Shown here: positions 1 to 64,000 of the stretch, one piece after another
Position numbering within the stretch: the first letter of the stretch is position 1
Layout: each line of letters starts with the position of its first letter
Assembly (NCBI GenBank): GCA_016212885.1
Contig: JACRDO010000095.1
Location: 1-64,000 of the forward strand
DNA: 64,000 bases
Direction: 5' to 3'
From: Elusimicrobiota bacterium
Lineage (GTDB): Bacteria; Elusimicrobiota; Elusimicrobia; UBA1565
The notes under the pieces: generated by a model
What the model was told of the DNA's origin: nothing
The model's database searches: none
What the model saw: only the letters and a program-made list of their open reading frames with translations
Translations under genes and position numbers: made by a program

Positions 1-8
1 AGCCCAAG

Positions 9-85
9 AGCTATGAGCCATGAGCCGTGAGCTTGTCGTCAACGTTCCTCATGAGGTCGTGGCTCATGGCTCACCGCTCAGAGCT
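9..85. repeat. Imperfect inverted repeat (agctatgagccatgagccgtgagct ... ggctcatggctcaccgctcagagct)
   Basis: Both arms share GGCTCATGGCTCA in opposite orientation; lies upstream of the first CDS. Confidence 0.55.
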
Positions 86-196
86 TCAAGAAATATGCGC
101 GCCGTATCCAGTGTCTTCCGATACAAATCTTCGCGGCGCGCAAAGAAACGACGGCTTAGTACTACAGCCGGCCGGGCCTATGGTATCATCCACCCG

Positions 197-1159
197 ATGT
201 CCGAACTGGTCGCCGCGCAGGCGTTCCTCGCCGCGGTCGCCGCGGTCTTCTACATCGAGGCCCGGCTGCTGCTGCACGCCTGGTTGCACAGGCGAGAGAA
301 GCCCCGGCCGCGCTTCTGGACGTCTTTGAGCGAGGCGGCGAGCCGGCGGCTGTGCCTCTTCTTCCACGCGGCCGCGGCACTCGGGGCGGGGTGCGTCCTC
401 TACGGGTTCCTCCTAGAGCCCTCTTGGATCGAGGTCAAGACTGTCCGGCTCTCATCGCCCAAGATCGCCCGGGCTTCCGGAACGATCCGGATCGTGCAGA
501 TTTCGGACTTCCATTCCGAGGCGAAGCCGCGCAATGAACCGCGCGCAGCCGGGATCGTCGACAGCCTCAAGCCGGACATCATCGCGGTCACCGGGGATTA
601 TCTCAACACCCCGGAAGGCCTCCCCGCGGCCCGGCGCCTGCTCTCATCCCTTCACGCCCCCTACGGCGTGTTCTGCGTGAGAGGGAACTACGACCTGATG
701 GTCCCAGCCCCCGGGCTCTTCGACGGCCTGCCTCTCCAGCATCTCGACAGGCGCGCCGCGCTCACGGATGTGCGCGGCACGAAGGTCCGCGTCCTCGGGC
801 TCGATCTCGAGTCAAGCCCGTATTTCAAGCGCCTGATGGCGAGCTCAGGGCCCTCTCCAGGCTATGACATCCTCCTCCATCACTTCTCGGACCTCGTCTA
901 CGAGGCCGATGAGGCCGGCATAGACCTCTACCTCTCCGGCCACACCCACGGGGGGCAGATCCGGCTCCCGCTCTACGGCGCGCTGGTGACCTTGGCGACC
1001 TTTGGGAAGCGTTTCGAGAACGGCCTGTATCAGGTCGGCCGGACCGCATTGTACGTCAACCGGGGGCTGGGCATGGAAGGCGGGCTAGCGCCCAGGGCGC
1101 GCTTCCTCTGCAGGCCGGAGATCACGGTGTTCGAGATCTCGACCGCCGAAAATCCATAG
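197..1159 (+). CDS. Metallophosphoesterase, YkuE/calcineurin-like, membrane-anchored
   Basis: Motifs VQISDFHS, VTGDY, RGNYD and SGHTHGGQ; N-terminal hydrophobic helices. ATG at 197 preferred over the upstream ORF start, which lies in the inverted repeat. Confidence 0.85.
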   Translation: MSELVAAQAFLAAVAAVFYIEARLLLHAWLHRREKPRPRFWTSLSEAASRRLCLFFHAAAALGAGCVLYGFLLEPSWIEVKTVRLSSPKIARASGTIRIVQISDFHSEAKPRNEPRAAGIVDSLKPDIIAVTGDYLNTPEGLPAARRLLSSLHAPYGVFCVRGNYDLMVPAPGLFDGLPLQHLDRRAALTDVRGTKVRVLGLDLESSPYFKRLMASSGPSPGYDILLHHFSDLVYEADEAGIDLYLSGHTHGGQIRLPLYGALVTLATFGKRFENGLYQVGRTALYVNRGLGMEGGLAPRARFLCRPEITVFEISTAENP

Positions 1160-1201
1160 GCTCGTTTGACCCATCAAGATAATCCTGCTAGAATCGCCCG
1201 A

Positions 1202-2146
1202 ATGTTGATTCTTACCCTTTTAGCAGGCCTCTGCTTCCTGCCGTCCGCTCAGGCTTGGGCGGCCCAGGCCGAGCCCAAGGACACGGACCTCGTTCTCATC
1301 TTCGACGCGAGCGGCTCCATGAACGAGAGCGTCCAGGGCGGGCGCAAGCTCGACGTGGCGAAGGACGCGATGTGGAAGTTCGTGGACTCGCTTCCCAAGA
1401 ACGTCAACATCGGGCTCGTGGCCTTGGGGGGCTACTGCAGCGTGACCACCCTTCTGCCGGTCAAGAAATCCGCCCCGGCCGCCAGGCAGGAGCTCAAGAA
1501 GGCCATGGCGGGCCTCCAGGCCAACGGCAGCACCCCCATCGGCGGGGCCTTGGACCGGGCCGCGCAGCTCCTGGCCGCCTCCAAGAACAAGAAGCGCATC
1601 GTCGCGATGACGGACGGCGACGAGACCTGCTCCGGGCCCCAGCTCGCCGCGGCCTCGGACGCGGCGTGGCGCCAGGGCGTCAAGGTCTACGCGATCGGCT
1701 TCGCCTTCGGCAAGGAGCCCAGCCTCAACTTCCGCCGCATCGGCATCTACAAGGACGCCAACGACGAGAAGCAGCTCGCCTCCGTGTTCACGGACATCCG
1801 CAAGACGCTCGAGCGCGAGACCGGGAAGTTCGACGAATCCCAGTCGGCGCAGGCCGAGAAGCCGCCGGTTTCCTTCGTCGGCAGGATGGGCCGTTTCAAG
1901 CCCTCCGGCGGGGAGAGGGCGGGCAGGCTGTTCACCAGCCTCCAGCTCAGCTCTTCCTTCGAGCGCCGTTTCGACGAGAATGACCGCTTCAAGGTGCTCG
2001 AGCACGGCTACGACGTGAAGTTCAACGAGGCCGACTTCAAAGCGGAGAAAGCCGAGGTGCTGAGGGTGAGGCTGGAGGAGAAGCTCAATTTCCAGTTCAG
2101 CGGGGCGGAAGGCTTCGTATTCGCCGACGACGTGGTGATTGAATAA
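1202..2146 (+). CDS. Secreted von Willebrand factor A domain protein
   Basis: Signal peptide MLILTLLAGLCFLPSAQAWA; MIDAS-like DASGSMN; TDGDETC. Confidence 0.85.
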   Translation: MLILTLLAGLCFLPSAQAWAAQAEPKDTDLVLIFDASGSMNESVQGGRKLDVAKDAMWKFVDSLPKNVNIGLVALGGYCSVTTLLPVKKSAPAARQELKKAMAGLQANGSTPIGGALDRAAQLLAASKNKKRIVAMTDGDETCSGPQLAAASDAAWRQGVKVYAIGFAFGKEPSLNFRRIGIYKDANDEKQLASVFTDIRKTLERETGKFDESQSAQAEKPPVSFVGRMGRFKPSGGERAGRLFTSLQLSSSFERRFDENDRFKVLEHGYDVKFNEADFKAEKAEVLRVRLEEKLNFQFSGAEGFVFADDVVIE

Positions 2147-2161
2147 GTATCAGGAGGGCTT

Positions 2162-2911
2162 ATGTGGCAGAGATTCATGCGGGTGGTGCGTTCCTTCGTC
2201 GGCTTCTTCATCAGCACGATGGAGGATCCCAAGCTGATCCTTGAGCAGACGGTGCGGGACATGCAGGACAAGATTCCGGTCATGAACCAGGGCCTGGCCA
2301 AGGCCCGGGGCGGCATCATCATGATCGAGGGCGAGATCAAGCAGTACGAGCGGGAGATCAGCCTGCTGACCGCCAAGGTCAAGGCCTGCGTCATCGGCAA
2401 GGACGCCAGCCTCGGCGGGCAGTACGCCATCCGCCTCAAGAAGACCCAGGAAGCCCTGGCCCGCGACAAGGAGCAGCTCGCCGCGGCCAAGGCCGGCTAC
2501 GAGTCCCTGCTCAAGATGAAGGAGAAGTTCATGCGCGAGATGAAGGCCAAGACCGACGAGGCCATGGCCGCCATCCGCGACGCGGAGGCTTCCAAGTGGA
2601 AATCGGAGCTCGCCGACACCTTCGAGCAGTTCGAGGTGGCCGGCACCGACGCCACCTACGACGAGATGGTCGGAAAGCTGCGCCAGAAATTGGCAGAGGC
2701 GGAGGGCCGCCTCGCCATGGCAGCTGAGAGCGTGGACCAGAAGGCCATCGCGATCGACGAGCAGGCGGAGGCCCTGGAAGGGCAGGAGCTGTTCAAGAAT
2801 TTCCAGATGGAGATGGGCATCACGGACGCCGGCTCCGGCGCCGCGGAGGATAAGAAGGAAGAAGCCAAAAAGACCATCGGCGCAAAAGAAGCCCAGAAGG
2901 ACCAAGCTTGA
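2162..2911 (+). CDS. PspA/IM30 (phage shock protein A / Vipp1) family protein
   Basis: Coiled-coil protein with N-terminal FMRVVRSFVGFFISTMEDPKLILEQTVRDMQDKI typical of PspA/IM30. Confidence 0.85.
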   Translation: MWQRFMRVVRSFVGFFISTMEDPKLILEQTVRDMQDKIPVMNQGLAKARGGIIMIEGEIKQYEREISLLTAKVKACVIGKDASLGGQYAIRLKKTQEALARDKEQLAAAKAGYESLLKMKEKFMREMKAKTDEAMAAIRDAEASKWKSELADTFEQFEVAGTDATYDEMVGKLRQKLAEAEGRLAMAAESVDQKAIAIDEQAEALEGQELFKNFQMEMGITDAGSGAAEDKKEEAKKTIGAKEAQKDQA

Positions 2912-2920
2912 TTCAGGAGA

Positions 2921-2972
2921 CCCCCTCACGACAGCCGCGCATCCGTTTTCCACTTAGCGGCGAGGGGGTTTT
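2921..2972 (+). terminator. Terminator/attenuator-like hairpin followed by TTTT between pspA and the SBP gene
   Basis: CCCCCTC...GCCGC / GCGGC GAGGGGG followed by TTTT. Confidence 0.5.
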
Positions 2973-3012
2973 CGGGGGTAATGGAGGCGTTGTTTAGCAG
3001 GAGGCAAAAGAC

Positions 3013-4704
3013 ATGGAATTGAAACTCGGCGGAAAGATCGCTCTGCTTTTGGTGGTCCTGGCCTTGGGCCTGGGCGCCCTCTACAAGTTCGGGCTCATCA
3101 AGAAGGGCATGCTCCCCATGGGGGCGTCCATCAACAAGGACACCCTCGACAAGATCCGCAAGGGCGAGGAGACCCCCACCACGGCCAAGAACTACTCCTT
3201 CGTGGCCAAGCAGTCCATCACCGAGGTCAAGGGCACGAGCAGCTATAAGTTCGAGAACAACACCGTGGTCTTCCCGATCAACATCTGGGGCGGCTGGGCG
3301 CCCATCATCGCCGCCAACAACGGCTTCGGCCCGAACAAGGACTCCGTCTTCTTCAAGAACTACGGCTTCCTGGTGGACCTCAAGCTCATCGACGACCCGG
3401 TGGCCGCGCGCGACGCCTTCGCCTCCGGCCAGTCCCACGTCCTCTGGGGGACCCTCGACATGATCGCCCTCTTCGCCCCGGGGCTCTCCAGGGACTCCAG
3501 GACCATGCCCATCGTCTTCCAGCAGATCGACTGGTCGAACGGCGGGGACGGCATCGCGGTCCGCGCGCACATCAACGAGGCGAAGGACCTGCGCGGCAGG
3601 ACCATCGTGCTCGCGCAGAACTCGCCCTCGCACTACTACATCCTAAGCGTCCTCACCGACGCCGGCATCCAGCCCTCCGAGGTCAACTTCAGGTTCACCG
3701 CCACGGCCTTCGAGGCGGCCAAGGCCTTCGTGGACAACCAGGACATCGACGCCTGCGTCTCCTGGGCGCCCGACATCTACAACATCGTCGACGAGAAGTA
3801 CGGCGGCAAGAAGGGCGGCGTGGCCGGGGCGCGGCTGCTCACGACCACGCGGGACGCCTCCGAGCTCATCGCCGACGTCTGGGCCGCGCGCGCGGACTTC
3901 GCCCGCGACCACCGCGAGATCATCAAGGGCCTGGTGGCCGGCATCTTCAAGGGCTACGACATCGCCAAGGCCAACCCGGACAAGGTCGCGGCCCTCATGG
4001 CCAAGGGCTACGGCGTCTCGGCGGAGGAGGCGAAGGGCATGATGGGAGACGCCCACCAGACCAACTTCGCCGAGAACAAGAAGTTCTTCCTCGTCAAGGA
4101 CAACCCCGCGAACTTCGCCCGCACCTGGGCAGCTGCGAGCTACGTCTACAAGGCCTACGGGGCCATCGGCACCCCCGCTCACGCCGAGGAGATCGTGGAC
4201 ACCTCGGTTTTAGACGAGCTCGAAGGCCAGTTCCCCGGCCACAAGGACGAATATATCCCGACCTTCAACAAGGTCAACATCTCCCGCATGAAGCTCGAGA
4301 GCACGCCCATCCTCACCAAGGCCGTCATGATCCAGTTCCCGCCCAACCGCTGGGACCTAGACCGGAGCTACGACCGCACCATCGACAACACGCTGGAGGA
4401 GGTCGCCAAGCTCGCCGGCAAGTTCGCCGCGGCCCGCGTCATGATCGAGGGCAACGTGGACACGAGCCGCAAGATCGAGTTCCAGCGCGAGGGCCCGCGG
4501 GTCTTCAAGGAGATGTCGCTCGCGGTGCAGGAGCTCAGCGAGCGGCGCGCGGAATCCGTCCGGCAGGCGATCGTGGTGAGGTACAAGTTCAACCCGAACA
4601 AGCTCACGGTCATCGGCAACGGCTGGGAGAACCCCGCCTCCCTGAACGACCACGCGAAGAACCGGCGGGTGGAGATCAAGGTCTATCCGCCCGAGGCCGA
4701 ATAG
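3013..4704 (+). CDS. Membrane-anchored ABC substrate-binding protein (NMT1/taurine-like) fused to a C-terminal OmpA-like domain
   Basis: N-terminal TM helix KIALLLVVLALGLGALYKFGLI; periplasmic binding fold (NIWGGWAPIIAANNGF, DPVAARDAFASGQ, VSWAPDIY); C-terminal RAESVRQAIVVRYKFNPNKLTVIGNGWENP...NRRVEIKV typical of OmpA-like domains. Confidence 0.8.
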   Translation: MELKLGGKIALLLVVLALGLGALYKFGLIKKGMLPMGASINKDTLDKIRKGEETPTTAKNYSFVAKQSITEVKGTSSYKFENNTVVFPINIWGGWAPIIAANNGFGPNKDSVFFKNYGFLVDLKLIDDPVAARDAFASGQSHVLWGTLDMIALFAPGLSRDSRTMPIVFQQIDWSNGGDGIAVRAHINEAKDLRGRTIVLAQNSPSHYYILSVLTDAGIQPSEVNFRFTATAFEAAKAFVDNQDIDACVSWAPDIYNIVDEKYGGKKGGVAGARLLTTTRDASELIADVWAARADFARDHREIIKGLVAGIFKGYDIAKANPDKVAALMAKGYGVSAEEAKGMMGDAHQTNFAENKKFFLVKDNPANFARTWAAASYVYKAYGAIGTPAHAEEIVDTSVLDELEGQFPGHKDEYIPTFNKVNISRMKLESTPILTKAVMIQFPPNRWDLDRSYDRTIDNTLEEVAKLAGKFAAARVMIEGNVDTSRKIEFQREGPRVFKEMSLAVQELSERRAESVRQAIVVRYKFNPNKLTVIGNGWENPASLNDHAKNRRVEIKVYPPEAE

Positions 4705-4713
4705 GGGCGAAGC

Positions 4714-5532
4714 TTGACCCTCAAGGAAACCTTCAAGATCCGGGCGGAGAGCCTGCGCCGGCGCAGGTTCCTGCTGGGGTTCGCGAGCGTCTTCTCGGCG
4801 CTGTTCATCTGGTGGCTGCTCACAACCGGCTCCCAGGTCGAGACCCGCATCCTCAGCCCCCAGATCCTGCCCAACCCGCTCGAGGTCCTGAGCTCGTTTA
4901 AGGCGCTCATCGCGGAACGGGGCCTGCTCATGGGCATCGGCTACAGCTTCTTCCGCACGACCGTGGGCTTCATGATCGCGGTCGCCGTGGCCGTCCCGCT
5001 GGGCATCCTGATGGCGTCATTTACGCCGGTGAGGGAGTTCTTCCGGCCGTTGTCCACGATCGGGGGCTACGTCCCGATCGCGGTGCTGGTCCCACTCACG
5101 CTGTCCTGGTTCGGCCTGGGCGAGAAGCAGAAGTACATCTTTCTCGCCATGGCCACCTTCGTGCTGCTGCTGCCGCTCGTCGTCAGCGCCATGGACCGGG
5201 TGGATGAGGTCTACCTGCAGACCGCCTATACCCTCGGCGCGACGCGGAGGCAGGCCATCCTGGAAGTGCTCTTGCCCATCGCGCTCGTCGACATCTACGA
5301 CGGCCTCTGCCTGACCTACGGGGTCGGCTGGGGCTACATCATCATGGCGGAGGTCATCGACGCGAAGTACGGCCTGGGCAGCCTCATCATCAGCTCGCAG
5401 AGGCGCGGGCCCTACGAGCACGTCTACGCGGTCCTCATCGTCATCGTGCTCATCAGCGTCCTGATCAACTGGACATTGAATGCGGTGGGCGGCTGGCTCT
5501 TCCCTTATCGGGAAACGGGGAGCGGGCGATGA
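4714..5532 (+). CDS. ABC transporter permease, SsuC/TauC type (TTG start)
   Basis: Binding-protein-dependent transport permease signature; EAA loop [27 protein letters not shown]. Confidence 0.85.
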
Positions 5533-6449
5533 GCGGCCCCGGCGGCGAGAGCATGGACGAAAAATCCGAGAAGCCCCAGCCCGCGCCTGCCGCGCCCAAG
5601 CTAGCCGCTTCCTCCGGAAGCGCCGACGCGGCAGGCGCGGGGCGAGAGGAGAACGACTCGCGCCCCGTCATCGACTGCCGCGGCGTCACCAAGATCTTCA
5701 AAGACCCCCGCACGGGCAAGGACTTCATCGCCCTCGAAGACGTCTCCTTCGTCATCGACGACATCCCGGACACCGGGGAGCTCATCACCATCCTCGGGCC
5801 CTCCGGCTGCGGCAAGAGCACGCTCCTCAACATCATCGCGGGTTTGGGTCCCCATTACCCGCCCACTAAGGGCGAGATACTCATGAAAGGCCGGCCCATC
5901 GCCGGGCCGGGCTCGGAGCGCGGCATGGTGTTCCAGAGCTACTCCTCCTTCCCCTGCTACACGATCCTCGAGAACGTGGCCTTCGGCCTGAAGCTCAAGG
6001 GCGTTCCCGAAAAAGAGCGGGAGGGCATCGCAGCTGAGTGGATCAAGAAGGTCGAGCTCTCCGGGTTCGAGAAGAAGTACCCCAAGGAGCTCTCCGGAGG
6101 CATGCGCCAGCGCGTGGCCCTCGCTCGGACCTTGGCCGTCAAGCCTCGCATCATCCTGATGGACGAGCCCTTCGGGGCGCTCGACCGGATCACCCGCTGG
6201 GACATGCAGGATTTGCTCGTCGAGCTCTGGAGGGAGATCGAGGCCACGGTCTTCCTGGTCACCCACGACATCCCGGAGGCCGTCTTCCTGGGCGACCGGG
6301 TCTTCCTGATGAGCCCGAACCCGGGACGCCTCCTCGAGATCATCAAGCTGCCGAGGCCGACCGAGAAGGCCGCGCACATGCAGAGGACGGCGAAGTTCGC
6401 GGAGATCGTCAACGAGATCAGCCGCAAGGTCGAGGCCATCCGCCAATAA
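5529..6449 (+). CDS. ABC transporter ATPase, SsuB/TauB type
   Basis: Walker [10 protein letters not shown]; signature LSGGMRQR; Walker [13 protein letters not shown]. 4-bp overlap with the permease. Confidence 0.9.
5579..5644. repeat. In-frame inverted repeat in the ABC ATPase N-terminal region
   Basis: CCCGCGCCTGCCGCG ... CGCGGCAGGCGCGGG arms within the codons for [21 protein letters not shown]. Confidence 0.6.
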
Positions 6450-7288
6450 TGGCTGAGAAGACCAGCTACGTCAAAGAAGCCTTCAAGCGCCAGGAAAACC
6501 TGATCGCCCTGGCCGGCTTCGCCGCCGCCGGCGCCTTGTTCAACCCCGGCTTCCTGTTCCTTGGAGGGGCCATCGAGGTCGTCTACCTCTGGATGGTCGC
6601 GGGCAATCCGAGGTTCAAGCGCGTCGTGGACTCGGAGAAGAACCGAAGCAGCCTGCTCCTGGGCCAGAACGAGCGGGTGCGCATGCTCTCCACGCTGCCG
6701 GAAGCCGAGCGCGAGAGATACCTTGCCCTGGCGGACATCCGTCAGCGGGTCTACGACTCCTGGCAGTCGCGCGACTCCGTCACGCAGAGCCTGCTCCAGC
6801 CCAGCGTGGACAAGCTCGACTACCTCCTCGACACCTTCCTGCGCGCCCAGCTGACCCTCCAGCGCATGCGCGAGCATCTCTCAGGCAGCGACTTTGGGGA
6901 CCTCGAGAAGCAGGCCAAGATGCTCGAAACCGAGATCGCTCAGCGCCGCCTGCCGGACAAGCTCACGGAGGTGAAGTCCAAGAACCTGGAGATCCTCAAG
7001 CAGCGCATCGCGCGCCTCAAGAAACTGCAGGAGGACATCGCCGTGGTGCGCACCCAGCTCGACACGCTCGAGAACGCGATCCGCTTCGTCAACGACCAGA
7101 CGGTCTCCCTGAGCGACCCCCAGCAGATCACCAACGAGATCGACCGCGTCGCCTCGGAGGTGGGGGCGACCGAGAAATCCATCCAGGACGTCGAGTCGTT
7201 CCTGGGAACCCAGCAGGAGACCGACGAGAAGCGCATCGGCGAGATCCGCGCGGAGCAGCGCCAGGCGGAGGGGGAGCGCCCGGGATGA
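6450..7288 (+). CDS. Hypothetical membrane/coiled-coil protein
   Basis: Starts [48 protein letters not shown], then long heptad-rich region; adjacent to the ATPase stop, 4-bp overlap with the AAA gene. Confidence 0.75.
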
Positions 7289-9066
7289 ACCTGGAACAAT
7301 TCCCCAAGTGGGCCCAGGAGCTCGCGGACAAGTACGTGAGCGGGGCCTCGTCTTTGTTCGTGCTCTACGGCAACGTCGACGATTGGGTCCCCATGAAGGA
7401 CGTATCGAACCTTCCAAACAGCGTAGGTTCGATACGTCCAAACCTACAACGTTCGGAAGGTTTGGACGCGCGGAGCCTGCGCTACGTGTCCCTCCCGGAG
7501 TTCCTCAAGCAGGCCGTGTTCGGCACACGGGACGCGGTCATCCAGTACGACCAGGGCGGCGGCATCACGATCGGCTCGGAGGCGGCCCAGGACTTCTACC
7601 GGACCGTGGAGGCGATGGACACCGTCTCCGGCACGACCTTCTCAAAGCGCCTCCCGAAGAACCCGGCCGACGCGCTCCTCGTCATCGACCGGTTCATCCG
7701 CTCGAAGACCGCGGGCGAGGGCCGCAAGAAGGCCGGCATCGCGGTCATCATCTCCTTCGCGCACATGGTCGCCCCGCGCGGGGAGATATCCTTCATGAAC
7801 CAGGAGGACTGCCGCACCCTCATCACCCTGCAGAAGTGGGCCAGCGACCCGCTCTTCGCGCGCTCGGACGTGACCATCGTGCTGGCGACCGCAAGCCTGC
7901 AGGAGCTCAACGAGGCCTTAGTCAACAACCCCTTCACCTCCAAGATCCACGTCCCGCTCCCGGACGAAGAGGAGCGCGCCGAGTTCATCCGGGCCTCCCA
8001 GATCCCGGTCAAATACGAAGGCCTGACCCCGGAGACCTTCGCGCGGCAGACCAACGCCCTCTCCCGCGCGGACATCGAGGTGATGCTGAGGGGCGCCCAG
8101 CGGGCCGATAGGCTCGACCTGAATTTCGTGAGCGCCAAGAAGAAAGAGCTCATCGAGAAGTCCTGCTTCGGGCTGCTCGAGTTCCTGGAGCCCCGCTACA
8201 CCCTCGACGCGGTCGAGGGCCTCTGCGCGGCCAAGAGCCGCCTGCGCGAGGACATCCAGCTCATCAAGAAAGGCTGCTGGGACGCCCTGCCGATGGGCTA
8301 TCTGCTCTGCGGGCCGGTCGGCACCGGCAAGACATTTTTGAGCACCTGCGCCATCGGCGAGCTCGGCATCCCGTGCGTGCAGATGCTCAACTTCCGCTCG
8401 AAGTGGGTCGGCGCCACGGAGGGGAACCTCGAGAAGATCCTCATGACCCTGCGCGCCCTCGGGCCCGTGGGCGTGATCATCGACGAAGCCGACGCCTTCA
8501 TGGGCAGCCGGGAGCAGGAGGGGGACTCCGGCACCTCCGGCCGGATCTTCGCGCAGTTCGCGAGCCAAATGGGCGACACCAAGTACCGCGGCAAGATCCT
8601 CTGGTTCCTGCTCACCTGCCGGCCGGACCTCCTGCCCGTGGACATCAAGCGCCAGGGCCGCGTGGAGGTCCACATCCCGCTCTTCTACCCCCAGACCGCG
8701 GAGGAGAAGGTCCAGCTTTTCGTAGCCATGTCGAAAAAAGCCAAGTGGCCCGTAGAGCCGGCGGACGTGGATGTCCGATGGGTGGAAGGCAAGAAGCTCT
8801 CCGGAGCGGACATCGAAGCGGTCCTCGTCGGCGCCAAACGCAAGAGCCTTCTCGACGGCGAATCCAAGCCCGGGAAGGAGTACCTCCGCCAGGCCGCGGA
8901 AAGCTTCATCCCCGCGGCCAGCGCCGCGCAGGTTCAATACCAGGAGCTCGCGGCGGTCATCGAGTGCACGGACCTCTCGTTTTTGCCGGAGAACTACCGC
9001 AAGGCGGACCGGACGGAGATCCTGAAGGAATTCAACCGCCTGCGGGCCCTGCTGGAGGTGCGCTGA
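7285..9066 (+). CDS. AAA-family ATPase with probable degenerate N-terminal module
   Basis: Walker A CGPVGTGKTF, Walker B VGVIIDEADAF, FLLTCRPDLLP; first half lacks Walker A. Contains an in-frame Family A palindromic element (VSNLPNSVGSIRPNLQRSEGLDAR). Confidence 0.85.
   Translation: MNLEQFPKWAQELADKYVSGASSLFVLYGNVDDWVPMKDVSNLPNSVGSIRPNLQRSEGLDARSLRYVSLPEFLKQAVFGTRDAVIQYDQGGGITIGSEAAQDFYRTVEAMDTVSGTTFSKRLPKNPADALLVIDRFIRSKTAGEGRKKAGIAVIISFAHMVAPRGEISFMNQEDCRTLITLQKWASDPLFARSDVTIVLATASLQELNEALVNNPFTSKIHVPLPDEEERAEFIRASQIPVKYEGLTPETFARQTNALSRADIEVMLRGAQRADRLDLNFVSAKKKELIEKSCFGLLEFLEPRYTLDAVEGLCAAKSRLREDIQLIKKGCWDALPMGYLLCGPVGTGKTFLSTCAIGELGIPCVQMLNFRSKWVGATEGNLEKILMTLRALGPVGVIIDEADAFMGSREQEGDSGTSGRIFAQFASQMGDTKYRGKILWFLLTCRPDLLPVDIKRQGRVEVHIPLFYPQTAEEKVQLFVAMSKKAKWPVEPADVDVRWVEGKKLSGADIEAVLVGAKRKSLLDGESKPGKEYLRQAAESFIPAASAAQVQYQELAAVIECTDLSFLPENYRKADRTEILKEFNRLRALLEVR
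7401..7468. repeat. Palindromic element family A, copy A1 (two back-to-back hairpins) inside the AAA ATPase gene
   Basis: cgtatcgaac-cttccaaacagcgtag-gttcgatacg followed by cgtccaaacc-tacaacgttcggaa-ggtttggacg. Confidence 0.92.
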
Positions 9067-9782
9067 TGGGATTCAAGGACTGGGTCGACCGCTACGTCAT
9101 CAGCGTGCCGGCTTCCCGCGCCGCGGCGCCCGAGACCGAGATCGAGCCGGGCAGGGTCCCCATGCAGGCGACCGCCAAGGTCGGCAGGATCTCCGTGGAC
9201 ATGGACGAATCCGCGCTGAAGGCTCTGCCGGCCGCCCAGGCGGCCGAGGACGTGCCCTTCGACAAGATCTTCGCCGCGGCCAAGATCCCGGTCCCCGCGC
9301 ATAAGTTCACGGTCGAGAAGATCGCAGAGATGCTCGCTCACCCCAAGCTTGCCTCCCTGGACCAGGCTGGGAAGGCCGCCGCGGCCCTCGTGGCGCTCGA
9401 GTCCCAAGGCGTCACCATCCAGAGCGTCATCGAAGAGGCGGCCAAGAAGGACCGCGCCCTGGACGTATTCGAGAACGTCCAGCGCGAGCGCCTCCGGCAG
9501 TTCGCCCGGCAGAAGGAGGAGGAGAACCGCAAGCTCGCCTGCGAGATCGAGAAGAACAAGAAGGCCGTCGCCGCGGTCGAGCGCAGCGTCGAGGCGTGGG
9601 GCGAGAAGAAGCGCCTCAAGGAGCGCGAGATCTACGACGTCGTCGCTCACTTCACGACGGAGAATCCCATCACCGCCGCGCCGCAGGCGCCCCCTGCTTC
9701 CGGCGCGCCCTTGCGGGAAGCGGCTTCGCCCCAGGGCCCATCGGCCAAGGTTCGGATCACGGATCTGACGCAGAGCGCCTAA
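9066..9782 (+). CDS. Hypothetical helical protein, last gene of the PspA/ABC/AAA cluster
   Basis: Long ORF directly overlapping the AAA stop; codon usage consistent with neighbours. Confidence 0.7.
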   Translation: MGFKDWVDRYVISVPASRAAAPETEIEPGRVPMQATAKVGRISVDMDESALKALPAAQAAEDVPFDKIFAAAKIPVPAHKFTVEKIAEMLAHPKLASLDQAGKAAAALVALESQGVTIQSVIEEAAKKDRALDVFENVQRERLRQFARQKEEENRKLACEIEKNKKAVAAVERSVEAWGEKKRLKEREIYDVVAHFTTENPITAAPQAPPASGAPLREAASPQGPSAKVRITDLTQSA

Positions 9783-9839
9783 CAAAACCTATGTGGAGCC
9801 TAGTCCCTGCAATGAAACGCGGGGAACGGCGAAGCCAAA

Positions 9840-10200
9840 GGCCGGCTATCTGATGCGCTCAAGAAAATAGTACGTGCCCCTCCCGTTTATTACTAGAGTG
9901 TCGCCATTTGGCTTGAAAGGCTGGCTAAACGGTGTGTACCTGCAATTGGTTTCAAAAGCCTTGACTTCTTTCTCCTGGACGCCGATATCCTCCAGCCATG
10001 TTCTCGAGAAGTTGCTTCGGCAAAAAGCCTCACTGGCCTATCTCCTGTTCCATAGCGACTGCTCCGCTCTCCGGCCCCCTCAAGAAATGAGCGAAGCGAG
10101 CGTTTTGACGCTGCGGCATATTTTACTTTGCGCAAGCCGTTCTTTGGTTTATGACCTCTCGACGACGATAGCCCAAGGCGGCTACTTGATGCGCTCCAAA
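9840..10200 (-). pseudogene. Decayed tandem copy of the downstream lysozyme-end/lipoprotein module
   Basis: DNA similarity of 9846-10020 to the 3' end of the lipoprotein gene (TTTGGCTTGAAA, TTGGTTTCAAAAGCCTTGA, ATATCCTCC) and of the 10030-10080 region to the lysozyme 3' end (ctatctcctgttccatagcgactgctccgctc). Confidence 0.75.
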
Positions 10201-10778
10201 ATATAATATGCACCATCCCAACTTGTTATGAGATTCTGCAAATTTGGCTTGAAATAGGTAACGAAAGGTGTCCCTTCGCAGTTGGTTTCAAAAGCCTTGA
10301 TTTCCGTTTCTTTGACCCCAATGTCCTCCGGCCTTGTCGGGAAAAGATAATTTTTCGCGTTGACTGTCTTGGAGCGGATTATTTTCAGGTCGCAAGGCTC
10401 CATATCATAACCTGGCACGATGTGTGTATATATAATCGGCCGACCGGGGCGAATATTGAGTATTTTCCCTAGCGCGGGCTCTGCATCCTCCGGGCCCGCT
10501 GCGATGACGCCGCGGCTGAAGCCGTATCTAGCTACCTTCCATTTTCCCTCGAGTTCTTTGAAATTCGCATCAAAATCCTCACTGTCCCATTTCTCCTCGA
10601 CCTCGGCAGAAGTCGTGATCGGGACAGCCGGCGCCGCGACCTTTGGCTTTTCCCGGAAAGTGTCCACGATCTCAATAACGAAATCGCAGGCTGAAAAGCT
10701 CGCAGCCAGAGCCGCTAGCGTAGTCAAGCGAAAGACGCCTTCGGCTGACAGCCTCATGCGGTCTATCTCCTGTCCCAT
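10182..10778 (-). CDS. Putative lipoprotein, hypothetical
   Basis: N-terminal hydrophobic stretch ending FSACDF (lipobox-like); 198 aa. Confidence 0.65.
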   Translation of the reverse strand: MGQEIDRMRLSAEGVFRLTTLAALAASFSACDFVIEIVDTFREKPKVAAPAVPITTSAEVEEKWDSEDFDANFKELEGKWKVARYGFSRGVIAAGPEDAEPALGKILNIRPGRPIIYTHIVPGYDMEPCDLKIIRSKTVNAKNYLFPTRPEDIGVKETEIKAFETNCEGTPFVTYFKPNLQNLITSWDGAYYILERIK

Positions 10779-11074
10779 AGAGCCTGCTCCGCTCTTCGAC
10801 GCCTTTCCAAGCCGTGCAGGACTACTTTTTCCCGCTTACCTGTTCCAGGATCGGTAACGAGCACGCCGTTGAATTCCATCCACTCCTTCAGCACGCCGTC
10901 ATAGTCCAGGGTGTTTAGCTTCACGAACATCTTGCTTTTCCTCACATCCGAAGTGTTTCCCATATTGAACAGAAATACAACAAGGGCCTCATACTGGTGC
11001 TGCGTCAGACGCACGTCCTTGTTCCATATGAGGCTCTTCACGCCGCTCTCAGCCACCGCTATATCAGCCTTCAA
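10763..11074 (-). CDS. C-terminal part of a GH24/T4-like lysozyme (endolysin)
   Basis: LTQHQYEALVVFLFNMG...RKSKMFVKLNTLDYDGVLKEW...GLERRRRAEQALW matches the GH24 C-terminal pattern; the N-terminal catalytic EGxxxxAYxDxxGxxTxGYG region is not seen. Confidence 0.65.
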   Translation of the reverse strand: MKADIAVAESGVKSLIWNKDVRLTQHQYEALVVFLFNMGNTSDVRKSKMFVKLNTLDYDGVLKEWMEFNGVLVTDPGTGKREKVVLHGLERRRRAEQALWDRR

Positions 11075-11564
11075 TAGCAGCCTTCCATTGGGCCTGATGC
11101 GCGGCGTCGCAAGCCGAAGGCAGCTTCGCGATGTCCTGAAAGCTCTTGGCTAGATTCTTCTCGATGAATTCCAGGCGAGGCGACATCCCCCCGCCGTACT
11201 CGCCCGGCTTGGCCGGCTTCGCCAGTCCCAGATGGATGGGCTCAAAGACCCCGGTGAGTGTCGGAAGCTTCAACTTCCCGGCCAGCGTCTCTTTGTCCAA
11301 TTGCGGGATGATGCGGCGCGCTTCGGCGACCTTGATAATCAAAGCCTGGCCGTCGGCGATGACGGGGAGCAGAGAACTCAGAACAAGATGCTTGGGGCTC
11401 TTCTTTGCGCTTCCGGTGCCGTTGATCGCCGAGGCGGCTTGTTCAAGCGAATCAGCGGATGCAGTTCGTTCCGCCGGGAATAGGGAATCGGATCCTCCGA
11501 AAGCCCAAATACAAAAAAGAATCGACAGGGCAAGCGGCAACCTGCGAAGCAGCGCGACGGCCAT
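11064..11564 (-). CDS. Exported hypothetical protein upstream of and overlapping the lysozyme fragment
   Basis: Signal-peptide-like N terminus MAVALLRRLPLALSILFCIWAFGG; ends in another frame within the lysozyme start. Confidence 0.5.
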   Translation of the reverse strand: MAVALLRRLPLALSILFCIWAFGGSDSLFPAERTASADSLEQAASAINGTGSAKKSPKHLVLSSLLPVIADGQALIIKVAEARRIIPQLDKETLAGKLKLPTLTGVFEPIHLGLAKPAKPGEYGGGMSPRLEFIEKNLAKSFQDIAKLPSACDAAHQAQWKAAIEG

Positions 11565-11814
11565 AAACGCTATTATACAGGCCCTTCGCCCCGCATGTCT
11601 GGGCCGAAGGACCTATGACCGGGCATGGGCCTGAGGCTTGTCCCTCCGAAGCAGACGATTCCCATTACCCGGCGCCCGGAGCTCCGAGCTTGCCCGGCGC
11701 GGTTCCACCGGGCCCAGGCCGCGCCGCTGCCCCAGCCTTATGGCTGAATTTCAGTGTGATAAGACTCCGGCCGACTTGTTTATTTAACATCGCGCTGGTA
11801 CAATCCATCGCATC

Positions 11815-13929
11815 ATGCGAGGGTTCCTTCTTTCCCTGAGCGCAACCGCCTGGGTCGCGTGCTTGCCGGCCCTGCTCTCGCCCGCGCAATCTACGGGCCC
11901 TCCGCTCCAGTCCCAGATCCTCGAGGGTCATCGCCTCTATTTCGAAGGCCGGCACCGCAAAGCGGCCGAGCTCTACTCCCAGGCGCTCAGGGAGGATCCC
12001 CGCAGCGTGGACGCGTGGCTCAACGGAGCCGTCGTCCACTCCGAGCTGGGGGAAGGCGCGCGCGCGGTCGAATGGCTCCGCCGCGCCGCGGCGCTCTCTG
12101 CCGAGGACCCCGAGATTCGCATCGCGCTCGCGGAAGCCGAATTCCGCGTGGGCAGCCGCGAGGCCGCCCTTCAGGACGCCGAGCAGGTCCTGCGCTCCCA
12201 TCCGAAGGACCCTTTCGCCCTGATCGTGAAAGGCCGCCTGCATCTCAACGCGGGGCAAGCGCAGGAGGCCGCTGAGGCCCTGGAGGCCGCGGCGGCGAGC
12301 GCGCCTGAGCTGACCCTGGCCTATTACTGGCTCGGCAAAGCGCGGGAGGCAGCTGGGGATTCCGCGGGCGCCCTTGAGGCCTACCGCCGCGCGGTCTTGG
12401 GGGATTCCTACTTCACGAGCGCCCGCTACCAGCTCGGCCGCTCCTACCTGCGCTTGAAGCGCTTCTATGAGGCCGCCAAGCAGTCCGCCCAGCTGCTCAA
12501 CGCGGACCCCAGGAGCAGCAAGTTCCGAGCCCTGCTCTCGGGGATCAGCCAGCGCTCCATCGATAGGACCAAGCCCGGCCCGGAGCCTCGCGAGAAGCCT
12601 CTGAATTCGACCCACCGGGAACCCCTGGGGCCCCCTTTTCCGCCCAAGGGCCGGGTCCCGGTCATGCGGGTCGGTTTGGGGACCAACTCCCTCGGCAAGC
12701 CTCTGCGCCGGCGAGACCTGGCCTTCTACTGCACGAGGGATTTCACTGTCCTGGACCCGAAGTCCGGGCGGGTTCTTTCCAGCGGCCGCGCAAAGGAGGC
12801 TTGGCGCGCGCGGCAGGCCCCGGGCAAGAAAGCGCGGATCGAGCTCCTCGACGAAGACGGCCGGCGGCGCGTCCTCACCCGCGCCGGCGTGATCATCCGC
12901 CCGGAGCCGGATAGCGGCGGGGCCGTGGTCCTCAAAGATGTGCCGGCCGACAGCGGCGGCGCCTTGCGCGGCGGAGGCGAACGCCCGCTGCGCGGCGAGC
13001 TGGAAGTATCCCTGCTCGGCGGCCGCGGCGGGCTCCGGCTCGTCAATATCGTGGACCTTGAAAGCTACACCCACGGGGTGCTCGCCTCCGAGATGCCGAT
13101 CGATTCGCCGATGGAGGCGCTCAAGGCCCAGGCCGTGGTCGCGCGCAGCCACGCCCTGTACATCAAGACCGTGACCCGGCGCCACACCAAAGACGGATAC
13201 GACGTCTGCGACGGCCAGCACTGCCAGGTCTACTGGGGCATCCGCAACGAGACCGCGCGCTCGCGCCAAGTCGTGGACGCGACCCGGGGCCGCGTCGTAG
13301 CCTATCAAGGCCGCATCGCCCACGTGCTCTATTCGTCGAACTGCGGGGGACGCACCCAGAGCGGCCGGGACCTGAAAGGCTGGGGGGACGTCCCTTACTG
13401 GAAGGGCGTCACCGATGCGGCCCCCTCCATCCGGTCCCCGGCCTCTCCGTGGGAGCTGCGCCTCTGGCTGCGCCGTCCCCCGCCGGCCTTTTGCCGGCCT
13501 TCCCTGTACGTCCATCCCTCCCACTTCAGGTGGACCCGCGTCATCGCCGCGGAGGATCTCGAGGAGCGCATCAACCGCTCGATGAAGATCGGGCGTCTGC
13601 TCGGAGTCTTGACCATGCAGCGCTCCCTATCGGGGCACCTGAACTCCGTGCTGCTCAAGGGAAGCAAGGCCAGCCCCGTCGTCGCCAAAGAGATCGCCAT
13701 CCGCGGCTTTCTGGGCGACGGTTCCCAGCGCTCGGCCCTCTTCACGGTCGAGACGGAGGCCGACAAGAAAGGCCGGCCCAGGCTCTTCACCTTCTACGGC
13801 GGAGGCTGGGGGCACGGCGTCGGCATGTGCCAATGCGGGGCCATGGGGAGGGCCCTGGAAGGCCAGTCGTACCACGACATCCTCGCGGCCTACTACCCCG
13901 GGGTCGAACTGGGGAATCTACGCTATTAG
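11815..13929 (+). CDS. SpoIID/LytB domain protein with N-terminal TPR repeats
   Basis: Signal peptide, TPRs, then NIVDLESYTHGVLASEMPIDSPMEALKAQAVVARSHAL and GGGWGHGVGMCQCGAMGRA SpoIID motifs. Confidence 0.85.
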   Translation: MRGFLLSLSATAWVACLPALLSPAQSTGPPLQSQILEGHRLYFEGRHRKAAELYSQALREDPRSVDAWLNGAVVHSELGEGARAVEWLRRAAALSAEDPEIRIALAEAEFRVGSREAALQDAEQVLRSHPKDPFALIVKGRLHLNAGQAQEAAEALEAAAASAPELTLAYYWLGKAREAAGDSAGALEAYRRAVLGDSYFTSARYQLGRSYLRLKRFYEAAKQSAQLLNADPRSSKFRALLSGISQRSIDRTKPGPEPREKPLNSTHREPLGPPFPPKGRVPVMRVGLGTNSLGKPLRRRDLAFYCTRDFTVLDPKSGRVLSSGRAKEAWRARQAPGKKARIELLDEDGRRRVLTRAGVIIRPEPDSGGAVVLKDVPADSGGALRGGGERPLRGELEVSLLGGRGGLRLVNIVDLESYTHGVLASEMPIDSPMEALKAQAVVARSHALYIKTVTRRHTKDGYDVCDGQHCQVYWGIRNETARSRQVVDATRGRVVAYQGRIAHVLYSSNCGGRTQSGRDLKGWGDVPYWKGVTDAAPSIRSPASPWELRLWLRRPPPAFCRPSLYVHPSHFRWTRVIAAEDLEERINRSMKIGRLLGVLTMQRSLSGHLNSVLLKGSKASPVVAKEIAIRGFLGDGSQRSALFTVETEADKKGRPRLFTFYGGGWGHGVGMCQCGAMGRALEGQSYHDILAAYYPGVELGNLRY

Positions 13930-15986
13930 CGGGAAAGGGCGCAGAGCCAGGCGTGGTACGCGGGGTCCGGCTGGCGGCTCAGCCGCTCGCGCGCGATCTC
14001 GAAGGCGCGCTCCTCTCCCAGGCGCAGGAACACCAGGGGGGAGAGCAGGCTCACCGGACCCGCCTCCTTCTCGGCCGCAATCAGCTTGAGCAGGTACTGC
14101 TTGTGCTGTTCGGCGACCGGCAAGCCGGCCTTCGCGCTGCAGAGGGCGCCGCAGATCGCGATGAGCTTGGGGACCACGGCCTGGGGATTCTGCTCGCAGT
14201 AGTAATAGTAGGACTCGATCATCCCAACCTCGTTCCACAGCGCGCCGGACCCCGCCATCTTGTCGGCCGCAAGGGCATGCATCAAGAGCTGGGCCAGGAC
14301 CATCAGGTAGGCCTGCTGCGCCTGCGGCGAAGGGGAAAGATAGAACCCCGGGTCCTCGGCCGGAGCAGCCAATCCCCTCCGAAACAGCCTTTCCCTCAGC
14401 TCCGCCTCCAGCCGCAGGGCGCAGGCCCCGAGGCCTTCCGGCGCCGCGAGCGACAGATGGTCCACAACGGCCCGCTTCGCCGTGTCCCACACGTCGAGTT
14501 CGACGCAGGCGCCGGATGGCGAAGGCGCGAATACGCCGCTGACGATCAAGCCCGGCGGGTCCGGCCAGAGTCCAACCTCGATGAGCGCCGGGACGTCCCA
14601 GGCCCCGCTCACGACCGGCCCCTTCTCAGGAACGAGCGGGACCATGCATAGCGCCCGCAGGCTCGTTTTATACGTCAGCGCTTCGGCCAGGTAGAGCGGC
14701 AGGGCGCGAGAGAGGCGGCCCCGGTCGTCTTCCGCTTCCTCATAATAACCGGGCTTGGCCCCGGCCCGCTCGGCCGCCCCCAAGACCTCGGACGCGGCAC
14801 TTCCTCGCGTTATCGCTCGGTCGCCTTTGCGCATCCCATCGGCGAAGCACAAGAAGCCGATCTCGGGCGAAGAGGCCGGCCGCAGTGGCAGGAGCCAGAG
14901 AGGCTCGCACAGTCCGCGCGTCCACACCGGGCCCGGAATCCGCACCAGGGAGATCGGCGGAGACATCTGCGCAGGCCGCGGGAGGCGGTCTTCCGGGAAA
15001 TCGCGCTCAAGCCGGCTCAAGGGCTCGGCCAGGTGCGCAAGGCTCAGGCCCTTGAGGCGATTGACCAGCTCGCGGCCTTCCTTCTCGCGCCCGGTCTCGA
15101 AGAACCCCCTGGCCAAGCTCAGAGCGGCGTAAGGCGAACTCTTCTGCGGATCGTAGAGCGGCCAGGCCAACTCGAGCATCTCGGAATGGAACCCCGCGCG
15201 CTCCAAGGCGCCGGCGACAGCGGCCAAGGCGTCGCTCTCGCCAGGGGCCGCGCGGCTATGGAGCACGGCACTACCGCGCGGTCCCTGGCTTCCAGCAGCG
15301 CCAGGGGCCGCGCGGCTCTGGAGCACGGCACTACCGCGCGGTCCCTGGCTTCCAGCAGCGCCAGGGGCCGCGCCAAGCGCGCGGCGGAAAAGCTCAAAGG
15401 CTTTAGAGGCGTCGCCCTCTCCGAGGCAGAGCTGCCCCAAGCGCAGCCAGGGCCTCCAGGCCCCCGACTCTTTGGCCACGTCCTCCAGAGCGGCGCGGGA
15501 GGCTTCGGCTCCGCCGCGGTCCTTGTGGATCGCGGCGTAAGCGCTGAGCGCGCCGTCCTGGTTGGGGTCGAGGGAAAGGGCGCGGCGCAGCAGGTCCTCA
15601 GCGGATGCGGCGTCGCCCTGCGCGGAGCGGACCTTCGCGAGAGTCGCAAGCGCCGCGCCGGTCTCGCCATGCTTGGCTATGAACGCCTGGAGGGTACGTT
15701 CCGCCGCGTCCAGCAGGCCGCCCTTGATCTGCGCGGCCGCCAGGATGGTCGAAGACCTCTCCGGATTCGGGTCGATCTCGATGAGCCTCGCGATCGCCGG
15801 AAGGGCGCAGTCCAGGAACCCGTCGCCCAAGGCGCCCACGATCACCTGGTAGAGCGCGTCCGGATCGTCCCAGGTCTTCTGGAAGTTCTCCGGAAGAACT
15901 TTTTCCGCCCAATCGCTGCGCGGGACAAGGACCCGCCGGCCGTTCTCGTCGTAATAGGAGATCATCTCCTCCAAACCTTCCGCCAT
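13926..15986 (-). CDS. TPR-repeat protein, hypothetical
   Basis: TPR-like N-terminal helices; contains a 60-bp in-frame tandem repeat (Family B). Confidence 0.7.
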   Translation of the reverse strand: MAEGLEEMISYYDENGRRVLVPRSDWAEKVLPENFQKTWDDPDALYQVIVGALGDGFLDCALPAIARLIEIDPNPERSSTILAAAQIKGGLLDAAERTLQAFIAKHGETGAALATLAKVRSAQGDAASAEDLLRRALSLDPNQDGALSAYAAIHKDRGGAEASRAALEDVAKESGAWRPWLRLGQLCLGEGDASKAFELFRRALGAAPGAAGSQGPRGSAVLQSRAAPGAAGSQGPRGSAVLHSRAAPGESDALAAVAGALERAGFHSEMLELAWPLYDPQKSSPYAALSLARGFFETGREKEGRELVNRLKGLSLAHLAEPLSRLERDFPEDRLPRPAQMSPPISLVRIPGPVWTRGLCEPLWLLPLRPASSPEIGFLCFADGMRKGDRAITRGSAASEVLGAAERAGAKPGYYEEAEDDRGRLSRALPLYLAEALTYKTSLRALCMVPLVPEKGPVVSGAWDVPALIEVGLWPDPPGLIVSGVFAPSPSGACVELDVWDTAKRAVVDHLSLAAPEGLGACALRLEAELRERLFRRGLAAPAEDPGFYLSPSPQAQQAYLMVLAQLLMHALAADKMAGSGALWNEVGMIESYYYYCEQNPQAVVPKLIAICGALCSAKAGLPVAEQHKQYLLKLIAAEKEAGPVSLLSPLVFLRLGEERAFEIARERLSRQPDPAYHAWLCALSR
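15241..15372. repeat. Palindromic element family B, 60-bp tandem (2 full copies plus partial) inside the TPR gene
   Basis: 15241-15300 and 15301-15360 differ at one base; each contains CCAGGGGCCGCGCGG...CCGCGCGGTCCCTGG (15-bp arms, one mismatch). Confidence 0.95.
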
Positions 15987-17284
15987 CAGGGTGAAACCTC
16001 CAGCGCGGCCTTCTCCCGAAGGGCGAGGGGATGGCGCGGATTGATGCTCAAAGCCGCGTCCAAGTACCGCTGAGCCTGGTAGCTCAGCCCCAGCTCCTTG
16101 GCGTCGTGCGCTGCGCCGACATAGGCCTCGGCGCAGCAGGGGCAGAGGGAAAAGGCCTTCTCATAACTGCGCATCGCGCTCTGCCATTCCCCGCGGTACT
16201 CCAGGACGAAGCCTTTCAGGAAGCTCGCGTCCCAAAGGGCCTGCCCCTTCAGGCGGAGCAGCCGGCGCTCCGCTTCATCCAGATCGCCATCCTGGACAGC
16301 AAGATACCCTCCGGCCAGAGCCGACACCGCGGCGTCCCCATCGCGGGCCGCCTTCTCGAAGTGGGGCGCAGGGTCCCCGCAATGCTGGAAGGCCTTGGTC
16401 CAGCCCAGCAGGTATTCGGCCTGAGCCCGGCCGGCCGGCGTCTTCGCCGAGGCGGACGCGGCGGCGAGCTCGCGGAGCGCCGGCTCGATTTCGCCCTTCA
16501 TCGAAAGGACGAAGCCGTAGAGCCAATGCGCCGCGGCGTCAGCGTATGGCCCTTGAGCGGCTTGCGCGGCGTAGCGCGCGGCGGAGGAGATGTCTCCCAG
16601 GGAGCAATAGGCATGCGCCGCTATCTGCGACAAGACTCCGGTGTAGGGGCCGTACGGATATTTCTCCATCGCATGGAGGGCCGTCCTTACCGCCTCCTGA
16701 TGGGCCTGCATCTCATGATAGACGGCCGCGGTCTGGAAGGAGAGTTCCTGCTCCCTCTCCGGCTGCCTTTCCAGGGCAATCTTCAGCCACCGCAGGGCTC
16801 CGTCATAGTCCTTCAGGTGCAGATTCGCGGCGCCCAGCACGTCCGCCAAAGCCTCCTCGCCGCCCGCGGATTTCTGGATGACCCTCAAGCACCCAGCCGC
16901 CGCGGCCCGCCAATCGCGGGTTTCCAAAGCCCATCTCACTTTGACGCGATCGAACACCAAGGGATTGAGCGACACCGCGATGAGGAAACCCGCGGCCCAA
17001 AGGGCGAAGCATCCCTTCTCGCCGGTGAGCTTCTCCCGGCGGAGCAGATACCCCGGGATGAACCACGTCGGGCCCAGCGGCGCGGTGCCGCAACCCTTGA
17101 TCCTCAGCATCCTTTCATCAGCCAGGAGGAGGCGCCAGCTCACGGCAAGGAGGACCACGACGCTGATCCAGGTCGAGAGGCCGGCTAGGGAAAGGGCGAA
17201 ATCCAGGGGAACGCCGGAAAACGGCGCAACCGCGGCGAACCAGACGAAAGCGCGGCTGAGCCTCTGCGAAATGGGTGTCTGCAC
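15986..17284 (-). CDS. Membrane TPR protein
   Basis: N-terminal TM segments and repeated TPR-like motifs (WASAMRSYEKAFSLCPCCAEAY-type). Confidence 0.7.
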   Translation of the reverse strand: MQTPISQRLSRAFVWFAAVAPFSGVPLDFALSLAGLSTWISVVVLLAVSWRLLLADERMLRIKGCGTAPLGPTWFIPGYLLRREKLTGEKGCFALWAAGFLIAVSLNPLVFDRVKVRWALETRDWRAAAAGCLRVIQKSAGGEEALADVLGAANLHLKDYDGALRWLKIALERQPEREQELSFQTAAVYHEMQAHQEAVRTALHAMEKYPYGPYTGVLSQIAAHAYCSLGDISSAARYAAQAAQGPYADAAAHWLYGFVLSMKGEIEPALRELAAASASAKTPAGRAQAEYLLGWTKAFQHCGDPAPHFEKAARDGDAAVSALAGGYLAVQDGDLDEAERRLLRLKGQALWDASFLKGFVLEYRGEWQSAMRSYEKAFSLCPCCAEAYVGAAHDAKELGLSYQAQRYLDAALSINPRHPLALREKAALEVSP

Positions 17285-17353
17285 CGCCGCTCACCAGTCT
17301 TGCCGGTTATCATAGATAATATGAAAGCGGAAGGGGTCGAGCGAGTAAGGGGA

Positions 17354-18310
17354 TTACTTCGAGCCGCCGGCCAGATCCTGCAGGGAAGAGAACGCCGAGC
17401 CCTCGGCGACGCCGAAGAGGGGGCGCCGCACGCTGTCGGGGATCAAGTCCGAGAACTCGGAGGCTTTCGTGACGTCCTCGCCGCGGCAATCATCGCCGTA
17501 GCAGCGCTTGGTCTTCATGCACTTCTTGCCGCCGGGCAGCTTGACGGTCTCGAAATCTTCCTCGCCCCGGACCAGCACGCCGACGATCCCCTCGGTCTTG
17601 GCGTTGAAGACCGGGGCCCCGGAATTGCCGTGGAAGGTGTCCAGGTTCGCCGTGAAGTATCCGGCCGTGCTGTCGCTGATCACCCAAGCCCCGTCCGCGA
17701 TCTTGGCCGGCAGGCCGTTGGGGTAGCCGATGACCATGAGCGGGGTCCCTTTGGCGGCTTCCTCGCGCTCGATCTTCAGGGGCCGGTGGCCCTTCACGGC
17801 GCGGTCGAGGCGGACCAGGGCCCAGTCGGCGCCGGCTTCATCCGCCTTGTGCCCGACCAGGTAGGAGCAGGAGTAGACCTCGGAGGAGGGGACGCTGCGG
17901 AGCGCGGAGGTCTCCTTGCTCAGGGCGAAGCCGAACACGAAGGAGGTCGCTACGCAGATCGCATTGTTCTCGACGCAGTGCCCGGCGGTAAGAACCATGT
18001 CCGGCCCCACCAGCACGCCAGAGCACTCGGGGCCGCTTATCTGGCCGCTGAACCGCTCGCCCTCGCAGAGGTTGTACTTCTCCTGATAGGACTCGGTCGC
18101 CAGCATGGCCCGGTTGCCGCGGCGGATCACCTTCTCCGACGGGAAGAGCGCCACGGCGGAGTCGGCCAAGGCGAGCGCCCGCGGGTCCTGGACCTCATAC
18201 ACGTCCTGGCGGTCGTCGTCGTTGTAGACGGGCATCGAACGCGCAGAGGACGAAATGCAGGCCGCGAGCGCTGCCAGGATCAGAGTCTTGAAGGTTCGCA
18301 TCGGATTCAA
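17354..18310 (-). CDS. Secreted trypsin-like serine protease
   Basis: Signal peptide; catalytic motifs LTAGHC, DWALVRL and FHGNSGAPVF. Confidence 0.85.
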   Translation of the reverse strand: MNPMRTFKTLILAALAACISSSARSMPVYNDDDRQDVYEVQDPRALALADSAVALFPSEKVIRRGNRAMLATESYQEKYNLCEGERFSGQISGPECSGVLVGPDMVLTAGHCVENNAICVATSFVFGFALSKETSALRSVPSSEVYSCSYLVGHKADEAGADWALVRLDRAVKGHRPLKIEREEAAKGTPLMVIGYPNGLPAKIADGAWVISDSTAGYFTANLDTFHGNSGAPVFNAKTEGIVGVLVRGEEDFETVKLPGGKKCMKTKRCYGDDCRGEDVTKASEFSDLIPDSVRRPLFGVAEGSAFSSLQDLAGGSK

Positions 18311-18392
18311 GCCGCTGGGCTAATCTAAGGATAGGCGTTTATGCCCAATAAACCTGAGTCAACGGTCCTAGGCCCTGGATAGGCCTAAGGTC

Positions 18393-18806
18393 CTATACGA
18401 CCGATTTCCATTTCTTGCGGAGGTCGCGCCTGCGCATCTCAACCTCCAGGCGCTTGATTTCGTCCCAGTGCCGCACCACGGCCCGCGCGGTCTTCAGCCG
18501 CTTCTTCCCGAACACGTGCGGGTGGCGCCGGATGAGCTTGAGATGCTGGCAGCGGGCCACGTCCTGGATGCTGAAGCGGCCCTTTTCGCTCTCGATCTGC
18601 GCGTGCAGGAGGATCTGCAGGAGAACGTCTCCCAGCTCGTCCTGTATCTCGCGCCATCGGCCGCGCCTGAGCGCGCGCTCGAGCTCCCGGGTCTCTTCGC
18701 GCAGGAACCGGATCAGGGAGCGATGGGTCTGCTTGCGGTCCCACGGGCAGCCGCCTGGGCCCCGCAGACGTTCGATGACCCGGATCAGCCGGTCCATCGG
18801 TTTCAT
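18393..18806 (-). CDS. mazG: MazG-family nucleotide pyrophosphohydrolase
   Basis: GGCPWDRKQTHRSLIRFLREETRELE, DELGDVLLQILLHAQI, RRHPHVFG. ATG at 18806 preferred over TTG in the palindrome. Confidence 0.85.
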   Translation of the reverse strand: MKPMDRLIRVIERLRGPGGCPWDRKQTHRSLIRFLREETRELERALRRGRWREIQDELGDVLLQILLHAQIESEKGRFSIQDVARCQHLKLIRRHPHVFGKKRLKTARAVVRHWDEIKRLEVEMRRRDLRKKWKSVV

Positions 18807-18884
18807 GGGGTCAGGTCTGGACAATAGACATTGTGAGCAATTAGGAATCGGTCATGTCAATGTCTATTGTCCAGACCTGACCCC
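18807..18884. repeat. Perfect 27-bp inverted repeat with 24-nt loop (MITE/REP-like)
   Basis: ggggtcaggtctggacaatagacattg / caatgtctattgtccagacctgacccc, exact reverse complements. Confidence 0.95.
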
Positions 18885-18949
18885 TGCATTATTGTTTCTG
18901 TAACAATGAAAAGCTACACTCCGTGCGATGTCTTTTTCCTCTCGCACGG

Positions 18950-19005
18950 CCCCAACCGCTATCGATGCCGGTTGTTCAGGCATCGATAACGGGAAGCGGT
19001 TGGGG
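18950..19005. repeat. Second inverted repeat with a bulge, upstream of the lipoprotein gene
   Basis: CCCCAACCGCT-ATCGATGCC ... GGCATCGAT-aacggga-AGCGGTTGGGG. Confidence 0.85.
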
Positions 19006-19011
19006 CGGGTG

Positions 19012-19677
19012 ATGCATTTTTCTTCCCTCAGGGCGCGCATCGCGCTCATCTGCCTTGCGGCGCTCACCTGTTCCGGCTGCCGCGGAACCGCCCCGCGCTA
19101 CTACGGCGAAGCCACCCGCGGCTTCTCCGCGGTCCTCGTCCGCTCGCGCATCCTGGCGCCGACCGGGGAGACGAACGACGGCGCGGCCGCGCTCAACCTC
19201 GAGTCGGAGGACGGCGACGAGCGCTACCGGCTCAACCTGCAGCCGGGCCAGACCTCGCTCTTCCGCGTGGAGCCCGGCATATACCGTCTCGTTGCGACCC
19301 GCAGCTTCTTCGGTTCACCCCAGCCCCGGGTCCGCGTCCGCATCCAGGGCCGGAGTTATCTCGTGGATTTCCCGCGGGACGTCATGCGGATGGAAGCCAT
19401 CCAGATCAAGTCGGACAAGATCATCCCTCTGGGCGTGCTGGAGATCCGGCTCATCGCGGCCGAGCGGGGGGAGCGGCCCAAGGTGGTGCTGCGCTTTGAC
19501 CGCGGCATCGCGGCGCGAAGGTCACTCGTCGAAGACGTCATCGCCAAGCTGATGGACATCAAGACTCCCTTGCGCATCCGCAACAAGGCGATCACCTGGA
19601 CACGGGCCCTTGAGCAGGCGCTGGTGAAGATCCAGGGAGAGGAAGAGCGCCCTCCAGCCTTCAAGCCTTTCCCATGA
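19012..19677 (+). CDS. Putative lipoprotein, hypothetical
   Basis: N terminus MHFSSLRARIALICLAALTCSGCRG with lipobox. Confidence 0.7.
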   Translation: MHFSSLRARIALICLAALTCSGCRGTAPRYYGEATRGFSAVLVRSRILAPTGETNDGAAALNLESEDGDERYRLNLQPGQTSLFRVEPGIYRLVATRSFFGSPQPRVRVRIQGRSYLVDFPRDVMRMEAIQIKSDKIIPLGVLEIRLIAAERGERPKVVLRFDRGIAARRSLVEDVIAKLMDIKTPLRIRNKAITWTRALEQALVKIQGEEERPPAFKPFP

Positions 19678-20480
19678 GGGTGGGAGCCGACCTCGGCGGC
19701 TCCTGGCTTCGCGCGGCGGTCTGCAAAGGCCGCGGCTTTCAAAGGGCGCGCAGGAGGATCGCGGCCGGCGAGGCGCCTGAGCGCGCGCTCGCGCAGGCCC
19801 TGCGGTCCCTCGGCCTGCGGCGCGTTCGCAGACTCGTCATCGGCGCAAGGGGCGCCTGGCTTGGGTCCGAGAAGGCGGCCCTGCGCCGCCGGCTCGCCGG
19901 CCTCGCCGACGAAATCCTCGTGATCTCGGACCTGGAGCTGGCCCACCTGGCGGCCTTCTCCGGAGGGCCGGGGGTGCTCGTCGCAGCCGGAACAGGCTCA
20001 GCGGCCTACGCGCGGGACATTCGCGGCAGGAGCGCCAGAGCCGGAGGCCTGGGCCCTCTGCTGGGGGACGAGGGGTCATCCTTCTGGATCGGCCGGCGCT
20101 GGCTCTGCGCGCTCCCCGACGAGGAGATCCGCCGCTTCGCCAAGCGGCCCGACGCGGTGCGGGCCGTGGCGGCGCTCGCGCGGGTGGTGCTCGCTCGCGC
20201 GGCCAATGACCGGCGCGCCCGGGCCATCGTTCGGGAGGCATGCCAAGGGCTGGCAACGCTGGCCTCGCGCGCCGCCTCGCAGCTGACCTTCAAGGGGCCC
20301 GCTCCCCTTTCGTGGTCCGGCGGACTCTTCCGCAGCGCGCTGTTCCGGGCCGAGTTCCTGCGGAGGCTGCCGCGGAGGAAGTTCTCTCCGCGGCCCATGG
20401 AGCGCAGGCCGGAAGATGCAGCAGCCATAAGCGGCGCACCAAACATCGGGAATGCGTATCGAACTTTCCAAACGACGTAG
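19674..20480 (+). CDS. BadF/BadG/BcrA/BcrD-type or N-acetylglucosamine kinase-like ATPase
   Basis: MRVGADLGGSWLRAAV, VAAGTGSAAYARD and GPLLGDEGSSFWIG ASKHA motifs; stop codon lies inside a Family A element. Confidence 0.75.
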   Translation: MRVGADLGGSWLRAAVCKGRGFQRARRRIAAGEAPERALAQALRSLGLRRVRRLVIGARGAWLGSEKAALRRRLAGLADEILVISDLELAHLAAFSGGPGVLVAAGTGSAAYARDIRGRSARAGGLGPLLGDEGSSFWIGRRWLCALPDEEIRRFAKRPDAVRAVAALARVVLARAANDRRARAIVREACQGLATLASRAASQLTFKGPAPLSWSGGLFRSALFRAEFLRRLPRRKFSPRPMERRPEDAAAISGAPNIGNAYRTFQTT

Positions 20481-20523
20481 GTTTGGTACGTCCTGAACCT
20501 AAGCCGTATGGTTGTTCAGGACG
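20438..20523. repeat. Palindromic element family A, copy A2, across the kinase 3' end
   Basis: cgtatcgaac...gtttggtacg and cgtcctgaac...gttcaggacg (perfect 10-bp stem). Confidence 0.88.
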
Positions 20524-20569
20524 GCAAGTTTGCTAGAATTCGATCCCGGGGGATAAGGCTTCCTTACAA

Positions 20570-21031
20570 ATGCGCATCGCCATCGGCTGCGACCATGCCG
20601 GCTACGAGCTGAAGAGGATCGTGCACCTTCAGCTCGAGCAGCTCGGGCATGCGGTCCTCAACTTCGGCGTCGACGCCGCCGAGCCGGCGGTGGACTACCC
20701 CGACTACGCGGGCAAGGTCGCCGAGGCGATCCGGCGTGGCGACGCGGAGCGCGGCGTCATCGTCTGCGGCAGCGGGGTCGGAGCGTGCATCGCGGCGAAC
20801 AAGCACCCCGGAATCCGCGCCGGCACCTGCCACGACGCCTATTCGGCGCGCCAGTGCGTCGAGGACGACGACGCGAACGTGCTCTGCCTCGGCTCCCGCG
20901 TCATCGGCAGCCGGCTGGCCATGGACATCGTCGAGGCGTGGGCGGCGGCCCGCTTCTCGAAGGCCGAACGCCACCAGCGCCGCCTGGACAAGGTCCTCGC
21001 GATCGAGAAGAGGTTCATGGGCAAGGGATGA
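20570..21031 (+). CDS. rpiB: Ribose-5-phosphate isomerase B
   Basis: MRIAIGCDHAGYELK, GVIVCGSGVG, IAANKHPGIRAGTCHDAYSA, LCLGSRVIG. Confidence 0.92.
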   Translation: MRIAIGCDHAGYELKRIVHLQLEQLGHAVLNFGVDAAEPAVDYPDYAGKVAEAIRRGDAERGVIVCGSGVGACIAANKHPGIRAGTCHDAYSARQCVEDDDANVLCLGSRVIGSRLAMDIVEAWAAARFSKAERHQRRLDKVLAIEKRFMGKG

Positions 21032-22251
21032 CCCTCCTCCAGCGCGCCCGCCGCATCCGCCTGCTGATGATGGACGTCGACGGCGTTCTGACCGACGGCC
21101 TGCTCTACCATTTCGTCGACGACGACGGGCGGCTCGTGGAGATGAAGGGCTTCAACAGCCAGGACGGCGTGGCCCTGGTCTGGCTCGCGGAGAGCGGAGT
21201 CTTGACGGGAGTCATCACCGGCCGGGCCTCCGAGGGAGTGGAGGGACGCGCGCGCATGCTCAAGATGACCCACGTGGTCCAAGGGACCACCGACAAGCTG
21301 CCCGCGTTCAAGGAAATCCTCGCAAAGGCCGGACTCCGCCCCGAGCAGGCGGCCTTCATCGGCGACGACTTCACGGACCTGCCGGCGATGCGCCATGCGG
21401 GCCTGGCCGCGGCCGTGGCGAACGCACGGCCCGAGCTCCTGCCCTTCGCGCACCTGGTCACCCAGAACCAAGGGGGCAAGGGCGCGGTCCGGGAGGTCGT
21501 GGAGCTCCTCATGCGCTCCCAGGGCACCTGGCAGGCGGTCCTCAAAAGATTCTCGGCCGTGGTCCTTCTAGGGGCCGTCCTCCCGCTGGCGGGCTGCGTG
21601 GGCTTCAAGATCCCGAAGGAAGCGGCGGAAGCGATCCCGTCCGCGCAAGCCGAAGGAGAGGCCAAGGCTCCCGAAGCGCGGAAGGCCAAGGGCGAGCAGG
21701 CCGAGGAGGCCGCCATCCAGCGCGCCCTGCAGCTGGTCCAGAAGCAGCAGACCTCCTACAAGATCAGCCCCGCGGACCTGCTCGAGATCACCGTCTACCA
21801 GGAGAAGGACCTCGAGCGCAAGGTGCGCGTGAGCCCGGAAGGAGTCATCAGCTTCCCGCTCATCGGCCAGGTCCAGGTGGCCGGGCTGTCGGTGCCGGAG
21901 GCCGAGGATGCGGTCATCAACAAGCTCAAGCGCTTCTACGTCAGCCCCCAGGTCACCATCTTCATCCAGGAGTACGGCAACAAGCAGGTCTATGTGCTCG
22001 GCGAGGTCAAGAACCCGGGCTCCTACGCCCTGCCGACGGAGGCGCCGCTGACGGTGCTGGAGGCCCTCACCCTGGCCGGAGGCTTCTCCCAGTACGCCGC
22101 GGTGGACCGCACCCGGGTCATCCGCAACGTGAACGGCAAGAGCGAAAGCTACACCATCGAGATCACCGCCATCACCAAGCGCGGCGACAAGAGCAAGGAT
22201 CTGCGCTTGGCGCCCAACGACGTCATCTACGTCCCGGAGAGCTTCTTCTAA
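21028..22251 (+). CDS. Fusion: KdsC-like HAD phosphatase followed in frame by a Wza-like polysaccharide export lipoprotein
   Basis: LLMMDVDGVLTDG and FIGDDFTDLPAM (KdsC), then VLKRFSAVVLLGAVLPLAGC (lipobox) and SBBP domains (YKISPADLLEITVYQEKDL, VYVLGEVKNPGSYAL). Confidence 0.85.
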   Translation: MTLLQRARRIRLLMMDVDGVLTDGLLYHFVDDDGRLVEMKGFNSQDGVALVWLAESGVLTGVITGRASEGVEGRARMLKMTHVVQGTTDKLPAFKEILAKAGLRPEQAAFIGDDFTDLPAMRHAGLAAAVANARPELLPFAHLVTQNQGGKGAVREVVELLMRSQGTWQAVLKRFSAVVLLGAVLPLAGCVGFKIPKEAAEAIPSAQAEGEAKAPEARKAKGEQAEEAAIQRALQLVQKQQTSYKISPADLLEITVYQEKDLERKVRVSPEGVISFPLIGQVQVAGLSVPEAEDAVINKLKRFYVSPQVTIFIQEYGNKQVYVLGEVKNPGSYALPTEAPLTVLEALTLAGGFSQYAAVDRTRVIRNVNGKSESYTIEITAITKRGDKSKDLRLAPNDVIYVPESFF

Positions 22252-23996
22252 TGGCCCCGAAAGAGGAAGGCCGGGAAGACCGGGCGGAGGAATCGCAGGA
22301 GATCGAGCTGGCCCGCTACCTGCAGGTCATCCTCCGCAGGCGCTGGGTCGTCATCTCGGTGTTCCTGATCTCCGTCCTCAGCGCCGCGCTCTACGCGTTC
22401 ACCGCCCGGCCCGTCTACTCGGCCGCTGCCTTGGTCCTCATCGAGAAGGAACGCCGCCAGCAGGTCTACGCCGAAGGGGCGATCGTCGAGGCCTCGGACC
22501 AGGATTACTACCAGACGCAGTACCAGCTGCTCAGGAGCCGCAGCCTCCTGCGCAAGGTCCACGAGCAGCTCGCCCTGTCCAAGACGGAGGACTTCGCCGG
22601 AGGGGTGGACGCCCTCGGCGGCGCCGTCTCCGTCGAGCCGGTCCGCCAGAGCCGGCTCGTGCGGGTCGTGGCGGAGTCCTTTTCTCCGGAGCTGGCCGCC
22701 CGCATCGCCAACGCGGTCTCCGAGGCCTACGTGGCCCAGAACCTCGAGAACAAGATCTTCATCTCGAAGGAGATAATGCAAACGCTCTACCCGAAGGAAG
22801 GCCAGGTCCAGGAGATCTCCTACGACTCCCTGCCTGCGGTCATGAACAACTCGATGCTCCAGAACCTCAAGACCACCTACGCGGACCTGGAAGCCCGGTG
22901 GGGGGACCTCTCGCGCCGCTACACTGGGGAGCATCCCGAGCTCATCCGCCTCAAGTCCCAGATGGAAGTCGTGCGCGCGAACATCAAGGAGCAGACCGCC
23001 AGGATCGTGCAGAGCATGAAGACGGAGCTCTCCGGCCAGCTGCGGGGCAACAACGTCCGGATCGTGGACCCCGCGGAGACGCCGAAGTCTCCCTACAAGC
23101 CTCGCAAGACGCGCATGCTCATGCTCGCCGCCCTCTTCGGCCTTCTGGGCGGCTTCTTCCTGGCCCTCGGCGTGGAGGCGCTCGACCAGACCATCCGCAC
23201 CCAGGAGGACGTCGAGCGCAAGCTCGCCCTGGCGTTCCTGGGCTCGGTCCCGCACGCGGTCTTCCAGGGGGACTCGGTCAAAGCCTACACGGACCTCATC
23301 GGCGGGCCCGAATCCTTCACCGGCGAGTCCTTGAAGAACATCCGGACCATGATCGGCTTCGCGATGGCGGGGCACGACACGAAGTCGCTGCTCATGACGA
23401 GCACGCACCAGGGCGAGGGCAAGACCTTCATGGCCATCAGCCTCGCCGTCGTGTTCGCCCAGCTCGGCGAGCGCGTCCTGCTCATCGAAGGGGACCTCCG
23501 GCGCCCGAACCTCCACAAGCGCTTCGCCGTGCCCAACGAGTCCGGGATCAGCCATTTCCTCGCCTACGGCAAGGACGCCTCGGAGCTCGAAGCCCTCCTC
23601 CAGCCCACGGGCATCCCCAACCTCGACGTCCTGCCCTGCGGCACGATCCCGCCCAACCCCTCGGAGCTCCTGAGCACTCCGCGCCTGCCGGCCTTGATCG
23701 ATTGGGCGCGCCGGCGCTACGAGCGGATCATCATCGACGGCACGCCGGTCTTCCCCATCACCGACGCTTTGCTTTGGGGCCGGCACGCGGGCACGGCCGT
23801 GTTCGTCGTCAAATTCGGCGGCCCGCACTCTGCCCTGGCCCTCCGGGCCCGTCAGAAGCTCGAAGAGGGGGGGCTCAAGATCGCCGGCGCCGTCATCAAC
23901 CAGGTCACCGCGCGGGGCGGGCACTACGGCGGATACTATTACTATTACCGGTATCACTATCATTATAAGTACTCGGATTACGCGAAGAAGGCTTAA
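22251..23996 (+). CDS. Wzc-like polysaccharide co-polymerase / bacterial tyrosine autokinase
   Basis: Wzz N-terminal domain; Walker-like TSTHQGEGKTF; VLLIEGDLRRPNLH; C-terminal Tyr cluster GGHYGGYYYYYRYHYHYKYSDY. Confidence 0.88.
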   Translation: MAPKEEGREDRAEESQEIELARYLQVILRRRWVVISVFLISVLSAALYAFTARPVYSAAALVLIEKERRQQVYAEGAIVEASDQDYYQTQYQLLRSRSLLRKVHEQLALSKTEDFAGGVDALGGAVSVEPVRQSRLVRVVAESFSPELAARIANAVSEAYVAQNLENKIFISKEIMQTLYPKEGQVQEISYDSLPAVMNNSMLQNLKTTYADLEARWGDLSRRYTGEHPELIRLKSQMEVVRANIKEQTARIVQSMKTELSGQLRGNNVRIVDPAETPKSPYKPRKTRMLMLAALFGLLGGFFLALGVEALDQTIRTQEDVERKLALAFLGSVPHAVFQGDSVKAYTDLIGGPESFTGESLKNIRTMIGFAMAGHDTKSLLMTSTHQGEGKTFMAISLAVVFAQLGERVLLIEGDLRRPNLHKRFAVPNESGISHFLAYGKDASELEALLQPTGIPNLDVLPCGTIPPNPSELLSTPRLPALIDWARRRYERIIIDGTPVFPITDALLWGRHAGTAVFVVKFGGPHSALALRARQKLEEGGLKIAGAVINQVTARGGHYGGYYYYYRYHYHYKYSDYAKKA

Positions 23997-24084
23997 CAAA
24001 CAAAGCCTTGAAATTTTGCCGGCGGCCTGTTAATCTTAATGGTCCAAGCCGCGCGGGAGGCATTCCAGCGCGTGCGGATTCGAC

Positions 24085-27000
24085 ATGAGCGAGTCTGAAA
24101 AGCCCGACGAGATGCTCGAAAGCGTCGCCAATCTTGAAACGGCGCGCATGACCCTGCGCTGGGCCTTAGACCGCATGCGGTCCCTGGAAGCCGGCAACGC
24201 GGAGATGCGCGAGCTGCTCAAAGCCGCGGCGTCCGGGCGCGAGGAGGCGGTCAAGGAGCTCGAGCGCTTCCGGCTCTCGGCCGAGGAGCGCCTCAAGCGC
24301 CTGAGCGAGAAGGAGCGCTTCGTCCAGGAGATGCAGGGCATCCTCAACAGCCTCTTCAAGGGCGAGCTCGACGTCGCCGGCTTCGTCAAGAAGCGCCAGG
24401 AGCTCGATAAGGCCCAGGAGCTCATCGAGGCGAAGGTCCGCAAGCAGCTCGCCGAGGCCGAGGAGCTCCGCAAGCGCGAGCTGGAGGGCCATGCGCGCCT
24501 CCTCACGGAGATGGAGGCGGCCTACACCGGGGCCCTCGCCGAGGCCCAGCGCCGCTTCCATGAGGCTGTCGCCGGGCTCGAAAAGCGCCACCGGGCGGAG
24601 ATCGCCGCGGAGCAGGCGAAGGTCTCCCGCGCGTACGAAGACGTCCTCCAGGAGACCAGCCATCAGGGCGAGCAGTTCCACCAGAAAGCCCTCCTCATGG
24701 AGGCGGAATTCTCAGGCCGGCGCAAGGAGCTCGAAAAAGACCTTGAGAAGCTTCAGCAGAAGCTGGCCGAAGAGCACCTCCAGGCCGAACAGCGCCAGAG
24801 CCATCTCCACGAAGCCCTCCGGGAGCGCATCGAGGCGGAAAAGCGGCAGCTGGAGCAGGAGCTGGCCCTGCGCGACGCGCGCGTCGCGGAGATGCGCCAG
24901 GCCCTCGTCGAGCTCGAGGCGTCCATCGAGCGCCGCGAGGAGGAGGCGGTCCGCAAGGCCTTCGAGCGCTTCGAGGAGGAGCGCCGCTCGTTCCGGGACC
25001 GCATCGAGGCCCTGCGCCGCGAGACGGACGAGAGGGTCGCTGAAGCCTCGAACCAGATCGAGGCCCTCAAGGCCGAGCTCGCGCAGCAAGAGTCCCGCTT
25101 CAACTCCGAGCGCGAGGCCCTGCTCCGCGCTCAGCAGGACCTGCGCCGCAAAGACGCGGACATGCACCGCGAGCAGCTCGAGGCGGAGCACCGCGAGTTC
25201 CTCGAGCGCCAGCGCCGGCGCGACGCGGAGCAGCTCGGCGCCTTGGAAACGGCCGAGCGCCGGCACGCGGCGCGGGAAGCGGAGCTCCGGGAAAGCCTTG
25301 CCCGCGACCTGGAGACGGTCCGCGCCGCTCACGCCGAGGAGCTCAGGCGCCTGGAGGCGGAGATCTCCAGCCTGCGCGAGCGGCATGAGGCCGAGCTCAG
25401 GATCCGCGACGACGAGGTCCGGCGGCTTTCGGAGCTGATGCGCGTCGATGACTCCAAGCGCGACGAGAGGACCTCCGCGGAGTTCGAGGCTTTGCAGGCC
25501 CGCCATGCGCGGGAGCTCGAGCGCCTCTCGCAGGAGCTCTCGCGCCAGCAGGAGCGATTCCAGGCGGAGCAGACGGCCATGCTGGGCGAGCTGGGGGAGG
25601 CGCGTCAGAAGCACGCGCACGATCTGGAGGCCGCGCGCGCCGAGATCGCCGCGAAGTCCGCGGCGGAGATCGACGGCCTCCGGCAACGCCATGAAGCCGA
25701 GTCCCGGCGCCTTTCAGAGTCCTGGAGCGCCCGATACGCCGAGCAGGCCCAGCGGCTGGAATCCGAGATCGCGCGCCTCAAGCAGCGCCATGAAGCCGAT
25801 CTCGCCTCCGCCCATCAGGAGTCCCACAGCATCTTGGAGCCTCTGCGCGCCGCGGAGGAGGAGCGCGGCCGGCGGACCGCCGCGGACTTCGAGGCCCTGC
25901 AGGCGAAGACCCGCGAGGAGATCGAGCGCCTCGCGGGGCGGATGCAGGCCCAAGCGGAGGCTTTCAAGGCCGAGCGCGAGGCCCTGCTCGCTGAAGCCCA
26001 GCAGATCCGCCAAGCCGACGCGGCCAAGCACGCCGAAGCCCTCCAGGCTCTGGAAGCTTCCTATAAGACGCGGGAGGCCGAGTTCAGCCGCGTCAACGAA
26101 ACCCGCTTCCAAACCCTCCACCAGGAGGCCGTGCGCCGCATCCAGACCGCGGTGGCCGAGGTGCAGGCTCTGCGCGCGCAGATGGAGAAGCAGAGAACGG
26201 AGTCCGACGCCCAGCGCGCGGCCCTGCTCGAACAGCAGGCGGCGGTCATCCAGCAGGAAGCCCAGAAATACATGGAGCAGCTGGACCAGATGCGCCGGAG
26301 CTATTCCAAGATGCTGGCTTCCCAGAAGGAGGAATCCCTGGCCGAGTCCGAGCGGCTGAGCAAAGCGGTCTCCGAGCTCCGGGCCGAGCTCACCCGTCGG
26401 CCCGAAGCGCCGGCCCCCGGCGCTTCTGAGAGCGCCGTCCTTGAAGGCGCGGCTGTTTCTCCTCTCGCCGGAAAGGGCGGCGCCCAGACTTCAGCTCAAG
26501 CCCCCAAGCGCAGGCGCCTGAAAGCGCTCGGCTGGGGGGCCTTGGCGGCAGCCGCATCGGCCGCCGCGGCGTTCGCCTGGGTTTTCGTTTTCTCCGGCCG
26601 CGATTACGCCGTGCCGTTCTCCCATCCGACGGGACTCGTCTGGGAGGGGGACATTCTCTGGGCTTCGGATTGGTACGACCAGTCCATCCACCAGCTCCGC
26701 CTCGGCCCAAGCGGGTTGACCGCGGTGCGCCGCTTCCCGGTGCCGGCCCACATCCTGGGCATGACGCGCGTCAACGGGGCGTTCTACATCGTCGATTCCT
26801 GGGCCCGGCTCATCGAGCGCTGGGTCCCCTCCGGCGACGCGCTGGTCCTCGACCGCTCCTGGCCGAGCCCCGGGGAGAAGCCCTCAGCTGTCCACTACGA
26901 CGGCAAGAGCCTCTGGACAGCTGATTCAGGGGCCCGGAAGATATACCGGCACCTTCTTGATGAGGACCTCACGGTGGCTGAATCGTATTCGGCCGGAGAC

Positions 27001-27291
27001 GATCCGGTGGGGCTGGGTTCGGACGCGAAAGGCGATTTCTGGTCCGCGGACGGGGCCAACCGGCTGTTCCTGCGCCGCCTGCGGGACGCCAACCTTTCCT
27101 TCGCCGGGGCCTACCGCCTCCCGGAGATCCTGGACGACGCCCCCTTGCTCTCCTGCTTCGCTTGGCGCGGCCGCAAGCTGTGGATCGGCCGGGAAGGCTC
27201 CTTCCGTCTGATCGAGCGCCCCTGGTGGCGCCTGCGGGCGGACAAGGCGGCCCTCGCAACGGGCCCCTCCACGTTGACACCATCGAAGTGA
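24085..27291 (+). CDS. Very large coiled-coil protein with a single TM helix and C-terminal propeller-like domain
   Basis: About 780 aa of heptad-rich charged sequence, TM ALGWGALAAAASAAAAFAWVFVF, then repeated WxxDxxxxxIxR-type segments. Confidence 0.75.
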   Translation: MSESEKPDEMLESVANLETARMTLRWALDRMRSLEAGNAEMRELLKAAASGREEAVKELERFRLSAEERLKRLSEKERFVQEMQGILNSLFKGELDVAGFVKKRQELDKAQELIEAKVRKQLAEAEELRKRELEGHARLLTEMEAAYTGALAEAQRRFHEAVAGLEKRHRAEIAAEQAKVSRAYEDVLQETSHQGEQFHQKALLMEAEFSGRRKELEKDLEKLQQKLAEEHLQAEQRQSHLHEALRERIEAEKRQLEQELALRDARVAEMRQALVELEASIERREEEAVRKAFERFEEERRSFRDRIEALRRETDERVAEASNQIEALKAELAQQESRFNSEREALLRAQQDLRRKDADMHREQLEAEHREFLERQRRRDAEQLGALETAERRHAAREAELRESLARDLETVRAAHAEELRRLEAEISSLRERHEAELRIRDDEVRRLSELMRVDDSKRDERTSAEFEALQARHARELERLSQELSRQQERFQAEQTAMLGELGEARQKHAHDLEAARAEIAAKSAAEIDGLRQRHEAESRRLSESWSARYAEQAQRLESEIARLKQRHEADLASAHQESHSILEPLRAAEEERGRRTAADFEALQAKTREEIERLAGRMQAQAEAFKAEREALLAEAQQIRQADAAKHAEALQALEASYKTREAEFSRVNETRFQTLHQEAVRRIQTAVAEVQALRAQMEKQRTESDAQRAALLEQQAAVIQQEAQKYMEQLDQMRRSYSKMLASQKEESLAESERLSKAVSELRAELTRRPEAPAPGASESAVLEGAAVSPLAGKGGAQTSAQAPKRRRLKALGWGALAAAASAAAAFAWVFVFSGRDYAVPFSHPTGLVWEGDILWASDWYDQSIHQLRLGPSGLTAVRRFPVPAHILGMTRVNGAFYIVDSWARLIERWVPSGDALVLDRSWPSPGEKPSAVHYDGKSLWTADSGARKIYRHLLDEDLTVAESYSAGDDPVGLGSDAKGDFWSADGANRLFLRRLRDANLSFAGAYRLPEILDDAPLLSCFAWRGRKLWIGREGSFRLIERPWWRLRADKAALATGPSTLTPSK
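26421..26483 (-). repeat. Family C-related element, reverse orientation, diverged
   Basis: Reverse complement gccgccctttccggcgagaggagaaacagccgcgccttcaaggacggcgctct aligns with the other Family C copies. Confidence 0.55.
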
Positions 27292-27308
27292 TTGACTAAA
27301 ATCGCGCT

Positions 27309-28085
27309 GTGCCTTTGTTCGACCCCTTCGGCCTGAAGAAAGAATCCGCGCAAGAGCCGGCGCCGGGCGGCGAACCGGGCCTGAAAACCGCCAAGCTCTT
27401 CCTGGGCGCCATGCTGGCGCTCAGCGCCGCGCTTACCCTCGTGTGCGCCGGAGGCCTGGCCGCGCGCGTGCGCCGTCTCGTGCTTGAGTCCAAGCCCGCG
27501 GCCGCCCTCTCCGGGAAAGGAGAACGGCGACCCTCCGAGGACGGCGCTTCCCATGGCGCGGCCGCCGCCGCGAAGCAGGCCCCGACGCAGAAGGCGCAGC
27601 CCCAGCCCGCGGCCCCTGGCGCTGCTGAAAGCCAGGGACCGCGCGGTAGCGCCGTGCTCCTTAGCCGCGCGGCCGAATCGCCCGCCAAGCCGCCTGAGCC
27701 CGCGGCGAAAGCCCACGCGCCGCCGCAGGCCAAAGCGGTCCCAGCCGCTCCCGCTCCGGCCAAGGAGGCCCCCAAGGCGCCCGCGCCGCCGCAGGCCAAA
27801 GCGGCCCCAGCCGCGCCGGCTGCCGCGCCCGCCCCAGCCAAGGCTTCCACGACGAAAAAGATCGAGTTCTCCCACTCCGACCCTTCGGCGAAGGAGGCCC
27901 TCCTCCTGGGCGCGTTCCTCGTCAGGAGCAAGGGACGCGCGGAGATGGCCAAGTTCTCCAGCGGCGAATGGCGCCTGACGCTCACTCTCGTGACCGGCAC
28001 GACCTACTCCTACCGCATCGAGACCGTGGACGGCCAGGGCAAACGCCGCGTCTCCCCCAAGCAGTCCGTCTTCGTCAGTCCCTGA
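27309..28085 (+). CDS. Hypothetical membrane protein with Ala/Pro-rich linker built partly of Family C and B elements
   Basis: N-terminal TM segment; linker contains ALSGKGERRPSEDGASHGAA (C) and GAAESQGPRGSAVLLSRAAE (B); C-terminal small domain. Confidence 0.7.
   Translation: MPLFDPFGLKKESAQEPAPGGEPGLKTAKLFLGAMLALSAALTLVCAGGLAARVRRLVLESKPAAALSGKGERRPSEDGASHGAAAAAKQAPTQKAQPQPAAPGAAESQGPRGSAVLLSRAAESPAKPPEPAAKAHAPPQAKAVPAAPAPAKEAPKAPAPPQAKAAPAAPAAAPAPAKASTTKKIEFSHSDPSAKEALLLGAFLVRSKGRAEMAKFSSGEWRLTLTLVTGTTYSYRIETVDGQGKRRVSPKQSVFVSP
27499..27567. repeat. Palindromic element family C copy in the linker
   Basis: gcggccgccctctccgggaaaggagaacggcgaccctccgaggacggcgcttcccatggcgcggccgcc. Confidence 0.85.
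27612..27674. repeat. Palindromic element family B copy in the linker
   Basis: ggcgctgctgaaagccagggaccgcgcggtagcgccgtgctccttagccgcgcggcc, near identical to the reverse complement of the 15241 repeat. Confidence 0.9.
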
Positions 28086-28177
28086 GCGCCCCCTGTTCTG
28101 TATTGATTTTGTAACATTCACGGGCTAAACTCGGAGGGATGCCGCTCGGGGCTCCGGCCGCGGGCGCTATTGTGGTC

Positions 28178-31100
28178 ATGCGGAAATCCCTTGCTTTCCT
28201 TCTCGCTTGCGCCGCCCTGACGGCCGCTGAAGGCCTGTCCTGGGCGCAGACGACCCGCTTCAACCACGCCTCGGTCCTGCTGCCCAACGGCAACATCGTC
28301 ACCATCGGAGGCTCCTCTTTGTCTTCGGATGATGCGGGCTTTACTCTGGCAATGTCGACGGTCGAGATATTCTCCGGATGGGGGGACCCGCCGACCACCG
28401 GGGCGAACATGGCCGTGGCGCGGGCATCCCACACGGCCACACTCCTGCCCGACGGCCGGATCCTGGTCGTGGGCGGCTGCACCGGCCTTAACTGCGGCGC
28501 CATCCGAGCCGACGCCGAGCTCTACAACCCGGTGGCCAACGCGTGGACGGCCGCCGCGAACCAGATGCCCGAGGGCCACCAGAGCCACACGGCGACGCTC
28601 CTGCCAAACGGCACGGTCCTCATCGCCGGAGGCCAGGATTCCGCGAACACGGTCTCGGCCAAGTGCTACATCTTCAATCCGGCGGACAACACTTTCACCG
28701 CGACCGGGAATCTCAATCAGGCCCGGACCGCCCACTCGGCCACCCTGCTCTACAACGGCAAGGTCTTCGTCGCAGGCGGCTTTTTCTTCCAGGCCGGCCC
28801 GCCCCCGATCGACTTCGCAGTGACTACCGAGCTCTACTCCAACGGGGCCTGGTCCCCGGGCCCGACCCTTATCTGGAAGCGCGCTTTCCACACGGCCACC
28901 GCCATGGGCAACCGCAACGTCTTCATCTCCGGCGGCTTGGCCACCAACGACGCCCTTTCCGCTCCAAAGGAAAGCCTTGGGTTCCTCGAAACGACGGAAA
29001 TCTACAACCCTTCCTCCGACAGCATCTCGCCGGGCGCGCCGATGCAGGAGCGCAAGATGCTGCACGCCTCCGCCCTGATTTCAGACGGCGGCATCCGGGT
29101 CATAGGGGGCCTCGGCAACGTCACGACCTCCTACTTCAACACGGTCCCCATCTTCGGCTCGGGCAGCAGCCTCGTCTCCTTCCCCGACAACTTCGCTGCC
29201 GGAGTCGTGCTCGGAACCGGCATCATCAACAGCGCCTTGACCACCCTGGCCGTGCCGGTCCAGCCCAACCTCACCGTCGCGGCCAACGGGACCATCGTCG
29301 ACGGCGACATCTTCTTCTCCAGCCCCACCGCCCAACTGGAGGACGCCAAGGTCTTCTTCACGCACAGCCCGCCCAAGCAGACGAGGGCGCCCCTCAACGG
29401 CGTCTCCGTCGTAGGCGGCCTGGTGAACCCCTCCCGCGCGAACCTCGCCTTGGTCAACCCGACCGGGATGATCCTCTTCAACCCCCGCGAGGCGACCTCG
29501 GAGGACATCATTATGGTGGCCGCCTCCTCCCTGACGTACAACGGGGGGGTCGCGCTTCCGCCCGGACAGACCAGGTCTCTCGACAACGGCACGCTCTTTG
29601 GGAAGATCAACATCTCGTTTCCGACCAGCGACATGAACGGGCTGATCATCAATGGAAGCGCCACTGTCGTCAGCGGCTCGATCCTCCGCGCGAACAACGA
29701 CACTGTCCCCGGCTTCGTGGCCAGCCTCAACGGCGGCGCGGCGACCCTCACTGAATGCTACCCCACATCCGCCCCTCCGTACGTCCCGGACCCGCGCATC
29801 ACCTCCGACGGCCGCGGCGAGGCGCACCTGAACTGCTACCTGAGGGTCACCGGCATCACGGGCGCCATCACGAACAGCAGCTCCACCGCCATTGCTTACA
29901 ATACCCCGGCCCCCTGCAACCCCCCCCCGGGTCCTCCGCCGGTGTGCACCGGGCTGGACATGGCCAACATCATCCTCTACGGCCTGACCCTGAACATGAG
30001 GTACGCGGTCAGCCCCGTCAACCTGCAGAACGCGGCCTTCAACTTCGACATCGCCACGGTCACCATCCGCCGCATGGTCTTCAACGACGTGGAGCTCTAC
30101 GACCCGTCCAGGAACGCGTGGGCCTTCGTCAACGTAACGACGATGCCGGCCTTCGGCAAGAGTTTCGTGCTCGCACCAAACCGGGACGAGCTCCTCTTCG
30201 GCGGGGTCACCTGCACGAAAGCCGGGGACCTTTGCCGCTTCCTGGCCCTCCAGAGCGCCTATCCCTCCGCGTTCATCCCATACGTCGCCATCGGCGGATG
30301 GGACGCGGCAGCTGACCTCAACACCGCCCGCTCCCACCACGCGAGCGTGGTCCTGCCCAGCGGGAGGGTCGCGACCTTCGGCGGCACCGACGGCACGGCG
30401 GTACTCAACACCACCGAGATCTACGACCCCGGCACGCAGGCCATCGAAGCCTCAGGCCCCATGATCCTCCCCAGGAACCTCCACACCGCGACGCTCCTGA
30501 GCGACGGGACCGTGCTTGCCGCGGGGGGATTCTCGACGCTGAGCTCCACGGGGGCAACGAGCTCGGCTGAGATTTTCTATCCGGAGCCCGGCGCCTGGGT
30601 GCCGACCTCCCCGATGTCCTCCTCACGCAGCTACCATACCGCGGCCCTGCTGCCCAACGGCAACGTCCTCGTCTACGGCGGCTATGATGCCCTCGGGAAC
30701 ATGCTGTCCTCCGCCGAGATCTTCATCGCGACGGCGGCCGCCTGGCGCCTGCTCTGCAGGCCGGGGATAGACTGCGGCGTCATCCCCAGCGCGAGGGCCC
30801 AGCACACCATGACGCTCCTCCAGAACGGCGACGTGCTGGTCGCGGGCGGAGTCAACACCAGCGGCGTCCTCAGCAGCGTCGAAACCTACAACTACCGCAC
30901 AGGGGTCTGGACATCGAAGACTCCCATGTCCACGTGCACTCCCGCCAGGCCCGACTGCACCGGCCGCTACGGACACAGCGCGACCCTTCTGCCGAACGGC
31001 CGCGTGCTCGTCGCCGGCGGCGACAACGGCACAGGCGAGATCGGCAACGCCGAGATCTACGACCCCAAGACCAACACGTGGACCAGGACCCGGGAGAACG

Positions 31101-33682
31101 GCAACGACATGCTCATCCCCCGCCTGCGCCACAACGCGACGCTTCTGCCGGACGGCAAGGTCATCATCTCCGGCGGCGTGAGCGCCCTGGGCGAAGCGAT
31201 CGACTGGGCCGAGGGCTTCGACCTCATGTTCTCCTCGTGGCAGGCCCAGGGGCAGATGACGAACAAGCGAGGCTACCATTCCACGGTTCTCATGCACGAC
31301 GGAACTCTCGCCTCGATCGGCGGCTTCAACGGCCTTGATCGAATCACTTCCATCGAAACGCGCTATTTCGGCGAGGACATAGACTCGCTCACTCCGGGCG
31401 GCACCCAGCGCCAGCCCCAAGGCGTGGACGTAGATACGGGGACCCTGACTCGGGGCGGGAGCCTGAGCGTGCGGGGCGCCCGGCTTAAGGGCGTGAGCGA
31501 AGCTTCCGGCGGAAGGGGCAGCGCGAACTCCGGGTTCCATCATCCGAGGCTCTACTTCTACCGGATGGACGCCTCAGGCAACAACACCCAGGCTTCCAGC
31601 GGATTCTCGCTCGACGCTTCCACCCGCTACTACTATTCCGGCTCGAACCTTTGGGCCAACGTGGACTCCTCGATCACCTTCACTGTGCCGGAGAGCACCG
31701 GGCTCCTCCCCGTCGGCTGGTACCAGCTCCGCACCGCGGCCAACGCCCAGTTCTCGACCGCGAAAGCGATCCAAGTGGGCCCGATGCGGCCCGCAGGCCG
31801 TCCGGGGGTCCCGTGGGCCCAGCAGAGCGGGGTGTCCTCGGTCACATGGACATGGGCCGCGGCCCCAGACGTGCCCGGCAGCCGTCCCTTCGTCGATTTC
31901 GACGGCTACCACGTCTACTCGGACACCAACGGCGTCTTCATCGCGACGGTCTCGGCGAGCACGACCACGAGCAACTGCAGCACGGCCGGGGAGAAATGCA
32001 TCCACTGGGTCCAGCGGAGCCTCGGCCCGGACGCGCTGGCCCGCATCCGAGTCGCTCCTTATAACTTGTCGGGCGATGGGCAGGTCAACATCTCCACGAC
32101 GGGCATCCGCAACGTCTCCGGAGTGACTTCCGGCCTCTCCGCGCCGCAGTCCGGGCGGACACAGGTGTCGCTCAAATGGCAATGGGACACGAACGCGGCC
32201 ACCTACTATTGGGTCTACTCGTCGACCAGCCTGGCCCCGATCGCGAAGGCCAACGGCAACGCGTTCATCCTCACAGGCCTCTCGACGAATACGGCCTACG
32301 CGGTGGCGGTCCAGGCCGTCATGGATGCGGGCAGCGGCCCCATGACCGCCTATGCCACGGCCTATACCCTGGCCGACGCGCCCGCGGCAGGGGTGCCCCC
32401 GATGACCGACCCTTCCACAGGATCCATACTGGCGCAATGGTTCCAGCAGACGAACCCAAGCTGGACGAACTATGACCTCCTGGTCGTAAGGGAGGACGGG
32501 CAAGCCGATACCTACGACGGCATTCAGGCCACCCAGTACGGGGTCACCAAGGAAGACTTCATCAAGCCGAACACGCGGTACTTCATGTGGGTCTTCGCGG
32601 TCAACGGGGACAACATGATCACCTTAGGGATACCCATGGGCTCCACCTTCACCTACGTGACGAAGCCGGAACCCCTGAGCGTCCCCTACTCGGACCCCTC
32701 GAACATCACCGTCTCCTGGAGCGCCAACGGAAACCCCTCCTCGACCACCTACAAGGTGGTCTACTCCAGCGACACTCGCATAGACTTCGGACAGAAATGC
32801 GATGTCGCGGTATCCACGACGCATATCTCGCCGGAGGCCCGATTCACAGGCCTCAGCACGCAGATCCCGAACCTCCTGACCGGAAAGAACTATACCATCT
32901 GCGTCTCGGCCATCAACCACTACGGCTACCAGATGGCGACCGTATCGACCTCCGTCTATACCGACAACGGAGGCGGCCCCGAAGGCTCCCTGAGGATCGT
33001 GGCCCAGGCGGGCCAAACGACATCGAAGACGGGAAACATCGGCTCCGGGAGGACGGTCACGGTGAACATCCCGGCGGGCACCTTCGACGACAGCGTCACC
33101 CTCTTCATCGCCTCGGAGACCCTCGCGGAATGCGGCAATATCAACGCGGCAATCAACGTCATTCCCTATCCCTACGCCGATCCGCGCCGCTCCTTCGAGA
33201 TCGGCATCTCCTACGTCGCCGGGGAGGCCAATCTCGGCAACTTGTCCACGCTCGGCATCGTGCGCTATGACCCGACGAGCCGCGCCTGCGTGCCGCTCAA
33301 GAGCAGGGTGGACACAAGCCGGAAGCTCGTCATCGCCGAGGTCAACCACCTTTCGATCTTCAAGCTCATGTCAATCCCGCCGGCGGCGTCGATCGATTCC
33401 GTCCGCGTGTACCCGAACCCGTTCTTCACCCACAGCCAGGGCCACTTCACATTCGACGGGGGCCTCTCCAACGGGCTCCCGACAGGCATGCCGGCCGGGA
33501 CCCGCGTGCGCATCTACACCTTGCACGGCGAACTGGTCTTCGACGGCGCCGCCAACGCCTCCGGCATGCTGACCTGGGACGCGCGCAACAAGGCCGGCCG
33601 CCCCGTCGGGAGCGGCATCTATCTGGCCGTGATCCAGTCTGAAGGGGCCAAGAAGATCATGAAAGTGGTGGTCCTCCGATGA
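28178..33682 (+). CDS. Giant secreted Kelch-repeat / fibronectin III protein with FlgD-like C-terminal domain
   Basis: Repeated HTATLLPDGRILVVGG-type Kelch motifs, FnIII-like segments, C-terminal VRVYPNPFF...VRIYTLHGELVFDGAAN...GRPVGSGIYLAVI...KIMKVVVLR. Start uncertain (28139 or 28178). Confidence 0.85.
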   Translation: MRKSLAFLLACAALTAAEGLSWAQTTRFNHASVLLPNGNIVTIGGSSLSSDDAGFTLAMSTVEIFSGWGDPPTTGANMAVARASHTATLLPDGRILVVGGCTGLNCGAIRADAELYNPVANAWTAAANQMPEGHQSHTATLLPNGTVLIAGGQDSANTVSAKCYIFNPADNTFTATGNLNQARTAHSATLLYNGKVFVAGGFFFQAGPPPIDFAVTTELYSNGAWSPGPTLIWKRAFHTATAMGNRNVFISGGLATNDALSAPKESLGFLETTEIYNPSSDSISPGAPMQERKMLHASALISDGGIRVIGGLGNVTTSYFNTVPIFGSGSSLVSFPDNFAAGVVLGTGIINSALTTLAVPVQPNLTVAANGTIVDGDIFFSSPTAQLEDAKVFFTHSPPKQTRAPLNGVSVVGGLVNPSRANLALVNPTGMILFNPREATSEDIIMVAASSLTYNGGVALPPGQTRSLDNGTLFGKINISFPTSDMNGLIINGSATVVSGSILRANNDTVPGFVASLNGGAATLTECYPTSAPPYVPDPRITSDGRGEAHLNCYLRVTGITGAITNSSSTAIAYNTPAPCNPPPGPPPVCTGLDMANIILYGLTLNMRYAVSPVNLQNAAFNFDIATVTIRRMVFNDVELYDPSRNAWAFVNVTTMPAFGKSFVLAPNRDELLFGGVTCTKAGDLCRFLALQSAYPSAFIPYVAIGGWDAAADLNTARSHHASVVLPSGRVATFGGTDGTAVLNTTEIYDPGTQAIEASGPMILPRNLHTATLLSDGTVLAAGGFSTLSSTGATSSAEIFYPEPGAWVPTSPMSSSRSYHTAALLPNGNVLVYGGYDALGNMLSSAEIFIATAAAWRLLCRPGIDCGVIPSARAQHTMTLLQNGDVLVAGGVNTSGVLSSVETYNYRTGVWTSKTPMSTCTPARPDCTGRYGHSATLLPNGRVLVAGGDNGTGEIGNAEIYDPKTNTWTRTRENGNDMLIPRLRHNATLLPDGKVIISGGVSALGEAIDWAEGFDLMFSSWQAQGQMTNKRGYHSTVLMHDGTLASIGGFNGLDRITSIETRYFGEDIDSLTPGGTQRQPQGVDVDTGTLTRGGSLSVRGARLKGVSEASGGRGSANSGFHHPRLYFYRMDASGNNTQASSGFSLDASTRYYYSGSNLWANVDSSITFTVPESTGLLPVGWYQLRTAANAQFSTAKAIQVGPMRPAGRPGVPWAQQSGVSSVTWTWAAAPDVPGSRPFVDFDGYHVYSDTNGVFIATVSASTTTSNCSTAGEKCIHWVQRSLGPDALARIRVAPYNLSGDGQVNISTTGIRNVSGVTSGLSAPQSGRTQVSLKWQWDTNAATYYWVYSSTSLAPIAKANGNAFILTGLSTNTAYAVAVQAVMDAGSGPMTAYATAYTLADAPAAGVPPMTDPSTGSILAQWFQQTNPSWTNYDLLVVREDGQADTYDGIQATQYGVTKEDFIKPNTRYFMWVFAVNGDNMITLGIPMGSTFTYVTKPEPLSVPYSDPSNITVSWSANGNPSSTTYKVVYSSDTRIDFGQKCDVAVSTTHISPEARFTGLSTQIPNLLTGKNYTICVSAINHYGYQMATVSTSVYTDNGGGPEGSLRIVAQAGQTTSKTGNIGSGRTVTVNIPAGTFDDSVTLFIASETLAECGNINAAINVIPYPYADPRRSFEIGISYVAGEANLGNLSTLGIVRYDPTSRACVPLKSRVDTSRKLVIAEVNHLSIFKLMSIPPAASIDSVRVYPNPFFTHSQGHFTFDGGLSNGLPTGMPAGTRVRIYTLHGELVFDGAANASGMLTWDARNKAGRPVGSGIYLAVIQSEGAKKIMKVVVLR

Positions 33683-34665
33683 GGCTCCTCGCCGCTCTCC
33701 TCTGCCTGTCCCTCGCAGCTGCCACGCCGGCGCAGGCCAGCGATTTCTCCTCGTCCGCGATCGGCACAGCCGGCTCCGAGTTCCTGAACATGGACGTGGG
33801 CCCGCGCGGCATCGCCATGGGCGGCGCTTACTCGGCCGCTGTCAACGACGCGTATTCCCTCTACTGGAACCCCGCGGGCCTGACCCAGATCCCGCAGATA
33901 TCGGCCACCGCCATGCACAACGAGTACCTGGCCGGCATCCGCATGGAGTACCTCGCCTACGCGCAGAGGTGCAACGAGAACACCGTCCTCGCGGGCGGCT
34001 TGCGCTTCATGGACGCCGGCTCGATCGATGAGACGGATATCAACGGCAACAGCGCCGGCTACTTCCATCCCCGCAACTACGTCGTCGAAGCGGGCTGGGG
34101 CAAGTCGATCGCTGACCTCTCCGACGCCGAGCGGGACATCGCTCTCGGCGTGACCGGCCGCCATTTCTATTCGGACATGGTGGCCAGCGCGGACGGCTAC
34201 TCGGGAGACGTCGGCCTCCAGGCGCGCTACACCGAGGCCGCCATGCCCTACGTGTTCAGCTTCGTGGCTCAGAACCTGGGCCAGGGCCAGAAGTTCGACT
34301 ACACCCGCGACACCCTGCCCTTCCGCGCGAGGTTCGGCGCCTCCCTTCAGGCGACCGCCTTCATGCTCCTGTGCATGGAAGCCGTCATGCCGGTCTCCAA
34401 CGAACCTTACGGCGCACTCGGCATCGAGATGTCTCTCGAAGCCCCCAACGACGTCAAGGCCTTCCTCCGAGGCGGCTACAACTCCATCAACCAGTTCAGC
34501 GGGCTGGAGGGATTCCGCGGAGCCGCCTTCGGCTTCGGCTTGAAGCTGAAGGACTTCACGATCGATTATTCCTTCGTCCCCTTCGGCATGCTCGGCGACG
34601 CGCACAGGTTCGCCCTCTCCTGGAACCTGCCGGCGAAGCACTCCCGCAGGTTCCGCCAGCGCTGA
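33679..34665 (+). CDS. PorV/PorQ-family (UPF0164-like) outer-membrane beta-barrel protein
   Basis: SEFLNMDVGPRGIAMGGAYSAAVNDAYSLYWNPAGLTQ motif; 4-bp overlap with the Kelch gene. Confidence 0.8.
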   Translation: MRLLAALLCLSLAAATPAQASDFSSSAIGTAGSEFLNMDVGPRGIAMGGAYSAAVNDAYSLYWNPAGLTQIPQISATAMHNEYLAGIRMEYLAYAQRCNENTVLAGGLRFMDAGSIDETDINGNSAGYFHPRNYVVEAGWGKSIADLSDAERDIALGVTGRHFYSDMVASADGYSGDVGLQARYTEAAMPYVFSFVAQNLGQGQKFDYTRDTLPFRARFGASLQATAFMLLCMEAVMPVSNEPYGALGIEMSLEAPNDVKAFLRGGYNSINQFSGLEGFRGAAFGFGLKLKDFTIDYSFVPFGMLGDAHRFALSWNLPAKHSRRFRQR

Positions 34666-34666
34666 C

Positions 34667-36262
34667 ATGAGCGAACAGCCCCCGCAGCGGCCCGACCTCC
34701 CGCCCTTCAGGCGTCCGGCGCCGCCTCCGCCGGCGCCTCCGGCCTCCGGCCTCCTGCGGCCCGAGGAAACGCCCTTGATGGAGTACCTCCGCAAGCGGAC
34801 CGAGGCCATGGAGCAGGAGCTGGCCCTCGAGCGCGAGCGCGCCCGCGCGGCCGAGAGCCTCATCAAGCAGCAGGAAGCCCTGCGCACAGAGGTCGAGACC
34901 CAGCTCAAGGCCATCGCCGAGCAGATGCGCCAGCAGAAGGCCCTGCAGATGTCCGAGGAGGACCGGCAGGCCTCGCACGGCCGCATCTCGGCGCTCGAAC
35001 AGCGCCTAGACGAGATGCACAAGACCTGGGCCTCCCTGCTCAAGGACGCCATCGGGCGGCGCGAGTTCGGCCTGGCGGAGGCCTCCAGCGGGATCGAGAA
35101 GCTCGCCCAGGCCCTATCCGAGCTCAAGGGGGAGCTGTCGGTCCTCAAGGAATCGGCCGCGGCGGCCGCGAAGCTCCCGCCCGAGATCCGCGAAATGCGC
35201 GAACTCCTGCCGGCGCTCGAGAAAGCGCGCGCGGAAGAGGAAGGCCTTCTGCGCGCGCGGCTCTGCGAGCTGATCGGGGGCCTCGGGGACGTGATCGTTT
35301 CCCGGCTCAAGGAGATGGGAAGCCGCCTCGGCGAGGAGAGCGGCCGGCAGAACGAGCGCTTGGAGCAGCTTTCCCGCGAGCGCGCGGCGCTCGCGCGCGC
35401 CATCGAGGAGCAGCGCCATGAGGCCCGCGAGGAGACCCTTCGGGAGCAGGCCGCCATGCAGCAGCAGCTCGACGAGCAGATGAAGGGGGTCCGGAGCGCG
35501 CTCGGAGAGCTCTCCGGGCGCCAGGGCGCGGCTTCCCATGTCCTGGAGGACGTCCGCAAGCTCTCCGAGGCGGTCCATGCGATCCTCCAGAGGCCCGAGA
35601 AGGCCAAAGACCAGATCCTCCAGGAAATGGAGCAGGAGAAGCGCGATCTGATGAAGGCGCTGAGGGAGCGGACCGAGCAGATGCGCGCCCAGGCCATCGA
35701 GCGCCGGGAGATCGAACGGAGCCTCGGGGAGAGCCTCATGGAGCTCCGGCGAGAGCTCGAGAAGGAGGTTGCGGCCCACCTGGGGACCAAGGCCCAGATC
35801 GCCGGCCTCGAGAGGACGATCGACGCGCTCAAGGCCGAGGCCGATCTGAGGCGCAAGGAGCTGGCGGCCAAGGACGAGCGGTTCGCCCAGCTCGCCGGCG
35901 AGCGCGACGCCCTGGTCAAAGCCCTGGCGGAGGAGGCGGAAAGGGTCCGCCGGCTCATCGAGGAACGGGCCCTCTCGGATGGCGCCTGGGAGGAGAAGAT
36001 CGTCGAGTACCAGAAGCTCGCCAACGACGCGAGGGAGAAGACCAGCCGGGCCGAGCAGGCCTCCACGGACCTGCGCTGCCAGGTCCAGACCCTCGGCGAC
36101 CACCTCAGCCGGCTGGTCCGCGAGAAGGAGGCTGTCGAGAGCCGCTACGGGCAATGGCAGAAGGAGCAAGAGGAGCTCGCCCAAGAGCTCCAGAAGAAGG
36201 ACGAGATGATCGCCATGCTCTCAGCCACCTTCCGCAACCTGCTCAAGAAGCCCGCTGAATAG
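34667..36262 (+). CDS. Coiled-coil protein, hypothetical
   Basis: Proline-rich N terminus then long heptad-rich Glu/Arg/Leu sequence. Confidence 0.7.
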   Translation: MSEQPPQRPDLPPFRRPAPPPPAPPASGLLRPEETPLMEYLRKRTEAMEQELALERERARAAESLIKQQEALRTEVETQLKAIAEQMRQQKALQMSEEDRQASHGRISALEQRLDEMHKTWASLLKDAIGRREFGLAEASSGIEKLAQALSELKGELSVLKESAAAAAKLPPEIREMRELLPALEKARAEEEGLLRARLCELIGGLGDVIVSRLKEMGSRLGEESGRQNERLEQLSRERAALARAIEEQRHEAREETLREQAAMQQQLDEQMKGVRSALGELSGRQGAASHVLEDVRKLSEAVHAILQRPEKAKDQILQEMEQEKRDLMKALRERTEQMRAQAIERREIERSLGESLMELRRELEKEVAAHLGTKAQIAGLERTIDALKAEADLRRKELAAKDERFAQLAGERDALVKALAEEAERVRRLIEERALSDGAWEEKIVEYQKLANDAREKTSRAEQASTDLRCQVQTLGDHLSRLVREKEAVESRYGQWQKEQEELAQELQKKDEMIAMLSATFRNLLKKPAE

Positions 36263-36374
36263 CCCCCCGTCCCTAAAGTCCTTGACAGAAAAATCTAATC
36301 GGGTAAACTATATCCTCTTGCCGGTTCCCAGCCGGGTTTTTGAGGGCTGGGCCCGCGCGGATAAGGAGCGCCTT

Positions 36375-36815
36375 ATGGCCACGAAGAAGACGAAACCAGC
36401 GAAAACCCGGCGGCCCGCGAAGAAGGCCCACAAAAAGCGCGCCGCGGCCGCGCCGGGCGCGGCGATCTCGAAGCCGGAGTTGGCGGTCATCCAGAGATTC
36501 CTTCTCGCCAAGCGCAAAGAGATCCTGGACATCATGCGCAAGAACCAGGACATGGAGCCGATCACCTCGGAGGTGGGAGACGAAGCCGACCAGGCGGGGC
36601 AGTCACTCGAGAAGGAGATGATCTTCGAGCTTTCCGACAACGAGCGCAACGCCTTAGACCAGATCGAGGGGGCTCTGCGCAAGATCGAGAAGGGCGCCTA
36701 CGGCCTCTGCGAGTCCTGCCAGAAGCCCATCATGAAGCAGCGGCTGAAGGCGATGCCTTTCGCGCGCTACTGCATCGGCTGCCAAAGCACTTCGGAGCGC
36801 GCGGTCATCTCGTGA
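36375..36815 (+). CDS. DksA/TraR-family C4 zinc finger regulator
   Basis: Lys/Ala-rich N terminus, YGLCESCQKPIMKQRLKAMPFARYCIGCQ zinc finger. Confidence 0.88.
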   Translation: MATKKTKPAKTRRPAKKAHKKRAAAAPGAAISKPELAVIQRFLLAKRKEILDIMRKNQDMEPITSEVGDEADQAGQSLEKEMIFELSDNERNALDQIEGALRKIEKGAYGLCESCQKPIMKQRLKAMPFARYCIGCQSTSERAVIS

Positions 36816-36829
36816 GGTTATGTCCCTTT

Positions 36830-36885
36830 CGTCCCGAACATCCGAACGGCGTATCGAACTTTCCAAACGACTTAGGTTCAATACG
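36830..36885. repeat. Palindromic element family A, copy A3, supplying the stop codon of the transglycosylase gene
   Basis: cgtcccgaacatccgaacgg-cgtatcgaactttccaaacgacttaggttcaatacg. Confidence 0.85.
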
Positions 36886-38581
36886 TCCGGCTGTCCCTTC
36901 TGGAGGGGGGCATATAGTCCGAGCAGTCGAGGGATTCGCCGCCTAGATCCGCGTAATACCCGAGGACCTTCCGCACGTAATTCTTGGTTTCAGGGAAGTT
37001 CGGGATCCGCGTCTTCACCCGCCCCTCCCCGGCGTTGTAGGCCGCGACGGCCAGGACCTTGTCGCCGTCGTAGAGTTCCAGCAGCCGCGTCAGGTGGCGA
37101 ACGCCTCCGTCGATGTTCTGCTCCGGGTTGCGGGGATTGACGCCCAGGCGGCGGGCGGTGCCTGGCATGAGCTGCATCAAGCCGACGGCGCCCGCGTCCG
37201 ACACCACCATGGGATTTCCCCAAGGATTCTCGGCCCGCATGACGGCTTCCACGAGCTTTGGGTCTAAGCCGCGCTTGCCCGCGATGATCTCGATGGTCTT
37301 CCGGTAGCGCGCCACGGGATCCTTAGTCGGGATGGAAGCCGCGGGGAGGGGGGTAATCGCCTGCTTGACCTGGTCCCGGACAGCTTTCAGAGTCGGGCTC
37401 TTCACCGGCCGTACGGCTTCCACCTTGGGCTTGGAAGGCCCCTGCCGGTAGGCCCGCTCGTAGGCGGCCAGGAGGTACTTGACCTCCGGATCGTTCGGGA
37501 TGCCTCCGCTGCGCACGACCTTCCCGGTGCCGACCTGATAGGCGGCCAGGGCGCGGTGCACGTCCCCGTGGAAAAAATCCAAGAGCTTGGACAGCAGCTT
37601 CGCTCCGACCCGGATGTTCGTCTCCGGGTTCTTGAGGTCCGCGGCCTTCATGCCCACGGCCTTCGCGGCGCCCGGGGTGATGAGCAGGAGCCCGTAGGAG
37701 CCCCCGCTCGCTCGGCCGGGCTTGGCTTCGAAGCCGCCTTTGGCGGCCACGAGGGCGCGCAGAACGTCCGGACTGATCCCCGCGGCCTTCGCCTCGCTTT
37801 GGATGACGGCTTCGTAAGGGCCCAAGGGGACCGCGTCCCGAACATCCGAACGCAGTAGTTCGGGACGTATTGAACCTACGGCGTGTGGAAGGTTCAATAC
37901 GTCCGGCAGGGGCACGTCCTTGCTGAGGTTGGCGCCCACGGTCTCGATGGCCCTGGGGAATCCCAGAGAACCCGCGGGCGATGCTTTCGCCGCAACGCGG
38001 GTCCAAGGCATGAGCGGCGTCCCGAACATCCGAACGGCGTTGGTTCGGGACGTCCCAAACCTACGCATTTCGGATGTTTGGGACGACGCGAGTGCATCGC
38101 GCACCGCGCTGTTGTCATAAAAGGCGGCAGGATCCTTCGCCCCCGCGGCCGCGCTCATGTCCAAAGTCTTCTTCGCGGCCGCGAGCTCCGCGCGCCGGGA
38201 AAGCTCCGGAGACTTCTCCTGCTGAGCCCGGGGCTCGAAGCCCTCCGGCCGCTCCTCGAAGCGGATGTTGTCCTTGCCCCAGACGGCCTTGAGGAGCTCG
38301 ATCGACTCCGCGGCCTCCTCCGCCTGCTGGAGCGTCCACGTGGAAGCGGTGAACCGCAGCTCCGCCATGCCGTTCTCCGTGTCCTCTACGAGGCTCTTGC
38401 CGGCGCCTAGGCCCACCAAGCCGAGGATCCGGGGCTCGGTGGCGTTCAGCTTCTCCTGCGCCTCGACACTCACGCCCTCAGGCATGCGCAGGACCACGCG
38501 GACATCGGCGCTCGCGGAGAAGGAGAGGAAGAGCAGTCCGAGGGAGGCTGCGGCGGAGATCCTGCAGGCTGGGCCCTTCAT
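36878..38581 (-). CDS. Lytic transglycosylase with two SLT domains
   Basis: ALVAAKGGFEAKPGRASGGSYGLLLITPGAAKAVG and VEAVMRAENPWGNPMVVSDAGAVGLMQLMPGTARRLGV. Two in-frame Family A insertions plus A3 at its end. Confidence 0.85.
   Translation of the reverse strand: MKGPACRISAAASLGLLFLSFSASADVRVVLRMPEGVSVEAQEKLNATEPRILGLVGLGAGKSLVEDTENGMAELRFTASTWTLQQAEEAAESIELLKAVWGKDNIRFEERPEGFEPRAQQEKSPELSRRAELAAAKKTLDMSAAAGAKDPAAFYDNSAVRDALASSQTSEMRRFGTSRTNAVRMFGTPLMPWTRVAAKASPAGSLGFPRAIETVGANLSKDVPLPDVLNLPHAVGSIRPELLRSDVRDAVPLGPYEAVIQSEAKAAGISPDVLRALVAAKGGFEAKPGRASGGSYGLLLITPGAAKAVGMKAADLKNPETNIRVGAKLLSKLLDFFHGDVHRALAAYQVGTGKVVRSGGIPNDPEVKYLLAAYERAYRQGPSKPKVEAVRPVKSPTLKAVRDQVKQAITPLPAASIPTKDPVARYRKTIEIIAGKRGLDPKLVEAVMRAENPWGNPMVVSDAGAVGLMQLMPGTARRLGVNPRNPEQNIDGGVRHLTRLLELYDGDKVLAVAAYNAGEGRVKTRIPNFPETKNYVRKVLGYYADLGGESLDCSDYMPPSRRDSRTY
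37834..37901. repeat. Palindromic element family A, copy A4, inside the transglycosylase gene
   Basis: cgtcccgaac...gttcgggacg, cgtattgaac...gttcaatacg; protein VLNLPHAVGSIRPELLRSDVRDA. Confidence 0.92.
38018..38085. repeat. Palindromic element family A, copy A5, inside the transglycosylase gene, different reading frame
   Basis: cgtcccgaac...gttcgggacg, cgtcccaaac...gtttgggacg; protein SSQTSEMRRFGTSRTNAVRMFGT. Confidence 0.92.
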
Positions 38582-38658
38582 ACACCCTCAGTGTAGGCCC
38601 ATGGGCTTGAGAGCACCCGTGGCCGAGGGCCCAGCCCGCAATGGGTCCTTGGACCCGG

Positions 38659-39411
38659 CTACTCTTTTCTATCTTTGAAGAAGGGGAGCCTCGCGCGGGC
38701 CGCGCGCACCTCATCCTTCCCAATGTCCGCCTCGCAGACGTGCAGTCCCTCCAGGCTCCCGCAGTCCAGCACGACCATGCCCATCGGGTCGAAGACCATG
38801 GAATTGCCGCCGTATTCCAGCCCGCCGGGCTCCCTGCCGATCCGGTTCACTCCGACCACGTAGGCCTGGTTCTCGATGGCTCGGGCGCGCAGGAGCGTCA
38901 TCCAGTGCTCCGCGCGCCGCAGGGGCCAGCACGCGATGAGGACGAAGACGTCGGTCTTCTCGGCGAGGCGCCAGAACAGATAGGGGAAGCGCAGATCGAA
39001 GCAGACCGCGGGGGAGACGGACATGCCGCCCAACTCGAAGGTCTCCTGCCTCGCGCCGGCTTTGTAGTCCTTGTCCTCGCCGTTGAATGAAAAGAGGTGG
39101 ATCTTGGAGTACTCCGAGACCTGCCGGCCCGACGCGTCGAGGGTGATGAGCTTGTTGAAGCCCTCCTCGACTCCGCCGTAGGAGACGCATACGGAGTGGT
39201 CCCTAGCCAGGTCCGCGAAGAAGGATTTATCGTCCGCAGCGAGGGTGGTCTTGACCTGGTCCATCGAGAATCCGCTCAAGGTCATCTCGGGGAAGACGAC
39301 CCAGCCGGCCTGCCTTCTCCGGGGACACGCTTCCATAAGAGAAAGGATCTTCCTCTTATTGGATTCCTTGTCCTCCCACGCCATGTCGTACTGGAAGAGC
39401 CCGATCTTCAT
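38659..39411 (-). CDS. Carbon-nitrogen hydrolase (nitrilase/omega-amidase family)
   Basis: WVVFPEMTLSGFS, YSKIHLFSFNGE, AVCFDLRFPYLFW (E-K-C triad). Confidence 0.88.
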   Translation of the reverse strand: MKIGLFQYDMAWEDKESNKRKILSLMEACPRRRQAGWVVFPEMTLSGFSMDQVKTTLAADDKSFFADLARDHSVCVSYGGVEEGFNKLITLDASGRQVSEYSKIHLFSFNGEDKDYKAGARQETFELGGMSVSPAVCFDLRFPYLFWRLAEKTDVFVLIACWPLRRAEHWMTLLRARAIENQAYVVGVNRIGREPGGLEYGGNSMVFDPMGMVVLDCGSLEGLHVCEADIGKDEVRAARARLPFFKDRKE

Positions 39412-39450
39412 CCGGTGCCAATTATATCAGAATGGTAGAATAGCGGCTCC

Positions 39451-41055
39451 ATGTGCGCGAAGCTCCTCCTCGCGATAGTCCTCTCGTCCCCGTTCTGGAA
39501 CCTCGGCCACCCGCTCTGGGAGGTGGACGACGCCCGGTACGCGGAAGTCCCCCGCGAGATGATCGAACGCGGAGACTGGCTGACCCCGAGCCTGAACTAC
39601 TTCGACTACGTCGAGAAGCCGCCTCTGATCTACTGGCTTCCGGCGCTCTCCTACAAGATCTTCGGGGTCAGCGAGGCGGCCGCGCGTCTGCCGAACGCCC
39701 TGCTCACGCTCCTCGGGATGCTCGGGGTCTGGTGGCTGGGCTCCTGGCTCTTCTGCGCGCAGACGGGCCTCTGGGCGGCCCTCATCCTGGGCACCTGCGC
39801 GCAGTATTTCGTCCTGGGTCATTTCCTGACGCCTGATACGGCCGTGAGCGTCTTCCTGCTTTGGGCTACCGCGGCGATCCTCCGCTGTCTCAGGAAGCCG
39901 GAGGACACCCGCTGGGCCGGCCCTTTGGCCTGGTTCGCGATGGCCCTGGGCTTCCTGTCCAAAGGCCTCATCAGCCTGCTTCTGCCGTGCCTGTGGACCG
40001 TCCTGCTCCTGGGATTCTTCCCGGAACTGCGCCGGGGCGCCAAGGGCCTGCTCTTCAACTGGGGCGTCCTGATCTTCGTCCTCATCATCGGCTCCTGGGT
40101 CCTGGCGATGGAGAGCCGGCATCCCGGCTTCTGCCGCTTCTACTTCATCCGGGAGCAGTTCCAGCGCTACTTGACCCCCAGGTACGCCAGGCCCGGGCCG
40201 TGGTACTACTTCTTCGGAGTGGACGCGGGCGGGCTGCTCCCCTGGACCCCGCTTGCGTGGGCCGCAACGATGCTTCCGCTGCTGCGCTGGCGCAGGGAGG
40301 ACCCCGGACGCAGGCAGCTGGCCCTCTGGGTCGCGGCGACCTTCGCCTTCTTCTCTGCCTCGAGCTCGAAGCTGCCGACCTACATCATGCCGATCTTCAC
40401 GCATCAGGCTCTGCTAGCGGCCGAGCTGCTGGGCCGGCTCGACGGGAAAGCGGCCAGGTGGGTGCGCCGCGGCGCCTTCCTGCTGGCGGGGATCTCCCTC
40501 GGCGCGGCCCTGACGGCTTGTGTCCTCGCGCAGCGGGCGGCCTGGCTCCCCCTGCCGCAGACCGCGATCTGGGCCGCCTCCGCTTTCGCGCTGGCGCAGG
40601 CCTTCGCCCTCGGGACGCTCGCCCTGGGCCGCGGCGGCCCCTTGCGGCCCGCGGCTTGGGCTTCGGCGGCCAACGCTTCCCTGCTTCTCGCCGCCCACCT
40701 TGGCGTTTCCGTGCTGAGCGCGAAAGCTCTATCCTTGGAGATTTCGGCCAGGTTCTCGCCCGGGGACCGCATCATCGCCTACGACAAATACCTGCACGGC
40801 GTTGCCTTCTACGTCCGCCGGCCCGTCGACGTCGTCAATTGGCTCGGCGAGCTGAGTTACGCGAAGCAGAGGGGGGCCGATCCGAGCCGTTTCGGCGACG
40901 ACGACACGATCCGCCGCCTCAAGACGGGCCCCGGAAGCCCCCGCACCTTCGTCACGCTGGAGAACAAGCTCCTCAGGCACTTCCGAACCCTCCGCCCGAA
41001 AAAGGACTTCCGGCGCGTGTCCTCTTTCGGAAACTGGATTCTTGTCGAATTGTGA
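39451..41055 (+). CDS. Glycosyltransferase family 39 (ArnT/PMT-like) membrane protein
   Basis: LWEVDDARYAEVPREMIERGDWLTPSLNYFDYVEKPPLIYWLPALSYKIFG. Confidence 0.85.
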   Translation: MCAKLLLAIVLSSPFWNLGHPLWEVDDARYAEVPREMIERGDWLTPSLNYFDYVEKPPLIYWLPALSYKIFGVSEAAARLPNALLTLLGMLGVWWLGSWLFCAQTGLWAALILGTCAQYFVLGHFLTPDTAVSVFLLWATAAILRCLRKPEDTRWAGPLAWFAMALGFLSKGLISLLLPCLWTVLLLGFFPELRRGAKGLLFNWGVLIFVLIIGSWVLAMESRHPGFCRFYFIREQFQRYLTPRYARPGPWYYFFGVDAGGLLPWTPLAWAATMLPLLRWRREDPGRRQLALWVAATFAFFSASSSKLPTYIMPIFTHQALLAAELLGRLDGKAARWVRRGAFLLAGISLGAALTACVLAQRAAWLPLPQTAIWAASAFALAQAFALGTLALGRGGPLRPAAWASAANASLLLAAHLGVSVLSAKALSLEISARFSPGDRIIAYDKYLHGVAFYVRRPVDVVNWLGELSYAKQRGADPSRFGDDDTIRRLKTGPGSPRTFVTLENKLLRHFRTLRPKKDFRRVSSFGNWILVEL

Positions 41056-41069
41056 GCTAAACTAACGGT

Positions 41070-41795
41070 ATGCTCCCATCGTCATCTCAGCCCGAATTGC
41101 TGCTGCCGCAGATCCGGCTTCGCAAGCCCTTCTGGAAGAGGGGCGGCTTCTGGTGCCTTTTCGTGTTCGTCCTGGCCATGCCGTTCATCTACAGGAGCCG
41201 CGTGAGCCTGGAGCGGAAGTTCCGGGCGACCTTCCTGCCGAAGCTCGCCAGCCGCGCGAAATCGCTCAAGGAGAAGGCCGCCCAGACCTTCGGAGAGCAG
41301 GCCAAGGAGGCTTACAAGGTCGCCAAGGAGATCGGCCGCGACGCGCTCCCGAATCAGCCGCCGTCGGACGACAACCTTCCGACGAACCCTCCCGCCTCCA
41401 CGCTCGAGGCTCCGGACGCCTCCCCGCGGCTCGCCTCCGATGGGGACGACGTGACCCCGGAGGCCCTGGTCAAGGGACGCCGGGACCCGAAAGACCGCCA
41501 GCGCCTGGCCCTCGGCCACAGCCCCATGGCCGGCGCCGGCTATCAGTACAAGGAGCACGGGGTCCAGGTCGCGAAGCGCAAGAAGTACGGGCCGGTCTCC
41601 AAGACTTCGATCGCCCCCGGCCAGGAGATCCAGGGCGGCCTCTACAGCTTCGAGAGCTCGCAGGAGGAAGAGGTCTCGTTCTTTGAGACGGACCTGGGCA
41701 AGGGGATCCTCCTCGCCCTGGGCTTCTCGGGGGTGTTCGGCCTGATGGGCTACGCGTTGCTGAGCATCAACAAAGACTACGCCAAGAAGACGTGA
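41070..41795 (+). CDS. Hypothetical protein with N- and C-terminal TM segments
   Basis: ORF between gene neighbours, hydrophobic ends. Confidence 0.6.
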   Translation: MLPSSSQPELLLPQIRLRKPFWKRGGFWCLFVFVLAMPFIYRSRVSLERKFRATFLPKLASRAKSLKEKAAQTFGEQAKEAYKVAKEIGRDALPNQPPSDDNLPTNPPASTLEAPDASPRLASDGDDVTPEALVKGRRDPKDRQRLALGHSPMAGAGYQYKEHGVQVAKRKKYGPVSKTSIAPGQEIQGGLYSFESSQEEEVSFFETDLGKGILLALGFSGVFGLMGYALLSINKDYAKKT

Positions 41796-42686
41796 TCAGC
41801 CGCCTTTGAGGGGTCCGGCCAGCGAGACCTCGCTGCGGCGGCGGTCGAGCGCGCGGGCCCGTATCTCGAAGGAATCCTTGTCCGCGGCCAGCCGGAACCC
41901 GTCCGGATCGAAGATTCCTTCCATCGCTTCCTTGAATTGCCTCACGTCGCCGCTCGCCTTGGCGAGATCCGCGAGCTGATCGGCATAGGCTCCCCGCTCC
42001 GCCTTGACGGCCTCTTCGACGGCCGCGAGGACCTTGAGCCCCTCGCGGGCCTTGCGGATCGCCTCGCGGTCCGCCGGGGTGGGGGAGAAGATGAAGAACC
42101 ACCAGTTCAGGGCCAGAAAGCCCGCGAGCGAAGCGAAAGCGAAGAGCGCGTTGCGCCCCGCCTGCCCCTGCGTCTTGGCTTGGACCTCGATGACGATAGT
42201 GCGGGCGAGAAGGTCGTGCCAGGCGCGGGACTCGGCCTGGAAGAGGGCCCAGATGAATCCGAGGTTGAAGACCGGCATGCTTGCCGCGTAGCCCAAGGCC
42301 CGCACAACGCTGCGGGCGAAGCCGGGGCGGCTTGCGTCCGGCCGGACCACGCGCAGGCCCAGCAAGCGCTTGCCGAGCGTCGCGCCGAAGAAGTTGCCCA
42401 GCATCTGATATAGGAGGTAGGCCGCGGCCCAGCCGAGGAAGATCCTCTTCCAGCCCCCGGTTACGAGGGTCGGGTCGTGTTTGAGAACGATGCGGCAATA
42501 GAGTGTCCCATAGTAGCCGGCCAGGAAGGGGAGGAGGTCGAGCAGGAAGGCGAGGAACCTGTCGGTGATCTTCGCCAGCGGCGGCGCGCTGGGAAGCGCC
42601 GTCCTCGCAGGACCGCCGTTCTCCCCTTCAGGAGAGGGCGGCGCGCTTGAAGAGGACGGCGCGGCCGGGGACTGGGGCTCGTCCAT
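41796..42686 (-). CDS. RDD-family membrane protein with Family C element near the N terminus
   Basis: ITDRFLAFLLDLLPFLAGYYGTLY, GATLGKRLLGLRVVR; N-terminal PPSPEGENGGPARTALPSAPP. Confidence 0.78.
   Translation of the reverse strand: MDEPQSPAAPSSSSAPPSPEGENGGPARTALPSAPPLAKITDRFLAFLLDLLPFLAGYYGTLYCRIVLKHDPTLVTGGWKRIFLGWAAAYLLYQMLGNFFGATLGKRLLGLRVVRPDASRPGFARSVVRALGYAASMPVFNLGFIWALFQAESRAWHDLLARTIVIEVQAKTQGQAGRNALFAFASLAGFLALNWWFFIFSPTPADREAIRKAREGLKVLAAVEEAVKAERGAYADQLADLAKASGDVRQFKEAMEGIFDPDGFRLAADKDSFEIRARALDRRRSEVSLAGPLKGG
42586..42644. repeat. Palindromic element family C copy in the RDD gene
   Basis: Reverse complement gccgccctctcctgaaggggagaacggcggtcctgcgaggacggcgcttccc. Confidence 0.88.
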
Positions 42687-42723
42687 GCGCCTATCGTACT
42701 ACCAAGGCCGTTGGGAACGCAAC

Positions 42724-43073
42724 CTCTCACCCCTTCGGCTTGAGCCGCCGGAGCCCTGCGAAGAGGTCATCCGTGGAAAGCTTTGAACAGAAGGCCAGCA
42801 ATCCTTCGACCATGTCCATCGAGGGCTCCGCACTTTTCAAGGACTCCATACTTAGGAATACGACTGAGTCGGCCAAAAGTTCCCTTATGAAAGAGCGTGC
42901 GTCGAGCCGGCCGACGAGGGCGGCCCCTTCTGCAGGCTCGCTCGGGCGCTCTTCCCCAACCTCAGTCTGCCCAGTCTACCCGGAATGTAAACCCATCCTG
43001 CCTCGACGAGAGGGTCGGCGTCATGCTCGTCAATGATGTGAGCCCATCGTCGGATAATCTTTGGTTCACTCAA
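42724..43073 (-). pseudogene. Possible frameshifted small gene remnant
   Basis: Minus-strand MSEPKIIRRWAHIIDEHDADPLVEAGWVYIPG in one frame, then ...EGAALVGRLDARSFIRELLADSVVFLSMESLKSAEPSMDMVEGLLAFCSKLSTDDLFAGLRRLKPKG* in another. Confidence 0.35.
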
Positions 43074-43123
43074 AAACTTTCTTCGTCGGGCGTCACCTTG
43101 AGTGCAAATTATGATGGAAATAG

Positions 43124-43180
43124 CGATACTTTCTGCACGCCTACCCGGAAAATCCAGGTAGGCATGCAGAAAAAGTCGAT
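43124..43180. repeat. Inverted repeat (hairpin) in an AT-richer intergenic region
   Basis: TTTCTGCACGCCTACC / GGTAGGCATGCAGAAA, one mismatch. Confidence 0.7.
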
Positions 43181-43399
43181 AATTTCAGCATTATTTGTCT
43201 GCGGGGTGACGGCGGCGACAAGGACGCATGTGCTCAGTGGAAAAGAATCTTGCTCAGTCATGCGGGAGCTGGCTCACCGAATGTCCACGCTGCGAAGCGC
43301 GTCCAATCGCAGGGCATTCAGGCCCCTGACAGTAATCCGACCAAAAGGCTGTCGGAGCACCCGAGGCAATTGTGTTCAAGACCAGCAGGCTTGCTCCGC

Positions 43400-45937
43400 C
43401 TAGCCGAGTTTCCCGAGGCGCCAGCGCAGGTACAGGTAGGCGATCCCGATCGGGATCAGCATGAAGGAGAGGTAGGTGAACGGCGTCAGCCCGGCCGCGG
43501 CCTTGAAGAGGTACTTCATCCCCACGAGGCCGAGGGTGGTGATGGCCAGAGAGGCCGAGCCCAAGAATCCCATCGCGTCCGCCATGTCTTCCTTGCGCGG
43601 GACCCGGGCCTGGAAGAAGCTCTGCAGCTTGAGCGTCGAGATGACCTGCGCGATCCCGAACGGGATCAGGGCAAGGGCGGGGAGAGTCAGGCTCGAGGCC
43701 CATGAGAGGAAGGCCGGGAGCGCCGCCATGGCGCCCAAGGTCGGCAGCGGCAGGGCCAGCGTGGCGAGCAGGGAGAGGCCCCCGGTCCCGAGGAGGAGCC
43801 AGCGCAGGAGCGACTTCCTGAGGATTTGCGCTTCCTGCGCATCGTCGATCTGCCCGGACTCCTTGCCCTTGGCGATCCGGTTGCCCTCCATCGTCATCAG
43901 CAGCCCGCCCAGCAGGCCGCCCGCGCTGTAGAGGCCGGTCAGCCAGCCGCTCACCGAGGTGGCCAGCTCCGAGTTGGCGGCGCCCACCAGCGCCAGCGCG
44001 TAGCCGGGCGCCATCATCTGATAAAGGAAAGGGTTGAGCATCATGACCAGGGAGTAGGCGATGAAGCTCAGGCGCAGGGCCGGAGCCCTCCAGACGAGCT
44101 TCGCGCCGCGGCCGATCTTTTGGAAGAAGCCCTTGAAGACGGCCCCTACGCCGCCCGGGCGGCTCTGCGGCCGCTCGCTCTTCAACTCGGATTTAGGAGG
44201 CAGGCGCAGGGTCTTCCATACGATCATCGCGGAAGCGAGAGCCGCGACCGGGAATGCGATCAGCGCGGGCATGAAGCCGAAGCTTGACACCACGATCCCG
44301 GTCACGATCGGCCCGGCGATCCCGATGATCTCGACGAGGGTGTGCTCGATGGACCAGAACCTCTCGAGCGCCGAGTTCTTCTGGCCCACCAAAAGCGGCG
44401 GGATGCTGTTGAGCGCCGTGATCGTCACCCCGAAAATCAGCGCGTTGACGGAGTAGAAGCCGATCATCAGAGGAAGGGTGATGTGCCCTGTGGCGAGCAG
44501 GCCGATGAGCGCCGAGATGGAAGCCAGCCTGAGGAGCATGGAGCCGAGGTACGTCTTCCTGATCCCGAACTTCTCGACTAGGACGGGCCCGATCTGCCGC
44601 CCGATGATGCCCGCGATGGAGGAGAACACCGCGAGCTGGGCCACGACGGTGAAATCGCCGAAGGCCTTCTGCACCAGGGTGGGCATCGCCGCGCCGAGGG
44701 CCTCGATGCCCACCTGGGCCACCAGCAGGGAGGAGATGAACCACCAGGCCACCTTGCCCAGAGCGGAGCGCTCCTTCTTCTCCTGCGCGGGCGCCGGGTC
44801 CGTCTTCGGAGCCTCTTGGATGTTGGCCGCGTTCGGGATGGCTGACGGGGGGAGGGAGAGCTGAGCCTCCGCGCCGACCGCCTCGGAAACCGGGGAGAGC
44901 TGAGCCTCCGCAGCTTCGACGCTCTCGAGCGCCAGCTGAGCCGGGGTCCCGGCGGCCTTGCCGGCTTGGACCTTGAAAGCCAAGCCCGCGTTCTCATCCG
45001 GAAGGCTGATGACGCGCCGGCCCAGGAACGGGATCTTCGAGAGCCAGCCTCCGGCCTTCACCGGAGCCTGGGAGGGGGAAGCTGTCTCGCCTTGCGCTTC
45101 TGCGCCGCTCAGCTCGCCCAGGGCGCGCGCGTCGGACCGGAGATCCTCGGAATCCTGCCGTCCGGAGAAGAGCCTCTTCAGCTCTTCGAAGCGCCGGCCC
45201 AGGGTGTTCGGTCGGCCGCGCAGCTGCTGAAGGGAAGAGGCGCCTTGCTCGACGACGGGGACCTCTCCGACATCCGTTGTGCGGACATCGCCCGACTGCG
45301 CGGCCGCAGGGACCCCGCGCGGACCGACCAAGGACGCGGCAGGCGCCGACACCGAAGCGTCCATGGCGCGTTCGCGCAAGACCGCGGGGGCCTGGAAAGG
45401 GACGGGCTGCATCCCGCCGCCGGAGGGCCGCAGAAGCGGGACCCGCTGGGGCGCTGCCCCAGGGGCGGCGATGACGGAGGCGGGCAGCACGAGCGACGCG
45501 GCGGAGGGCGAAGCGGTGACGGAGGGCTCCACGACCGGGGTCGGCACGGAGAGGGGGGAGACGAGCCCGTTCGAGATATTCCCCATGAAGCCCGGAAGGC
45601 TGGTCTGGATGCGGATGTTCTGCAGGCTGAGCGCTCCAACTCCAGCCGCGCCGAGGTTCAGGCCGCCGACCGGGGTGTTGACCTTGATCGGGGTCGGAGC
45701 GGTCTGCGCCGCGGCCTGGGTGGGGCCGATGCCTGGGGCCGTGAGGAGGAGCGCGAGCGCCAGAGCGAGGCAAAGCGCGCGCTTGGCCGTACCAAACATC
45801 CAAAATATGTAGGTTCGGTACGTCCCGTCCAAACCTTCCGAACGTCGTAGGTTTGGACGTATCGAACCTACGCAGTTTGGAAAGTTCGATACGAACCAAC
45901 GTCGTTTGGATGTTCGGGACGCCGTAAGGACCTTCAT
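43400..45937 (-). CDS. MFS transporter with long secreted-type Pro/Ala-rich N-terminal extension
   Basis: Signal-peptide-like MFGTAKRALCLALALALLLTAPGIGPTQAAAQ, about 300 aa low-complexity extension, then multi-TM MFS domain. True start may be MFGT, inside a Family A element. Confidence 0.75.
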   Translation of the reverse strand: MKVLTASRTSKRRWFVSNFPNCVGSIRPNLRRSEGLDGTYRTYIFWMFGTAKRALCLALALALLLTAPGIGPTQAAAQTAPTPIKVNTPVGGLNLGAAGVGALSLQNIRIQTSLPGFMGNISNGLVSPLSVPTPVVEPSVTASPSAASLVLPASVIAAPGAAPQRVPLLRPSGGGMQPVPFQAPAVLRERAMDASVSAPAASLVGPRGVPAAAQSGDVRTTDVGEVPVVEQGASSLQQLRGRPNTLGRRFEELKRLFSGRQDSEDLRSDARALGELSGAEAQGETASPSQAPVKAGGWLSKIPFLGRRVISLPDENAGLAFKVQAGKAAGTPAQLALESVEAAEAQLSPVSEAVGAEAQLSLPPSAIPNAANIQEAPKTDPAPAQEKKERSALGKVAWWFISSLLVAQVGIEALGAAMPTLVQKAFGDFTVVAQLAVFSSIAGIIGRQIGPVLVEKFGIRKTYLGSMLLRLASISALIGLLATGHITLPLMIGFYSVNALIFGVTITALNSIPPLLVGQKNSALERFWSIEHTLVEIIGIAGPIVTGIVVSSFGFMPALIAFPVAALASAMIVWKTLRLPPKSELKSERPQSRPGGVGAVFKGFFQKIGRGAKLVWRAPALRLSFIAYSLVMMLNPFLYQMMAPGYALALVGAANSELATSVSGWLTGLYSAGGLLGGLLMTMEGNRIAKGKESGQIDDAQEAQILRKSLLRWLLLGTGGLSLLATLALPLPTLGAMAALPAFLSWASSLTLPALALIPFGIAQVISTLKLQSFFQARVPRKEDMADAMGFLGSASLAITTLGLVGMKYLFKAAAGLTPFTYLSFMLIPIGIAYLYLRWRLGKLG
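45788..45922. repeat. Palindromic element family A, long copy A6 (several hairpin units)
   Basis: About 100 bp nearly identical to the reverse complement of copy A8 (60483-60619). Confidence 0.93.
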
Positions 45938-46162
45938 GGCGCTGATATTATAGGCGCTGACCGGCCATGCGTCCGAGGGCCTTTCGGGTCGGAACGCTCT
46001 GAAATACGGCCCCCTGCGCGGTGGGCCCTAGGCCCCGGATTGCTGCCGAATCATCAAGCTTGACCGAAAATAATTGCGTGGATTTGCCCATGCGCATTTT
46101 GTTTAATTCAATCCAATGGAAATTGGCTCCCACGCACTCCTCCCTGACGCGATGGAGGGCGG

Positions 46163-46780
46163 ATGAAGCAGATCATACTCGTCGTCGCGATCCTGGCGGT
46201 CGGCTTATACGCCTACATCCGGTTCACGCAGAGCAAGAAGCCCCCCGAGGAGCCGCCGCCTCCCCCGCCGGTCATCGAGCTTCCTCCTCCCCAGGTCCTC
46301 TCCGAAGAGGAGCTCGAGCGCGTCAAGTCCGCCACGATCGACTCGGACCCGCAGGTGCGCTGGGAGGCCCTGCAGCTGCTCGTCACCTCGCAGGACACCC
46401 GCGCCGAGGACATCATGGTCCACATGCTGCACCATGACGCGGACGCGCAGATCCGAAAGAACATCATCGGCATCCTGGCCAACCGCAAGGGCCCGAAGAT
46501 CACCGAGAACCTGATCGCGATGCTCAAGGACATGGATTCGGAGGTGCGCCACGCCGCGCTCGACGCGCTCGGCAGGATCGGGGACCCCTCCACGGCGCCG
46601 GCCATCACCGAGGCGATGCGCGACACCGACGAGCGCGTTCGGCTCACGGCCCTGACCATCCTCAAGAACATGCAGGAGGCCCGCAACCGCGACATCGAGG
46701 AGAAGCGCCGCCAGCAGGAGGAGGCCCTGCGCCAGCACGAGGAGATGCTGCGCCAGCAGCAGGGCGGGAAGAAGAAATAG
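46163..46780 (+). CDS. HEAT-repeat protein with N-terminal TM anchor
   Basis: Repeats DSDPQVRWEALQLLV, DMDSEVRHAALDALGRIGD, DTDERVRLTAL. Confidence 0.78.
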   Translation: MKQIILVVAILAVGLYAYIRFTQSKKPPEEPPPPPPVIELPPPQVLSEEELERVKSATIDSDPQVRWEALQLLVTSQDTRAEDIMVHMLHHDADAQIRKNIIGILANRKGPKITENLIAMLKDMDSEVRHAALDALGRIGDPSTAPAITEAMRDTDERVRLTALTILKNMQEARNRDIEEKRRQQEEALRQHEEMLRQQQGGKKK

Positions 46781-46782
46781 GC

Positions 46783-47433
46783 ATGGCCCGCGTTTTCCTG
46801 ATCCTCGTCATATTGGGCGGCGGGATCTATTTCTACGTGAAGCACCTCGGCAAGAAGGAGGAAGCTCCGCCTCCGCCGCCGCCCGTCATCGAGATTCCCG
46901 AGCCCCTTTTCCTCCACGAGGCGGAGGTCGCCCAGATTCTGCGCACGACGAAGGACTCCGACCCGCACGTGCGCTGGGCCGCGATCGAGCTCCTCTACCG
47001 CATGGGACATCCGGAAGCGATGAAGCTCATCGAGAACACCATCGCCATGGAGACCAACGCCGAGATCCGCCACCAAGCGATCAACTTCCTCAAGAGCGCG
47101 CCTCACAAGGATGCCTCCCGGCAGATCCTGCCGGCCCTGGGCGACACGGACATCCAGACGCGCTCCGCGGCCTTGACGGCCCTGGGCGAGCGGGGAGACA
47201 AGGAGATCGCCCCGGAGATCGTGAAGATGCTCTCGGATTCGGAGCCTGATGTCCGCGTCAAGGCTCTGCAGGCGCTCTCGCGCCTGCAGAGCAAGCGCGC
47301 GGAAGAATACCGCGCCCTTCAGGACGAGCTCCGCCGGAACTACCAGGAAGCCCTCGAACTCGCCAAGCAGAGGGCGAAAGGGAAGACGACGACAGGCGGC
47401 CCGTCGAACGTCTGGGACGTCGGCAGCAAATAA
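46783..47433 (+). CDS. HEAT-repeat protein with N-terminal TM anchor (tandem paralog)
   Basis: DSDPHVRWAAIELLYRMG, DTDIQTRSAALTALGERGD; similar N terminus and Pro-rich linker to the previous gene. Confidence 0.78.
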   Translation: MARVFLILVILGGGIYFYVKHLGKKEEAPPPPPPVIEIPEPLFLHEAEVAQILRTTKDSDPHVRWAAIELLYRMGHPEAMKLIENTIAMETNAEIRHQAINFLKSAPHKDASRQILPALGDTDIQTRSAALTALGERGDKEIAPEIVKMLSDSEPDVRVKALQALSRLQSKRAEEYRALQDELRRNYQEALELAKQRAKGKTTTGGPSNVWDVGSK

Positions 47434-47450
47434 GGGAGGACACAACCGCC

Positions 47451-48440
47451 ATGCCGCTCGACATCCGCGAGATCACCCAGAAGGTCCAGAGCGAAAGCGT
47501 CTTCGTCGCCGAGCTGAAGAAGGAGCTCGGCCAGGTCATCGTCGGCCAGGAGGAGATGGTCGACCGCCTCCTCGTGGGCCTGCTCGCCAGGGGCCACATC
47601 CTCCTGCAGGGGGTCCCCGGCCTCGCCAAGACCCTCACCATCAAGACGATCGCCTCCGCCGTCGAGGCCCAGTTCAGCCGCATCCAGTTCACGCCGGACC
47701 TGCTCCCAGCTGACCTGACCGGCACGCTCATTTACAGCCCTCAGACGGGCAAGTTCACCGCGCGCCGCGGCCCGGTCTTCGCGAACCTCATCCTCGCCGA
47801 CGAGATCAACCGCGCCCCGGCCAAGGTCCAGAGCGCGCTCCTGGAGGCCATGCAGGAGCGGCAGGTGACGATCGGCGACGCCTCCTACGCCCTGCCGGAC
47901 CCCTTCCTGGTGCTCGCCACCCAGAACCCGATCGAACAGGAAGGGACCTACCCTCTTCCCGAAGCGCAGGTGGACCGCTTCATGCTGAAGGTCATCGTCG
48001 ACTACCCGCGCAAGGACGAAGAGCGTGTGATCCTCGAGCGCATGACTACAGGCCGCATCCCGCAGGCGCGGGCCGTGATCTCCCAGAAGCACATCCTGGC
48101 GGCCCAGCAGGTCGTGGATTCGATCTACGTGGACGAGAAGGTGAAGAGCTACGTCCTGGACATCGTCTTCGCCACGCGCCGTCCCGAGGAGCACCGGCTG
48201 GAGAAGCTCAAGCCCCTCATCCAGTACGGCGCGAGCCCCCGGGCCACCATCATGCTGGTCCTCGCGGCCAAGGCCTTCGCCTTCCTCAACGGCCGCGGCT
48301 TCGTGACCCCGGAGGACATCAAGTCCATCGGCGCCGACGTCCTGCGCCACCGCATCATCGTCAGCTACGAGGCCGAGGCCGAGAACGTGACCTCGGAGGA
48401 CATCATCCGCACGATCTTCGAGACGATCGAGGTCCCGTAA
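47451..48440 (+). CDS. MoxR-type AAA ATPase
   Basis: LARGHILLQGVPGLAKTLTIKTIA, FANLILADEINRAPAKVQSALLEAMQE, LVLATQNPIEQEGTYPLPEAQVDRF. Confidence 0.92.
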   Translation: MPLDIREITQKVQSESVFVAELKKELGQVIVGQEEMVDRLLVGLLARGHILLQGVPGLAKTLTIKTIASAVEAQFSRIQFTPDLLPADLTGTLIYSPQTGKFTARRGPVFANLILADEINRAPAKVQSALLEAMQERQVTIGDASYALPDPFLVLATQNPIEQEGTYPLPEAQVDRFMLKVIVDYPRKDEERVILERMTTGRIPQARAVISQKHILAAQQVVDSIYVDEKVKSYVLDIVFATRRPEEHRLEKLKPLIQYGASPRATIMLVLAAKAFAFLNGRGFVTPEDIKSIGADVLRHRIIVSYEAEAENVTSEDIIRTIFETIEVP

Positions 48441-48467
48441 GGAGACCCCCGGGGCGCCGGAGAGCGC

Positions 48468-49346
48468 ATGCTCCCCAAAGAGATCCTGGCGCAGGTGCGC
48501 CGAATCGAGATCCGGACCGGGCGTTTGGTCCAAGACGTCTTCGCCGGGAAATACCTGAGCGTCTTCAAGGGCCGCGGGATGGAGTTCTCCCAGGTCCGCG
48601 AGTACGCCCCCGGCGACGACATCCGCTCGATCGACTGGAACGTGAGCGCGCGCTTCTCGCGGCCCTTCGTGCGGCAGTACCAGGAGGAGCGGGAGCTGAC
48701 CCTCATGGTCGCCTGCGACCTCTCCGGCTCCCAGTTCTTCGGGAGCGGGCGCCGCCTCAAGCGCGAGGTGGCCGCCGAGCTCTCAGCTGTCCTGGCCTTC
48801 TCGGCCTTAAAAAACAACGACAAGGTCGGGCTCTTCCTGTTCACCGACGGCCGCGAGCTGTTTATCCCTCCGCGCAAGGGCCGCCTGCACGTGCTGAAGA
48901 TCATCCGCGACGTGCTCGTCTTCGCCCCCCAGCGCCGCAGGACCGACATCGCCGCCAGCCTCGACACGCTCAACCGCATGCTGCGCCGGCGCAGCATCCT
49001 CATGCTGGTCTCGGACTTCCAGGACCAGGGCTTCGAGCGGGTCATGCGCCGCACCGCGGCCAAGCACGACCTCATCCCGGTCGTGGTCGAGGACCCGCGG
49101 GAGAGCGACCTGCCCGCCCCGCCGGCCTGGCTCGACCTGGCGGACCCCGAGACCGGCGAGCGGGCCCTGGTGCGCCCGACCGCTCTGCTGAGGGAGCAGC
49201 TCCGCCGCCGCCGCGCTGAGGCGGAGGGCCGGATCTCGGAGGCCTTCCGCTCAGCGCACGTCGAACCCATCCGGGTCCGGACCGACGAGCCCTACGTGGA
49301 TCCGATCGTCCGCTACTTCCAGGAGCGGGCGCGGAGGTTCCGGTGA
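48468..49346 (+). CDS. DUF58 domain protein
   Basis: GRGMEFSQVREYAPGDDIRSIDWNVSAR. Confidence 0.9.
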   Translation: MLPKEILAQVRRIEIRTGRLVQDVFAGKYLSVFKGRGMEFSQVREYAPGDDIRSIDWNVSARFSRPFVRQYQEERELTLMVACDLSGSQFFGSGRRLKREVAAELSAVLAFSALKNNDKVGLFLFTDGRELFIPPRKGRLHVLKIIRDVLVFAPQRRRTDIAASLDTLNRMLRRRSILMLVSDFQDQGFERVMRRTAAKHDLIPVVVEDPRESDLPAPPAWLDLADPETGERALVRPTALLREQLRRRRAEAEGRISEAFRSAHVEPIRVRTDEPYVDPIVRYFQERARRFR

Positions 49347-50257
49347 GGAGGGTCTTGGCCCCCTGCCTGCTCCTCTGCGCGCAGGCGGCCGCGGCCGCGG
49401 TCGGCTTCGAGCTCTCCCCCGCGACCTCCACGGTCCTGCTCGGGGCCCCGGTCGAGATCTCCGGCACGGCCCAGGTTCCCGCCGGGCGCCTGCTGACGCT
49501 CGCGCTCTCCGGGCGCTCCACCGGAGCTTTCGAGCTGCTCGACGTCCAAATCAGCCCTGGTTCCGAAGGCTCGGGGCCGAACGGGGGGCGGGCCTACTCG
49601 ATCAAGATGACGGCCGCGGCCTTCGAGCTCGGCCCGGTCCTCTTCCCCCAGCTCCCGTGGAGCCTCAAGCCTCCGGGCGGTGAAGCGGAAATCGTTCTAA
49701 GCCCGCCCATCCCCCTCGTCGTGGTCCCGCCGGAGTCCGCCAAGAAGGGCGTAGACATCCGCGACATCAAGGGCCCGCTCTCTCCCTCGGCCTGGCCCTG
49801 GATCCTGGCGGCCCTGGCGCTCCTCTGCGCGGCTCTCTACCCGCTCCATCGCCGGCTGCGCGCCAGGTCCCTGAAGGGCGGCTGGGCCGCGCAAGCGCCG
49901 GACACGCTGACCCCGGAGCAGAAAGCCTTGGACGATTTGGGCGCGCTCTTCGCCCTGGGCCTTCCGGTCAAGGAGTTCTACGATAGGCTCTCCGACATCC
50001 TGCGGCTCTACCTCTCGCGGCGCTACGGCCTCGACGCCCTGCAGATGACGACCCACGACCTCCTTCGGGCCCTGCGCGGAGGTCAAGCGGACACGGCCTC
50101 GACCCGCCAGATGACGAAGGCCCTTCTCGGCCGCTGCGACCTGGCCAAGTTCGCGCGCTTCGCTCCCGCCGATCCGGAGCGGCTGCGCGACGTCGAGGCC
50201 GCCAAGCACATCGTGCGCAGCAGCGCGAAGCCGGAGGCGGCGAAAACTAATTCATGA
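49343..50257 (+). CDS. Bat-operon membrane protein (BatD-/DUF4381-like)
   Basis: Signal peptide, beta-rich exported part, TM, cytosolic C-terminal LPVKEFYDRLSDILRLYLSRRYGLDALQMTTHDLLRAL; position in operon. Confidence 0.7.
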   Translation: MRRVLAPCLLLCAQAAAAAVGFELSPATSTVLLGAPVEISGTAQVPAGRLLTLALSGRSTGAFELLDVQISPGSEGSGPNGGRAYSIKMTAAAFELGPVLFPQLPWSLKPPGGEAEIVLSPPIPLVVVPPESAKKGVDIRDIKGPLSPSAWPWILAALALLCAALYPLHRRLRARSLKGGWAAQAPDTLTPEQKALDDLGALFALGLPVKEFYDRLSDILRLYLSRRYGLDALQMTTHDLLRALRGGQADTASTRQMTKALLGRCDLAKFARFAPADPERLRDVEAAKHIVRSSAKPEAAKTNS

Positions 50258-50351
50258 CACAGAAACGGAAGCTGGATCACAGCGGAATTCAGAAACTCGA
50301 CGGAATGTTTCCAAAAGAGCACTCGCGCCCCTTCGGGGCGCTCGGCGGCTG

Positions 50352-51344
50352 ATGAGATTCGAGTCGCCATTCCTGCTGCTCCTGGCCCTGCCCGCTCTCG
50401 CGGCGGTCTTCTACGCCTGGCTCAGCGGCGAAGGGCGCCGCCCCGCGCTGACCTATCCGGGCGGACAGGTCTTCCAGGGCTTCCGGGCCGGGCACGCGAG
50501 CCTGGTCCGCGTCCTTCCTTACGCGCTTAAAGCCCTCGCCCTGCTCCTGGCGGTCTTCGCACTCGCACGGCCGCAGAAGGTCATCCGCCAAGCCGCCTCC
50601 CTCAGCTCAGGGGTCGACATCCTGCTGGTCCTTGACGTCTCCACCAGCATGCGCGCGCTGGACTTCGACCCGCTCGACCGGATGTCTGCTGCGAAGAACG
50701 CAGCGCGCAGCTTCATCCAGCGCCGCGTCAGCGACCGCATCGGCATCCTCGTCTTCGCGGGGGTCCCGCTGCTGACCTGCCCGCTCACGCTCGACTACGG
50801 GGCCCTGCTGGACTTCCTGGACGATATCGACGCCGGCATGACCCAGACGGACGGCACCGCGATCGGCGACGGGATCGCGGCCGCGGTCTCCCACATCAAG
50901 GACTCCCAGGCCAAGAGCAAGATCCTCATCCTGCTCACCGACGGGGCGAACAACACGGGCCTCGTGGACCCGTTGACGGCCGCCAAGACGGCCCAGACCT
51001 TCGGCCTGAAGATCTACACGATCGGCACGGGCCGCAAAGGCCCCGCCGTGGTTCCGGTCAACGACCCCCACTTCGGGCGCAGGCTCATGCAGATCCCGGA
51101 CGAGCTCGACGAGGACATGCTGACCCGCGTCGCGGCCGACACCGCAGGCCGTTACTTCCGGGCCCACAACCTGATGGAGCTGCAGTCGATCTACGGCGAA
51201 ATCGACCGCCTGGAGCGCTCGGAGCTCAGGCTTCCCCCGATCATCTCCTACACGGACTACTATTCCTGGCTGCTCGTGCCGGCTGCCCTCCTGCTGGCCG
51301 CGGCCATGCTGCTGCCGAGGACCGTGCTCCTGAGGCTCCCGTGA
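50352..51344 (+). CDS. BatA-like vWA domain membrane protein
   Basis: VDILLVLDVSTSMRALDFDPLDRMSAAK, LLTDGANNTG, flanking TM helices. Confidence 0.88.
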   Translation: MRFESPFLLLLALPALAAVFYAWLSGEGRRPALTYPGGQVFQGFRAGHASLVRVLPYALKALALLLAVFALARPQKVIRQAASLSSGVDILLVLDVSTSMRALDFDPLDRMSAAKNAARSFIQRRVSDRIGILVFAGVPLLTCPLTLDYGALLDFLDDIDAGMTQTDGTAIGDGIAAAVSHIKDSQAKSKILILLTDGANNTGLVDPLTAAKTAQTFGLKIYTIGTGRKGPAVVPVNDPHFGRRLMQIPDELDEDMLTRVAADTAGRYFRAHNLMELQSIYGEIDRLERSELRLPPIISYTDYYSWLLVPAALLLAAAMLLPRTVLLRLP

Positions 51345-53020
51345 CCGGCCTCTTCCAGCAGACCGCCTATCTCTACTGGATACTTTTCGCGGCCGCCGGC
51401 ATCGTTGCCCTCGGGATATGGTCCGAGAAGCGCCGGCGCAGGCTCCTCGAGGCTTTCGCGAGCCCCGAGACCCTCAAGCGCCTCTACTCCGAGGAGGAAG
51501 CCTCGGCGCGCCGGCTGAAGTACTGGCTCGAAGCCGCGGCCCTCTGCCTCGTCCTGGCCGCCCTCGCGGGGCCGCAGTGGGGGGTGGAGCTCGTCGAGAC
51601 CCGCAACCCGGGGTCCCAGGCCGTGATCGCCGTGGACACCTCGCTCTCGATGGCGGCCGAAGACATCAAGCCCAACCGCATGGACAAGGCGAAGAGCGCC
51701 CTCTCCCACCTCATCGACGGGCTCAAGGGCGCCCGGGTGGGGATCGCGGCCTTCGAGGCCGAGGCGCAGATACAGTGCCCGCTCACGACGGACCTCGACG
51801 CGGCCAAGAGCTTCCTCAAGCGCGTAAAGATCGGGATGATCCCGCAGGCCGGGACCAGCCTGGGCCGGGGCATCCTCCTGGCCGCGGCGATGCTCTCGCG
51901 CTACCCGGGCCAGAAATCCGTCATCCTGCTCAGCGACGGAGAGAACCTGGAGGGCAGCCCCAAGGACGCGGCCCTGCAGGCGGCCCAGGCGGGGGTGCGT
52001 ATCTACCTCATCGGCACCGGGACCCCCGAGGGGGAGCCCATCCCGATCCGGGACGAGAGCGGCCGCCTGCTCGGCTACAAGAAGGACCCCCGCGGGCAGA
52101 CGGTCCTGAGCAAGCTCAACGAGGCCGGGATGATGGAGGTGGCCGCGGCAAGCGGCGGCGCCTACTACCGCGCCACCCAGTCCGAGAACGAGGTGGGGGA
52201 GATCCTCAAGCAGATTGAGTCCTCGGACAAGAGCTCCGCAGGCTCGGGGGTCACGACCCGCCTGCGCAATCGCTACCGCCTGCCCCTGCTGGCCGCCGTG
52301 CTCCTGCTTTTGGTAGAACTAATTATCGTGAAGCTCAAGCCCGCGGCGCTCAAGCGGATCTCCGCCAGGCCCTTGGCGCTGACCGCGCTGCTCGTCTTCT
52401 GCGGCTGCAGCCCCTCCAGCGACGTCAAGCTCTGGAAGGGGAACAAGGCCTACGACCAGGGCCGCTACGAGGACGCCTTCGAGCAATACGCCCGCGCTCT
52501 GAAGAAAGGCTCCAAGGACCCCAAGCCCCTCTTCAACGCCGGCGACGCGCTCTTCAAGATGGGCGACTACGACCGCGCGGAGGAATCCTTCAAGAAGCTC
52601 GCGGACCCCAAGAAGAGCCCGAAGAAGACCGCAGCTGCCTCCTACTACAACCTCGGGAACTCGCTCTTCAAAAAGAGCCAGATCCCGGAAGCGGCCGAGG
52701 CGTTCCGCCGCTGCCTCGTGCTGGACCCCTCCGACGAGGACTGCCGGCACAACCTCGCGCTCGCCCTGCAGCGGCCCCCTCAGCGGAAGGATCCCAAGCA
52801 GGAGCAGCAGAACAAAGGCGGAGGCCAGGACCAGAAGCAGCCGCCCCCGAAGCAGAAGTCCTCCTCCCAGCAGAAGCAGCAGGAGCAGAAAGGCGGCATG
52901 AGCAAGGACGACGCCCAGCGCATCCTGCAGGCTGTCCAAGAGCGCGAGCGCCAGGCGAAGCCGCCCCAGCCCCAGCAGAAGGGCAAGCCTTCCTATGAGA
53001 AGCCGGGGGAGGACTGGTGA
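51341..53020 (+). CDS. BatB-like vWA protein fused to BatC-like TPR region
   Basis: AVIAVDTSLSMAAEDIKPNRMDKAK, LLSDGENLEG, then lipobox-like FCGCSPSSD and TPRs; Gln/Lys-rich tail. Confidence 0.85.
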   Translation: MTGLFQQTAYLYWILFAAAGIVALGIWSEKRRRRLLEAFASPETLKRLYSEEEASARRLKYWLEAAALCLVLAALAGPQWGVELVETRNPGSQAVIAVDTSLSMAAEDIKPNRMDKAKSALSHLIDGLKGARVGIAAFEAEAQIQCPLTTDLDAAKSFLKRVKIGMIPQAGTSLGRGILLAAAMLSRYPGQKSVILLSDGENLEGSPKDAALQAAQAGVRIYLIGTGTPEGEPIPIRDESGRLLGYKKDPRGQTVLSKLNEAGMMEVAAASGGAYYRATQSENEVGEILKQIESSDKSSAGSGVTTRLRNRYRLPLLAAVLLLLVELIIVKLKPAALKRISARPLALTALLVFCGCSPSSDVKLWKGNKAYDQGRYEDAFEQYARALKKGSKDPKPLFNAGDALFKMGDYDRAEESFKKLADPKKSPKKTAAASYYNLGNSLFKKSQIPEAAEAFRRCLVLDPSDEDCRHNLALALQRPPQRKDPKQEQQNKGGGQDQKQPPPKQKSSSQQKQQEQKGGMSKDDAQRILQAVQERERQAKPPQPQQKGKPSYEKPGEDW

Positions 53021-54858
53021 GGGCCCTGCCCGGCATTCTTCTGCTCGTCTTTGGCGCCGCGGCTCGCGCCCAGGACTTCAACATCACCGCCAGCGTCAAC
53101 CAAACGCAGATCACCCTGGAGGAGCAGGTGGTCCTGAGCGTGTCGGTGAGCGGCGCCGGCTCGGGCCTCCCGGAGCCCAAGCTCCCGGCGATGCCCAACT
53201 TCAACGTGCACGGAGCGGGGCAGAACCGCAACTTCACCTTCGCAAACGGCGTCATGACGAACTCCGCGGAATACCGCTACGTGCTGGTTCCGCGCTTCTC
53301 AGGCAGGGCCCTCATCGGGCCCATCTCCGCGGAGAGCGGAGGGGTGACGCGCAAGACCGCGGCCATCGAGATCGCCGTGCTCAAGCACTCCCCGGCGGCC
53401 GCCCCTCAGCCTTCGCCCCAGCCCCCGCCGCAGGCCCACGGGGCCCGGCCCCAGGCCCAGCCGCGCGGCCCGGGAGGCGCGCCCGACCTCTTCGTGAGCG
53501 CTGAGGTGGACAAGGAATCCCCTTACGTCAACGAACAGGTCATCCTCACCGTGCGCTTCTACACCGGGGTCCCCCTGCTGGGCAACGCGGAATGGCATCC
53601 GCCCGCGACGCAGGGGTTCCTGAGCGAGGACATCCCGCCGGCCCAGCCCCGGCAGGTGTTCCAGGACGGCCGGCGCTACAACCTCTCGGAGATCAAGCTG
53701 GTCCTCTTCCCCATGCAGAGCGGAGAGCTGACCATCGGGCCGAGCGTCATCGTCTGCCAGGCCCAGCAGGAGATGGAGGTGGATCCGTTCTCGCAGGATT
53801 TTTTCCAGCGGTTCTTCTCGCAGGGCCTGATGCAGGCTCAGACCAGGGAGCTCAGGACCCGGTCCATCACCCTCAAGGTCCAACCCTTGCCTGAAGCGGG
53901 CAGGCCCGCGTCGTTTACGGGCGTGGTCGGGCAGCTGCGCGTCAAGGCCGAGACGGACAAGAAGAGCCTCAGCGCCGGGGACGCGCTCAACCTCGTGGTC
54001 ACGGTCGAAGGCTCGGGCAACCTGAAGGCTCTCCTGGACCCCAAGCTCCCGGACATGCCCCAGTTCAGGACCTACGACACGGTAAGCTCGGCCAACATCG
54101 AAAAGGACGCCAACGGCGTGCGCGGCTCCAAGGTCTTCAAGACCGTGCTCGTGCCGAAGGTCTCCGGCCAGCTTAAGATCCCGGCGATCCCGGTTTCCTA
54201 CTTCGACCCGGTCAAGAGGGACTACGCGACCGCGGAGACCCGGCCCATCGAGATCGACGCGGCGCCCGGGGCCGCGCAGGCCCCGGCCCCGGCCTACGTG
54301 GCGTCCCCCGGCCAAGGCGGGACCATCACCCCGCTGATCCAGGACATCCGCCACATCAAGGAGCCCCGCGGGTTCGGCCCCGGCCGGCTCGCGGCGGCGC
54401 TCAGCAGGACTCTGTGGATCCATCTCTTCCCGGCCGCGGTCTTCCTCGCGGGCCTCCTCTCGTTCCTCCACCGCGAGAGCCTCCTGCAGGACCCAGCTGG
54501 AGCCCGATTCAGGCGGGCCTTAGACCTTGCCGAGCGCGCGATCTCCGAGGCGCGGGAGATACTCCCCTGCGACCCGCAGAAAGCAGCAGGCCTGCTGGAG
54601 GAGGCGCTCACGGGGTTCCTGGGCGACAAGCTCAACTGCCCCCGCTCCGGCTTGACGATCAAGCAGGCGCAAGCGCTGATCAAGAAGCGCTTCCCGAAGA
54701 TGCCGGAGGGGCACCTGCGCCAGCTCAAGCTCCTCTGGGAGGAGATCGACCTCTACCGCTACGCGCCCTCGGCGCCCGGCGGAACCGGGGACGCGTCCCA
54801 GTTCGTTGACGGCGTGCTCCAGATGATCAAGGCGCTCGACGAGGAGATGGCGCGGTGA
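53017..54858 (+). CDS. BatD-like oxygen tolerance protein
   Basis: NITASVNQTQITLEEQVVLSVSVSG and repeated BatD Ig-like motifs; C-terminal TM. Confidence 0.85.
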   Translation: MRALPGILLLVFGAAARAQDFNITASVNQTQITLEEQVVLSVSVSGAGSGLPEPKLPAMPNFNVHGAGQNRNFTFANGVMTNSAEYRYVLVPRFSGRALIGPISAESGGVTRKTAAIEIAVLKHSPAAAPQPSPQPPPQAHGARPQAQPRGPGGAPDLFVSAEVDKESPYVNEQVILTVRFYTGVPLLGNAEWHPPATQGFLSEDIPPAQPRQVFQDGRRYNLSEIKLVLFPMQSGELTIGPSVIVCQAQQEMEVDPFSQDFFQRFFSQGLMQAQTRELRTRSITLKVQPLPEAGRPASFTGVVGQLRVKAETDKKSLSAGDALNLVVTVEGSGNLKALLDPKLPDMPQFRTYDTVSSANIEKDANGVRGSKVFKTVLVPKVSGQLKIPAIPVSYFDPVKRDYATAETRPIEIDAAPGAAQAPAPAYVASPGQGGTITPLIQDIRHIKEPRGFGPGRLAAALSRTLWIHLFPAAVFLAGLLSFLHRESLLQDPAGARFRRALDLAERAISEAREILPCDPQKAAGLLEEALTGFLGDKLNCPRSGLTIKQAQALIKKRFPKMPEGHLRQLKLLWEEIDLYRYAPSAPGGTGDASQFVDGVLQMIKALDEEMAR

Positions 54859-55586
54859 GGCTCCCGCTCCTCGCGCTCCTGTTCGCGGCCCAGCCCGGGT
54901 GGGGGGGAGACCTCGTCGAGGCGAACAAGCTCTACGGACAGTCGAAGTTCGCAGAAGCCGCCGCGGCGTACAAGGAGCTGGCCGCGAGGGACCCCCTAGA
55001 CCCCGCGGCGCACTACAACCTCGGCAACGCCTATTTCAGGCTCGCCGGGCCCGGGGATTTGGCCCGGGCCATCGCCTCCTACGAGCGCGCCTTCAACTTG
55101 AGCCCCCGCGACGGCGACGTCCGCCACAACTTCGACTTCGCGCTCAAGCGTGCCGGGGAGACCCTGGTGCCCACGGGCATGCCCTCGGCCGCCTTCATCC
55201 TCTTCCACATCCTCAGCCGCACCGAGCTCTCGGCCCTGCATTGGCTGGGCTTCTGGGCCTTCCTGCTCCTCGCGGCGGCGGCGCTCTGGCGGGAGAAATG
55301 GCGCGAGGCGCTCAAGCCCTGGGTGCTCTGGAGCGGCCTCTTCTGGGCAGCTGCCGGCGGCTGGTGGGGCCTGCTCGCCCTCAGCGACGTGCAGAACCCC
55401 GGGGTGGTCCTGACACTGGACGCGGAGGTGCGCAGCGGGCCGGGGCTGAACTTCCCGGTGAACTTCAAGTCGCCCGAGGGGCGGCGGGTGTCGATACTGG
55501 ATGAGAAGGAAGGGTGGGTCGAGATCGGGGTGCTGAAGGAAGGGCTGAAGGGGTGGATCTCCGCTGAGCAGGTGGAGAGGATTTGA
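54855..55586 (+). CDS. BatE-like TPR plus SH3 domain protein
   Basis: TPR AAHYNLGNAYFRLAGPGDLARAIASYERAF, TM helices, SH3-like C terminus. Confidence 0.8.
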   Translation: MRLPLLALLFAAQPGWGGDLVEANKLYGQSKFAEAAAAYKELAARDPLDPAAHYNLGNAYFRLAGPGDLARAIASYERAFNLSPRDGDVRHNFDFALKRAGETLVPTGMPSAAFILFHILSRTELSALHWLGFWAFLLLAAAALWREKWREALKPWVLWSGLFWAAAGGWWGLLALSDVQNPGVVLTLDAEVRSGPGLNFPVNFKSPEGRRVSILDEKEGWVEIGVLKEGLKGWISAEQVERI

Positions 55587-55670
55587 GCCGGAGAAGCAAC
55601 CCCCAAGGCCGCTGAGAACCCCGCGGGCCCAAACGCAGCGAGAAAGACCTCGATCCCGATTCCTGGGAGT

Positions 55671-56282
55671 CTACGGAGCCTTAGGAGTGATGGGGGTGAG
55701 GGGGAGGACCGGGAACTTCACCTCGACCCTTTCCTGCTTCTTCTTCTCGGAGGATTTGTCCGTCGAAGCCGGCTTCTTCGTCTTCTTGGCAGGGGGCTTG
55801 GGCTTGTCTTCTTCGTGGGCGTAGGCCGGCTCCTCGGCCTTGGCCGAGGGCGGGGCCTTGGGCTTCTTCACCTTGGCCGGCTTGGCCTCCTTGGCCGGCT
55901 TCTTCTCTTTGGCCGGCGGCTCGGCCTCGGGCTGGGGAGGCTCCTCTTCCGATTCCTTGCCTTGGATGAAAGTGGCCTCGTTGGCGGCGGCAGGCGGCTG
56001 CCGGCTCTCCCCAGAAGCCTCGCTTGACGCTTTGTCCTCGGGCTGAGCCGCGGACTCTCCCTGCTGCTCTGAGCCCTGCCTTTCGGGCTGGGCGGATTCA
56101 CCGGAGCTTTCGGAAGAGGGGGCGCTCTCCGGCGCAGACTCGGCCGGGGGGGATTCGCTCCCTTGCGAGGCTTCCTCGCCGGCAGGCGGCTGGAGGGGCT
56201 CGGATTTCTCCTCCCCAGCCTGGGCGAAGAGCCAAGCCGGCAGGAAGAGAGCGGCTGCCCAGAAAAGAAGTGGTCGCTTCAC
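55671..56282 (-). CDS. Secreted low-complexity Glu/Pro/Lys/Ala-rich protein
   Basis: Signal peptide MKRPLLFWAAALFLPAWLFAQAG; acidic then Lys-rich segments. Confidence 0.6.
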   Translation of the reverse strand: MKRPLLFWAAALFLPAWLFAQAGEEKSEPLQPPAGEEASQGSESPPAESAPESAPSSESSGESAQPERQGSEQQGESAAQPEDKASSEASGESRQPPAAANEATFIQGKESEEEPPQPEAEPPAKEKKPAKEAKPAKVKKPKAPPSAKAEEPAYAHEEDKPKPPAKKTKKPASTDKSSEKKKQERVEVKFPVLPLTPITPKAP

Positions 56283-56377
56283 AATTATAACGATAACAGA
56301 CCCGTGTTACGAAATCAAGTTCGCCAAAAAGATGCCCTCCTCGACGGCCTGCGCATCGAAGTTGCTAGAATAACCCG

Positions 56378-57625
56378 GTGAGGCTCCACACCATCACCTT
56401 CGGCTGCCAGATGAACGAGGCGGACAGCGAGGAGATGGCCCTCCCCCTGCTCCTGCGCGGCTTCCAGATGACGCAGAGCCTCGCCGAAGCCGACGCGGTC
56501 ATCGTCAACACCTGCACGGTCCGCCAGCACGCCGAGCACCGCGCCGTCTCCAGGATCGGCCGGCTGAAGGCCTGGAAGGCGGCCCGCCCCGGCCGCCTGC
56601 TCATCGTCGCGGGCTGCGCTGCCCAGCGCCTAGGCGACGCTGTTCGCAGGCGCTTCCCATTCGTGGACCTCGTGGTCGGAGCCCGCTCCATCGAGCGCTA
56701 CCCCGAGATACTCGACGCGGCGCTGGGCCCCAAGCCCCTTGAGCCCGCCGGCGCCCTGGAACCGCCCCAAGTCTCGGCCTACGTCACGATCACGCGGGGC
56801 TGCAGCTGCGCCTGCGCCTACTGCATCGTGCCCCAGGTGCGCGGCCGCGAGAGCCGCCTCCCCTTCGAGCGGGTCATGGGCCGGGCGCGGCGGCTCGCCC
56901 AAGGTGGCGCCCGCGAGCTCGTCCTGCTCGGGCAGACCGTCAACGGCTGGCGCGATCCCTCCGCGGGGCGGGACTTCGCGGACATCCTGCGCGCCGCTTC
57001 CGATATCCCCGGGGTCGCGCGCGTGAGATTCATGAGCCCCCACCCTTGTTTCTTGGACGACCGGATGGCCGCGGCCATGGCCGAGGCCCCGGCCGTCTGC
57101 CCCCATCTGCATCTGCCGGCGCAGTCGGGCGCTGACCGCATCCTCAAAGCCATGCGCCGCGGATACACCCGCGCGCAGTTCCTGGAGAAGGTGCGTCGGC
57201 TGAGGAAGCTGGTCAAGGGCTTGAATCTGACCACGGACTTCATCGTCGGTTTCCCGGGCGAGAGCGCGGAGGATTTTCAGGGCACGCTGGAGCTCCTGGG
57301 CGAGATCGGCGCGACCATGGCCTACTGCACGAAGTTCTCGCCGAGAGAAGGGACCCCGGCCGCGGCCATGCCAAGCGCGGTCAGCGAGGAGGTCAAGGAG
57401 GAGAGGCTCGAGCGCCTGCTCGCCGCGGTTTCGAAGCGCCAGCAAGCCTATCTTGACAGCTTCCTGGGAGCCAGGGTCCGGATCCTTCTGGAGACGCCGA
57501 GCGTCGGCCGCACGGAGCACAACCTCAGCGCGAGGCTGGAGGAGCCCCACGCCGCTGGGGAGATCGTCGAAGCGGCGGTCCACGGCCGCACGGACTTCGG
57601 CTTGAAATGCCGGCGGCGTTCGTAG
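56378..57625 (+). CDS. miaB: MiaB-type radical SAM methylthiotransferase (GTG start)
   Basis: TFGCQMNEADSEEM, TRGCSCACAYCIVPQVRGRESR, LTTDFIVGFPGES; adjacent to miaA. Confidence 0.82.
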   Translation: MRLHTITFGCQMNEADSEEMALPLLLRGFQMTQSLAEADAVIVNTCTVRQHAEHRAVSRIGRLKAWKAARPGRLLIVAGCAAQRLGDAVRRRFPFVDLVVGARSIERYPEILDAALGPKPLEPAGALEPPQVSAYVTITRGCSCACAYCIVPQVRGRESRLPFERVMGRARRLAQGGARELVLLGQTVNGWRDPSAGRDFADILRAASDIPGVARVRFMSPHPCFLDDRMAAAMAEAPAVCPHLHLPAQSGADRILKAMRRGYTRAQFLEKVRRLRKLVKGLNLTTDFIVGFPGESAEDFQGTLELLGEIGATMAYCTKFSPREGTPAAAMPSAVSEEVKEERLERLLAAVSKRQQAYLDSFLGARVRILLETPSVGRTEHNLSARLEEPHAAGEIVEAAVHGRTDFGLKCRRRS

Positions 57626-57637
57626 TACACTGATTGC

Positions 57638-58168
57638 GTGATACACCGCAACGGCAAGCACGCCAACGAGCGCCGCAAGCACCGCCGCTTCAGCGTGGTC
57701 CAAGACCTGGTCGAGCCGATCGTCCTGCGCTATGCGGACCGGAAAGGCGCCAAGGGCGAGGACATCCCGAGGCACCTGCGCACCCAGCCGGCCATCCTGA
57801 CGAACCTCTCTGCGGGAGGGATGTCGCTCGTCACCTTCCTCGCCCCGCCGCACGCAAAGGTCTTCAAGATGACCCTGACGATCCCGGGCTTGGACAACCT
57901 GCCCATCGAGGGCAAGGTCGTCCGCGTCATGAAGAAGGGGGAAATCTTCACCGTCGGCATCCAGTTCGTCAAGATCGCCAAGAAGTACCGGAAGATGATC
58001 AACCGGATGGCGGAAGACGACGCCGACTGCAAGACGCGCATCTCGCTCGGCCTTCCCGATGTCTGCGCGCCGGAGTGCGCCTTCCATGGGCTGTGCTCCA
58101 AGACGCAGAGATCGAATCCTTGGCACAAACCTACGACCTCCGGAAAGTTTGGACGTTCCAAGACTTAA
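57638..58168 (+). CDS. PilZ domain protein
   Basis: RRKHRRFSVVQDL, LTNLSAGGMSLVTF, GKVVRVMKKGEIFTVGIQFVKI. Confidence 0.75.
   Translation: MIHRNGKHANERRKHRRFSVVQDLVEPIVLRYADRKGAKGEDIPRHLRTQPAILTNLSAGGMSLVTFLAPPHAKVFKMTLTIPGLDNLPIEGKVVRVMKKGEIFTVGIQFVKIAKKYRKMINRMAEDDADCKTRISLGLPDVCAPECAFHGLCSKTQRSNPWHKPTTSGKFGRSKT
58122..58155. repeat. Decayed Family A unit, copy A7, at the pilZ 3' end and miaA 5' end
   Basis: gcacaaacctacgacctccggaaagtttggacg aligns with cgtccaaacctacgacgttcggaaggtttggacg. Confidence 0.75.
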
Positions 58169-59096
58169 AGCCACTCTGAAGCCCATCGCCGCCGTCGTAG
58201 GCCCAACCGCATCCGGAAAAACCGAGATTGCGCTTTCCCTCGCCCGCAGGCTGGGCGGCGAGATACTCTCGGCGGACATGGGACAGCTCTATCGCCGGCT
58301 GGACGCCGGGACCGCCAAGCCCGAGGGACGATGGGAGGACGGGGTCTACCGCGTGGGCGGGGTCCCTTATCATCTGGTGGACCTGCTCGACCCCTCCGAA
58401 CGGACAGACGCGGGCCGCTACGCCGCGCTGGCCCGCCCGGTCCTAGAGGCGGTCCGCGGCCGGGGGAAGATGCCGATCATCGTCGGGGGCACGGGCCTCT
58501 ACCTGCGCGCTCTGCTCGAAGGCCTCCACCCGCTCCCCGCGCGCAACGCGGAGCTCCGCGAGCGGCTCGCCCGCGTGGCCCTGGAGAAAGGCCGCGCCTT
58601 CCTTCACGAGGAGCTCCAGCGCCTGGACCCTGAATCCGCCCGGAGGATTCCTCCGGGCAACATTCAGCGGGTCATCCGCGCTTTGGAGGTCGTTTTGGCT
58701 TCGGGGACGCACATGTCGAAGCTTCTGAGCGCTCCGCGGGCGTCTTCCTCCCCGGCCGGAGAAGTGGTCTACTTCGGCTTGGAGTATTCCTCCGAGGATC
58801 TCCGCGTCCGCATCCGCGCTCGGGCCGAATCGATGTTCCCCAGAATGATCCAGGAGGTCGCGCGCCTCGTCCCCGCGGAATACACCGGAGCCGAGCCCGG
58901 GTTCCGCTGCCTCGGGTATCCAGAGGCCCTCGCCTGCCGCCGCGGCGAGCTCTCCTTCGAGGAAAGCCTTTCATCGATGGTCCGGGCCACGACAGCCTAC
59001 GCGAGGCGCCAGCGCACCTGGTTCCGCGGCCAGGTCCAGGTGCGCTGGCTCGATCCCGCGGCCGGCCCCGAGCGCATCGCAGAGGAGCTCCTTTGA
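58149..59096 (+). CDS. miaA: tRNA dimethylallyltransferase
   Basis: IAAVVGPTASGKTEIALSLARRLGGEILSADMGQLYR, GGTGLYLRALLEGLHPLP. TTG start proposed inside the Family A remnant. Confidence 0.88.
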   Translation: MDVPRLKATLKPIAAVVGPTASGKTEIALSLARRLGGEILSADMGQLYRRLDAGTAKPEGRWEDGVYRVGGVPYHLVDLLDPSERTDAGRYAALARPVLEAVRGRGKMPIIVGGTGLYLRALLEGLHPLPARNAELRERLARVALEKGRAFLHEELQRLDPESARRIPPGNIQRVIRALEVVLASGTHMSKLLSAPRASSSPAGEVVYFGLEYSSEDLRVRIRARAESMFPRMIQEVARLVPAEYTGAEPGFRCLGYPEALACRRGELSFEESLSSMVRATTAYARRQRTWFRGQVQVRWLDPAAGPERIAEELL

Positions 59097-60364
59097 CCGC
59101 GGAGACGAGGATCCGGGAGCGCGCGGTCCTCGTGGGCGCCTACCTCAAGGGGGCGGACCCCCGGCGCTCTTCGGCCGGCATCGAGGAGCTCAAGCGCCTG
59201 AGCGAGACGGCCGGGGCGGTCGTCGCGCAGACGATGACCCAGCGGGTGGCGCGCTTCCATGCAGGCTCGCTCCTCGGCCGGGGAAAAATCCAGGAGGTCG
59301 CTGATGCGGCCCGGAGGCAGCGCGCGCGGACCGTCATCTTCGACCTGGACCTCAGCCCGGCCCAGCAGAAATGCCTGGAGGAGGAGCTGGGCGCGAAGAT
59401 CATCGACCGCACGCGCCTCATCCTCGACATCTTCGCAAAGCGCGCGCGCACCAAGGAGGGGGAGCTGCAAGTCGAGCTCGCCCAGCTCTCCTATATGCTG
59501 CCGCGGCTGACCGGCGCCTGGCGCGGCTTCTCCCAGCAGGTCGGCGGCATCGGCACGCGGGGGCCCGGCGAGCGCAAGCTGGAATACGAGCGGCGCCACA
59601 TCCAGCGCCGCATCCAGCATCTCAAGGGCGACATCGAGCGCATCAAGCGCCAGCGCGCAGTGCAGCGCCGCAGGCGTCTCTCTGTCCCGGTGCCCGCGGT
59701 GGCCATCATTGGCTACACGAACGTCGGGAAATCCAGCCTGCTCAACGCTTTGACCCGCGCCGGGACCGCCTACGCCGACGACAAGCTCTTCGCGACCTTA
59801 GACCCGACCACGCGCCGCGTCCGCCTGCCGAAGGGCGGCTTCGCCGTTTTCACCGACACAGTCGGCTTCATCTCGAACCTGCCCACGACCCTGGTCGCGG
59901 CCTTCCGCTCCACCCTGGAGGAGGTCCTGGAAGCCGATTGCCTCGTGCACATCGTAGACGCCGCCTCCGCGGACCAGGAGGCCCAGGCCTCCACCGTGCT
60001 CTCCATCCTCAAAGACCTCGGCGCGGAAGGGGTCCCTCTTGTCACGGCTTTCAACAAGTCGGATCTGCTTGGAGCATCGGGCCGCAAGGCCGCGCTGGCG
60101 GCGGACCCGCGGCGCCTCTTCATCTCAGCTGCGACCGGCGAGGGCCTGGGCGCGATGCTCGATCATGTCCAGGAAGTGCTCAACCGGCGCTGGCTCCAGC
60201 GGGAGCTGGCCGTGGGCTTGGGCGACGGCCGCCTGGTCGACGAGATCCACCGCTGCGCGCAGGTCCTGGACCAAAGGTCCGAGCGCGGCCGCTGGATCCT
60301 GCGCCTGCGCGTGACGCCGGAGAACTGGAGCCGCCTCATGGCCCGGACCAAAATGGTAGACTAG
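59093..60364 (+). CDS. hflX: GTPase HflX
   Basis: GPGERKLEYERRHIQRRI, AIIGYTNVGKSSLLNALT, FTDTVGFISNLPTTLVAAFRSTLEE. Confidence 0.93.
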   Translation: MTAETRIRERAVLVGAYLKGADPRRSSAGIEELKRLSETAGAVVAQTMTQRVARFHAGSLLGRGKIQEVADAARRQRARTVIFDLDLSPAQQKCLEEELGAKIIDRTRLILDIFAKRARTKEGELQVELAQLSYMLPRLTGAWRGFSQQVGGIGTRGPGERKLEYERRHIQRRIQHLKGDIERIKRQRAVQRRRRLSVPVPAVAIIGYTNVGKSSLLNALTRAGTAYADDKLFATLDPTTRRVRLPKGGFAVFTDTVGFISNLPTTLVAAFRSTLEEVLEADCLVHIVDAASADQEAQASTVLSILKDLGAEGVPLVTAFNKSDLLGASGRKAALAADPRRLFISAATGEGLGAMLDHVQEVLNRRWLQRELAVGLGDGRLVDEIHRCAQVLDQRSERGRWILRLRVTPENWSRLMARTKMVD

Positions 60365-60367
60365 TCC

Positions 60368-60390
60368 CGCCGGATGTAATCCGGCGTTTG
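60368..60390 (+). terminator. Short terminator-like hairpin after hflX
   Basis: CGCCGGAT-gta-ATCCGGCG followed by TTTGT. Confidence 0.45.
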
Positions 60391-60482
60391 TATATCTGCG
60401 ATGCAGATGCTGAAGCGCGATAGAATTCCTATTTCGGAAAGTTTGGACGACAGAATGTCTGCAAATAGCGCTCGACGGGCTC

Positions 60483-60619
60483 CGTCCCGAACATCCAAAC
60501 GACGTTGGTTCGTATCGAACTTTCCAAACTGCGTAGGTTCGATACGTCCAAACCTACGACGTTCGGAAGGTTTGGACGGAACGTCCCAAACCTACGAATC
60601 CCCGATGTTTGGAACGTCC
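60483..60619. repeat. Palindromic element family A, long copy A8, immediately upstream of plsY
   Basis: At least four hairpin units; reverse complement nearly identical to A6. Extra half unit ttcggaaagtttggacgac at about 60431-60450. Confidence 0.95.
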
Positions 60620-60630
60620 GTCTCGGCGAC

Positions 60631-61248
60631 GTGAAAGCCTCCATCATCGCCCTCGCGGCGACCTGCTACGTATCCGGCGGGGTCCCCTCCGGATATCTGA
60701 TCGCGAAGCGCTTCGGGCGCATCGACATCCGGGAGCACGGCTCCGGCAACCCCGGCGCGGCGAACGTGTACCGGGTCATGGGGCCCGCGGCCGGGGCCGC
60801 CACGCTGGTCATCGACGCCCTGAAGGGATTCGCCCCGGTCCTCTGCGCGAGGCTCGTGTTCCCGAAGGATTATTCCATGATGGTCCTCTGCGGGGCTCTT
60901 GCGATCGTCGGCCACATCTTCACCGTCTTCCTGGGCTTCCGCGGCGGCAAGGGGGTGGCGACCTCGGCCGGCGTGTTCGCCGCCCTTCTGCCCCTGCCGC
61001 TCATCCCGGCGGCAGCGGCCTTCATCATCGCCGCGGCCGCGAGCGGCCACATCGCCGTGGGGTCCATCGCCGCGTCGCTCGCCCTGCCGATCTCCGCCGG
61101 GCTCCTCGGCTCGCCCAAGCCCCTGCAGGCCCTTGCCTGGGCCGTCTCGATCCTGGTGCTCATCCGCCACATCCCGAACATGCGCTGCCTTCTTAAAGGA
61201 GAGAGGCTCACGGCCCGTGGGAGGGGGCGGCCCGGAACGGCTCCTTGA
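60631..61248 (+). CDS. plsY: Glycerol-3-phosphate acyltransferase PlsY (GTG start)
   Basis: VSGGVPSGYLIAKRFGRIDIREHGSGNPGAANVYRVMG, GFRGGKGVATSAGVF. Confidence 0.92.
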   Translation: MKASIIALAATCYVSGGVPSGYLIAKRFGRIDIREHGSGNPGAANVYRVMGPAAGAATLVIDALKGFAPVLCARLVFPKDYSMMVLCGALAIVGHIFTVFLGFRGGKGVATSAGVFAALLPLPLIPAAAAFIIAAAASGHIAVGSIAASLALPISAGLLGSPKPLQALAWAVSILVLIRHIPNMRCLLKGERLTARGRGRPGTAP

Positions 61249-61279
61249 AATTTGCTCGAAAACACAATAGAATTCCTGC

Positions 61280-61858
61280 ATGACGAGGAAGGAAGGCGGG
61301 GGGAGCGGCGCGGCGGACGAGACCGAGGTCCGTATCTACTCGCTGGCCACGACCGTCAACGAGTGCATCGTGTTCCTCGAAGAAGCGGAAGGCAACCGCC
61401 TGCTTCCGATCTGGATCGGGCTGGCCGAAGGCCAGGCGATCGCGATCCGCTTCTCCGGGATCGTGCTTCCCCGGCCCCTGACCCACGACCTGCTGCTCTC
61501 GGCGATCAAGACCCTCGGCTGGAGCGTCGAGAAAATCGTCGTGACGGACCTGCGCGAGAACACCTTCTACGCGAACATCCACCTGCGCAGGAACGCCGAG
61601 GAGCGCCTCGTGGACTCCCGCCCTTCGGACGCCATCGCCGTCGCGGTCCGGGCCGGCTGTCCGATGTTCGTCAAGGCGAGGGTCTTCGAGCGCTGCCAGG
61701 TCCTCAGCAAGCCGATCAGCGAGAAGGAAGTCTCCAGATTCAAAGAAGATCTCAAGAACCTCAAACCGGAAGACATCTTCAAAGACATCGTCAAGAAGCC
61801 GCCGAAAGCCCATCCCGAGGAAGGGAAGGGCGGCGGCCGGGAAGGTGCGAATGAATAG
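61280..61858 (+). CDS. Bifunctional nuclease family (DUF151) protein
   Basis: LPIWIGLAEGQAIAIRFSGIVLPRPLTHDLL, SRPSDAIAVAVRAGCPMFV. Confidence 0.88.
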   Translation: MTRKEGGGSGAADETEVRIYSLATTVNECIVFLEEAEGNRLLPIWIGLAEGQAIAIRFSGIVLPRPLTHDLLLSAIKTLGWSVEKIVVTDLRENTFYANIHLRRNAEERLVDSRPSDAIAVAVRAGCPMFVKARVFERCQVLSKPISEKEVSRFKEDLKNLKPEDIFKDIVKKPPKAHPEEGKGGGREGANE

Positions 61859-62111
61859 ACTGGATATCATCAAAGCCGTCGCTAAGTTGCTCTCCACGAA
61901 GGGGGAGGCGGCCCGCGCGGTCGAGACCACATTCGACACGGTCCGCCAGGCCCTGAAGGGAGGGGAGAAGGTCGTCATATCGAACTTCGGGACCTTCCGG
62001 GTGAAGACCCGCCAGGCGCGCGTCGGCCGCAACCCGAAGACCGGCGACAACGTCCAAGTGCCGCCCAGGAAAGGGGTGCGGTTCAAGGCGTCGAAGAACC
62101 TTCTGTCCTGA
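61851..62111 (+). CDS. HU/IHF-family DNA-binding protein
   Basis: KGGEKVVISNFGTFRVKTRQARVGRNPKTGDNVQVPPRKGVRFKASKNL. Confidence 0.93.
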   Translation: MNRLDIIKAVAKLLSTKGEAARAVETTFDTVRQALKGGEKVVISNFGTFRVKTRQARVGRNPKTGDNVQVPPRKGVRFKASKNLLS

Positions 62112-62611
62112 TGGAGCCGACGGCGCCCTCCTTGGGGCGGCCGCCCTCTTCGGGAAAGGAGAACGACAGCCCTACGAGGACGGCGCCCTCCTTGGGGCGG
62201 CCGCCCTCTTCGGGAAAGGAGAACGACAGCCCTACGAGGACGGCGCCCTCCTTGGGGCGGCCGCCTCTGCCTGATAAGGATTTCTTCAACATCGGCGAGG
62301 CCGGCCGGATCGCGCAGGTGCCTGAATACACCCTGCGCTACTGGGAGAGGCGCTTTGGCATGCTCCGCCCGGTGCGCCGCGAGAGCGGGCACCGCCGCTA
62401 CACCCGGCGGGACATCGAGACCATCCTCCGGATCAAGGAGCTCCTGCAGGGCCGGAAGATGACCGCGGCCGGCGCGCGCAAGCTGCTCCTTGCGCGGGCC
62501 GCGTCCGAGAGAAAGTCAGCGGGGCAGCCGCTCCGGCTGGACGCGCAGGCGCTGAAGCTCCTGCGCGACGTTCGGGAGGACCTCCGCGAGATTATCGCGG
62601 AGCTGCAATGA
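62111..62611 (+). CDS. MerR-family transcriptional regulator with Family C repeat-encoded N terminus
   Basis: FNIGEAGRIAQVPEYTLRYWERRFGMLRPVRRESGHRRYTRRDIETILRIKELL; N-terminal TAPSLGRPPSSGKENDSPTR repeats. Confidence 0.9.
   Translation: MEPTAPSLGRPPSSGKENDSPTRTAPSLGRPPSSGKENDSPTRTAPSLGRPPLPDKDFFNIGEAGRIAQVPEYTLRYWERRFGMLRPVRRESGHRRYTRRDIETILRIKELLQGRKMTAAGARKLLLARAASERKSAGQPLRLDAQALKLLRDVREDLREIIAELQ
62119..62265. repeat. Palindromic element family C, 60-bp in-frame tandem (2 full plus partial copies)
   Basis: gacggcgccctccttggggcggccgccctcttcgggaaaggagaacgacagccctacgag repeated at 62119, 62179 and 62239 (partial). Confidence 0.97.
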
Positions 62612-62671
62612 GCCTCCCACACGGCGTAGGTTCATTGCGTCCCGAACTACGTCGTTTGGATGTTCGGGACG
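62605..62671. repeat. Palindromic element family A, copy A9, supplying the merR stop codon
   Basis: gcaatgagcc...ggttcattgc and cgtcccgaac...gttcgggacg hairpins. Confidence 0.88.
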
Positions 62672-62684
62672 GGACGTGACTCAT

Positions 62685-62756
62685 CGGGGAGTGGCTCAAT
62701 GGCAGAGCGCTCGCTTGGGGTGCGAGAGGTTCTGGGTTCGATTCCCAGCTCCCCGA
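62685..62756 (+). tRNA. tRNA-Pro (anticodon GGG)
   Basis: CGGGGAG/CTCCCCG acceptor, CTCGC-TTGGGGT-GCGAG anticodon arm, CTGGG-TTCGATT-CCCAG T arm. Confidence 0.95.
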
Positions 62757-62931
62757 TGGGACCTTTGGCGGCGACATAGGCGGCAGGGCCTGTCATCCGG
62801 GCCCCTCCCGCCGCTGCGGTGCTCAGACGGAAAATTGCGCGCCTCGCGGCGGTCCGCCTTCCCGGATGCCACCCGCCGCTTCAACGCCGCGGTTGGTCTG
62901 AGGGTTGCCGGGAATGCTAAGATGCTGGAAC

Positions 62932-63005
62932 CGGGGTGTAGCTCAATCGGCTAGAGCGTTCGGTTCGGGACCGAAAGGTTCTCGGTTCAAGTCCGAGCAC
63001 CCCGA
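62932..63005 (+). tRNA. tRNA-Pro (anticodon CGG)
   Basis: CGGGGTG/CACCCCG acceptor, TTCGG-TTCGGGA-CCGAA anticodon arm, CTCGG-TTCAAGT-CCGAG T arm. Confidence 0.95.
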
Positions 63006-63140
63006 AGTTTTTCCGCATTTTTGCTTGACGGCTTGTGGGGAACGCGAAAATGCGCGGGGTTTGGGAGTTCCCCCAGCCCACGCTTGACACGGCAAGAGCC
63101 TGCTTCACAACCCTCTTGACTTTATGATACCCTTTCAAGG

Positions 63141-63419
63141 GTGGGGGCCTTGACAATCCGGGTCCATCTGCTGATCCGGGGCCGCGTCCAGGGGGTCGGC
63201 TACCGCTGGTTCGCCCGCGACGCCGCCGCGGGGCTGGGCGTCGCGGGCTTTGTGCGCAACCTTCCGGACGGCAGAGTCGAGATCGAAGCGGAGGCGGGCT
63301 CCGCGGCCGTCGCGTCCTTCGTCCGAGAGCTGAAAACGGGGCTGCCCTTCGCCCGCGTCGACGAAATCGCGCGCAGCGAGATCGCGCCGAAAGGAGAGAA
63401 GGATTTCGAGATCCACTGA
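63141..63419 (+). CDS. Acylphosphatase
   Basis: [44 protein letters not shown]-type signature. Confidence 0.92.
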   Translation: [92 protein letters not shown]

Positions 63420-63420
63420 C

Positions 63421-64000
63421 ATGCAGCCGACCACCGACGCCACGAGCCAGTATTTCAAGGGGATCCAGAAGCTGCATCCCATCGACCGCGAGGAGATGCA
63501 CAAGCTCTGGAAGAAGGCCAAGCGGGGCGACAAGGAAGCCAAGAAGCGGATCATGGAGTCCAACCTCCGCCTCGTGGTCCCCATCGCCAAGAAGTACCAC
63601 CGCCAGGGCACAGAGGTCCTCGACCTCATCGAGGAGGGGAACCTCGGCCTGATGCACGCCATCGATAAGTTCGACCCGTCCAAGGGCTACCGCTTCTCGA
63701 CCTACGCCTCCTATTGGATCGAACAGTCGATCCGCCGGTCCGTGGAGGAGCAATCGAAGACGATCCGCGTCCCGCCGCACGCCTGGGAGGCTCTGCGCAA
63801 GTGGCTCCGGGAGTGGGAGAAGATGCACGCGGCCCTGGGCCGCGATCCGACCCTGGCCGAGATGGCCAAGAAGATGCACTGGACCGCCCGCCAGGTCCGG
63901 GGGGTCCTCGATGCCGCGGAGGCGGCCAAGGGCATCGGCTCCATCGAGAACCCCATCGAGAGCGAGGACGACAACCTGACCGTGGAGGACATGATCTCGG
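63421..64000 (+). CDS. RNA polymerase sigma-70 family factor (RpoD/SigA-like), truncated by window end
   Basis: SNLRLVVPIAKKYHRQGTEVLDLIEEGNLGLMHAIDKFDPSKGYRFSTYASYWIEQSIRRSVEEQSKTIRVP. Confidence 0.93.
   Translation, partial: MQPTTDATSQYFKGIQKLHPIDREEMHKLWKKAKRGDKEAKKRIMESNLRLVVPIAKKYHRQGTEVLDLIEEGNLGLMHAIDKFDPSKGYRFSTYASYWIEQSIRRSVEEQSKTIRVPPHAWEALRKWLREWEKMHAALGRDPTLAEMAKKMHWTARQVRGVLDAAEAAKGIGSIENPIESEDDNLTVEDMIS

Follow-up and report, generated by a model that had tools for sequence, protein, structure and literature searches.

PspA is an established member of the ESCRT-III superfamily (PMC8281802), and ESCRT systems with Vps4 are described in PMC11188069 as confined to archaea and eukaryotes. 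According to Liu et al. 2021 (PMC8281802), it was not clear if PspF acts on PspA in the manner of Vps4, or if an equivalent ATPase exists for Vipp1. The closest described neighbourhood occupies one paragraph in the main text of Ravi et al. 2024 (PMC11237479), which presents an operon of PspA, a double AAA protein with an inactive first domain, an ABC ATPase, a permease, a PBPB-OmpA fusion and a "Snf7 homolog with a TM segment", exemplified by OGG56892.1, and proposes ESCRT-like remodelling coupled to solute transport. Among archaea, the Halo_adaptin loci (PMC11188069) likewise place a PspA-like protein upstream of a Cdc48-related ATPase without an MIT domain, but they carry winged-helix and adaptin-like genes, with neither an ABC transporter nor an OmpA fusion reported in the passage on them.

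Here we describe a locus in a 64,000-nucleotide stretch of an Elusimicrobiota genome (the window, by which we mean the whole of the DNA analysed). It shares with the neighbourhood of Ravi et al. PspA, the AAA protein with a dead first domain, the ABC ATPase, the permease and the solute-binding protein (SBP) fused to an OmpA-like domain, so that the core combination is already known from one published paragraph, as an experimentally untested idea. The main text of that paper makes no mention of a vWA gene, gene H, Elusimicrobia, Riflebacteria, a modularity of dyad and transporter or a PspA tail motif; as far as this text and the literature searched show, the vWA gene, gene H, the PspA tail, the distribution over two phyla and the division into modules are new. 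In the same literature, an SBP-OmpA fusion of this kind was found only in Ravi et al., and no paper was found that mentions PspA together with Riflebacteria. The locus also shares with ESCRT-III/Vps4 the pairing of a polymer protein of the ESCRT-III superfamily with a classical-clade AAA ATPase encoded next to it and, by our hypothesis, a short C-terminal recruitment motif, whereas its ATPase has two AAA domains, no detected MIT and CDC48 as the best match. With the PspFABC phage-shock operon it has PspA in common, but its PspA has a different C-terminus, and PspB, PspC and PspF were absent by Pfam search among the eight genes and two neighbours checked.

The sequence-only reading had delimited an eight-gene cluster with short gaps and 1-4 bp overlaps, and every reading frame and spacing was confirmed: eight uninterrupted ORFs, A to H, lie on the plus strand at 1202-9782, free of internal stops and with intergene distances of +15, +101, +9, -4, -1, -4 and -1 bp. 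Its family assignments (vWA, PspA, SBP-OmpA, permease, ABC ATPase and AAA) also held, as the matches to VWA, PspA_IM30, NMT1 and OmpA, BPD_transp_1, ABC_tran and AAA exceed the Pfam cut-offs for genes A-E and G; no convincing Pfam family match was obtained for F and H. A sigma-70-like promoter, TTGACC-N17-TAGAAT with a TG ahead of the -10 element, was identified on the plus strand at 1166-1194. The ATG of gene A starts 7 nt past it, and the transcript of this gene is possibly leaderless. The same promoter elements precede gene A in a congener (L037), and TTGCAG-N18-TAGAAT, read by eye, is located ahead of gene A in L170, where the upstream gene is unrelated to that of the window. Because the promoter stands between the phosphoesterase at 197-1159 and gene A, and the upstream gene differs in G275, the phosphoesterase is left out and the operon starts at the vWA gene. 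The cluster is thus a single operon, made up of the promoter at 1166-1194 and the genes at 1202-9782, and its arrangement is more than chance, because the gene order is kept in relatives. A hairpin located 3' of the PspA gene (2912-2985; z -2.2, with equally stable structures in 4/200 shuffles) is not claimed as a conserved attenuator, since the gap between B and C is nearly missing in L037 and L039.

Within Elusimicrobia, the order A to H is conserved in three further genomes, being intact in G228, which belongs to the same genus as the window, and in G084, and split over two contigs in G275. The AAA and SBP-OmpA genes occur in an identical set of 4/294 Elusimicrobiota genomes, and F is present in those four and in G305. 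PspA exceeds its family cut-off in 3/198 genomes of Elusimicrobiota, two of which carry the cluster. Relatives in a second phylum were found by a pattern scan with Elusimicrobia-derived patterns and by tblastn, on contigs mostly named Riflebacteria or Ozemobacter. The sample taken there comprises 39 species of one phylum, called Riflebacteria here after the names of the records. Among these 39 species the AAA gene occurs in 24, and the common core consists of SBP-OmpA, PspA, the permease, the ABC ATPase, the TM-coiled-coil protein and the double AAA protein, usually in the order C1-PspA-C2-D-E-F-G, with SBP-OmpA duplicated. In G338 the row reads AAA, PspA, SBP-OmpA, vWA, SBP-OmpA, free SBP, permease, ATPase and an F-like gene; since a vWA gene is present in this row, it is part of the system in the second phylum as well. 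The neighbours are therefore conserved together in Elusimicrobia and Riflebacteria, the point on which the sequence-only reading had staked its case.

Co-occurrence among Riflebacteria divides the genes further. The AAA gene associates with C (counts 18/6/1/14, Fisher p 4e-5) and F with C still more closely (18/1/1/19, p 6e-9), both values ignoring kinship, and the genomes sampled are related, so that the occurrences are not independent. At least two of the discordant cases are contig ends or divergent copies. G336 is the one genome that has the transporter and F without an AAA hit, and its contig ends inside F. The AAA gene was also found without a PspA hit in G312 and G334, with both loci on short contigs. 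In four genomes (G313, G327, G328 and G329) the PspA gene lies next to the AAA gene, with neither SBP-OmpA nor F found. Because this dyad stands alone without C and F in four genomes, it constitutes a unit, and the operon consists of two modules, PspA-AAA and C-D-E-F, which are usually joined.

Gene B (2162-2911, plus strand) encodes a divergent PspA/IM30 protein of 249 aa, the sole PspA match within its own genome. The PspA domain PF04012 is matched over its full length (49.6 bits against a cut-off of 33.9, residues 2-208), and the profile of the B family matches PDB chains of Vipp1/PspA with E-values down to 7e-8, although identity between the PspAs of the two phyla is only ~21%. After a variable linker, the C-terminal tail (2864-2911, plus strand) ends with KKTIGA, an instance of a conserved [KR]x[ILM]G motif, and is a candidate ATPase-recruitment tail. 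Tails conforming to [KR]x[ILM]G[PMAN] were observed in 21/21 genomes examined with the operon or the dyad, including QRGLGPMEKN, QRNMGPMMRE, EKELGPRQ and EKTMGP. The motif was defined from a first alignment and further genomes, and was thus first spotted in the sequences it describes, except for five PspAs examined later (G311, G321, G323, G336 and G275), all of which carry it. In G311 and G321 the AAA gene is located on a different contig from the transporter-PspA genes. By comparison, the motif is found in 0/16 other PspA tails, namely those of 15 second-phylum PspA-family proteins, mostly with ends of the type DDELxxLKxxMKK, and that of G320, whose divergent PspA lacks the motif and whose genome has no AAA hit. 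When 16 tails were shuffled, a mean of 0.22 and a maximum of 3 matches were obtained against 16 observed, an inflated contrast given that the pattern was partly defined on these tails. Weak tandem PspA_IM30 matches were seen in long open frames (424-1009 aa) of cluster-free Elusimicrobia (L135 and L140-L143; G181, G189), which are possibly PspA-like repeat proteins.

Gene G (7285-9066, plus strand) encodes a double AAA protein. Its second domain, matched by PF00004 at residues 339-465, shows in the alignment an invariant Walker A (GPVGTGKT), Walker B (IIDEAD), pore loop (KWVG) and Arg fingers, whereas in the first domain an invariant GN..DW replaces Walker A and Walker B is missing. The best reading of these motifs is that the first domain would be dead and the second active. 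Both domains of the predicted model (mean pLDDT 76, pTM 0.66) align with Rix7 (residues 3-562, Z 19.1, rmsd 5.0 over 379 residues) and also with p97; the resemblance of the first domain to the second appears in the fold comparison only, a profile-profile comparison of the two for duplication being not significant. CDC48 is the best family match, at 82 bits and under the curated cut-off of 802, and G has the two AAA domains with an active second one expected of a CDC48/p97-like protein. However, the N-terminal substrate-recognition domain of CDC48/p97 is missing, and there is no room for it because the first AAA-like domain starts within ~25 residues. Against CdvC the score is 56 bits (cut-off 650), no MIT or Vps4_C match was found in Pfam, and with two AAA-like domains G falls outside the Vps4/CdvC type; it is thus no Vps4, yet it may work like one. 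In most Riflebacteria operons a stand-alone HATPase_c_2 (RsbW-like) gene lies directly after the AAA gene (L043:11803-12261 and equivalents in L044-L050), usually convergent to it.

The transporter module opens with gene C (3013-4704, plus strand), a 563-aa SBP anchored by an N-terminal TM segment and fused to an OmpA-like domain (NMT1 and OmpA; for the latter 36.4 bits, cut-off 27.2). The SBP domain retains ~50% identity between phyla, more than any other part of the system. The OmpA domain aligns with Omp38 (3td3) as an OmpA-like peptidoglycan-binding domain, and its Asp/Arg pair (GxxD, LSxxRA), D483 and R512, is invariant in 13 sequences. We take this pair to be equivalent to the Asp/Arg pair with which Omp38 contacts peptidoglycan; since it is conserved, C likely binds peptidoglycan. 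In G338 a single operon (L101:3447-8366) combines two proteins of the SBP-OmpA type with an exported SBP that stands by itself, which might represent an intermediate step in how the fusion evolved. Gene D (4714-5532, plus strand, TTG start) encodes a NitT/TauT-type permease with an EAA-like loop, matched by BPD_transp_1 and, below cut-off, TauC/SaoP-like, and gene E (5529-6449, plus strand) an ABC ATPase (ABC_tran) with Walker A GPSGCGKS, signature LSGGMRQR and Walker B IILMDEP, so that all the canonical features of an ABC importer are retained in D and E. The label "SsuABC-like" given in the sequence-only reading therefore stands at the level of fold, with an NMT1-type SBP, BPD permease and ABC ATPase as in SsuABC, TauABC and NtrABC, but none of these equivalog cut-offs was reached (SsuA 56/163.5, TauC 105/342, TauB 243/357 and NtrCD 206/292 bits), and the SBP differs in being TM-anchored, OmpA-fused and embedded with PspA-AAA. 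That reading had assigned the combination to no named system; indeed none carries a name, and no characterised transporter operon was matched, though the core was already described by Ravi et al. Gene F (6449-7288, plus strand) encodes a 279-aa protein with two predicted N-terminal TM helices and a cytosolic helical coiled coil, and tracks the transporter genes. It may be the "Snf7 with TM" of Ravi et al., although no similarity to PspA or Snf7 was detected by Pfam, HMM, hhalign (4%) or Foldseek (none at E<=0.001); its AlphaFold model, with a mean pLDDT of 74 a weak basis for comparison with the Snf7/PspA fold, has its best hits to designed helical proteins (Z 11.5), within the range expected of helical bundles.

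Gene A (1202-2146, plus strand) encodes a 314-aa vWA-domain protein with a complete MIDAS (DASGS, T, TDG) and, read by eye, a signal sequence at the protein start, and is apparently exported. The vWA proteins of L037, L039 and L170 show 57-66% identity and that of L101 26%, with the MIDAS residues invariant wherever these sequences align. In MoxR-vWA pairs the vWA protein is cytosolic and the AAA protein belongs to the MoxR clade; the signal-like start of A and the matches of the AAA protein to PF00004 and CDC48 rather than MoxR set the locus apart from such chaperone pairs. Gene H (9066-9782, plus strand), a soluble helical protein of 238 aa, accompanies only the Elusimicrobia form of the operon and occurs in 4/56 genomes of the order, the same four as AAA and SBP-OmpA. 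Most second-phylum operons lack both H and the vWA gene; the latter was found in one of them (G338), and no H homolog was recognised downstream of the AAA gene in G337.

The reading that we prefer, at about even odds (roughly 0.5), is that the operon encodes an ESCRT-like apparatus that remodels the membrane and is docked on an ABC importer anchored to peptidoglycan. The sequences show the gene content and order, the co-inheritance, the conserved motifs, the domain architecture and the retained catalytic and peptidoglycan-contact residues; from these we infer the physical interactions, the direction of coupling and the substrate as follows. PspA would polymerise on the inner face of the inner membrane via its N-terminal amphipathic helix. 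G would have a dead first ring as scaffold and an active second one that grips polypeptide with its KWVG pore loop; it would seize PspA by the [KR]x[ILM]G tail and extract subunits, giving an ATP-driven turnover of the coat such as Vps4 provides for ESCRT-III. F might couple this pair to the permease and ATPase D-E, while C would capture the solute and anchor the complex to peptidoglycan through its OmpA domain, the exported vWA protein being a putative adhesion partner in the periplasm; at the sites of this contact between importer and wall, the remodeller would then stabilise or shape the membrane. Remodelling of PspA by G is favoured by the gene order kept in two phyla, the co-inheritance, the stand-alone dyad, the tail motif and the Rix7/p97 fold of G. 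Against it, PspA rods of other species dissociate and have a weak ATPase activity of their own (PMC11746142), so that a dedicated ATPase is not obligatory, and the tail could have a binding partner other than G. A link between an ABC transporter and PspA membrane remodelling had been offered in the sequence-only reading and is still the best one, as the genes travel together in two phyla, although the coupling itself is what we infer. More tentatively, the dyad would be a true bacterial ESCRT-III/ATPase pair: the PspA tail, evolved independently of MIT-MIM, would recruit a p97-like double AAA whose first ring is a pseudo-ring, and the pair would have been coupled in two phyla to an importer anchored to peptidoglycan.

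Alternatively, the genes might form an ordinary NitT/TauT-type uptake operon devoid of any ESCRT-like cycle. PspA would then stop protons from leaking around a busy importer, and the AAA protein would be a quality-control unfoldase removing damaged transporter subunits or F. The complete importer features of D and E agree with this, as do the near-constant pairing of C and F and the greater conservation of the SBP domain than of PspA, a difference that would fit solute capture as the conserved function. We consider it unlikely, with the PspA-AAA pair persisting in four genomes that have no transporter and the PspA tail motif tracking the AAA protein rather than the transporter. Somewhat more doubtful is a sensor of envelope tension or wall distance, with C and the vWA protein binding peptidoglycan, the ABC proteins and F signalling the mechanical state to PspA in an FtsEX-like manner, and PspA sensing membrane damage, so that mechanotransmission takes the place of import. 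The TM anchor of C, its retained Asp and Arg, the apparently exported vWA protein with its MIDAS and the relative with a pair of SBP-OmpA proteins and a stand-alone SBP gene next to vWA would all suit such a sensor, but the permease belongs to the type I importer family and not to the type VII mechanotransmitters, the strictly conserved SBP motifs imply a ligand, and the operon has no regulator gene.

Under the preferred reading of a remodeller docked on an importer, the operon resembles, in bacterial form, the ESCRT machine with which eukaryotes cut membranes, linked here to a transporter of nutrient type that is held at the cell wall. A minimal PspA-AAA pair from bacteria, with its candidate recruitment tail, makes the question of a Vps4-like ATPase testable in vitro, and its link to an importer anchored in the wall suggests functions other than the repair of stress damage.

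Two repeat elements were noted at the locus. A degenerate repeat lies downstream of the operon at 9850-10300 of the window, with similar stretches near 9905-9965 and 10240-10300, and is possibly a duplicated gene end. Gene G itself carries, inserted in frame at 7401-7468, a dispersed 68-bp element that adds 22 aa, predicted disordered and absent from all relatives. This element consists of two adjacent hairpins, is REPIN-like or Rickettsia-palindromic-element-like, and has about 40 near-full-length copies in the genome, further ones in the window being located at 45826-45893 and 60511-60578.

What the first reader, a model, noticed from the sequence alone, without database searches (positions are those of the whole stretch)
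7390..7480. In-frame Family A insertion in the AAA ATPase
The peptide VSNLPNSVGSIRPNLQRSEGLDAR sits between YGNVDDWVPMKD and SLRYVSLPEFLKQAV. It is fully encoded by two hairpins, so a functional-looking ATPase appears to carry a palindromic DNA element as an extra loop.
Basis: partly seen in the sequence, partly recalled or inferred. Interest (0 to 1): 0.75.

Follow-up and report, generated by a model that had tools for sequence, protein, structure and literature searches.

The report
Jumping hairpin inside an ATPase gene
A 66-base, hairpin-shaped mobile DNA element, one of more than a hundred in this uncultured Elusimicrobia genome, has landed inside a working ATPase gene without breaking its reading frame and adds 22 amino acids, and the same has happened in other genes including a single-copy flavin-synthesis gene; similar events are known from Rickettsia and REP repeats, but this family and its insertion rule are new.

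Summary
Window 7401-7468 is a 68-bp CG...CG double hairpin. It adds exactly 66 bp (22 codons, V40-D61) to an AAA-ATPase gene. Six orthologues (three Elusimicrobia, three Planctomycetota) lack it. The element belongs to a family of more than 120 sites in this genome. It also occurs in the one other genome of the genus tested, but not in 18 nearer relatives, the sampled phylum, phages or plasmids. Copies keep a fixed length (68 bp in 97 of 105) and show compensatory stem changes. They insert at a CG dinucleotide, preferably GACG. In 25 cases a copy sits inside another copy, and removing exactly 66 bp restores the host element. The same in-frame 22-residue insertion is shown against orthologues in single-copy RibF and an M2-like peptidase, and in frame (22 plus one residue) in a PBP1C-like transglycosylase; several further cases lie inside Pfam domains. 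This is a mobile, non-autonomous palindromic element of the RPE/intragenic-REP kind, most likely moved as a folded single strand by a trans-acting enzyme. That enzyme was not found. In-frame palindromic insertions are already known, so this is a new variant of a known kind. Its clean empty sites, fixed size and target rule make the mechanism testable.

The parts
7285..9066 (+). AAA-ATPase gene (593 aa) that carries the insertion; AAA domain residues 339-465
   Evidence: ORF; Pfam PF00004; orthologues
7401..7468 (+). 68-bp double-hairpin element, CG...CG (net insertion 66 bp, 7403-7468)
   Evidence: empty site in orthologues
7401..7436 (+). hairpin 1 (stem CGTATCGAACCT / AGGTTCGATACG)
7435..7468 (+). 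hairpin 2 (stem CGTCCAAACCT / AGGTTTGGACG), an inverted variant of hairpin 1 that shares the central CG
7399..7402 (+). target GACG at the 5' junction; GACG recurs as the element's 3' end at 7465-7468
   Evidence: family-wide 5' preference GA-CG, 35 of 95 against 5.7 expected
7402..7467 (+). the 22 inserted codons V40-D61, VSNLPNSVGSIRPNLQRSEGLD
37834..37901 (-). second copy, in frame in an SLT-type lytic transglycosylase gene (36878-38581, -)
38018..38085 (+). type-B copy, also in frame in the same SLT gene (second insertion in one gene)
45788..45921 (.). nested copy: type A (45826-45893) inside a type-B element, 134 bp in all
60483..60616 (.). nested copy: type A (60511-60578) inside a type-B element, 134 bp in all
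20452..20526 (+). further copy
62601..62674 (+). further copy, intergenic before a tRNA-like region
36847..36909 (+). partial or recombinant copy at the end of the SLT gene

Best explanation
The segment is a recent, in-frame insertion of a non-autonomous mobile palindromic element into an AAA-ATPase gene. SHOWN: the element is 68 bp from CG to CG and made of two abutting, mutually inverted hairpins. Insertion occurs at a CG dinucleotide, preferably GACG, and adds exactly 66 bp. Because 66 is 22 codons and four of the six frames usually lack stops, insertion into a gene often lengthens the protein instead of breaking it. Hairpin pairing is conserved by compensatory changes. Copies insert into each other. 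INFERRED: the element moves as a folded single strand, cut and joined by a trans-acting HUH (Y1-type) or similar enzyme that reads the hairpins and a GACG-like site at both ends, and copies in genes persist only where the extra loop is tolerated. The HUH step on its own has a probability of about 0.45.
For: Empty sites in six AAA orthologues, exactly 22 aa/66 bp in the three Elusimicrobia ones. 22-residue insertions shown against orthologues in RibF (7 orthologues; single copy in this genome) and an M2-like peptidase, and an in-frame one in a PBP1C-like transglycosylase (69 nt, one codon more than 66 bp). Insertions inside Pfam domains: flavokinase, M2, Pkinase, PD-(D/E)XK, receiver, transglycosylase. 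Length 68 in 97 of 105 isolated copies. 25 nested insertions restored by removing 66 bp; runs are almost all even-numbered in a ++-- pattern, 134 or 200 bp long. 114 both-sided compensatory cells in stems against 0-6 per slid control. One-sided target preference: GA before CG 35 observed against 5.7 expected, nothing on the 3' side. Restricted to the genus.
Against: No transposase flanked by the element was found: the three Y1 transposase loci of this genome carry no copy within about 1.5 kb, two show a different type of end, and Y1 genes are common in relatives that lack the element. No excision, strain polymorphism or expression data exist. Only about 12% of this genome and 31% of G001 were read in full, so a source element could be missed.
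Confidence: 0.85

Rival explanations
1. A tiny MITE moved by a DDE transposase, with a 2-bp CG target-site duplication and the inverted hairpin pair acting as terminal inverted repeats.
For: The two hairpins are inverted variants of one unit, loops are mutually complementary (78% WC in type A), and CG flanks every insertion.
Against: The target preference is one-sided, whereas DDE targets are usually symmetrical. Each hairpin keeps its own stem by compensatory change while the outer arms differ from each other. 66 bp is very short for a two-ended DDE synapse.
Confidence: 0.2
2. Cassette-like site-specific recombination across a 2-bp CG core, of the kind known for IS607-type serine recombinases or IS110-type elements.
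For: Every copy starts and ends with CG and targets CG; the 5' flank resembles the element's right end.
Against: A 66-bp double-stranded circle is physically unfavourable, and compensatory stem changes are not expected of a double-stranded core site. No recombinase linked to copies was seen, although this was not searched systematically.
Confidence: 0.15
3. The 22 residues are a selected functional loop of the ATPase, kept for a protein-level reason.
For: The frame is intact and the gene is under purifying selection.
Against: Copies in other proteins are read in other frames (RIEPSTRRRFDTSRTTPFGCSGR in RibF, TYQTSGMRRFGTSRTNAVWMFGT in the PBP). Length and hairpin pairing are just as conserved in copies outside genes. 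Orthologues do without the loop.
Confidence: 0.05
4. The gene is a pseudogene or the insert is an assembly artefact at a repeat.
For: The source is a fragmented assembly with contigs that end near copies.
Against: Unique flanks align to orthologues on both sides, the frame is open for 593 aa, the empty-site difference is exactly 66 bp, and distances to outgroups are the same as for the element-free orthologue. The same pattern recurs in independent genes.
Confidence: 0.03

Closest known systems
Rickettsia palindromic elements (RPE; Ogata et al. 2000, cited in PMC3767692; reviewed in PMC10969869)
   Same: Palindromic repeats spread through a genome and inserted in frame in unrelated genes without breaking them; lineage-restricted.
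   Different: RPEs are about 100-150 bp, in Alphaproteobacteria. Here the size is fixed at 66 bp, the element is two abutting hairpins, the target is (GA)CG, and empty sites and nested insertions are clear. The Rickettsia japonica paper reports that each orthologue carries an insert at the same locus.
CGTC- and GTAG-tagged REPs, intragenic REPs (Di Nocera et al. 2013, PMC3733652)
   Same: Small stem-loops, often as inverted dimers encoding 20-30 aa when intragenic, mostly intergenic; CGTC REPs also lack an associated transposase.
   Different: CGTC-REP stems are 8-9 bp with 4-5 nt loops and an unpaired tag. Here loops are about 12-16 nt, the CG(TC) is paired within the stem, and there is no terminal GTAG. 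Elusimicrobia is not mentioned in that paper's text.
REP/BIME with RAYT (TnpA-REP) and IS200/IS605 ends (PMC8266576)
   Same: Hairpin recognition as single strand and asymmetric short target are what is inferred here.
   Different: TnpA-REP cuts at CT (or CA) next to a GTAG-tagged REP. Here the boundary is CG and no linked tyrosine transposase was found.

Membership tests
Rickettsia palindromic element (RPE) | palindromic repeat inserted in frame in unrelated protein genes | tested here: met
Rickettsia palindromic element (RPE) | length about 100-150 bp | tested here: not met
   68 bp in 97 of 105 isolated copies
Rickettsia palindromic element (RPE) | sequence similarity to the described RPE families | not tested
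   no RPE models at hand; no Rfam match at the site
CGTC-tagged REP | unpaired terminal CGTC tag | tested here: not met
   CG-T-C bases are paired in the stem in nearly all copies
CGTC-tagged REP | stem 8-9 bp, loop 4-5 nt | tested here: not met
   stems about 10-12 bp, loops about 12-16 nt
GTAG-REP mobilised by RAYT | GTAG at the foot of the hairpin | tested here: not met
   GTAG-like bases occur only at the loop side; the foot is CG
GTAG-REP mobilised by RAYT | linked Y1 (PF01797) transposase flanked by the repeat | tested here: not met
   three PF01797 loci in the genome, none with a copy within about 1.5 kb; two carry GGGGTCAG-type ends
IS200/IS605-type single-strand element | insertion 3' of a short target without symmetrical duplication, with hairpins at both ends | tested here: inconclusive
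   one-sided GACG preference and two hairpins fit, but a 2-bp CG duplication gives the same sequence
DDE MITE | terminal inverted repeats plus fixed target-site duplication | tested here: inconclusive
   imperfect inverted ends and flanking CG on both sides

The most novel reading that the evidence does not exclude
A previously undescribed class of minimal transposable element: a 66-nt single-strand double hairpin that transposes by a GACG/CG end-joining rule, whose fixed size of exactly 22 codons makes it compatible with genes, so that a bacterial lineage is continually adding 22-residue loops to conserved enzymes, single-copy ones included.
Probability: 0.3. Interest if true: 0.78.

Novelty: new variant of a known kind. 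Interest (0 to 1): 0.57.

Why it matters
In-frame palindromic insertions have been known in Rickettsia since 2000, but the mobilising enzyme and the insertion rule remained unclear, and the 2024 MITE review (PMC10969869) only calls it conceivable that the same route of protein change exists in other prokaryotes. Here, in another phylum, the insert size (66 bp), the target ((GA)CG), empty sites in several conserved proteins and self-nesting are all readable from sequence. This gives a defined substrate and product for finding the enzyme, and natural before/after pairs (AAA, RibF, M2 peptidase) to measure what an unselected 22-residue loop does to a protein.

Tried and rejected
Ancestral loop lost in relatives: rejected, since six orthologues lack it and the sequence is a repeat. 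Known RNA family: no Rfam hit at E up to 1 in 7200-7700. Phage or plasmid origin: no match in phages, plasmids or viral contigs. REP/RAYT linkage: the Y1 loci of this genome lack the element and two carry a different end type. A longer source element with the hairpins as ends: a unit scan of the fetched sequence found almost no solitary hairpins, and the one unfetched place of the listed pattern matches that I checked (C149:12284) was a solitary hairpin without a partner in the 6.1 kb read. Codon-usage gene calling to count intragenic copies was noisy, so only cases backed by Pfam or orthologues are claimed. That 4 of 6 frames are open was considered as a sign of selection for coding; by a rough estimate it is not unusual for 22 codons and is not used as evidence.

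Full report
OBSERVATION. The ORF at window 7285-9066 encodes a 593-aa AAA ATPase (PF00004, E 7.6e-23, residues 339-465). At 7398-7468 it reads through two adjacent hairpins. The stretch folds much better than 200 dinucleotide shuffles, none of which folds as well (z -5.4 as DNA, -6.3 as RNA). The gene follows an ABC permease gene, an ABC ATPase gene and a gene without a Pfam match.

EMPTY SITE. Orthologues were found in one genome of the same genus (G001, 82% identity), in two genomes of the same order (72%) and in three Planctomycetota genomes (50-51%). G001 and one of the order relatives are named Elusimicrobia bacterium in the records, which places the window. The three Elusimicrobia orthologues lack exactly 22 residues/66 bp at this place; the Planctomycetota orthologues have one more residue of their own. 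The pre-insertion gene reads PMKD-ARSLR against PLRE-PKSLR. The inserted residues are VSNLPNSVGSIRPNLQRSEGLD (V40-D61). The gene still looks constrained: own-G001 dN/dS is 0.20, and identities to outgroups (0.72-0.73) equal those of the element-free orthologue (0.72).

FAMILY. A search of the whole genome found the element at dozens of places, and a covariance model listed 151 matches, both-strand matches included. A profile search of the 468 kb fetched around these places gave 122 sites. A 22-nt core pattern gives 170 matches in the 3.8-Mb genome against 4 for the reversed control. G001 has the family too; the other 18 genomes of the family and order do not. In a sample of 149 genomes of the phylum only the window's own genome matched. 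Nothing was found in phages, plasmids or viral contigs, and Rfam has no match at the site.

ANATOMY. Each copy runs from CG to CG and holds two hairpins that share a central CG. The second hairpin is an inverted variant of the first. Two layouts exist, 36+34 and 35+35, and both total 68 bp; 97 of 105 isolated copies are exactly 68 bp. Stem sequences vary between copies (GTATCGAAC, GTATTGAAC, GTACTGAAC, GTCCCGAAC, GTACCAAAC, GTCCAAAC) but the opposite arm changes with them: 114 both-sided Watson-Crick changes over the four stems, against 0-6 per control with partners slid by one or two positions. Related copies inherit changes, so these cells are not independent events, but the contrast with the slid controls is very large.

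INSERTION RULE. In 25 cases a copy lies inside another copy, and deleting 66 bp between the CGs restores a full host element (68 bp in 24, 67 bp in one). Runs of hairpin units are almost always even in number, nested as + + - -, with total lengths of 134 or 200 bp (68+66, 68+66+66). The target is always CG; the preceding two bases are GA in 35 of 95 primary sites against 5.7 expected from CG sites in the same DNA, while the 3' side shows no preference. The element itself ends in GACG. At the AAA site the target was GGACG. Whether one calls this a 2-bp CG duplication or insertion 3' of GACG cannot be told from sequence alone.

OTHER GENES. The AAA gene is not an exception. RibF, the bifunctional riboflavin kinase/FAD synthetase, is present once in this genome and carries 22 extra residues right after the NVGTRPT motif of its flavokinase domain; seven orthologues lack them. 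An M2-like metallopeptidase carries 22 extra residues against G001. A PBP1C-like protein has an insert in its transglycosylase domain, absent from G001 (69 nt, one codon more than the element). An SLT-type lytic transglycosylase in this window (36878-38581, -) carries two copies. Pfam domains are also crossed in a receiver domain, a protein kinase and a PD-(D/E)XK nuclease, the last with a nested composite. Different proteins read the element in different frames and on either strand, so no particular peptide is selected. Many copies appear intergenic or at gene edges (noisy), as expected if most insertions in genes are removed by selection.

MECHANISM. Shown: mobility in the past (nested copies, empty sites), fixed insert size, CG target, conserved pairing. 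Inferred: the moving form is a folded single strand. Reasons: conserved pairing of each hairpin separately, one-sided target preference, the same GACG at the left target and the right end, and a length too short for a comfortable double-stranded circle. These are the properties of IS200/IS605-type and REP/TnpA-REP systems (PMC8266576), but no linked Y1 transposase exists in the sequence read: the three Y1 genes lack the element nearby and two have a different end type, and Y1 genes are as common in relatives without the element. The enzyme may be missing from this 92% complete assembly, act from elsewhere in the genome, or be of another class.

COMPARISON. Rickettsia palindromic elements are the closest in behaviour: palindromes in frame inside unrelated genes (PMC10969869, PMC3767692). 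Di Nocera et al. (PMC3733652) describe CGTC- and GTAG-tagged REPs, many intragenic as inverted dimers of 20-30 aa, and state that CGTC REPs have no dedicated transposase. The present family resembles these in behaviour, but fails the CGTC-REP definition (paired CG, long loops), the GTAG definition, and the RPE size range. It is therefore best described as a new family that works like RPEs/intragenic REPs, not as a member of one of them.

VERDICT. The kind of event is known, so interest is moderate; the exact 66-bp unit, target rule, self-nesting and conserved-gene empty sites in a phylum for which I found no earlier report make it more informative than the Rickettsia cases. The literature search covered only the open-access library, so absence of earlier reports is not certain.

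Noticed in passing
window 18807-18884; L054 and L055 around the Y1 genes: A perfect 27-bp inverted repeat GGGGTCAGGTCTGGACAATAGACATTG matches the ends of a Y1 transposase element elsewhere in the genome (L055: TAGGGTCAGGTCTGGACAGTAGACATT...); it fits the GGGGWSAS ends of TIR-associated tyrosine transposases described in PMC3733652.
   Followed up: partly
L100 (G000:C115) near 2015-2088; also L083, L084, L085, L086: A type-B copy lies in a larger insertion of roughly 300 bp with its own long inverted ends (TAGTGCTCCGACCGACCCATAGCCG ... CGGCTATGGGCCGGTCGGAGCACTA), absent from G001; near-identical copies sit at the ends of several contigs. It looks like a second, larger mobile element that carries a hairpin element as passenger.
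   Followed up: no
L138, L164, L166, L183 (G001) and L082 (own): Several type-B copies are followed by nearly the same sequence, AAAGGAGAACGG or AGAGGAGAACGG, resembling a ribosome-binding region; they may sit in a recurrent leader or belong to a larger repeat.
   Followed up: no
window 36878-38581 (-): One lytic-transglycosylase gene carries two independent in-frame copies (37834-37901 and 38018-38085) and a partial copy at its 3' end.
   Followed up: partly
window 8-79: Long imperfect inverted repeat with GAGCCATGAGC-type motifs at the start of the window, unrelated to this family.
   Followed up: no
window 7285-9066: The N-terminal region of this AAA ATPase (about residues 1-300) has no Pfam or solved-structure match and was found only in a few Elusimicrobia and Planctomycetota genomes; function unknown.
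   Followed up: no

Follow-up and report, generated by a model that had tools for sequence, protein, structure and literature searches.

The lytic transglycosylase (SLT) gene in the window, which is the whole 64,000-nt stretch of Elusimicrobiota DNA analysed here, carries copies of a dispersed palindromic repeat, Family A, that is in all likelihood a non-autonomous mobile element. According to this explanation, which we consider likely as a whole, the element inserts at a CG dinucleotide, lengthens its target by 66 nt, contributes a translated 22-residue peptide where it lies in a gene, and would be mobilised in trans by an HUH-type enzyme. The coordinates of the SLT gene, of its three copies (A3, A4 and A5) and of the other copies in the window are collected in Table 1.

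Table 1. Family A copies in the window and the gene that hosts three of them.
Feature	Positions	Strand	Description
Lytic transglycosylase (SLT) ORF	36878..38581	minus	567 aa, host of inserts; TGA stop 36878-36880; from the ORF list
A5	38018..38085	.	Intact 68-nt element, class a-b; hairpins 38018-38052 and 38051-38085 with common CG
A4	37834..37901	.	Intact 68-nt element, class a'-c; hairpins 37834-37867 and 37866-37901
A3	36830..36888	.	Truncated, decayed; partial unit 36830-36849 and hairpin 36850-36885
AAA ATPase gene copy	7401..7468	+ (ORF 6457-9066)	Class c-d; exact 22-aa insertion versus two orthologues
Nested composite	45788..45921	.	c-d element 45826-45893 at a CG inside an a-b element; 134 nt = 68 + 66
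Second nested composite, same type	60483..60616	.	Inner element 60511-60578; 134 nt = 68 + 66
Decayed element and remnant	20439..20523	.	Hairpins 20455-20490 and 20489-20523
Class c-a' element	62604..62671	.	Directly upstream of tRNA-Pro gene (62684-62757)
One-unit remnant	58126..58155	.	30 nt

An earlier note on this DNA had claimed three Family A copies in the SLT gene, and the sequence and its open reading frames placed A4 and A5 inside the gene and A3 at its stop codon. As full elements the claim held for the intact A4 and A5 but not for A3, which is partial and decayed and retains 20 nt from one unit and a single complete hairpin of 36 nt. The peptides quoted in the note for A4 (VLNLPHAVGSIRPELLRSDVRDA) and A5 (SSQTSEMRRFGTSRTNAVRMFGT) were correct, and so was its account of the frames: A4 and the copy in the AAA ATPase gene, which encodes VSNLPNSVGSIRPNLQRSEGLD, share a reading frame, and A5 uses another. 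The last residues of the SLT protein and its TGA codon, read from 36880 to 36878 within TATTGAACC, were likewise found to be supplied by A3. The C terminus, which the note had wanted checked for truncation, is hardly affected; it is about as long as those of relatives, in which the tail is variable too, and here that tail is replaced by A3. A3 is a third, truncated copy that ended up over the SLT stop codon. The ORF contains two SLT stretches (Pfam SLT, 7.7e-38); A5 lies in the linker that joins the N-terminal domain to the first SLT domain, and so does A4. Both are 68 nt long with the two flanking CGs counted, and for each we infer a net gain of 66 nt, that is 22 codons and not 23. A chance origin is excluded by the dozens of matches that the 68-nt A5 query gave within its own genome (best E ~1e-17).

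The comparison with SLT orthologues that the note had called for was run, and neither A4 nor A5 was present in any of the eight aligned relatives. The best of these, from the same genus, is 75% identical over residues 247-565, and the other seven are more distant; because the linker around A4 and A5 is variable, the exact ends of the inserts cannot be read in this gene. One might regard the segments as conserved, selected protein features of the SLT enzyme, given that the reading frame is open through both inserts and that both lie between domains, but their absence from all eight orthologues refutes this, and the same DNA also turns up between genes and, read in other frames, in unrelated genes, so that we give the idea practically no credence. 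The note's argument for insertion at the DNA level, as against a conserved peptide domain, is upheld by the orthologues and by the several different frames used across 18 genic copies of the family.

In each Family A copy two different stem-loops, inverted relative to each other, form a doublet around a shared central CG. The stem-loops measure 34, 35 or 36 nt, and the combinations 35+35, 36+34 and 34+36 all yield a 68-nt doublet with both end CGs counted. The doublet scan was preset to 68 nt, and a unit scan without a preset length agreed with it, finding just a few copies of 67-69 nt. Stems are 10-12 bp and loops 12-15 nt long; units begin with CGT paired with ACG, and in most the start is CGT, often CGTC. 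Among the class-c elements (n = 28), 96.6% of cells form the two-hairpin structure, versions of that structure slid along the sequence paired at 49% or less, and two-sided changes were seen in 10 of 21 pairs versus 3.0 in shuffles (0/500). When class c-d was folded as one long hairpin, only 54% of positions paired. The 0.98 Mb sampled from the source genome contained 58 doublets and only two complete lone hairpins outside dimers or composites. Rfam returned no match at the gathering score, only sub-threshold matches to miRNA hairpins, and the core motif of integron attC sites is one that we take not to fit Family A.

A CG flanks every intact copy on both sides. Exactly 22 additional residues were found in RibF of the source genome (L099) relative to its orthologue(s), inside the flavokinase domain, and likewise in the window's AAA ATPase and in an M2 peptidase (L122), each relative to a same-genus orthologue and one further orthologue. 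Insertions of one copy into another obey the same rule (CG, +66 nt) and serve as empty sites within the genome; for example, ACGTATTTC-CG-ATGTTTGGTACG is unbroken in other copies (L053 10243) and is divided at its CG in L044 16036. Beyond the CG no strong target consensus was seen, and a preference for hairpin loops as targets was rejected, the 58 non-nested sites showing no stem excess over random CG sites (p = 0.27). A gain of 66 nt is divisible by three, and stop codons are missing from most of the element's frames, so that insertion into a gene would add a translated peptide of 22 residues. The product of duplicating two bases would be the same as that of cutting one strand after CG with the CG carried at the right end, so the sequence by itself cannot tell the two apart.

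The sample amounts to ~26% of the source genome and was partly biased towards matches, which bears on its count of 58 elements; contigs taken in number order held 4 elements in 228 kb, and a first look by whole-genome search listed 107-127 candidates. Copies up to 99-100% identical were found at different loci, which indicates recent spread. A simple codon score rates ~88% of the sampled DNA as coding, and by a conservative count 18 of the 58 elements could be confidently assigned to genes, 16 of them through their coding score and the other two being the copies in AAA and RibF; from this disparity most genic insertions seem to have been lost. Elements with a coding signal on both sides were open in the host frame in 16 of 16 cases, versus 264 of 348 frames overall (76%, p ~0.012). 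Since all of these are open and several frames are used, it is DNA that was inserted, and translation of the insert is probable. Class c fell into one frame in 7 of 10 cases, a preference that was not retained because p was 0.08 once the codon phase of CG was allowed for; the bias is explained by the position of CG in codons. Many genic inserts lie between Pfam domains or at domain edges, and three lie inside domains (helicase AAA_12, flavokinase and peptidase M2). Two large ORFs (L053 9747-13115 and L055 801-4049) each contain two Family A elements, as the SLT gene does.

A sequence search of 341 genomes from the phylum detected Family A in six: the source genome, its congener (G001), a genome of another family in the same order (G041), and three from elsewhere in the class (G056, G227 and G179). 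The nearest named record is the Elusimicrobia MAG UBA9639, and phage and plasmid collections and IMG/VR gave no match. In the other five genomes most copies have the same architecture and follow the CG and 66-nt rules, with a few variants of 67-70 nt. It is scarcely conceivable that the repeat is an assembly or binning artefact: the source is a draft metagenome-assembled genome of 174 contigs and some copies lie near contig ends, yet most are contig-internal with unique flanks, and five other assembled genomes contain the same element. The congener and G179, which belong to different families, share a 564-nt segment at 93% identity (L069 1-564 and L162 1278-1841) that comprises two elements beside an IS91-like transposase remnant, and this suggests horizontal transfer or carriage.

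In the congener, Family A also occupies the T-loop CG (GGTT-CG-AGTCC) of three tRNA-Asp-like genes (L079, L081 and L083). ARAGORN calls these genes only once the 66 nt are taken out, one interrupted copy has an intact tRNA-Asp gene nearby, and the orientation of the element varies among the T-loop copies, which suggests that more than one insertion may have struck the same spot. Mitochondrial byp elements are inserts that ribosomes bypass, and one could suppose that Family A is similarly bypassed, or spliced from the transcript, so that the protein lacks it. We consider this very improbable: the double hairpin is stable and the recognition of the tRNA-Asp-like genes only without their inserts would fit removal, but removal would not lead one to expect all 16 scored genic copies to be open in frame, and the intact tRNA-Asp gene means that the inserted ones need not function.

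Two further dispersed families were observed alongside Family A. One, of ~60 nt (CTCTCCGGGAGAGGAGA...GAGGACGGCG), occurs in the window at 27498-27571 and 62119-62270 and at L057, L130, L050, L111 and L126; its flanks are apparent variable direct repeats of ~9 nt, its net length, too, is apparently divisible by three, and it hosts nested Family A copies, as in the helicase gene of L050. The other is palindromic with a 60-nt unit (CGCCAGGGGCCGCGCGGC...), is arranged in tandem in the window (15239-15372 and 27608-27674), and occurs at L044, L098 and L114.

Under the mechanism that we propose, the doublet of inverted stem-loops with its common central CG would be the mobile unit, and its insertion at a CG would leave CG at both ends of a target made longer by exactly 66 nt. 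The element, folded as single-stranded DNA, would be cut at CG and moved in trans by an HUH-type (RAYT-like) enzyme, and copies would persist where the 22-residue peptide is tolerated, which in the SLT protein would be the linker between the N-terminal and SLT domains. An HUH enzyme acting in trans is favoured because the conserved object is a hairpin pair and because TnpAREP enzymes pick a dinucleotide cutting site; they cut at CT or CA, and altering the guide tag of one enzyme can shift this choice (PMC8266576). Taken alone, this enzymatic step is the weakest link and is offered tentatively, as plausible but short of probable. No mobilising enzyme or transposase linked to the family was found. 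The source genome has three Y1_Tnp (RAYT-like) genes without flanking units, the nearest element being ~2 kb away and inside a gene; Y1 genes are equally present in relatives that lack elements, and none was found in element-bearing G056, a genome that is 82% complete. RAYT presence was therefore rejected as a predictor of the family, Y1 genes occurring with and without elements. An IS91-like Y2 transposase was also rejected as mobiliser: G179 has a remnant of one next to two elements, and the segment shared with the congener includes both, but the source genome yielded no Y2 gene.

A different enzyme is invoked if Family A is a MITE of an ordinary DDE transposase, with a 2-bp CG target-site duplication and with the hairpins as subterminal inverted repeats, a proposal that shares the reading as a mobile insert and differs in the enzyme only. 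The CGs that flank each intact copy resemble such a duplication, the ends are palindromic, and the net 66 nt would equal 64 + 2. We nonetheless judge it unlikely, because no autonomous relative or parent with the same terminal repeats was seen in the 0.98 Mb sample, neither of the two complete lone hairpins there lies in an evident longer element, and covariation maintains two separate hairpins, where a MITE needs terminal repeats only. It is doubtful, too, that a CG-targeting mobile system with an enzyme outside the known ones is at work, in which selection for in-frame insertion would hold the length at exactly 66 nt, protein genes and even tRNA T-loops would be the habitat, and 22-residue insertions would accrue steadily in Elusimicrobia proteins.

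Among described systems, the Rickettsia palindromic elements (RPE-1 and others; Ogata et al. 2000) are of 105-146 bp, with the target-site duplication listed as unknown (PMC2229807). Family A resembles them in consisting of dispersed palindromes that are found between genes, in frame in conserved protein genes and in RNA genes, with no known transposase (PMC2229807), and its in-frame insertions in RibF, AAA, M2 peptidase and SLT genes are absent from orthologues. It differs from RPEs, by their description, in the fixed 66-nt gain at CG, the strict two-hairpin doublet and its occurrence in Elusimicrobia. With the REPIN/BIME elements of RAYT enzymes, for which dinucleotide cutting is known, it shares an inverted stem-loop doublet that spreads to many copies per genome (PMC3116915, PMC8266576), and the excess of doublets over complete single hairpins in the sample agrees with the doublet as unit. 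Unlike REPIN/BIME, it has no unpaired GTAG at the stem foot (CGTAG occurs in a loop only), no RAYT gene flanked by units, and many copies in genes. CGTC-tagged REPs, including RPE-4, RPE-6 and dRS3, have an unpaired CGTC, an 8-9 bp stem starting with AT pairs and a loop of 4-5 nt, and their intragenic dimers, most often in R. conorii and O. terrae, encode 20-30 residues (PMC3733652). Family A is similar in its CGT(C) starts, its mostly inverted dimers with many heterodimers, and the lack of a dedicated transposase, but its CGT is paired with ACG, its stems do not start with AT pairs, its loops are of 12-15 nt, and its partners share one CG where those of CGTC REPs have a separate spacer. Double hairpins of fungal and sponge mitochondria are by description also mobile, with conserved stems, and occur inside genes; they are not removed from transcripts in fungi and are AT-rich in sponges (PMC2800124), and unlike Family A they are organellar.

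Family A works like REPIN and RPE palindromes yet fails the tested tags of GTAG and CGTC REPs. No description of such elements in Elusimicrobia was found in the open-access papers searched, and Family A and its CG rule look new, set apart from the RPEs by the descriptions of the latter. The finding adds Elusimicrobia to the bacteria with in-frame palindromes, which had mainly been described in Rickettsia and in a small number of REP-rich genomes. The rule is unusually exact (CG target, +66 nt, 22 codons), which opens the mobilising enzyme and the effect on proteins to testing, and the nested copies and orthologue pairs provide ready empty and filled sites. For annotation it carries a warning: inserts of 22 residues in Family A genomes are mobile DNA and not domains.
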